Notes under the pieces: generated by a model
The model's input: the letters and a program-made list of their open reading frames with translations, nothing else
The model's database searches: none
Told to the model about the DNA's origin: nothing
Program-made: the position numbers and the translations under genes
Assembly (NCBI GenBank): GCA_016190305.1
Contig: JACPQU010000156.1
Location: forward strand, 1-34,191
DNA: 34,191 nt
Direction: 5' to 3'
From: Bacillota bacterium
GTDB lineage: Bacteria > Bacillota > JACPQU01
Shown: one piece after another, positions 1-34,191 of the stretch
Layout of the letters: each line of letters starts with the position of its first letter
How positions within the stretch are numbered: position 1 is the first letter of the stretch

Positions 1-225
1 CCGGAGGTGGACCACGAGCACTCCCCCCGGTTCAAGGGGCAGGATAAGGTACTTTCCCCGCCGCCCGGGCAGCCGGAAACGCTTTCCCTTCAACCCCTCG
101 GCAAGTTCTTCGGAGCCGGGCCTGGCCACCTTGGGCAAAAAAACCTCCACCTGCTCGATCCGGCGCCCGGGGATCTCGGCAGCCAGAGTACGCCTCACAG
201 TTTCCACTTCGGGGAGTTCAGGCAC
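1..225 (-). CDS. mutM: Formamidopyrimidine-DNA glycosylase, N-terminal part (gene runs off the window start)
   Basis: Reverse complement reads (GTG start at 223-225) MPELPEVETVRRTLAAEIPGRRIEQVEVFLPKVARPGSEEL..., the diagnostic Fpg/MutM N-terminus; overlaps the polA stop. Confidence 0.93.
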   Translation of the reverse strand, partial: MPELPEVETVRRTLAAEIPGRRIEQVEVFLPKVARPGSEELAEGLKGKRFRLPGRRGKYLILPLEPGGVLVVHLR

Positions 226-3205
226 GGGTGATTTTCACCATCTCGTAGAGATTGGGGCCCACCTTCACGTCTACCTTGAGGGGAACCCGGAGCGGGTACG
301 CCTTCTCCATCGAACCTACCACGAGGGAACGCAATTCGTCGAGCTCTTCCCGGGGGGTCTCGAAGATCAATTCGTCATGGACCTGGAGCAGCATCCGGGC
401 CACAAGGCCGGAGGTCCCCAACTTCTTATGGAGATCCACCATGGCGATCTTGATGATGTCGGCCGCGCTGCCCTGGATGGGAGTGTTGATGGCGGTGCGT
501 TCAGCGAAGAGCCTCGTGTTGTAGTTCCGCGATACGAGGTCGGGGAGGTACCGCCTTCGGTTCAGGATGGTGGTGGCGTAGCCGTGCATGCGACCCCTGG
601 TCACCGCCGCGTCGATGTACTTCCTGACCCCGGCGTAGCGCTCGAAATAGCTTTCGATAAAGGCGGCGGCTTCGGAGCGGCCGACTCCGAGCTGCTGGGC
701 GAGGCCGTAATCGGTCATGCCGTAGGCGATCCCGAAGTTCACCGCCTTGGCCCGCTCGCGCAGTTCGGCGGTCACATCATCCATGGGGAGCCCGAATACT
801 TCGGCCGCCGTCCTCCGGTGAACGTCCTGGTCCTTTTCGAAGGCATCCACCAGCCCGGGGTCTTCCGAGTAATGAGCCAGGATCCGGAGCTCAATCTGGG
901 AGTAATCGGCGGCCAGGAACACCCAGCCAGGATCGGAGGGCACGAAGGCCTTCCGGATCCGCCTGCCTTCTTCCAGCCTGATCGGGATATTTTGTAAATT
1001 CGGTTCGGTACTGCTGAGGCGGCCGGTGGCGGTCACCATCTGGTTGTAGGTGGTGTGCAGCCTGCCCGTGGCGGGATCCACCAGGGTGAGCAGGGCGTCG
1101 ACGTAGGTGGACTTGAGCTTGGCCAAGTGACGGTAGGCCACCAGCTTCGCCGGAAGCTCGTGCCTTGAGGCGAGCTGCTCCAGGACATCGAAGTCAGTGG
1201 AAAAGCCGGTCTTGGTCTTCTTCAAAGCCGGGAGCCCGAGCCGCTCGAAAAGGATCCGGGCGAGCTGTTTCGGGGAGTTGAGGTTGAACTCCTCGCCGGC
1301 CAGCGCGTAGACTTCCCTCACCAGCCCGTCGAGCTTCTCTTCCAGCTCGCCGGACAGGGAACGCAGATACTCCTGATCCACCCCGATCCCCGCCGTTTCC
1401 ATGGACGACAGGACCTCCACCAGGGGCAGTTCCACTTCCTGAAACAGGGGTTCCAGCCCCTGCTCCCCCAGGGCTTTCGCCATTGCGTCGCGGAGCGCCA
1501 GGGAGGCCGCGGCAAAGACGAAAGGGTCATTTTCCGAGCCGGGGAGTTCGGCGGAAAGATGTTCCCGAACCAAGGAGCGGAGATCGGGGAGCAACCGGCC
1601 GGGGTTCAAAAGATAGGCGGCGAGGGCCAGGTCGAACTCCAGCCCCCGAAACTTGATCCCGGCCCTGGCAAGCAGCCCGATCACCGGCTTGGCATCGTAC
1701 ATGACCTTCCGTGGCACCGCCGCCGTCAGAACGGGCGCCAGAAGCCCCAAGGGACCGGCCGGAAGGGGGGAGGCGGCTGGGGACCCTGCCGGGCGGCCGG
1801 GATCGTTAAGCGGCACGAAACAGGACACCGCGGCTCCATCCCCGGCGCGATAGCCGAAGCACAGGCCCTCGAGGCCCGGGATGGACTCGGGGGCGTAAGG
1901 TTCAGGGGCTGCGTCGCCCGTACGGGTGTCGCCGGTGCCGTCGGTGCGGTCCCCGCCGCGGCCGCCGGTTCCGCCGCTGGAGCCCGTGGCAGCCGATCGG
2001 AAGCGGGCGAAAAGGGATACCTCGGGTAGATCCGCGAGCTTCCGGGTCAAGGCTTCCGCTTCCTGCCTGGTCGGCACTCCCCGCTCGGGGGCCGGGGCTT
2101 CCGGTTGCCGGTCCCCATCTTCGAAGAAGCCAAGCTGCCTGGGTGACGGAACCGGCTGCAGGCCAGGAGCCTGGCTCGGGGTGGGGAACGGCGCCGGAGC
2201 CGCGGTCAAAGTATGGGGCGGAGCGGGAATCGGGGCCGGGACATCGACTGAAGTTGAGGCCGGCACCGGCTTAGGTGCCGGGGTTGAAGACGGATCGTCG
2301 ATCCGTGAACCGGTTTCCTCCAGGCCCATCCTCTTGATCAGGCTGCCGAACTCCAGTTCCCGGAAAAGCTCCAGGAGAGCGCTCCGGTCCGGTTCACCAA
2401 GAACCAGGGTATCCCAGGTGAAGTCGAGGGGGACGTCGGTCACGATGCGCGCCAGACGGCGGCTGAACAGAGCATCTTCTCTCCGCCCCTCCAGCTTGCG
2501 TCTCAGGCCTTCGGTGCCGACCGCCTCCAAGGAGTCGAAGAGGACCTCCACGTCTCCGAACTGCTGGACCAGGCGAAGCGCCGTCTTCTCACCAATCCCG
2601 GGGATCCCGGGGATATTGTCGGAGGGATCCCCCATGAGAGCCTTGACCTCCACAAGCTGGACGGGCTCCACACCGAAGCGCTGCCGGATCTCCTCCACCC
2701 CGACGATCTCCATTTCACTGATCCCCTTCCGGGTGAGGAGCACCTGGACGGCCGGGGATACCAACTGGAAGGCGTCTCGATCCCCGCTCACGATCATGGT
2801 GGTGAAACCGTCCCGCTCCCCCCGGCGGGCAATCGTTCCAATGACGTCGTCGGCCTCGTAGCCCGGGGCGTCAAGGGTCCGGATCCCCCAGGCCGCCAGG
2901 ATCGCCTCCACGAAGGCGAACTGCTCCAGCAGTTCGCCGGGCATCTTTTCACGGTGAGCCTTGTAATCCTGGAACTCCGCCTGGCGGAAGGTGATCTCCG
3001 GCCGGTCGAAAGCCACCGCGATGTGAGATGGTCGTTCCTGGGCGAGAAGGCGATGGAGCATCCCGGTAAATCCGTAGACGGCGTTCGTATAGTGCCCCGT
3101 CCTGGTCACGAAGGTGGAAGGGAGGGCGAAGAAAGCCCGGTAAACCAGGCTGTGCCCGTCCAGGAGCATGAGGACCTTTCCCGCCAACCGGACCCCTCCC
3201 CTCAA
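218..3205 (-). CDS. polA: DNA polymerase I (5'-3' exonuclease, degenerate 3'-5' exonuclease, family A polymerase)
   Basis: MLLDGHSLVYRAFFALP, GYEADDVIGTIA, DNIPGIPGIGEKTA, YSQIELRILAHYSEDPGL, VHDELIFE motifs. Start may be the downstream TTG (LAGKVLMLLDG) or ATG; a GGGGAGG lies just upstream. Confidence 0.96.
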   Translation of the reverse strand: MRGGVRLAGKVLMLLDGHSLVYRAFFALPSTFVTRTGHYTNAVYGFTGMLHRLLAQERPSHIAVAFDRPEITFRQAEFQDYKAHREKMPGELLEQFAFVEAILAAWGIRTLDAPGYEADDVIGTIARRGERDGFTTMIVSGDRDAFQLVSPAVQVLLTRKGISEMEIVGVEEIRQRFGVEPVQLVEVKALMGDPSDNIPGIPGIGEKTALRLVQQFGDVEVLFDSLEAVGTEGLRRKLEGRREDALFSRRLARIVTDVPLDFTWDTLVLGEPDRSALLELFRELEFGSLIKRMGLEETGSRIDDPSSTPAPKPVPASTSVDVPAPIPAPPHTLTAAPAPFPTPSQAPGLQPVPSPRQLGFFEDGDRQPEAPAPERGVPTRQEAEALTRKLADLPEVSLFARFRSAATGSSGGTGGRGGDRTDGTGDTRTGDAAPEPYAPESIPGLEGLCFGYRAGDGAAVSCFVPLNDPGRPAGSPAASPLPAGPLGLLAPVLTAAVPRKVMYDAKPVIGLLARAGIKFRGLEFDLALAAYLLNPGRLLPDLRSLVREHLSAELPGSENDPFVFAAASLALRDAMAKALGEQGLEPLFQEVELPLVEVLSSMETAGIGVDQEYLRSLSGELEEKLDGLVREVYALAGEEFNLNSPKQLARILFERLGLPALKKTKTGFSTDFDVLEQLASRHELPAKLVAYRHLAKLKSTYVDALLTLVDPATGRLHTTYNQMVTATGRLSSTEPNLQNIPIRLEEGRRIRKAFVPSDPGWVFLAADYSQIELRILAHYSEDPGLVDAFEKDQDVHRRTAAEVFGLPMDDVTAELRERAKAVNFGIAYGMTDYGLAQQLGVGRSEAAAFIESYFERYAGVRKYIDAAVTRGRMHGYATTILNRRRYLPDLVSRNYNTRLFAERTAINTPIQGSAADIIKIAMVDLHKKLGTSGLVARMLLQVHDELIFETPREELDELRSLVVGSMEKAYPLRVPLKVDVKVGPNLYEMVKITRA

Positions 3206-3207
3206 CC

Positions 3208-3248
3208 TTACCGGCTTACTTACCGGCTTAGCGACTTACCGGTAGCCT
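3208..3248. repeat. Short tandem repeat in the polA 5' region, CCGGTAAG-type units
   Basis: ttaccggcttacttaccggcttagcgacttaccggtag: three spaced copies of ttaccgg/CCGGTAA. Confidence 0.6.
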
Positions 3249-3249
3249 T

Positions 3250-3289
3250 AAAACAAGGGGCCGGGGACCCTGGTACAGGCCACCGGCCC
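3250..3289 (-). terminator. Candidate rho-independent terminator downstream of the DUF4349 gene
   Basis: Minus strand GGGCCGG...CCGGCCC followed by CTTGTTTT (arms at 3258-3264 and 3283-3289). Confidence 0.45.
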
Positions 3290-3429
3290 TGAAATTATTA
3301 TTCGCTTTGGAAGAACAGCTAACCTTCCCTGCTATCTGCGACCCTGCCGCACGGCCTCAGGACGCACACCGTTTTGCAGTACATCATCATGCTTTTACAA
3401 CGCCAGCCATATAACGATATCCGGTCGCG

Positions 3430-4791
3430 TCACGCTCCGCTCCCGCGGCGCCGGACGGTCTTGACGCCCCACCAGGCGAGCCCCAGGATGAGGATCATTG
3501 GGATGAGCCCGCCGATGAAGCCGACCAGGTAGACTGTAGCGAGGGCGACCCGGCTGGTGGTCCGGATGAAGACGTCCATGGTCCGCTTCCAGACCTCGTT
3601 AAAGGGTCCCGGGCCCGGCTGGCCCTGCTCCTCGCCCTTGCGAACGAGGCTGACGTTCACCGTCGCCATTGCGGCGAAGCTCTCAAGGTACCGGAGCCGC
3701 CCGACCATCATCTCGATCTGTTCCCGCACGCGGGCCAGTTCGTACTCCACCCGCAGGACCTCGTCGATGCTCTTGGTCTGGGCCAGCAGCTCCTGAAGGC
3801 GCTTCTCCTGGCGCTCGTAGTTCGTCCGGCGGGCCTGGAGGTCAACGTACTCCTCGGTGACGTCGCTGGTGGAGATGGAGCGATCGCGACTCTCGCCGAG
3901 ACGTCCCAGCTCCCCGAGGAAGCCCGCGAAGCGTTCGGACGGCACCCGGACGACGATGTTGGCCCAGGTCGGGCCTTTCTCCGTCGACTGGACGGATGCG
4001 TTCTGGACGAACCCGCCCCACCCGCCGGCCAGTTGGATCACCTGATCGTAGGAACGCTCCACGTCCTCGACGCTCAGGGTCTGGTTGGCGTTGGTGATCA
4101 GTCTCCGCTCGGTAACCTGGTAGGGAAAGCTTCCGGAGCCGCCCGTCATTCCGCCGCCCCCGGGGCCTCCCGGGCCGATCATCCCCATCTTATCGCCGGC
4201 GATCGCCTCTTCTTTTCGAATGGGCATCGGGGACGGGGGCGCAGCCGGTGCGCCCTGATTGCCTCCATCCCGTTCGGCGTACTCGCCCCTGAACTCGGGC
4301 GGCATCGCCCCCCTGACGGGACCTTCCATCGCCGGCTCGGCGCCGATGGCCATATCTCCTTTTTGGGCCGCTGAAGGCGAACCCATCAGGCCCGAACCGT
4401 AGGGGCCGGCCCCCACACCCAGGGCCTCGAGAATCCCGAAGGTCAGGAAAAGAACCATGACCCCGGCCAAGCCGTACCCCACCACCCGCCACTTACCGAT
4501 GTTGCCCAGCCAACCGAAGAAACTTCTCATTCCCACCCACCTCCCGCTGGTAGGGGAGGGCTCGGCAGCCAGTCTGGCCATGAGGGCTTCGTGAAATCCC
4601 CCGGGGACTTCGACTTCCCCCAGGGCAGCCACTTGTCCCGCCGCCGCCTGGAGCTCCCCTGAGAGCCCGCGGCACTCGGAACACTCGGCCAGGTGCCGCT
4701 TTACGGCCTCCCGCTGTCGGGGTGGAAGGGCGCCGTCGACGTATGCGGATAGGAGGTTAATGATCTTGCGGTGTTTGTAGGCCACTTCCAA
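3430..4791 (-). CDS. Zinc-finger anti-sigma-like N-terminus, TM segment and DUF4349-like domain
   Basis: N-terminal HLAECSECRGLSGEL (H-x3-C-x2-C), central TM, C-terminal VVRVPSERFAGFLGELGRLG...VTEEYVDLQARRTNYERQEKRLQELL...; overlaps the sigma gene by ~35 bp. Confidence 0.8.
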   Translation of the reverse strand: MEVAYKHRKIINLLSAYVDGALPPRQREAVKRHLAECSECRGLSGELQAAAGQVAALGEVEVPGGFHEALMARLAAEPSPTSGRWVGMRSFFGWLGNIGKWRVVGYGLAGVMVLFLTFGILEALGVGAGPYGSGLMGSPSAAQKGDMAIGAEPAMEGPVRGAMPPEFRGEYAERDGGNQGAPAAPPSPMPIRKEEAIAGDKMGMIGPGGPGGGGMTGGSGSFPYQVTERRLITNANQTLSVEDVERSYDQVIQLAGGWGGFVQNASVQSTEKGPTWANIVVRVPSERFAGFLGELGRLGESRDRSISTSDVTEEYVDLQARRTNYERQEKRLQELLAQTKSIDEVLRVEYELARVREQIEMMVGRLRYLESFAAMATVNVSLVRKGEEQGQPGPGPFNEVWKRTMDVFIRTTSRVALATVYLVGFIGGLIPMILILGLAWWGVKTVRRRGSGA

Positions 4792-5386
4792 CCCTCCCTA
4801 TCCGGCTTAGACGCGGGCCCCCGACTGGAAGTTCCACGCCCGGGGGTTCCTTGTCCTCGAGCAGGTCGCGCAGGGCCAAGCGAGCCCGGTTGAGACGTGA
4901 TTTAACCGTCCCCACGTTGACCGCGGCGGCGGAGGCGATCTCCTCGTAGCTCAACCCCTGCAGATCTCTCAGGATCAGGCAGAGGCGCTGGTGATCAGGC
5001 AAGGACACGATGGCGGCATGAACCTTTGCCAGCCGCTCCCGCTCCTCGGCACGCTCGTGGGGTCCCGGGGAGGGATCGGCGACGGTCGGCTTCAACTCGC
5101 CGGCCTGTCTTTGAGGGGTTCGGCGCCGAAGGGCATCCAGGCACAGGTTGCTGGTGATCCGGTACAGCCAGGTCTTGAAGGAGGATGCCCCGCGAAAACG
5201 GCTAAGGGCCCGGTAAGCTTTCAAGAAGGCCTCCTGGGCCAGGTCCGAGGCGTCCTCCCGGTGACCGAGCATCCGGTAGGCCAGGTTGTACACCCACTTC
5301 TCGTGGCGTTTCACCAGCACGCCGAAGGCTTCGAGATCGCCTTGCTGCGCGGCGGCAACGAGGACCGTATCCGAAAGCCCGCTCAT
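4757..5386 (-). CDS. ECF-family RNA polymerase sigma factor
   Basis: VYNLAYRMLGHREDASDLAQEAFLKAYRALSRFRG...FKTWLYRITSNLCLDALRRR...LSYEEIASAAAVNVGTVKSRLNRARLALRDLL (sigma-70 regions 2 and 4). Confidence 0.93.
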   Translation of the reverse strand: MSGLSDTVLVAAAQQGDLEAFGVLVKRHEKWVYNLAYRMLGHREDASDLAQEAFLKAYRALSRFRGASSFKTWLYRITSNLCLDALRRRTPQRQAGELKPTVADPSPGPHERAEERERLAKVHAAIVSLPDHQRLCLILRDLQGLSYEEIASAAAVNVGTVKSRLNRARLALRDLLEDKEPPGVELPVGGPRLSRIGRVGSGLQTPQDH

Positions 5387-5645
5387 CCCTATTCCTCCCG
5401 ACCTGTTCCGAAGCCTGCCTGTTTTCGAAGGTCCACAACCTATAGTATCATCGCGACCGGTTGATTGCAGGCCGGTTCAGCACGTCTTGCTCATCCAAGA
5501 ATACTCGTACGCAGAACACTCTACGAAAATAAGGGGATTTTCGCGAGGTGTCTTGCGATCCCTTCAGGTTTCGCGCGGGGGTCATTGCCAGATCAACCGT
5601 GCATTGGTGGACGGCCTTGTCTCGGGACACCTTGTTTCTAATAAA

Positions 5646-7298
5646 TTAGGCGGGGCCCGGTGATGAAGACCATGGGACCGGCATGAGGGAGAGGGGGGAC
5701 CCGGGGGAAGGACGGACTGCGGGATCCTCCCGACCTTCCCCCCGACCCTGGGAACGAATCTCCACGCGGCCGGACAGCGGGCTCCACAGAAGCTCCAGAC
5801 CCAGGGAAGCGAGGCCCCCGTTGCTGATCCATAGCCGGTCCTCGCGCATCCAGCCCCGGATCTCGGTTCCACCGGAAAGGGCCGCCTGCTTTTCGGCGGA
5901 CCAGACAAAACGCCGGTTGACCCTGGCGCTGATCTCCGCCAGGGGGAACCATACCTTCCGCTCCCGAACGAGGGATGGAAGGAAGACCGGCTTGTCGTTC
6001 CAGTAGACACGCAGGAAAGAGACTTCGACGGCCAGGTTCCGCTCCACGATCCTGGTTGTGCTCCCGGGCAGGTACGCGGGCAAATCCTTCGCGGGCACCA
6101 CCATGGTTCCTTCCACCCGAACAGCAGTCGGTACCGGCTGTCCCTCCACCATGACCATCCCGAGAGCCGCGTCCCAGGTGATCTTGAAACCCAGACTGTC
6201 AGCCAGCAGGCGCAGAGGAACATAGGGCACACCTTGGAGTTCAATCCCCCCCACGGTCAACAACTCGCCGTTGACGAAGACGGGGATTCCCTCGGAGATC
6301 ACCGTATGGGCGACCCCGGCTCTCTTGAGGAGTCTGCCCAGGCGATCCGCGGAAATGCGATCAAGCAGCCCTAACTCCCCCAGCATCCGGCGGATTCGAT
6401 CGTCCCGCCCGGGATCAAGCCGGTAAGCGTCCGGGTATACCTCCAGGTACGGCTTGCCTGAGAAAGGATCAAAAGCGGACTCCACCGTATCGTAGCGGAT
6501 TTCGACCGGGGTCCCCACCATCACCTGATCGGTAAGCCACTCCACATCATCGTTGAACAGCCGAACGCATCCCAGCGAGACATACTGGCCCACCGAAGCG
6601 GGAAGATTGGTGCCGTGGAGGCCGTAACCGCTTTTGGACAGCCCGAGCCACCTTGTGCCAAGGGGATTCAAAGGACCGGGCGGAACCGGCTCCTTGTTCT
6701 CGACGCTTTCCGGCGGAAACCAAGTCGGATTGATCAACTTGTTGATGATCCGGAAGTTGCCGGTCGGGGTGCCTGCATCCAGCTTTCCCACCCCTACGGA
6801 GAACACCTTCACGGGTTCATCACCTTCAAACATGCGCAGACGATGGGCGGCCAGGTTCAAGCTGAGGCGCACGTCGCGCCGGATGAGCCTCTGTTCCGCG
6901 GGCTTCTTGAGACCCGGGTCCTGCTGATCGGCCGGGCTGTTTTGAACACCAGGGTTCGTCAGACCACCGACGCCGGTTGGAGAACCCGGGCCGGTTTGAG
7001 CATCAGTGCCCGTCTGAGCCTCCGAACCTGTTTGATCACCCGGACCGGCTTGACCGCCTGAACCCGTTTGATCCCCCAGGTCTGGTTCCCCTTCGAACCT
7101 TTCAGGAAAGACGGGTGGACTCTGATCCCTTGGAGCCAGACGGAGGGCCCCTTCCAGCAGGGTTCCGGTCGCTTGGACCGGGGTGTCTTCCTCAAAAAGC
7201 CCGTACTCTGCCACCCTCGCCATGACCAGGGCCGCCATAAGCATCAGGATTCCGGCAACGAGCCGGGCGATTCGGCGGGAGTTCAGCCTGTCGCGCAT
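5646..7298 (-). CDS. L,D-transpeptidase (YkuD) with copper-amine-oxidase-N-like stalk domain; N-terminal TM and repetitive linker
   Basis: YGLHGTNLPASVGQYVSLGCVRLFNDD catalytic motif; VNGELLTVGGIELQGVPYVPLRLLADSLGFKITWDAALGMVMVEG; linker GDQTGSGGQAGPGDQTGSEAQTGTDAQTGPGSPTGVGG. Confidence 0.9.
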   Translation of the reverse strand: MRDRLNSRRIARLVAGILMLMAALVMARVAEYGLFEEDTPVQATGTLLEGALRLAPRDQSPPVFPERFEGEPDLGDQTGSGGQAGPGDQTGSEAQTGTDAQTGPGSPTGVGGLTNPGVQNSPADQQDPGLKKPAEQRLIRRDVRLSLNLAAHRLRMFEGDEPVKVFSVGVGKLDAGTPTGNFRIINKLINPTWFPPESVENKEPVPPGPLNPLGTRWLGLSKSGYGLHGTNLPASVGQYVSLGCVRLFNDDVEWLTDQVMVGTPVEIRYDTVESAFDPFSGKPYLEVYPDAYRLDPGRDDRIRRMLGELGLLDRISADRLGRLLKRAGVAHTVISEGIPVFVNGELLTVGGIELQGVPYVPLRLLADSLGFKITWDAALGMVMVEGQPVPTAVRVEGTMVVPAKDLPAYLPGSTTRIVERNLAVEVSFLRVYWNDKPVFLPSLVRERKVWFPLAEISARVNRRFVWSAEKQAALSGGTEIRGWMREDRLWISNGGLASLGLELLWSPLSGRVEIRSQGRGEGREDPAVRPSPGSPLSLMPVPWSSSPGPA

Positions 7299-7469
7299 TT
7301 CGGTCCTCCCCGGAAGAGCCTCCTTCGAGCTAAAAGCCCTCCCGAGCGATGATTATGCCAGGGTCGGTACAAGCATATGCACGATCACCCTTTGTTGAAG
7401 ATCTTTGGAATGGGGAAAGCACGGAATCGCGTAGGACGGGTTCGCCAATGCCAAGCGACACCAAAGAGA

Positions 7470-7494
7470 AGGGACAGGAGCTTGTCCTGTCCCT
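7470..7494. terminator. Perfect 10-bp stem hairpin, candidate terminator of a short minus-strand transcript
   Basis: agggacagga-gcttg-tcctgtccct; minus strand continues TCTCTTTGG. Confidence 0.5.
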
Positions 7495-7571
7495 AAGTCT
7501 GTTGTCGCCGGTTACTCTAGGTCCCCGATGACCGGTGGCCTGTCTTTCCGGCAGCTACCACCACCGAAAAG

Positions 7572-7604
7572 CTACTTGCCCTTGGGCTTCTTCTTGGCCA
7601 CCAT
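7572..7604 (-). CDS. Possible 10-codon basic mini-ORF, MVAKKKPKGK
   Basis: Reverse complement AAGGAGGGAAC-ATGGTGGCCAAGAAGAAGCCCAAGGGCAAGTAG: strong SD, short ORF, promoter-like elements upstream and a hairpin downstream. Confidence 0.35.
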   Translation of the reverse strand: MVAKKKPKGK

Positions 7605-7647
7605 GTTCCCTCCTTCACTGGGGGGTGGGACACACAATTACACCTTC

Positions 7648-7676
7648 ATATTAAGATGGACAGGGTCCTTCTACAA
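7648..7676 (-). promoter_or_regulatory. Candidate sigma-70-type promoter for the mini-ORF transcript
   Basis: Minus strand TTGTAG-17 nt-TAATAT. Confidence 0.35.
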
Positions 7677-7800
7677 GATATTTTATCCAGGTCTTAAAAA
7701 GCTGTTCCGGATTGCGAGAAATTTCCTTCATCCCGAAGATTAATTGCATCCGGCTCGCACCTCGTGATAACATTCACTTGAATTTATAATTCCTTTTCAG

Positions 7801-7887
7801 GCCGAAGTGGCGGAATGGCAGACGCGGGCGACTCAAAATCGTCTGGGGTGATCCCTCGTGGGGGTTCGACTCCCCCCTTCGGCACCA
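7801..7887 (+). tRNA. tRNA-Leu (anticodon CAA), CCA encoded
   Basis: GCCGAAG...CTTCGGC-A-CCA acceptor; anticodon stem GGCGA/TCGTC with loop CTCAAAA (anticodon CAA); long variable arm; TTCGA T-loop. Confidence 0.95.
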
Positions 7888-7893
7888 GAGTAC

Positions 7894-7920
7894 GACGACC
7901 CCGTCCGGGGTCGTCTTCTA
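7894..7920 (+). terminator. Terminator-like hairpin after the tRNA
   Basis: gacgacccc-gtcc-ggggtcgtc then ttcta. Confidence 0.55.
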
Positions 7921-8237
7921 TGCTCGGGGAAGATGCTTGGGGAGAACCGGTGAACGCACGGCGACGGAGCGAAGGCCTTCCCGGAGCGAGGGCTTCATCC
8001 AGAGCGACAGATCCCGCCGGGGCGAACGATTCCACTTTATTGACCCGCAGGGAAGGAATCATCCTCCGGCATACCGAAGAGTCCGCCGTGCTTTCACGGG
8101 CGCGCTTGTCGCTTCCAGTGACCAAACTCATGGGTCGCGGTGACTATAACCCTTTGTCTGCGGGACCGGGAAAATTACGATAGAGATCGGCCGGGACTTT
8201 AACCCAAATCCCAGTCACCGTGCCAGGAGGACATTCC

Positions 8238-8693
8238 GTGAGTCCTATTTCGAGATATTTCATCAAGGCAGGGCTGATCTATCTCGTGCTGGGATCCGGC
8301 ATCGGGTTGTTGATGGCCTTGGCTGCGGTACCAGTGGGCACCTTGCGCATCGTTCACGCCCACTTCAACCTTCTCGGATTTATGGCTTTCTTCATCTTCG
8401 GGGTGGCCTACCACATCCTCCCCCGGTTCCATGGCCGCCTTCTCTACAGCGAGAACATGGCCTGGGTTCATTTTTACCTGGCGAATTTCGGGCTGGTCGG
8501 AATGGCCCTTTCTTTTGTGATCAGGGACCCGCTCCTGACGGAGGGCCTCCTGGGAACTGCGGAAGCGGCGTCCGGGACGGCGGCGGTCACCCTCCCGCTG
8601 GCGGGCGTTGTCAGCGTGGCCGGAATCCTGCTCTTCGTCCTCAACATCTGGAAGAGTATGGCCCCGCTCAAGCCGACCCCGCCTCAGGGATAA
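8238..8693 (+). CDS. Small membrane protein resembling an N-terminal part of haem-copper oxidase subunit I
   Basis: GTG start with AGGAGG 7 nt upstream; four hydrophobic segments; RIVHAHFNLLGFMAFFIFGVAYHILPRF His-rich helix pair. ORF track begins at 8220. Confidence 0.7.
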   Translation: MSPISRYFIKAGLIYLVLGSGIGLLMALAAVPVGTLRIVHAHFNLLGFMAFFIFGVAYHILPRFHGRLLYSENMAWVHFYLANFGLVGMALSFVIRDPLLTEGLLGTAEAASGTAAVTLPLAGVVSVAGILLFVLNIWKSMAPLKPTPPQG

Positions 8694-8878
8694 ACAAACA
8701 CGCTGGGGAACCGGAACGACGCTGGGGAACCGAAATAAACCTTACACTGAAACCCTGTCCCACCGAGGCACCTGCCGCCGCGCCCCGAGCGCCGGAGCCG
8801 GAGCCCCGGGAAGGGCTCGGGAGCCGCTTCGGCGGCCCCCTGGTTGGAGAGAGAACCGGGGGAAAGGGGGTGCTACAA

Positions 8879-9085
8879 ATGGCAGACAAGAGGATCCCCG
8901 TGATTGATGCGGACCTGTGTACCGGTTGCAACATCTGCGTGGATGAGTGCCCGACAGATTCACTGGAACTCAACGCGGAAGATATTGCCGACCTGGTCCG
9001 CCCGGAGGATTGTGACGGCGAAGAGGAGTGCGGTACCTGCAGCGACGTCTGTCCATTTGAGGCAATCAGCTACAAGCCGGCCTGA
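8879..9085 (+). CDS. Dicluster 4Fe-4S ferredoxin
   Basis: MADKRIPVIDADLCTGCNICVDECPTDSLEL...CDGEEECGTCSDVCPFEAI; GGGGG-type SD upstream. ORF track extends to 8870. Confidence 0.88.
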   Translation: MADKRIPVIDADLCTGCNICVDECPTDSLELNAEDIADLVRPEDCDGEEECGTCSDVCPFEAISYKPA

Positions 9086-9192
9086 ATATGCCGGATTGTA
9101 ACGGCCAAAGTCATACCCCGGGGCGAGTCGCGCAGGTACATCTGCCATGGCTCGCCCCGGCACTTGGAAGGGGCAGTGGCGACTTGCCGGTA

Positions 9193-9852
9193 ATGCCGAT
9201 CCATAGGTGGCTTTTCAGCAAGATCAAGATGGTCGCGGGGCGGGAGGAGTTCCTGGTCCATGAGATGACGAGCCGCTTCGGAGCTGACCCGGGCAAGCTG
9301 GCCGAAGAAGCCTTGAGCAAGTACGCTCCTCCGGCCGGCGACCTTCAGCTTGAGAAGGAAGCCCAGGAGATGTCCATCCACAACTGGCTCTACAGCCAGA
9401 TCGCCGCCGCCGAGACGAGGGAAGGCGCAGCGGTCAAGGCCTTCGAGGAGAAGCTCGGCGACGCGGGGATCCAGGCGATGCGCGAGATCTACCGGAACCA
9501 TGGACGGAACGCGGCCGAAGCGCTCCGCGAGGGTCCGGCAGGATCGAATCCGGCGGGGGTCCAGGAAGCTTTCGGCCTCCTGCAGAACTGCTTCCTGGAC
9601 GGGATGCCTTGCGATCAGGTCGTCGAGGTGGCCGAAGCCTCGGGGAACCGCATCGAATGGCACCATGCCGATTGCCTCCACCTTGAGCACTGGAAGGAGG
9701 CAGGGGTTTCCGGAAAAACGATGTGCTCCTTGCTGGGGGAATGGCTCCAGGGGTTCGCCGCAGGGCTCAACCCAGGGATCGTCCACCAGCGGAAGGCCGC
9801 CATCGTCAACGGCTCCCAGGCCTGCATCGACGTCTACGAACAGGCAAGTTGA
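9193..9852 (+). CDS. Conserved hypothetical protein with internal repeat (copy 1); tentatively ATC-hydrolase-like C-terminal half
   Basis: MPIHRWLFSKIKMVAGREEF... and MSIHNWLYSQIAAAETREG...; C-terminal DCLHLEHWKEAGVSGKTMCSLLGEWLQGFAAGLNPGIVHQRKAAIVNGSQACIDVY. Paralogue at 21844-22506. Family call is weak. Confidence 0.6.
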   Translation: MPIHRWLFSKIKMVAGREEFLVHEMTSRFGADPGKLAEEALSKYAPPAGDLQLEKEAQEMSIHNWLYSQIAAAETREGAAVKAFEEKLGDAGIQAMREIYRNHGRNAAEALREGPAGSNPAGVQEAFGLLQNCFLDGMPCDQVVEVAEASGNRIEWHHADCLHLEHWKEAGVSGKTMCSLLGEWLQGFAAGLNPGIVHQRKAAIVNGSQACIDVYEQAS

Positions 9853-9896
9853 AGAACCTAAACGGAAACCCTAAACGCAAGGAATACTAAGGAATA

Positions 9897-10652
9897 CTAT
9901 ATATGCTTCAATGATCCGGGGTCCCGCTGACGGCGTGGACCCATTCTTTCGCTGAAAGGAGAGCCCGCCTGGCCGACCAGCCGCCCGCCAGCAACAGCGC
10001 CCCGGCAGGGACAAACGAGAATCGGGCAGCCGCGGGTTGTCAATGCAATCAGGCCGGTGATTATCAGGACGATGGGCAACACCAGTTGCCCCGCCAGGAT
10101 CCCCATCGAAAAAGAGGTGAGCGCAGCAGGAGCCGGGTCGACTCCCGAACCGCCGCGGTACCCCGACTGCCCGAATGGATCCAGCCGGCTACGAAAGCCG
10201 ATTGGATGGCGATCATGAAGAGGGAAATCCACCGGGCCGTTCGGAGCGCATCCGCGGATGACCCGGTCCGAGTCGAAAGGCAAACAACCAGCAGCACGCC
10301 TCCGAGGCCGCTGGTCAGGCTCGTGCCGAGGGAAACAAGGAACGAGACCCTGCTACGCCAAAACGGGATGGCGTTGAAGGAAGCCAGCAGCATCGCGGGA
10401 TAGAGGGTGAGCAAACCGGGCGGAACCCCTTGAGATCCACGCCTTCCGCCAGCCGGACAACAGGAAGACGGTACGCTGCGGGTTCCGCGCTTCAAACAAC
10501 AGGACCAGGCCGGCGAGAACCCCTGCCAGGGCGCCCAGGAAGACCGCCGCGCGGCTCGCCAGCACCAGCCCGAACAGGATCATTGCGCCACAAAGGCCTT
10601 CCAGGAACAGGGAGGCGGCGGTCAATCCATACCAGTGTTTCTGGACTTGCAT
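9897..10652 (-). pseudogene. Frameshifted NrfD/PsrC-like membrane subunit
   Basis: Consecutive hydrophobic NrfD-like segments lie in three frames: MQVQKHWYGLTAASLFLEGLCGAMILFGLVLASRAAVFLGALAG... / GVPPGLLTLYPAMLLASFNAIPFWRSRVSFLVSLGTSL... / SFSMGILAGQLVLPIVLIITGLIALTTRG. Confidence 0.75.
9918..9950 (+). terminator. Terminator of copy 1, duplicated with the gene
   Basis: gggtcc...cgctgacggcg...ggaccc then attctttc; the same core follows copy 2. Confidence 0.65.
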
Positions 10653-10669
10653 CGCAGGTATCCCCTATT

Positions 10670-10945
10670 TCAAGTAATACACCGATAATACACCGAAGGC
10701 TCGGTGCCCGCCTCATCCAGCAGCCTGATCCCGCCCCGCTCCCTGATCAGCCGTGCGACCAGGCCTCTCGGTTCATCCAGGTCTCCGAACCAGCGCGCCC
10801 CGGCCGGGCACAAGAGCACGCAGGACGGGGTGGCTTCCGGATCCTCCCCCGGAGACGGCGCACGCCTGGCAGCCGATACACCGATGGTAATCGACGTAAA
10901 CTATGCCGTCCGCCCGCTTGATCGTGGCCCAGTCATTTCAATCCT
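10670..10945 (-). pseudogene. Internally deleted PsrB/TtrB-like 4Fe-4S subunit
   Basis: DWATIKRADGIVYVDYHRCIGCQACAVS runs almost directly into EATPSCVLLCPAGARWFGDLDEPRGLVARLIRERGGIRLLDEAGTEPSVYYR* in another frame; middle cluster motifs missing. Confidence 0.78.
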
Positions 10946-10955
10946 TCCCCTTCAC

Positions 10956-11066
10956 CTTGCGGATCCGATCAGCCTTGCGGACCCGCTTAGCCTACGGGTT
11001 GCAATCCCATCCCGGCCAGAATGAGCATCTTGCGGACCCTATCAGTCTTGCGGACCCGCTTAGCCT
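10956..11066. repeat. Direct repeat of ~38 bp (10956-10993 and 11029-11066)
   Basis: cttgcggatccgatcagccttgcggacccgcttagcct versus cttgcggaccctatcagtcttgcggacccgcttagcct. Confidence 0.85.
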
Positions 11067-11650
11067 TGTAGACCCGAACCTTGACCTGGTCCTTGGAGCC
11101 CCCGCACTCGTTGGTCAGCTCGATGAGGCTGGGCGCCAGCGAGTCAAGGTTGGGCAGTTCCATGTCCTTGGCCACGGGGGTGATCCAGTGCCCGAACCAG
11201 TGGGTGGTGACCACAGCCAGAAGGGATAATCGTCCGGTTGCTTTCCGTAGCACCGGATCAATACCTCATCGAGGATCTCCGCGGGATTCTCGAACGACGG
11301 CAGGGGTTGATACTCGGCAAGTTGGCGATCCCACCAGCGGATCCCGCGTTCGTGCAGCCGCTGTCCCAGTTCGGCCCCGATCCGCATGAACCGCTCCTGG
11401 TAAGGAAGCTCGAAACGCGCGCCGGGTCGCTTCATGGTCCGGCCCAGGTACCAGGGGCGGAAATAAGCGGGCCCCAGGTAGTACATTCCCTTCACCCTGG
11501 CCCCGGGATTGGGGACGAAGAAGCCGCCGTGCTCCTTGAACCAGTCGAGCCCGTGCTCCACCCGGCCCCCTTTCAGGAGCCGGGTCGCGGCCCGGCACAG
11601 GCGATCGTAGATCTATTCAGTTAGCACCTTGGGCATGGGGAACATAAGTT
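10987..11650 (-). pseudogene. C-terminal remnant of a DMSO-reductase-family molybdopterin oxidoreductase
   Basis: Pieces PMPKVLTE*IYDRLCRAATRLLKGGRVEHGLDWFKEHGGFFVPNPGARVKGMYYLGPAYFRPWYLGRTMKRPGARFELPYQERF... and AVVTTHWFGHWITPVAKDMELPNLDSLAPSLIELTNECGGSKDQVKVRVYKAKRVRK in different frames, with an in-frame stop; 5' part absent. Confidence 0.72.
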
Positions 11651-11785
11651 TGGGTTAAACGCATGAAATCCCTTTGGTCTTATGAAAAATACATTGCTTG
11701 AGCAATTTGCCGATTTGGTGCTCTTTCAAAAAGCGCAAAACCGAAAGCTTAGTCTCGTTTTCATAAGACAAAGCCTCGTGTCTTC

Positions 11786-13702
11786 TCAAGATATTACTTC
11801 AATTTTACTTTCCAACGGAAAACATACTTTAAATGTTGACCCCTCTCTCCCTGTTTCTATCTCTATTCTGGCATGATTGTCTTCAGCAATCCTGTGGCAA
11901 ACCGCCAGGCCGAGGCCGGTTCCTTTCTCCTTGGTCGAAAAGAACGGAGTGCCTATTTTATTGAGTACTTCCGGAGCGATCCCTTCCCCCTGGTCCTTGA
12001 CGGCCAGCACTACGGAATCGCCGTCCAGACAGGTTTTAATGGTTAACACACCCTTGTCGGCCATCGCTTCCAACCCGTTCCGGACGAGATTGAGTATGAC
12101 CTGCCTGATCTGCTTCTCATCCAGGAGCAGTTCGGGGACCTCCTCCAGAATGGCGTTGACCACGATCCCGTTCTTGCCGGCATCAGCCTTGATCATAGGC
12201 AACAGAGCGGACACGATATCGTTAAGGAAATGTTTTTTCTTGTATATGGCCGTATTCTTGGACAGAGAGAGAAATTCGGAGATAATGAGATTAATGCGGT
12301 CGATCTCATCGAGCATCGTGGTTAAGTGATCTTGATAAGAAGCTAGTTCGGTTTTCTTCTTGAGCAACTCGAGATAGCCCTTAACCACGGTTATCGGATT
12401 TCTGACCTCGTGGGCGATCCCTGCCGCGATCGCCCCGATCAGGTTAAGGCGTTCCAGGCGCGCCAATTCCTGTTCGAAGTGTTTCTTCTCGGATATATCT
12501 TTCAAGGTCGTCAGCCAGCAGTCGGCATCGTCAAGCTTGATCACCGATAATGAGGCCATGGTTCTGATGGTCTTCCCCGACTTGGCGCGGATATCCAATT
12601 CTTGATTGACTATGCCGCCCTGTTCCGGCAACTGTTCTCCCAAGCGTTGCAGGCCCACCCAGTCATCCTGCGACAATATGCCCAATCCAACAGGTGAGTG
12701 GCCGATAACTTCATCGGGAGCAAAGCCGAGGTTGTCAAGATAAGACTGGTTTACTTCTACGATCTTGTTGTCCGACATTTTTAAAATAGCGATCATGTCA
12801 GGACTATTGTTAAATATCTTGTAGAAGCGATCCTCCGATTGGTGCAGATCCACCTCGCGCAGCTTATCGGCGAGAGCGCGGTAACGTCCCTCGCTCTCCT
12901 TGAGCGCCTGCCCCATCCGCTCCCGCTGGGTGATATCGCGAAATACCAGGACTAACCCGATGATGTTTTCCTGATCATTTCTAATGGGTGCTGCCGAGTG
13001 CTCTATCAGGATCTCCATTCCGTCCCGCGTTACTAAAATCGAATTATTGACCGGACCTACGGCAACACCCTCGCGCAGAATACTGGTCACCGGGTTCTCG
13101 GTATGCTGGCGTGTCTCACTGTCGATGATATTATACACCTCAGTTAACTTGCTGCCCGAGATCTCTTCCAGCTTCCAGCCCAGCAAGTCCTCCGCAACCG
13201 GGTTCATGAAATTGATCAGGCCTTGCCCGTCGGTAGCAATCACAGCTTCCAAGATGCTCCTGAGCGTTATTTCAAACCACTTCTTGTTCTCTTGTAATTC
13301 TCTTTCCATATTATGCTTGTAGAGAGCTATCTCGATAGCTATGTACAGTTCCCTATCTTCAAAGGGTTTGAGTATATATCCATATGGTTCCGCGATCTTG
13401 GCGCGCTGCAAGGTGTCTTCATCCGAATAGGCGGTAAGGAAGACAATCGGAATATCGAAATGTTTATAGATATATTCGGCAGCTATTATTCCGCCCATTT
13501 CTCCATAGAGCATGATATCCATCAAAACCAGGTCAGGCTGTGTCTCCTGTGCATTTTTCACAGCTTCTTCCCCGGTAGATGCGATAGCAGGAACGAGATA
13601 TCCCAGCCTGACCAGCTTCCGTCGCAAGTCAAGGGCTACAACACCTTCGTCTTCAACAATCAATATCTTCTTCAGTTGTTTAATGCCGTTTGCGTTGGGC
13701 AT
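11786..13702 (-). CDS. REC-PAS-PAS-HisKA-HATPase hybrid sensor kinase
   Basis: ILIVEDEGVVALDLRRKL...DLVLMDIML (receiver), two PAS segments, GIAHEVRNPITVVKGYLELL (H box), QVILNLVRNGLEAM (N box), KEKGTGLGLAVCHRI (G box); AAGGAG SD. Confidence 0.93.
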   Translation of the reverse strand: MPNANGIKQLKKILIVEDEGVVALDLRRKLVRLGYLVPAIASTGEEAVKNAQETQPDLVLMDIMLYGEMGGIIAAEYIYKHFDIPIVFLTAYSDEDTLQRAKIAEPYGYILKPFEDRELYIAIEIALYKHNMERELQENKKWFEITLRSILEAVIATDGQGLINFMNPVAEDLLGWKLEEISGSKLTEVYNIIDSETRQHTENPVTSILREGVAVGPVNNSILVTRDGMEILIEHSAAPIRNDQENIIGLVLVFRDITQRERMGQALKESEGRYRALADKLREVDLHQSEDRFYKIFNNSPDMIAILKMSDNKIVEVNQSYLDNLGFAPDEVIGHSPVGLGILSQDDWVGLQRLGEQLPEQGGIVNQELDIRAKSGKTIRTMASLSVIKLDDADCWLTTLKDISEKKHFEQELARLERLNLIGAIAAGIAHEVRNPITVVKGYLELLKKKTELASYQDHLTTMLDEIDRINLIISEFLSLSKNTAIYKKKHFLNDIVSALLPMIKADAGKNGIVVNAILEEVPELLLDEKQIRQVILNLVRNGLEAMADKGVLTIKTCLDGDSVVLAVKDQGEGIAPEVLNKIGTPFFSTKEKGTGLGLAVCHRIAEDNHARIEIETGREGSTFKVCFPLESKIEVIS

Positions 13703-13715
13703 GGTGCCATTCTCC

Positions 13716-14759
13716 TTATTTCAAAGCCTCAAACATAATCATCACATTGGTTCCGCCGCATGAATCCAGATGAATAGTGCCTCTAAGCTGCTGAACCAGC
13801 ACGTTCACCAATGTCAATCCCAGTGATTCACAATTCTGTATATTGAATCCTTCTGGCATGCCGATACCATTGTCGCTGACTGTCACTTGAATTTTATTGC
13901 CGGGACTTTTTTTCATGGCAAGCCGGATTTCAGCCTTGCCGTCCACACACTTTGCCGAATCAGGAAAGGCGTGTTTGAGTGAATTGGAGATAAGTTCGTT
14001 GATGATCAGAGCACAGGGAATTACCGTATCGACACTGAGCGTAAAATCTTCAACACTTATGCTTGGTCTGATGCCCTTCTTGGTCGCCCCGTAAGATTGG
14101 AACAGGTTGGAAACCAGACCCGGAATGTAATCCCCGAGTTCAATCCATGCCAGGGATTGAGATTGGTATAGCTTTTGATGAATAAGCGCCATCGAATAAA
14201 TGCGGTCTTTACTCTCCTTGAACAATTCAATGGCCTGCTCGTCTTTTATGTAACCCATTTGCAGATTGAGCATGCTGTGGATGATCTGTAGGTTATTCTT
14301 AACGCGGTGGTGTATTTCTCTTAGAAGCGCATCCTTTTCTCGCAGTGAATCTTTGACCCGATCCTCAGCATGCCGGAGTTCCTGGTTGACGGCCTCGGTT
14401 TTTTCTCTCTCCATGTCAAAGTCATCGAGGATGTTCAACATTGCCCGCTGCGCATCTTCCAGCCGGGCCTTCTCCCCGGCAAAATCTTCCAGAATATTGA
14501 GCGCGGCGCGATATGTTACTTCAAGACGCTCTTTCTCATCGGCGAAGTCCTCAAGGATATTTAGCATCGCTTTTAGATAGTCCTCGACGTTAATCGTTGA
14601 TGTCACTTGTAAAGCTTCAGACATCAAGACTATCTCTTTCTCCCGGCTATCATCAACATTGGTAATCGCTGATTCTAGATGCAATGCTTCAGGCACCAGG
14701 CCCCCCCCTATCCAGCAATGAGCAATGAGTCCTGCTTTGAGATTCTCTAACCTCTCCAC
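13716..14759 (-). CDS. HisKA_2-type sensor histidine kinase with N-terminal 21-aa coiled-coil repeats
   Basis: [51 protein letters not shown]. Start uncertain: GTG at 14759 or ATG at 14624. Confidence 0.92.
14385..14573. repeat. Three tandem 63-bp (21-aa) coiled-coil repeats inside the HisKA_2 kinase gene
   Basis: [21 protein letters not shown] / [21 protein letters not shown] / [21 protein letters not shown]. Confidence 0.85.
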
Positions 14760-14761
14760 CT

Positions 14762-17700
14762 CTAAGCTTCATCCTGTGCCACCGCTACCTCCTGTGCCAC
14801 CGCTACCTCCTTGAGCGAGGTATCCATTGGCGCACTTGCCTTCCGTATTAAAGAATTTTCCCTCTGCAATTCTTCGATCTCCTTCTTCAGTTCGATCATC
14901 TTCAACTCCCGCCCGACGGTCAACTTCTGAAACCGTTCCAGTTCGGCCTGGCGCTCGAGCTCGCGTGCCCGCTGCTCCTCACGGGCTCTCTGCTCGGCGA
15001 TCTTCGCCTCGGCCTCCTTCTGGGTGGTGATGTCACGAGCGGCGGCAAAGACGCCGAGAATATTTTCCTGAGCGTCCCGGTACACCGAGGCGTTGTAGAG
15101 AACATCAGTGAACCGGTCGTCCTTGTGTCTGATCGTCAGCGAATAGTTCATGACGTACCCTTTGGAAAAAACCTGCTCGTATCCTTTGCGCGCCTTATCC
15201 GGCTCCGTGAAGTAATCAGAGAAGTCCGTACCGATCAGCCTGTCCCGGGGGATGCCGGTCACGTCCACGGTCGCCTCGTTGACGTCGGTGATCTTCCCCT
15301 CGGCGCTGATGGTGACGAAGGGGTCGAGACTGGCCTCAATCAGGCTGCGGGCGTAGAGAGACGCCTGGCGAAGTTGTTCCTCCGCCTGTTTCTTTTCCGA
15401 AATGTCAGTGCTCATCAGCAGGTAGCCGAGCGGGTTGCCTGCGGCGTCGTTGCGGCGGGTGACCACCACGCTGGCGATAAAGCGGGAGCCATTCTTACGG
15501 ACGCGCACGAACTCCCCTTCCGCCAGGCCCTCCTCGAAGGCAATCTTCAGCATCTGGTCCACCGCCCCCGAGGCGAGGTCCTCGGGCGCATGGAGGATGC
15601 TCGAACTCATGCCGATGATCTCCTCCGCCTCATAGCCGTAGTTGCGTACCGCCCCCTCGTTCCAGGAGAGGATCCGGTAGTTGAGGTCCTTGCCGATGAT
15701 GGAATACTTGGTCGAACTCTCCAAAATGTTGTCCAGCAAGTTTTTCGTCTCGGCCAGTTCCCGCATCACCTTGTTCGATTCAGTGACGTCCCGGGCGGCA
15801 GCAAATACGCCCAGCACGTTGCCGCGCACATCCTTGTAGACCGAGGCGTTGTAGAGAACATCGGTCAGGTTGGCATCCCGGTTCCGGATCACCAAGGGGT
15901 AGTCGGTAACGAAGCCCTTCTCGAACACCTTCAGGTAGCCTTCCCGCGCTTTGTCCGGCTCCGTGAAGTAGTCCGAGAAGTCCGTCCCGATCAACCGGTC
16001 CCGGGGTACGCCCGTCACCTTCACGGTGGCCTCGTTGACGTCGGTGATCTTCCCTTCCGGGCTGATGGTGACCAGGGGGTCGAGATTGACCTCGACCAGG
16101 CTGCGGGCGTACTGGGAAGTCTGCTGCTGAGCCGTAACGTCACGGGCGGCGGCGAAGACACCAATCACGTTGCCGCGCACATCCTTGTAGACCGAGGCGT
16201 TGTAAAGGACGTCGGTCAGGTTGCCGTCCCGGTTCCGGATCACCAGGGGGTAGTCGGTGACGAAGCCTTTATCGAACACCTGCTGGTAACCCTCCCGGGC
16301 CTTGTCCGGCTCCGTGAAGTAGTCCGAAAAGTCCGTCCCGATCAGCTTGTCCCGGGGGATGCCTGTCACCTTCACGGTGGCCTCGTTGACGTCGGTGATC
16401 TTCCCCTCCGGGCTGATGGTGACCAGGGGGTCAAGGCTGGCCTCAATCAGGCTGCGGGCATACTGGGACGTCTGTTGCTGAACCGTGACGTCCCGGGCGG
16501 CGGCAAACACACCTGCCACGTTGCCGCGCATATCCTTGTAGACCGAAGCGTTATACAAAACATCCACCAGGTTGCCGTCCCAGTTGCGGATCACCAGGGG
16601 GTAGTCGGTGACGAAGCCCTTCTCGAACACCTGCTGGTAGCCTTCCCGCGCCTTGTCCGGCTCCGTGAAGTAGTCCGAGAAGTCAGTCCCGATCAGCTTG
16701 TCCCGGAGGATGCCTGTCACCTTCACGGTGGCCTCGTTAACGTCGGTGATCTTCCCTTCCGGGCTGATGGTGACGAAGGGGTCGAGGCTGGCCTCGATCA
16801 GGCTGCGGGAATAGAGCGACGCCGCCCGGAGCTGCTCCTCCGCCCGCATGCGCTCCAGGAGATCCTCCCGCACCAGCCGGGAGTTCTCCAGAGAGATGGC
16901 CGCCTGCGAGGTCAGCAGTTCCGTCATCTGGGTCTTCCCTGACGTGAACACCCCGTCCGACAGCCGGTTTTCCAGGTACAGGATGCCGATCATCTTCGAT
17001 TGCTTGATCACCGGGAGGCAGAGGACGGAGCAGAGCGTCAACTCCTGGACCTCCGGTTTGTCCTTGAACATCCCTTCCTGGCAGGCGTTGTCGAGGATCA
17101 CCCGCTCCCCCGTCCGGTACACATAGCGGACGATCGCCTTGCAGATGTCGGCGGCGTCTTCCAGCTTTTTGTTGGAAGTCTTGACCACCTCTTTTTCGGT
17201 GATGTGGCTTTCCGCCCGGATAAACAGGTTGCCCTCCTCGGCGATGAGTAAATAGCCGTGCTGCGCCCCGGAACTCTCGATCACCACGTTCATGATCTTT
17301 TTCAGCAGGGCGTCCTGCTCCATCTCGGCCGAGATGGCCAGGGACGATTTCATCAAGTAGCTGATGTCCAGGTTGGGCAAGGTGTAGGAGGCGGAATCCA
17401 CCTCGAACTGCGAGCGCAGTGACTTCTCCGTCTCCCCGGACAGGGTGTAGGCGACCCCCTCCATCTCCCTCTGCGGGGAATGGGTTTTGTCCCTGTCGAA
17501 ATACTGGGGATAGCGCTCGATCAGGTTGATCTCCTTCCGTTTGGCGCCGCATTGCTTGTAGAGGTGCACCGCCTCGATGAAGTAGATCCGCTCGGAGCAC
17601 TGGCTCTCGTGCAGGAGCATCTCACCAAGACACTCGTGGAGGTACCCTTCCAGAAATGTATACTTTTGTTCGTGGGCACTGTTGATGGCATCCAGATAGA

Positions 17701-20700
17701 GGTTCCGGGCCTCCTTGAAAGAACCGGTGACCCGCTCCAGCTCGGCGTACAGGAAGGCGAGGTAGGGCTTCAGGAGGGGCCCCAGCGCCGCCCACTGCTC
17801 GACCTTGGTGATGATCGGCAGGATATCCGCCAGCAACTCCTCCTGGTTGGCGAACCCGATACCTCTTTCATACATTTTCAGGGCGTTCAACACCAGGAAG
17901 ACGTGCCACTGCCGCTTCAGTACGTTGTCCGTCAGGCCCGACAGGTAGCGCCGCACCCCGTTCAAGAAGACTTGCGCCTGCTCGTACTCCCCGAAGTAGT
18001 AGTGCGTCAGCCCCATGTGCACGCAATAGCTGCCCGCCGAGGCGATGTGATTGTCCCGCTCCCACTGCCTCAGCTTCTCCTCCATGGAGATGGGGGCGTA
18101 GTCCTTCTTCATCGGGGCGATCCAGCCTGCCTGCATCGCCTCGGCCAGGCCGACCGAGAAGGAGAGGTGGTACCGGTGGGAGAACTGCAGGCACTCTTTG
18201 GCGTAGTCTTCGATCAGGCACAGGTTCGCTCCCTGCACCTGCAGGTTCCACATCAGGGGGCCATAGGAGAGGCCGGCGTTATACAGGTCGCCGCAGGTCT
18301 TCCCGCACTGGATCGACCGCTGGCAGTAGTCCACAATCTCCCACGGGCTTTTGCGCGAGTGCATGTTGCACCAGACAATCCCATTCATGCCCCGGGTGGC
18401 CCCGAATGTGTTCGGGTACTTGGCGGACAGGTCGCGCGCCAGGTCCTCGTACTTGAAGGCCTGGGCGAACTCCCCCTGCTCCCCGAGCTGCAGCCCCATG
18501 ATGCTGAAGGAATAGATCACCGACTCGTCCATGCCGCCCGCTAGGCAGTGCCGGGTCGACTGCGCCGCCGACAGGTAAAGCTGCGGCACCATTCCGGACA
18601 TGTACAGGTCGGGGATCAGCTCGCTGTAAAAGGCTAGTTCGATCTTGCTCCGGCGGTCGGTGGTGAATGGCATGTTCAGGATCGTCCCCCAGACGTCCTT
18701 CTCCTGGGTGTCGATCTCCGCCATCAGCTCCCGCAGCCTGCGGTCGGCCTCCTCGGGGCTGTCCGGGATGGCCTTGCCGAAATAGGCCAGGCCGCGGTTG
18801 GCCGTCTCGATCGCCTTGATAAAGTTGCCGATGCTGGACAAGGAGGTAGTCTGCTCCGCCAGGCACTCCGCCTTGTCCAGATCGGTCTTGGCATGGTCGA
18901 GCAGCCTGGTGAGCAGCCGCTCGGAATTCTCGTAATTACCGCACATCAACTCGGTCTTGGCAGCCTTTTGAAAAATCCTGAAGGTGCGTTCGTAGTGTTC
19001 CTCCTCCCAGCAGTTCGCCGGCAGCAATTCCCGGCTAAGGTCGAAATACTCGTTGGCCGCTGACGTGGCCAGGGAATCCAGGGCCTTGTTGCCGGCGTGG
19101 TAGTTGAGGTCGGACAGCAGGTACGCCGTCTGGTTATCCAGGTCGCCCTCCCGCCCCAGGTTGAGGTGAGACACGATGGCGAACAGGTCCTCGTTGCTTT
19201 CGATCTCCTGGACGCTGTCGGCCACCGTGCCCAGCAGGTGGTTCCCGATCTGCCAGTGGATCTGGCGCCGCCTCTCCGCCGAGATATTGGACAGCGTCGC
19301 CTCCTGGACCTTGTCGTGGATGAACTGCAACCGGCCACCCTTGTTCTCCATCAGCAGCCCCTGTCCGAGAGCCGGTTTCAGGACCTCGAAGGTTTCCATG
19401 AGGGTCATCCCGTTGATCAGGGCGATGTCAGCGGGCGAGAAGGTGTTGCCCATGCAGGCGCAGTACTCCAGCAGGGTGATCAGGTTCAGTGGCAGTTTCT
19501 GGATCTTGGAGTTGAACAGGGCGACCACGGTGTTCGGCATGTCGGACTTGCGGATCTTGTCGATGTCCCATCGCCACTGCCGTTTATCATCGAAGTACAG
19601 CAGATCCTCGTTGTAGAGATAGGACAGGCTCTCGCTGACGAACAGGGGGTTGCCATCGCTTAGCATGCTGATGAAATCCGACAGAGCCTTAGTCTGCGCC
19701 AGGGAAAAGTCCAGGATGTAAGAGACCATCTCGTGGCAGTATTGTGGCTTCAGGGGCCCCAGTTGGATTTCCTCCAGCGGCTGGCCGCACTCCTTAGCGT
19801 TCCGGATCAGCCTGGTCAGGGGGTGGCTGGAGTCCACCTCGTTATCGCGGTACGCCCCCAGGAAGAAGAGATAGGGGTGGTCCTGGTAGTTGGCGAAGAT
19901 ATTGGCCAGGAAGTCAAAGGAGGCGGCATCGCACCACTGCAGGTCGTCGATGAACAGGGTCAGGGGGTTCTCCTTGCTGGCCAGGCAGGTCAGGAACCGG
20001 TCGAAGGTATCGTGGAACCGGTTCAGCGATTCCACCGGGGGCAGGGGTTTGACCTCGGGCTGCGGGCCGATCAGCAGATCCAGCTCCGGGATCTCCTCTG
20101 TCAGCACCCTCCCGTTCTGCCCGATGGCGCCCAGGATCCTCTTCTTCCAGAACACCATCCGCTCGTCGCTCTCGGTCAGGAACGTCCGCATCAGGTTCCG
20201 GAGCGCCTGGATCAGGGAACTGTAAGGAATGTTCTTCTGGTAGACGTCGAACTTTCCCGACGTGAAATAACCCTTGTGCCTGACGATTGGTTTTTGCAGG
20301 TCCTGGATCAGGCGGGTCTTCCCGATCCCGGACAGCCCTGAGATGAATAGCGATTGAAACGCTCCCGCCGCCGCCTTCTCGTATTCTTCGAGGATAATCT
20401 CGGCCTCTTCTTCACGCCCGACCATCTTGGAGACGAAGTTGACTCGGTGCGTATAAACGCTGCTCTCCAGTGGGAATTCGCGGATGATGCCGGCGGCCAG
20501 ATACTCGTCCCGGCAGCGCACCAGGTCGGCCAGCAGCCCGCTGGCGTTCTGGTAGCGCTTCTCGGGCGCCTTGAGCATCAGCCTGGAGATGATCTTGCTA
20601 AGGATTACGGGAATCTCCGGGTTCAACTCATGGACCTCCGGCGCCTCCTCCGCCAGGTGAGAGTGGATCAACTCCAGGGGATCGTCGGAGGAGAACGGCA

Positions 20701-21319
20701 GCGAATTGGTCAGCATCTCGTAAAAGACGACCCCGAGTGAGTAGAGGTCGGAGGTGAAGGCCACGATATGGTTGATGCGCCCGGTTTGTTCGGGGGAGGT
20801 ATAGGCCAGGGTGTCCTTGACAAAGGAGCGCTCGAAGATGAAGTGGCTGACGTCCCGCACGTCGACGGCGCTGATGAAGTCCGTCAGCCGGATATCCAGC
20901 GTGTCCGAGTTGACCAGGATGTTGTGCGGCTTGATGCCGCCGTGGATGATGCCCGCCTCGTGGATCTTGTCCAGGGCCTCGGCCAGTTGGCAGGCGATGG
21001 TGAAAAAATCTTTCAGGGAAAGAGGATGCGTCTCCCGCAGGTCGTCGAGCGCCATTCCGTCGAAAAAGTCCTGGCTGACAAAGCAGATGTCATCCTTGAC
21101 GTTGAACGCCGTGGGCGTGATCACGAAGGGATTCTTGAGCACCCGCAGGTGCTCGATCCGCTGGCTGAACTGGGCGATCTTATAGTTCGACAAAAAGAAG
21201 GCTTTCAAGACCTTCAACACCAGCAGCCGCTGCGGGTCTTTCTTGTGGTATGCCTTGTAGATCACGGCCTCCTTGCTTTCAGCGATCTTTTCGACAATTG
21301 CGTAATTCGGGATGATCAT
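14762..21319 (-). CDS. 2185-aa multidomain signalling protein: Ser/Thr (pseudo)kinase-AAA ATPase-TPR-like-GAF-five PAS-coiled coil
   Basis: Kinase-like [13 protein letters not shown]...LTDFISAVD; Walker A GLSGIGKT, Walker [45 protein letters not shown]; repeated PAS blocks; AAGGAGAAG SD upstream. Confidence 0.94.
15755..16807. repeat. Three near-identical tandem 351-bp repeats, each encoding a 117-aa PAS block; fourth diverged copy at ~15010-15349
   Basis: The caggctgcg/RSLIEA anchor recurs at 16799, 16448 and 16097 (351-bp spacing), and at 15341 after an unrelated PAS. Confidence 0.93.
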
Positions 21320-21369
21320 TTTTGCTTCTCCTTATATGAAAATTCCCCGGAATCACGGGGCATTACGCC

Positions 21370-21401
21370 ATTATCAGTCATTTATCGACATTTTTTGTCA
21401 A
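21370..21401 (-). promoter_or_regulatory. Possible promoter of the signalling operon
   Basis: Minus strand TTGACA (21396-21401), 20-nt spacer, GATAAT (21370-21375), in an AT-rich patch; the spacer is longer than optimal. Confidence 0.35.
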
Positions 21402-21625
21402 AGTATATGGTTATTGCTGAGTATATTGATGGATATCAATGTGATTACATTTTTTCTGCATGGCAAAATTCAACGCTCCGGCATAAATTGTGCTTTTCTT
21501 GGCTATCTCATTTCAAAAAAACACGCTAATAAGCAGACCTAATATCTAAAAATGATGGTTTTAAATTCTACTGGAATTACTTTCCTCCTTCGGTGAATCA
21601 TAACTACTATTGTCGAAACGTAGGT

Positions 21626-21801
21626 TCATTTAAGACGCTTGACCTCTTCTACCACGGACTGGTCCGCCGTGTTGCCGGGCCAGACCCAGCATCGCACCGG
21701 GATCCCTTCCCGGGTGACCGCAAGCCGATTACCGCCTCGGCCAGTTCCGGGTGGTTGTCCTTACTGTAGCCGTGCTTGCGGAGACCTTCTGCCGCCTCCG
21801 C
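21626..21801 (-). pseudogene. Truncated, frameshifted IS1634/IS4-family-like transposase remnant
   Basis: Minus strand LPAEAAEGLRKHGYSKDNHPELAEAVIGL + (1-base shift) AVTREGIPVRCWVWPGNTADQSVVEEVKRLK*. Confidence 0.8.
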
Positions 21802-21843
21802 TGGCAGACAAGAGGATCGAGGGGCAGTGGCGACTTGCCGGTC

Positions 21844-22506
21844 ATGCCGATTCACAGGTGGCTCTTCAGCAAGATCAAGATGGTCGCGGGGCGGGAGGAG
21901 TTCCTGGTCCGTGAGATGACCAGCCGCTTCGGGGCTGCAGCGGGCAGGATGGCCGAAGACATCCTGAGCAAGTATGATCCCCCCGCCGACGACCTGCAGT
22001 TGGAGATAGAAGCCCAGGAGATGTCCATCCAAAACTGGCTCTACAGCCAGATCGCCGCCGTCGAGACGAGGGAAGGCGCAGCGGTCAAGGCCTCCGAGGA
22101 AAAGCTGGGCGACGCGGGGATCCAAGCGATGCGCGAGATCTACCGGGATCACGGGCGGAATACTGACGAAGCGCTCCGCGAAGGCCCGACAGGATCCAAA
22201 AATCCGATGGGGGTCCAGGAAACCTTCGGCCTTCTGCAGAACTGTTTCCTGGACGGGATGCCCTGCGACCAGGTCGTCGAGGTGGCCCAGGCCTCCGTGA
22301 ACCGCATCGAGTGGCACCACGTCGATTGTCTGCACCTCGAGCACTGGAAAGAGACCGGGGTCTCGGGGAAAACGATGTGTTCCTTGCTGGGGGATTGGCT
22401 CCAAGGGTTCGCCGCGGGGCTCAACCCGGGGATCGCCCATCAGCGGAAGGCCGCCATCGTCAACGGCTCCCAGTCCTGCATCGACGTGTACGAACAGGCA
22501 AGTTGA
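21844..22506 (+). CDS. Conserved hypothetical protein with internal repeat (copy 2, paralogue of 9193-9852)
   Basis: MPIHRWLFSKIKMVAGREEFLVREMTSRFG...; by-eye alignment shows about 26 differences and one 1-residue indel over ~219 residues versus copy 1. Confidence 0.65.
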   Translation: MPIHRWLFSKIKMVAGREEFLVREMTSRFGAAAGRMAEDILSKYDPPADDLQLEIEAQEMSIQNWLYSQIAAVETREGAAVKASEEKLGDAGIQAMREIYRDHGRNTDEALREGPTGSKNPMGVQETFGLLQNCFLDGMPCDQVVEVAQASVNRIEWHHVDCLHLEHWKETGVSGKTMCSLLGDWLQGFAAGLNPGIAHQRKAAIVNGSQSCIDVYEQAS

Positions 22507-22601
22507 AGAAACTCCCTGCAGAATAACCAGGAACGCGAGTACGAAAACACTCAGGAATCGAAGTATTTATATAACGTAGTGTTGATATGCTATATTGATC
22601 C

Positions 22602-22640
22602 GGGGTCCCGCTGACGGCGTGGGCCCCTTCTCTTTTTCTG
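22602..22640 (+). terminator. Terminator of copy 2
   Basis: ggggtcccgctgacggcgtgggcccc then ttctctttttctg. Confidence 0.75.
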
Positions 22641-22942
22641 TCTTCCTTAACACGCTTGACCGCCGCCAGGACAAATGTTTACAATATTACCATAAATCAC
22701 CTTTTTCAATAACTTGTCTTATTCTTATGTGGTTCTTATGAGATCACTTGCAGAGGACTGTTACTTCTCCGGCTTAGATATTGCCACTTTCCCCGCTGTC
22801 AGGCTGCAAGAACTTCCACCAGGCGCGCATCCGGCACATAATCCCGCAACCTGATTTGCGACCACTACACATCCTTTTAAACCGTCCGCTCATAAAACCG
22901 CACCCAGGGTGGATCCGGTCAGGGGGTGATGTCAAGAAAGTT

Positions 22943-22976
22943 GAACCGGTCAGAACAGGCCTTGTCAGACCGGTTC
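22943..22976. promoter_or_regulatory. Inverted repeat upstream of the symporter operon (operator or leader hairpin)
   Basis: gaaccggtc-(16 nt)-gaccggttc, perfect 9-bp arms. Confidence 0.45.
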
Positions 22977-23020
22977 TCAAGGTAATACATCCAGGAACCG
23001 TTAAAAAAGGGGGTATCAGC

Positions 23021-23239
23021 TTGTCGAGGAAAGCTTGGCTCGTTCCTTTCGCTGTGATCTTTCTTCTCATCCTTACCTTCGCGGGGCCCGGGATCAATGC
23101 TTCCATGATCGGCGGCGCCATTCCGGCCTGGATGGTCTACGTGATTGCGCTTTACGCGATCCTTTCCTTGACCTCCGGCCTCTTCACGGCCTACGCCTGG
23201 CCGAAGAAGATCGAAGAGTTCGAGAAGAGGGGTGAGTAG
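23021..23239 (+). CDS. Small (72 aa) two-TM protein preceding a sodium:solute symporter
   Basis: TTG start after aaaaggggg SD: LSRKAWLVPFAVIFLLILTFAGPGINASMIGGAIPAWMVYVIALYAILSLTSGLFTAYAWPKKIEEFEKRGE; overlaps the next gene. Confidence 0.7.
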   Translation: MSRKAWLVPFAVIFLLILTFAGPGINASMIGGAIPAWMVYVIALYAILSLTSGLFTAYAWPKKIEEFEKRGE

Positions 23240-24758
23240 CTTGAACACAGCTGTAGGGATCTTCATCCTACTGCTCTTCTTCGCCATACTCCTTGCGAAA
23301 GGGATCCTGGCCAACCGGGTCAGTTCCAAGACAGTGGAAGATTACTACGTCGCGAACCGCACCCTGGGACCCTTCATCCTGGTCATGACCTCGTATGCCA
23401 GCCTGGTCAGCGCCTTCCTTTTCATCGGGGTCCCAGGCATGGTCTATAATCTGGGGCCCGGATTGATCGGCGCCATGACCCCGGGGACCATCGCCGCCGG
23501 GCTTGGCTTCTACCTGATCGGAGTCCGGGTCTGGATGCTGGGTAAGAAATACGGGTACCTGACACCGGTCGATCTCTTCCGGGAGCGCTTCGAGAGCCGG
23601 GCCCTGGCTGTGATCATGTTCGTAGTCATCGTTCTTTTCACCCTTCCCTTTATGGCCCTGCAGCCGATGGGGGCCGGACACTTCATCAACGCCCTCACCG
23701 GCGGAGCCATTCCCTACTACGCGGGTGCTGCCATAACCACCGTGATCCTGGTGGTCTACGTGCTCTTGGCCGGCATGCGCGGGGTGGCCTGGACCGACGC
23801 CCTCCAGGGATCCCTGCTTTTCATCTTCCTCTGGATCACCCTTTTCGCCATCGCCGGGGAAGCGGGAGGGTTCGCGGAAGGGGCCCGAAGGGCGGCCGAG
23901 GCGACCCCCAACTTCTTCGCACGGCAGGGGCCGACCGGGTTCTGGAACCCCAGGGCCATCTGGACCTGGTTCTTCGTGTTTTGTTTCTCCAGCGTGATGC
24001 AGCCCCATATCTTCGCGCGCTTCTATGCCGCCCGCTCCACCAGGACTATCAAGTCCCTGGTGACCTTCTGGCCTCTGATCATCGCATCCACCTACATCCC
24101 GGCGGTGCTGATCGGGGTCTACGGTAAGGTCGTCCTCCCGGGGCTAAAACAGGCCGACCAGTTGGTCCCGAAGTTCGTGGTTGAGTACCTGCCGGCCTGG
24201 CTGGGCGCCCTGATCTTCATCGGCGCCCTCTCGGCTATGATGTCAACGGTGGACTCCCAGTTCCTCGCCCTGGGTTCTATGGTCAAGCGTGACTTCTGGG
24301 AACCCCTGACCGGAAGGAAGGTCGATTCCAGGGATGAGCTCAAGATCAGCCGCTGGTCCATCGGGATCATCGCCGTAATCATCCTGATCCTGGCTTATAA
24401 ACCACCGGCCATGATCGGTATGCTAGGGGCCGCCACCTTTGCGGTCGTTGCCGTCCTGATGCCGGTGGCCGTCGGAGCCCTCTACTGGAAGCGGGCCACG
24501 GCGGTCGGATGCATCGTCTCCATCTTCAGCGGTACAGCGATTATCGGGGGCACCTACCTGAACTTCATCCCGAGGGCGGTGTGGGGAGGCTGGGATCCCT
24601 CCGGGCCGGGCCTCCTCGCAGCCGCCGTGACCATGGTGGTGGTTTCCCTCATCACCAAGGCCCCGGGTCAGGCCACTCTCGACAAGTTCTTCAAGTTCGT
24701 GGAGCCCTACTACGAGGAGCCCGCCGGAGCCAAAGCCGGCCGGTCGATCGCGAAGTAG
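23232..24758 (+). CDS. Sodium:solute symporter (SSS) family transporter
   Basis: Multi-TM; VEDYYVANRTLGPFILVMTSYASLVSAFLFIGVPGMVY, GALSAMMSTVDSQFLALGSMVKRDFW. Confidence 0.92.
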   Translation: MSSLNTAVGIFILLLFFAILLAKGILANRVSSKTVEDYYVANRTLGPFILVMTSYASLVSAFLFIGVPGMVYNLGPGLIGAMTPGTIAAGLGFYLIGVRVWMLGKKYGYLTPVDLFRERFESRALAVIMFVVIVLFTLPFMALQPMGAGHFINALTGGAIPYYAGAAITTVILVVYVLLAGMRGVAWTDALQGSLLFIFLWITLFAIAGEAGGFAEGARRAAEATPNFFARQGPTGFWNPRAIWTWFFVFCFSSVMQPHIFARFYAARSTRTIKSLVTFWPLIIASTYIPAVLIGVYGKVVLPGLKQADQLVPKFVVEYLPAWLGALIFIGALSAMMSTVDSQFLALGSMVKRDFWEPLTGRKVDSRDELKISRWSIGIIAVIILILAYKPPAMIGMLGAATFAVVAVLMPVAVGALYWKRATAVGCIVSIFSGTAIIGGTYLNFIPRAVWGGWDPSGPGLLAAAVTMVVVSLITKAPGQATLDKFFKFVEPYYEEPAGAKAGRSIAK

Positions 24759-24787
24759 GACCTGGTCACCCGGTTCGAGAACTAAAG

Positions 24788-24821
24788 GTGCGCGGCTTGC
24801 TCTCCGGAGCGGGCCGCGCAC
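24788..24821 (+). terminator. Hairpin between the symporter and molybdenum hydroxylase genes
   Basis: gtgcgcggc-(16 nt)-gccgcgcac then ttgtat. Confidence 0.5.
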
Positions 24822-24855
24822 TTGTATCACAGCGGCAGGAGGCGGTAGAGAGAAT

Positions 24856-27800
24856 ATGTCCAAGGTGTCTTTCCGGTTGAACGGTGCGCCCCACGTAGCG
24901 GAGTACGTGCCGGGCACCACCCTGCTCCGATACCTTCGCGACGGACTTCATCTCACTGGTACCAAGGAAGCATGCTCCAGGGGCGAATGCGGGAGCTGTA
25001 CGGTGATCGTCGACGGCAGGCCCCGGCAGGCTTGCGTCCTGGGGATGAAGGAACTGGAGGGAACCTCGGTGGAGACCATCGAGGGCCTCTCCGTCACGAC
25101 CGGAAACCTCCACCCCCTGCAACAGGGCTTCATCGACGCCGGGGCGGTCCAGTGCGGCTATTGCACTCCGGGGATGATCATGGCCGCCAAGACCCTGCTC
25201 GACCGGAATCCCGATCCCACCCCCGGAGAGATCAAGGAGGCCGTGGCCGGAAATTACTGCCGCTGCACCGGCTACGCCCGGATCGTCGAGGCGGTGCAGC
25301 GGGGGGCGGCGATCATGCGGGGCCGGGGCGAACTTCCGCGCTCCCGGGACGAAGAGCTTCCCGGTCCGAAAGCGCCCGCGCCCGGCGCTTCGTTTCCGGC
25401 CTTTGGAACTGAGTTTCCAGTCTCCGGTACTTCTTTTATAAGCAAGGATCTTCCCGAGCGCGCCTCCGGGCGGCTTCTGTTCACGGACGATCTCTACCGG
25501 GAAAACCAGCTCGTCGCGCGTCCCCTTCTGGCGGCCCATCCGCACGCGGTTATCGAGCATCTTGATACCCGCGAGGCCATGGCCGTCCCCGGGGTGGCGG
25601 GGATCCTGACCTCGGCCGATGTCCCGGGACCGAACCGGTTCGGCCGGTTCGTGAAGGATCGCCCGCTCCTGGCCGACGGGCGAGTGCGTTTCATCGGGGA
25701 GCCGGTCGCCGTGGTCCTCGCCGGGAACCACCGGGCAGCGGACGAGGCCCTGAAGAAAATAAAGATCACTTACCGCTCTCTTCCGGTCATCTCCAGCCCG
25801 GAGGAGGCCCTGGCCGAGGGGGCGCCCCTGGTGCACGAATGGGGCCCGGTGGCGGCGCGGGCCACCGTCCGGGGCGGCGACGCTGCCGGCCGCTTCGCCT
25901 CCTCTCACGTGGTCATGGAGCGCTCCTATCGCGCCCCGTTCCAGGCCCACGGCTACATGGAGACGGAGACAGCCGCGGCCGAGCCCGACGGGGAGGGCGG
26001 CGTGATCATCTGGTCGCCCACCCAGGTTCCGACCTACGTCCAGGGCGTCCTGTCCGACAATCTCCTGCTCCCCAGGGAGAAGATCCGGATCAAGACCATG
26101 CCGGTGGGCGGCGCCTTCGGCGGGAAGAACGACGTCATGCTCGAGGCATTCGTGGCCCTGGGCGCCTTGAAGACCGGCCGCCCGGTGAAGATGGCCTTCA
26201 ACCGGGGGGAATCCCTTCGCTTCGGCACCAAGGCCAACGCCGTCTCCCTGTGGCTGAAGACCGGGGCGACCAGGGACGGAAAGCTCACCGCGCTCCAGGG
26301 CCGGATGATCATGGACTCCGGGGCCTACGCCGCCGTCTCCCCCCTCGTCGCCCAGCAGGTGGCCATCCTGTCCAACGGCCCTTACCTCTGGTCCGACCTT
26401 GACCTGGAGGTCGTAGCCGTGACCACCAACAACCTCATCGGCAGCGCCCTCCGGGGATTCTGCAGCGAGCGGTTCCAGTTCGGGGTTGAAACCCAGTTGG
26501 AACTGATGGCGGAGGAGCTGGGCATCGATCCCCTGGAGTTCCGGATCCGAAACGTGGTCCGGGAGGGGTCCCGCCTCCCCACCGGGCAGGTCCTGACCGG
26601 AAAGATCTCCGCAGCCCGGTGCCTGGAAAAGCTGGGGGAGATCCTGGCGGGTGCCGGAAAAGGTGCCGGGAGCGGAAACGAAACGGGAACGCCCGTACCG
26701 GGCCCCGGCAAACGGATCGGGGTGGGGATCGGCTGCTCCATGAAGAGCGTCGGGGTCGGCCTCGGTTTCAAAGAGTCGGTGGATACGGTCATTGAGCTGG
26801 TCCCTGGAGAGACGCGAGGGTCCGGCTGGGCCGGCGGGGCCAACGAGTCCGGCAGAACCGGCGGGGCCGGAAATGCCAGGGGGGCCGGAGCTGAGCTGTA
26901 CATAACCACCTCGGTGGTGGACCTGGGGCAGGGGGTCAGCACGGTGCTGCCCCAGATCGTCTCCGCCGTCACCGGGATCCGTCCGGACCGGATCCGCATC
27001 TTCCACGCCGACACCGCCGTGGTGGGCGGGGCCTTCGGGGCCGCCCAGCGCCAGACCTACATGGTGGGGAACGCCGTCGTGGAAACGGCGGAGCGTTTCC
27101 TGTCCGTTCTGAAGGAATTCGTGGATGCCGAAACGGGGATTCAGTCGGAAAGCGTCCGGATCCTCGGAGACCGGGTGGCCGCCCGGATCGATGGGGAGGA
27201 GCGGATGCTCATGACCCTTGCTCAGCTACCCGCCCTCGCTGAGAAACGTGGTTTTGATCTCCGGGTCACCCACCGCTACGAGGGCCCCCTGACCTCTTCT
27301 CCCTGGGTCGAGGTGGACGTCTCGGGTCCCGTCCAGAGCTGGTCCGCCTACGATACGGAGGACGGCGGCACCATTAAAACCGATGTCGCCGGCGGCACCG
27401 GCGGCAGTGTAACCGGAGTCCCGCAGCATGCCCTCGCCGGGGAAACGCTTGCCGGGAAATCACCCCACTACATGGCCCTCACCTTTTACGTGCAGGCGGC
27501 GATCGTCGAGGTGGACGAGGCGACGGGCAAGGTCCGCCCCCACAAGATCATCGTCGTCCAGGATTCAGGGCGCGCCCTGAACCCCGACCGTATCCGGGCC
27601 AACATGGAGGGGGGCTGCGTGATGGGAACCGGGATGGCCCTGGCGGAGGAAATGGTCATGAAGGATGGACGGCTGCTCACCGACACCTTCCGCAAGATGC
27701 ACCTGCCCACCATCGCGGATGCCCCGGAGGTGGAGGTGTACCTCGTGGAGGAGCCCGATCCCCACGGCCCGTTCGGCGCCAAGGGCCTGGCCGAGGGATC

Positions 27801-28005
27801 TCTGGTCGCCACCATCCCGGCGGTGCTCAATGCCGTCTGCAACGCCACCGGGAGCCGGATCTACGAGTTCCCGGCGACCCCGGAGCGGGTGATGGAGAGC
27901 CTGAGGGAGGGCTCCCCTGAGGCGGCAGGCGACTCTTCCCGAGGAACCATTCCAGAGGATTCCTCCCCAATAAAAGAGGACTTCACGCCAGGGGAAACCT
28001 GCTGA
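24856..28005 (+). CDS. Xanthine dehydrogenase/aldehyde oxidase-family molybdenum hydroxylase with fused N-terminal 2Fe-2S domains
   Basis: CSRGECGSCTVIVDG, QCGYCTPGMIMAAKTLL, NYCRCTGYARIVEAV, then the Mo-subunit (GGAFGGKNDVMLEAF, GPFGAKGLAEGSLVATIPAVLNAV). Confidence 0.92.
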   Translation: MSKVSFRLNGAPHVAEYVPGTTLLRYLRDGLHLTGTKEACSRGECGSCTVIVDGRPRQACVLGMKELEGTSVETIEGLSVTTGNLHPLQQGFIDAGAVQCGYCTPGMIMAAKTLLDRNPDPTPGEIKEAVAGNYCRCTGYARIVEAVQRGAAIMRGRGELPRSRDEELPGPKAPAPGASFPAFGTEFPVSGTSFISKDLPERASGRLLFTDDLYRENQLVARPLLAAHPHAVIEHLDTREAMAVPGVAGILTSADVPGPNRFGRFVKDRPLLADGRVRFIGEPVAVVLAGNHRAADEALKKIKITYRSLPVISSPEEALAEGAPLVHEWGPVAARATVRGGDAAGRFASSHVVMERSYRAPFQAHGYMETETAAAEPDGEGGVIIWSPTQVPTYVQGVLSDNLLLPREKIRIKTMPVGGAFGGKNDVMLEAFVALGALKTGRPVKMAFNRGESLRFGTKANAVSLWLKTGATRDGKLTALQGRMIMDSGAYAAVSPLVAQQVAILSNGPYLWSDLDLEVVAVTTNNLIGSALRGFCSERFQFGVETQLELMAEELGIDPLEFRIRNVVREGSRLPTGQVLTGKISAARCLEKLGEILAGAGKGAGSGNETGTPVPGPGKRIGVGIGCSMKSVGVGLGFKESVDTVIELVPGETRGSGWAGGANESGRTGGAGNARGAGAELYITTSVVDLGQGVSTVLPQIVSAVTGIRPDRIRIFHADTAVVGGAFGAAQRQTYMVGNAVVETAERFLSVLKEFVDAETGIQSESVRILGDRVAARIDGEERMLMTLAQLPALAEKRGFDLRVTHRYEGPLTSSPWVEVDVSGPVQSWSAYDTEDGGTIKTDVAGGTGGSVTGVPQHALAGETLAGKSPHYMALTFYVQAAIVEVDEATGKVRPHKIIVVQDSGRALNPDRIRANMEGGCVMGTGMALAEEMVMKDGRLLTDTFRKMHLPTIADAPEVEVYLVEEPDPHGPFGAKGLAEGSLVATIPAVLNAVCNATGSRIYEFPATPERVMESLREGSPEAAGDSSRGTIPEDSSPIKEDFTPGETC

Positions 28006-28032
28006 AAGCTGAAAGGCACCCCCTGGAAAAAG

Positions 28033-28079
28033 GGACATCCCCCCGGGCACGGGAACGGACAGCAGCCGGGGGGATGTCC
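28033..28079. terminator. Bidirectional terminator between convergent genes
   Basis: ggacatccccccgg ... ccggggggatgtcc, perfect 14-bp arms (28033-28046 / 28066-28079). Confidence 0.7.
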
Positions 28080-28121
28080 TATGGAGTTGATTTCAAACAG
28101 CGGATTCAAAGAGCTTGTATT

Positions 28122-29297
28122 TCAGGGCTCGACCACAATCGTGCCGTGCATACCGGCTTCGTAGTGGCCCGGGATCCGGCAAGCCAGTTCGTACGTGCCC
28201 GCTTGCGTGGGGATCAGGTACAGATCCACCTGCTCTCCCTCGAAAACCTCGATCTCATTGAAGGTCGGACCTTTGACCTCGCTCATTATGTCCTGGGCTT
28301 TGCGGACCGCCGCGGTGCGGAAGAACTCGGCGGCGTCGGCCTCGTGTTTGACCGTGCCCTTGTTGATCAGTTGCAGCTTATACGGGACGCCGACCTTGAG
28401 GGGCACGTCCTGGGGCTTGAAGTACATTTCGCCCACTTCGATATCCACCGTCTGCAAGCTCTTCCAATCAGCCGCCTGCACCCGGGCTTCCGCATCCACC
28501 ACGTTTGTCACCGTGGAGACCTTGCCGAGCTCGATCCGGGGCGAACTGGGCGCGGCGCCGGTCACGGTGATCGTCCCGAACATGCCGGCTTCCTTATGCC
28601 CCGGGATCTCGCAGACCAGTTCGTAGGTCCCCGGGATCAGCGGCACAAAGTAGAGGTCCGTCCGTTCACCGGCGAAAACCTCGATCTCCGTGGCGTAGGG
28701 CAGCTTGAATTCGCCCTGGTCGTCCTGCACCTTCCGCAGGGCGATGGAACGGTAGAACTGTCCGGCCGTGAACTCGTGCTTCACCGCGCCGATGTTGTGG
28801 ATTTCGAGCTTGTAAGGCTTTCCCGCTTCGAAGGTAAGGTTCTTGGGCGTGAAGGCCATCTCGCTCAGATCCACGCGCGCCGTCTCCATCTGTTTCCAGT
28901 CGGCGGCGGCCACGAAGTCAGCGGCGTTGGCCACGTATTCGTCATCGGCCACACCGCTCACGGCAGCCGGGAAGGTCACATCGGAGAGGTCAGCCCCCTT
29001 CGGCCCGACTACCACGGTCTGGGTGTCCGCATTCCACCGCACCTGCACATCCAGGGCCTCGGCGATGAAGCGGATCGGCACCATGGTGCGGCCGTTGATG
29101 ATGACCGGAGCGGCATCCAGATCCATCGGCTGGTCATCCACCGCGGCCTTCTGGCTGCCGAGCTTGAGGACGACGATCTTCTGGCCGGACGGCGCCGTTT
29201 CGGCGCTCACCATACCGATAGCAATCAGGGACAAGCCCAGGATTAAAATGCAGATCGGAATCAGCGCACTTCTCTTTAATCTCATCTTTGAACTCAT
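28122..29297 (-). CDS. Secreted protein: copper-amine-oxidase-N-like domain plus two tandem blue-copper (cupredoxin) domains
   Basis: Signal peptide; VIINGRTMVPIRFIAEALDVQVRWNADTQTVVV; KHEF...CEIPGHKEAGM and KHEA...CRIPGHYEAGM (two H/C-x4-H-x4-M ligand sets). Confidence 0.88.
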   Translation of the reverse strand: MSSKMRLKRSALIPICILILGLSLIAIGMVSAETAPSGQKIVVLKLGSQKAAVDDQPMDLDAAPVIINGRTMVPIRFIAEALDVQVRWNADTQTVVVGPKGADLSDVTFPAAVSGVADDEYVANAADFVAAADWKQMETARVDLSEMAFTPKNLTFEAGKPYKLEIHNIGAVKHEFTAGQFYRSIALRKVQDDQGEFKLPYATEIEVFAGERTDLYFVPLIPGTYELVCEIPGHKEAGMFGTITVTGAAPSSPRIELGKVSTVTNVVDAEARVQAADWKSLQTVDIEVGEMYFKPQDVPLKVGVPYKLQLINKGTVKHEADAAEFFRTAAVRKAQDIMSEVKGPTFNEIEVFEGEQVDLYLIPTQAGTYELACRIPGHYEAGMHGTIVVEP

Positions 29298-29371
29298 GGT
29301 TCACTCTCCTTTCTGAGTGGAAAACAGCAGGGTGACCCTTCAGGTTCCGGTACAGACGGCCGGAATCCGAT

Positions 29372-31246
29372 TTACTTGACAATCAAGGTGCCGACCATGT
29401 CCGGATGGCCCCTGCGTCCGCCGCCGCCCTGAAGTTCCCCGATCCCGCACCAGACGGTGCAGACGATGGGGAACTCGCCGGTTTTGTCTGCCGTGAACTC
29501 AACCGCCACCTCCTTTCCGGAGGGAACCTCCTGCTCGATTCCATAAGCCTCGATACCGATGCCGTGTTTGTCCAAGTCTTGCCCGGCAGGCTTGACCAGG
29601 AGGCCCGGAGATAGCCTCCCGGAGTCAGTGTTCACCAGCAGCCGGACCCGGTCACCCTTCTTGACCTCCACCTTGCCCGGATCCCAGCCGAAATGATAAG
29701 CAGTCAATGGGATCTCCTTGAGCGCCGGCTCGGCGGGCTTGGCCGTTGTTGCAGCCGGCGTCCTGCTCGCCAGGACTTCGGTCCGCAATTCCTGCACCCG
29801 CTGGTCGACCTGGACAATGGTGGCCTTGAGCTGGGTCAGGCTCTCCACGTTCTCCTGCAGCCCGGCCACCAGTGCGGCCAGCCGGTCCTGCTTGGCCGAA
29901 AGAGGCACGATCTCTCTCTCCAGGGACTGGAGGCCCTGAGCGACGACGGCCAGGTCACCGCGGATCTGACCTTCCGCCGCGATCCGCTGCTCGTGCTCCG
30001 CGTTGGCGCGGAAGCCGTCGGCAATCCATGTAAGGGCAAGCAACAGGGCCACAACGCCGACGGCCACTTTCCAGACGGTACCGTTCATATCTCCCTCCTC
30101 CCTCTCTTCAATGAAGTCGTCGGCGGCCCAGACGGAGGCGCCTCCGTGGGTTCCGCCCATAGCGTGGGCTTCCCGCGCGGCCGCACCAGCCAACCGTTGC
30201 GTGGTTGCGGCCGCCGCTGCGAGACCCGCCCTTGCCCACCGCGTGCGGACACCGGAGATTACCGAGTACGAGAATACGGTCCAGACGAAGGCCAGGATGG
30301 CTGCGAGTGTCCAATTGCCGAGGAATGGGATGTACAGGTCGCGGGGCTCGAACTCATACCGGTTGACCGCTGACTGGGGGACCTCCACGGTGGAGATGGC
30401 CTCGCCGCCCCGGTAGGCCGCGTTGCCTTCGAACACGGCCCTGACTTCGATATCCCCCTCGCGTCGAGGTGTGTAGGCAAGCCGGGCGATCCCGTTCGCA
30501 TCGGTAAGAACCGCCCCCAGCTTGACCCCTTCTGCTCCAAGGAAGGATCCTGCCCTGTAGAAGAGCACGCGGGCGCCCTTGAGCGGCTCCCCGGTTTCGG
30601 CCTGCAGAGCGGCTGAAATCTCGATACCGGCCTTCCCGGCCGCGCCGACCACCTGGATCCGGGAAGGCTGGGCCTTGGCGGCTGCGGAGTCCACTGTAAG
30701 AAAGCCGTTTTGCAGCAGCTTGTGACCCTCGCACTGCCGGACACACTTCATCGGGATCTTTCCGGTTTCAGTCGCCGTGAAGGACACCGTGCTCTCCTGG
30801 TTTCCCTCGTTCAGAACTCCGCTTTTCAGGTCCAGGGTCGGGAAGTAGACCTGGTGGGGATTGTCGTGTCCGAGGTCCCCGTCCCCGTAAACGAAGGTGA
30901 TCTCCACCCGCTCGCCGGCCCGCGCCTCGAGCGCGCCGCCGTCGAGCACCTTGAACCCTTCGTGGCCCACCTGGACCCGGATCCGGGTTCCGGATCCCGA
31001 GGCGGCACCCGTCAGGACCCCCGTCCCGGCCCCCGCCGCCGTCTCTGTCCCCCGGCCGGCCTCGTGGGACGCGGCTTCCGCGATCCAGCCCGCTCCGAAG
31101 AGAGTAACGAGGGCGGCCGTCGAAAGGGCTAAAAGAATCCTGGCCCGGTGCGCGACCCAACGCCTGCCCCAGCCTTTGCCCAAACTGTTGCCCCTACCCT
31201 TGCCCCAACGCCAGCCCCACCTCAGATCCAAACGCATCCGCTTCAT
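29372..31246 (-). CDS. Membrane-anchored double CuA/COX-II-like cupredoxin protein (possible in-frame fusion of two genes; second part may start at 30088)
   Basis: ATG at 31244-31246 overlaps the NrfD stop (ATGA). Domain 1 GHDNPHQVYF...CVRQCEGHKLLQNG, TM at FLGNWTLAAILAFVWTVFSYSVISG; internal MNGTVWKVAVGVVALLLALTWIADG TM; domain 2 KHGIGIEAYGIEQEV...FTADKTGEFPIVCTVWCGIGELQGGGGRRGHPDMVGTLIVK. The ORF track's 31540 start is upstream read-through. Confidence 0.82.
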   Translation of the reverse strand: MKRMRLDLRWGWRWGKGRGNSLGKGWGRRWVAHRARILLALSTAALVTLFGAGWIAEAASHEAGRGTETAAGAGTGVLTGAASGSGTRIRVQVGHEGFKVLDGGALEARAGERVEITFVYGDGDLGHDNPHQVYFPTLDLKSGVLNEGNQESTVSFTATETGKIPMKCVRQCEGHKLLQNGFLTVDSAAAKAQPSRIQVVGAAGKAGIEISAALQAETGEPLKGARVLFYRAGSFLGAEGVKLGAVLTDANGIARLAYTPRREGDIEVRAVFEGNAAYRGGEAISTVEVPQSAVNRYEFEPRDLYIPFLGNWTLAAILAFVWTVFSYSVISGVRTRWARAGLAAAAATTQRLAGAAAREAHAMGGTHGGASVWAADDFIEEREEGDMNGTVWKVAVGVVALLLALTWIADGFRANAEHEQRIAAEGQIRGDLAVVAQGLQSLEREIVPLSAKQDRLAALVAGLQENVESLTQLKATIVQVDQRVQELRTEVLASRTPAATTAKPAEPALKEIPLTAYHFGWDPGKVEVKKGDRVRLLVNTDSGRLSPGLLVKPAGQDLDKHGIGIEAYGIEQEVPSGKEVAVEFTADKTGEFPIVCTVWCGIGELQGGGGRRGHPDMVGTLIVK

Positions 31247-32631
31247 CTCCCCGCACCTCCCCCGGGCGCGTAACCGGGTACGGGACCGGCAGGCCGCGGC
31301 GCCGAGCGTTTCCGTTCCGCCAGGTCCCTGGCATCCGATTCGATCTCCAGCTCCTCGGCCATCTCCCACATGGGGATCAGGGGAACGGACTTGCCCAGGG
31401 TTCCCACGATCAGGGCGAAGCCGGCGAAGGTGGCGGCGACGATGGAGATCTCCACCCAGGTCGGGCTGTAGCTCCCCCAGGGGGTGGGTTGCAGCGGCAC
31501 CGCCATGGAGGGGATGACGATGAAGTAGCGCTTGATCCACATGAAGATGTTGATCAGTATCGAGGCAATGCCGATCCCCAGCATGTTCCTGGTCCGGGGC
31601 AGGGACAGGAGCAACAGCGGGATGGCCATGCCGCCGATCCAGTAGCTCCAGAAGTAACCGGAGTACGGGCCGTGGAAGAGGGCTTGCAGGAGCCCCAGTT
31701 CATGCTCGGACATCTTGTAGACGGCGGTGATGTACTCCGCGGAGGTGAAGTAGAAGTAGACCAGTCCCGCCGCCAGGAGGATGTTCCCCAGCCAGCGGAA
31801 GTGGTTCGGGGTGATGTACTTCTGGAAGCGGAAGGTCTTCCGGAAGATCCACATCTCGGTGACCACGGCGGCGATCCCCGAGTAGATGGCCCCGATTACG
31901 AAATAGGGGCCGAAGATGGTGCTGTGCCACCCGGCGCGCCACGTCATCGCGAAGATGAAGGAGACGACGGTATGGACGCTGATCATCACGGCGATGATCA
32001 TCATGCACATGGCCCGGATCCCCTTGTTCAGCAGCCGCCACTGCTCAGGAGTCCCCTGCCACCCAAGGGAGAAGGTGTGGAAGAACCAGCGGCGCAGCGG
32101 GCCCACCTTGTCGCTGAGCCGGTCCCGGCAGGTGGCCAGGTCCGGGATGAGCGGCAGGTACAGGTAGATCAAGGTGCCGGTGAAGTAAGATGTCACCGAG
32201 AGGAGGTCCCAGAGGATCGGCGAGTTGAGCTGGCCATGGTAGATGAGGTTCAGAATCCGGTCCGGCCGGCCCAGGTCGACCACCGGCATGGCGCCGCCGA
32301 CCAGGAGGGCGCCGACCGTCATGAACTCGGCCATCCGGACGACCGGGGTGCGCCAGCCGACACCGGTCAGGCGGAGCACGGCGGAGATGAAGGTCCCCGC
32401 GTGGCTGATCCCGATCCAGAAAACGAAGTTGGTGATGTAGAATCCCCAGGAGACGTGGTTCCGCATCCCGGTGACCTCCAGGCCGTTCCGGAGCTGGACG
32501 CTCCAGGCGTAAAGGGCCCAGAGGATGACGGCGACCGCCGCCAGGACGAAGAGAATGAAGGTCCTGCTTCGTTCCGTCACCGGGCGCAGCACGGCGGCCT
32601 CCATTTCCCGCACTTCAGCTTCCGCGTTCAA
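31243..32631 (-). CDS. NrfD/PsrC-family membrane subunit, ActC-like
   Basis: About 10 hydrophobic segments; HVSWGFYITNFVFWIGISHAGTFISAVLRLTGVGWRTPVVRMAEFMTVGALLVGGAMPVVDLGRPDR. Confidence 0.88.
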   Translation of the reverse strand: MNAEAEVREMEAAVLRPVTERSRTFILFVLAAVAVILWALYAWSVQLRNGLEVTGMRNHVSWGFYITNFVFWIGISHAGTFISAVLRLTGVGWRTPVVRMAEFMTVGALLVGGAMPVVDLGRPDRILNLIYHGQLNSPILWDLLSVTSYFTGTLIYLYLPLIPDLATCRDRLSDKVGPLRRWFFHTFSLGWQGTPEQWRLLNKGIRAMCMMIIAVMISVHTVVSFIFAMTWRAGWHSTIFGPYFVIGAIYSGIAAVVTEMWIFRKTFRFQKYITPNHFRWLGNILLAAGLVYFYFTSAEYITAVYKMSEHELGLLQALFHGPYSGYFWSYWIGGMAIPLLLLSLPRTRNMLGIGIASILINIFMWIKRYFIVIPSMAVPLQPTPWGSYSPTWVEISIVAATFAGFALIVGTLGKSVPLIPMWEMAEELEIESDARDLAERKRSAPRPAGPVPGYAPGGGAGR

Positions 32632-32637
32632 CCATGC

Positions 32638-33444
32638 TCACCTCCCGTAGTCCTCACCGTGACCGGGTAGGTAGAAGACCCGCGGCCGGGTCCCCAGCTC
32701 TTCCTTGTCCCGGTAGGCGTGACGCTCGTGTAAGAAAGCGGACAATCGCACCGCCTCGGTGCCGTTGGTGGCCACGTCCTCCGTCAGGTCTCCCATCCAG
32801 AGGGCCTGCATCGGACAGCCCTCCACGCAGGCGGGGAGCTTGCCCTGCCGCAGCCGGTGACCGCAGAACATGCACTTTTCAGCGGTGCCGATGCGATGGG
32901 GAACCGGGTATTCGGGCGAGTAGCTGGCGAAGGCGGCGCCGGGCGGATTCTCCGGTTTCCCCCAGTTGAAGTAGCGGGCCTGGAAGGGGCAGGCGGCGAG
33001 GCAGAAGCGGCAGCCGATGCACCGCTCGTGGTCGATGAGCACCAGGCCGTCGGGGTTGTAATAGGTGGCCTCCACCGGGCAGACGTGCTCGCAGGGAGCC
33101 TTCTCGCAGTGCTGGCAGGGCCGGGGCTTGAAGTAGGTGCCTCCGCCCTCGTCGGGGGCCTCGTAGACCTCCATCCAGTTCTGCTCTTCCGGAACGAAGT
33201 GTTCCTTCTTGCAGGCCGCCTTGCACCGGGGGGGCTTGTCGATGGTGGTGCAGCCCTCGCACTTCTTGCGATCCACCACCATCACCCACTGGCGGCCGGT
33301 GCTCTGCAGGGTTTGCTCGCGGGCGGTGCCCTTGGCGTCCCCGGCCTGGCCGGCCGCTGCCAGGAACGGAATCACACCGGAGGCAACTCCTGCTCCGCCG
33401 GCGCCGATCCATCGCAGCAACTGGCGCCTGGTAACATCTGGCAA
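32638..33444 (-). CDS. TAT-exported 4Fe-4S ferredoxin subunit (CISM/Act-type FeS protein)
   Basis: N-terminal TRRQLLRWIGAGGAGVASG; CEGCTTIDKPPRCKAACKKEH, CQHCEKAPCEHVCP, CIGCRFCLAACPF, CMFCGHRLRQGKLPACVEGCP. Confidence 0.92.
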   Translation of the reverse strand: MPDVTRRQLLRWIGAGGAGVASGVIPFLAAAGQAGDAKGTAREQTLQSTGRQWVMVVDRKKCEGCTTIDKPPRCKAACKKEHFVPEEQNWMEVYEAPDEGGGTYFKPRPCQHCEKAPCEHVCPVEATYYNPDGLVLIDHERCIGCRFCLAACPFQARYFNWGKPENPPGAAFASYSPEYPVPHRIGTAEKCMFCGHRLRQGKLPACVEGCPMQALWMGDLTEDVATNGTEAVRLSAFLHERHAYRDKEELGTRPRVFYLPGHGEDYGR

Positions 33445-33526
33445 CTTGTGTCACCTCCCTGTTTGACTCCAGCATAGCCGCCGGTGATTCCGCGACACAT
33501 CGTAACCGGGACGTATTCTTAAAAAG

Positions 33527-33559
33527 GGAAAGACGCCATTTTGGGAATGGCGTCTTTCC
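33527..33559. terminator. Bidirectional terminator-like hairpin with extra partial arm copy downstream
   Basis: ggaaagacgccatt-ttggg-aatggcgtctttcc; minus strand continues CTTTTTAAG; aatggcgtctt recurs at ~33568. Confidence 0.7.
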
Positions 33560-33717
33560 GTCTTTTGAATGGCGTCTTAACTGCCTGCGCTTCCCGGTCT
33601 AAACCACGGTTTTGGTCATGGTCGGCAGCCCTTGGGCTCGCAGCTAACCATCATCCGAGGATGATAAACAACTACCAGTACCTCATCCCGACAGGGCGGC
33701 AGTGGAATCCGGATAGC

Positions 33718-33800
33718 ATGGGGAACCTGGAAAACTGGGAAACCTGGACAGCCTGGGGAGCCCGGAAAGCCTGGGGAACCCGGAGACTCCACGGACTCCG
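33718..33800. repeat. Degenerate short tandem repeats (cctgg/ggaaacctgg-type) in the intergenic region
   Basis: ggggaacctggaaaactgggaaacctggacagcctggggagcccggaaagcctggggaacccgg. Confidence 0.6.
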
Positions 33801-33813
33801 GACCCCAGTTATC

Positions 33814-34191
33814 CTAAACCTGCTCCGCCAGACCGCGCCGGACGGCGTACTGGACGAGTTCCGCCTTGTTGCGTAATCCCAGCTTGGCCATGAGCTTGCT
33901 GCGGTGACGCTCCACGGTATGGGGACTGATGGTGAGTTCACGGGCGATCTCCCGGCCTGTCTTCCCTGTCGCGATCAAGCGGAGCACCTCCGCCTCCCGA
34001 TCCGAGAGGGAGGCCGCTCCCATCAAGACACGGGAGCGCCGCTGCCGGATGAAATCGGACACAAGCAGGCGGGCCAGGGAAGGATCCAGGTAGGTTTCCC
34101 CCCGGGAAGCCATCCGGACCGCCTGGAGCAGATCATCCGGATCCGCTCCCTTCAGAAGATAGCCTGTAGCACCGGCCTCCAGGAGGCGGAA
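33814..34191 (-). CDS. NarL/LuxR-family response regulator, C-terminal part (gene runs off the window end)
   Basis: FRLLEAGATGYLLKGADPDDLLQAVRMASRG...LSDREAEVLRLIATGKTGREIARELTISPHTVERHRSKLMAKLGLRNKAELVQYAVRRGL. Confidence 0.93.
   Translation of the reverse strand, partial: FRLLEAGATGYLLKGADPDDLLQAVRMASRGETYLDPSLARLLVSDFIRQRRSRVLMGAASLSDREAEVLRLIATGKTGREIARELTISPHTVERHRSKLMAKLGLRNKAELVQYAVRRGLAEQV

Follow-up and report, generated by a model that had tools for sequence, protein, structure and literature searches.

The window analysed here, a stretch of 34,191 nucleotides from a draft MAG (204 contigs, 79% complete), encodes a protein of the CuA type, P0001, whose copper ligand loop is longer than it should be. 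The question raised by this locus is whether such a domain is a genuine variant of a CuA site or an error, and in which electron transfer system it might work. A first-pass annotation had described it as a COX-II CuA domain in which a segment of about ten residues lengthens the stretch from the second Cys to the His while all ligands are kept. The translation of positions 29372-30088 (-) ends in ...GEFPIVCTVWCGIGELQGGGGRRGHPDMVGTLIVK*, and its N-terminus carries the hydrophobic segment VWKVAVGVVALLLALTWIA, followed by a coiled-coil-like stretch and the cupredoxin (Table 1). The ligand loop reads C210-TVW-C214-GIG-ELQGGGGRRG-H228-PD-M231, in which 13 residues separate the second Cys from the His as compared with the canonical 3, exactly ten extra residues that are in frame. 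The spacing is hence C-x3-C-x13-H-x2-M and not C-x3-C-x3-H-x2-M, and the extension proposed in the annotation is exact.

Table 1. Positions in the window of P0001, its copper ligands and loop insertions, and the neighboring genes.
Feature	Position	Strand	Basis or remark
Tat-exported 4Fe-4S ferredoxin-like subunit (DsrO/PsrB type)	32638..33444	(-)	Profile matches; 49% identical to the L051 counterpart
NrfD-family membrane subunit (quinone module)	31243..32631	(-)	PF03916, 110 bits; 45% identical to the L051 NrfD
Third subunit: signal/TM, cupredoxin, Big_1-like Ig domain, C-terminal TM	30089..31246	(-)	ATG at 31246; Ig and TM parts 28% identical to the subunit of relatives
CVRQCEGH, CuA-like irregular motif C-x3-C-x2-H-x2-L of the third subunit cupredoxin	30722..30745	(-)	CuA profile, 24.6 bits; alignment A2
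P0001, 238 aa: N-terminal transmembrane anchor, coiled coil, C-terminal CuA cupredoxin	29372..30088	(-)	
Insertion 1, DSGRLSPGLLVKPAG, residues 154-168, just before ligand His174	29585..29629	(-)	Census distance, low pLDDT; new in this analysis
His174, upstream CuA ligand	29567..29569	(-)	Column invariant in alignment
Cys210-TVW-Cys214, bridging Cu ligands	29447..29461	(-)	Both Cys columns invariant; codons 29461-29459 (C210) and 29449-29447 (C214)
Insertion 2, ELQGGGGRRG, residues 218-227, between Cys214 and His228	29408..29437	(-)	Alignment and census; noted in the first-pass annotation
His228-PD-Met231, downstream CuA ligands	29396..29407	(-)	His column invariant, Met nearly so; codons 29407-29405 (H228) and 29398-29396 (M231)
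Exported protein: copper amine oxidase N-like part and two type-1 (blue copper) cupredoxin domains	28122..29297	(-)	Downstream of P0001

CuA domains were collected with the pattern C-x3-C-(2, 3 or 13 residues)-H from the genome itself, 399 genomes of the phylum and one matching contig from outside it, so that the census represents mostly one phylum, and 64 domains were aligned. The side-chain ligands of P0001, H174 (in the context DKHGIGIEAYG), C210, C214, H228 and M231, constitute the full His/Cys/Cys/His/Met set and fall in invariant or nearly invariant columns. In known CuA sites, one residue between the bridging Cys contributes a backbone carbonyl, and the equivalents in P0001 are Val211-Trp213. 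From the second Cys to the His there were 3 residues in each of the other CuA domains (63/63) and 13 in P0001, a difference not attributable to chance. Fold and ligands thus make P0001 a CuA domain, but with this spacing it is a variant and not a canonical member. No other long Cys-His spacing was detected among the same matches when the pattern was left unrestricted (1 to 20 residues). The alignment brought up a second insertion that the first-pass annotation had missed, approximately 16 extra residues within TDSGRLSPGLLVKPAGQDLDKH, in the loop that runs up to the first His ligand. Counted from the Gly conserved in the KGD turn, this His lies 29 residues away in P0001, and 13 (53 domains), 17 (7 NosZ-type domains) or 23 (three domains) residues away elsewhere. 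The copper ligands are thus flanked by both insertions. With gappy columns removed, P0001 shares 51% identity outside the loops with L012, an Omnitrophota CuA protein with normal loops, and at most 45% with all other census domains. Because of the identity to L012, the core is conserved, and by sequence comparison the departure of P0001 from its CuA relatives is confined to the loops.

An insertion found in a single copy, in a MAG, and in a GC-rich low-complexity GGC run could be an assembly or sequencing artefact, and no second genome with it was found in the 399 phylum genomes or the contig scan. However, ELQGGGGRRG is encoded by 30 nt that are in frame and have no duplicated flanks, the third-position GC of this stretch (0.83) is similar to that of the rest of the gene, and a second independent in-frame insertion adjoins the same copper site; we consider an artefact extremely unlikely. 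No direct repeats of at least 10 nt were found in or beside the insertion, so an origin by simple duplication does not look likely either. Close relatives with the insertions were not detected in the phylum genomes, plasmids or viral contigs, a comparison set in which the class of the host was represented by this one genome, and scanning contigs outside the phylum genomes gave a single distant match, which has a canonical loop. Neither the census nor the genome, plasmid and viral scans produced a CuA subfamily sharing the ten residues, and a natural CuA loop insertion was not found in the openly available literature searched. Judged from these sequence comparisons, P0001 is a real variant of a known domain, without a second example so far, and present as one copy in one MAG.

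To which family and fold the domain belongs was analyzed with profiles and structure prediction. The best family model for P0001 was that of the L-NosZ nitrous oxide reductase (NF052460, 62.7 bits), and the match spans only positions 341-467 of the 480 in the profile, the C-terminal part of the model. We infer that this model must have a ligand loop of canonical length because only 13 profile positions follow the residue two after the second Cys. P0001 was rejected as a piece of L-NosZ: it has no propeller/CuZ part, and it begins with a TM anchor and a coiled coil. AlphaFold2 run on alignment A1 gave a model with a mean pLDDT of 81 and a pTM of 0.73, in which the core strands are mostly above 90 and both inserted loops are low, with values below 50 over most of ELQGGGGRRG. 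These inserted segments are probably flexible, or become ordered only on binding a partner. When this model was compared with the PDB using Foldseek, Thermus CuA domains came first (E about 1e-9) and NosZ and nitrosocyanin after them, as expected of a cupredoxin fold. P0001 grouped with the CuA domains of NosZ and NosZ-neighbor proteins, with weak support (0.52). The assignment of the domain to the CuA fold is therefore backed by sequence, family models and predicted structure, and the two insertions appear in an otherwise confident model as low-confidence loops.

The label COX-II did not stand. The CoxB model gave P0001 14.2 bits (cut-off 147.7), well under the L-NosZ score. A place for P0001 in a heme-copper oxidase, as a CuA subunit II whose loop is unusual, would agree with its closest solved structure, Thermus ba3 subunit II, and with a short COX1-like membrane protein of 157 aa encoded in the same window (8220-8693, (+)); moreover, the MAG is fragmented and incomplete, so an oxidase may be missing from it. 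This short protein is nevertheless the only COX1 match in the 79%-complete genome, which has no full-length COX1 match, and it is encoded 20 kb from P0001, which shares its operon with FeS and NrfD subunits. The role of COX subunit II was rejected, and we regard it as very unlikely.

The long loop raises another possibility, namely that His228 and Met231 are shifted so that no binuclear CuA forms and P0001 holds one copper (type-1 or red-copper-like) or functions in copper delivery. This would be in line with the low model confidence in the ligand loop and with the presence of nitrosocyanin among the sequence and structure matches. It would also fit the behavior of Thermus CuA chimeras, in which the scaffold carrying foreign type-1 ligand loops turns into a mononuclear T1 site and the reorganisation energy rises with loop length (PMC7480511). 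In P0001, however, the two Cys, the two His, the Met and the strand after it (VGTLIVK) are all retained, and the degenerate-looking CuA-like domains of the census (L081, L133 and L118) drop ligands whereas P0001 drops none, and a mononuclear site seems unlikely to us. The engineered chimeras are only an analogy for what the extra loop might do. The earlier suggestion that a change in the ligand loop might affect the redox potential or the docking of a partner is plausible.

The genes around P0001 point to a different kind of complex. The third subunit of the FeS-NrfD cluster (Table 1) has an N-terminal domain predicted to be a cupredoxin (mean pLDDT 86.6) that matches the cupredoxins of Cu nitrite reductase and NosZ. 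Together with P0001 it forms a single open frame of 624 codons and a final stop (31246 to 29372), with no stop codon between the two near 30088, and the internal ATG of P0001 is directly preceded by a strong SD-like purine run, GGAGGAGGGAGAT. Because the frame is unbroken and this run lies before the ATG, P0001 may be made as part of a fusion, from its internal start, or in both ways, and in either arrangement the third-subunit cupredoxin and the CuA domain are predicted to be located outside. The same gene order is found in FeS-NrfD-CxxCH/Ig complexes of the Bacillota phylum (L048, L050, L051, L052 and L054), and comparison with L051 shows homologous subunits in order (identities in Table 1). 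In these relatives, the third subunit consists of a CxxCH motif, an Ig-like domain and a C-terminal TM; the window protein shares the Ig and TM C-terminus but has a cupredoxin with C-x3-C-x2-H where the relatives carry CxxCH, and the relatives, unlike the window, have no CuA domain after this subunit. Pfam detected no cytochrome domain in the CxxCH subunit, and its assignment as haem c follows from the CxxCH motif alone. The genome itself contains a paralogous FeS-NrfD cluster (L055, on C140) with a small Ig-TM subunit that has neither CxxCH nor a cupredoxin. A complex of NrfD with cupredoxins was not found in the openly available literature searched.

Altogether, we consider it moderately likely that P0001 is the membrane-anchored CuA electron carrier of a copper-based FeS-NrfD respiratory complex, and not COX II. 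Its core CuA site would most likely be normal, with two bridging Cys, two His and the Met, and the extended loops, located ahead of the first His ligand and between Cys214 and His228, would loop out over the copper edge. A cupredoxin would have taken the place of the CxxCH (haem c-type) domain of the relatives, and the CuA domain would have been appended to it without a break in the frame. Electrons might then pass from quinol through NrfD/FeS to the first cupredoxin, to CuA and to a copper acceptor, for which NosZ and the blue copper protein of the neighboring gene are candidates. The extra loops may provide a lineage-specific docking surface and alter the solvent exposure of the copper. Electron flow in NrfD-type complexes can occur in either direction.

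The genome encodes a NosZ-like protein that scores 604.8 bits against TIGR04244, just below the cut-off of 625; this protein and small canonical CuA proteins are located on C147/C148, the NosZ contig thus being different from that of P0001. Cytochrome c assembly proteins were also found, so the host probably has some c-type cytochromes and is not free of them. A more far-reaching proposal, which we rate as quite improbable, is a quinol-to-copper complex in which the haem c-type carrier was swapped for two copper sites, both unusual in geometry, on one polypeptide (C-x3-C-x2-H-x2-L and C-x3-C-x13-H-x2-M), with a two-loop lid on the second site that sets partner choice, and which feeds N2O reductase without cytochrome c. 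Elsewhere in this genome, an FTR1-permease-like membrane protein carries a fused C-terminal CuA domain (CMVPCGSSHDGM; L111, 3201-4538 on C134), and a locus on C150 (L132, 5347-5841) has the repeated translations VHPHVRGDY/PPPRAWG and is CRISPR-array-like. The window also encodes a giant Ser/Thr kinase-AAA-GAF-multi-PAS sensor protein of 2185 aa (14762-21319, (-)), the gene of which is adjoined by two histidine kinase genes (11786-14759).

The Cys-His spacing of the CuA ligands was uniform in all other domains examined, and the studies of loop length that were consulted deal with engineered chimeras. A CuA domain that naturally has ten additional residues between two ligands and sixteen before another would be a test case for the tolerance of the site, and for the influence of loops on redox behavior and docking. 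Of greater interest is the setting, where copper may have replaced haem in a FeS-NrfD complex: it hints at a respiratory membrane complex that gave up a haem c-type carrier and took on copper carriers, an exchange open to testing.

Several known systems resemble parts of this locus. The FeS and NrfD subunits are similar to DsrO (179 bits) and DsrP (116 bits) of DsrMKJOP and Qrc-type complexes, but these scores are under the curated cut-offs (200 for DsrO and 350 for DsrP) and the cluster is without other Dsr subunits. The CuA domain of subunit II of the Thermus ba3 cytochrome c oxidase (2CUA, 1EHK), the best structural match, has the same cupredoxin fold and ligand set; P0001 differs from it by its two insertions, by the absence of an oxidase catalytic subunit nearby, and by being in frame with the Ig/cupredoxin subunit of a FeS-NrfD complex. 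In the CuA domain of NosZ (clade III L-NosZ, NF052460), the loop ahead of the first His likewise exceeds that of COX II (17 versus 13 residues), whereas P0001 has 29 residues in this loop, a Cys-His spacing of 13, and neither beta-propeller nor CuZ. The closest sequence found is the Omnitrophota CuA protein L012 (CP070807.1), which in contrast to P0001 combines the canonical C-x3-C-x3-H-x2-M and a short first loop with another N-terminus, devoid of the coiled coil, and another gene neighborhood.
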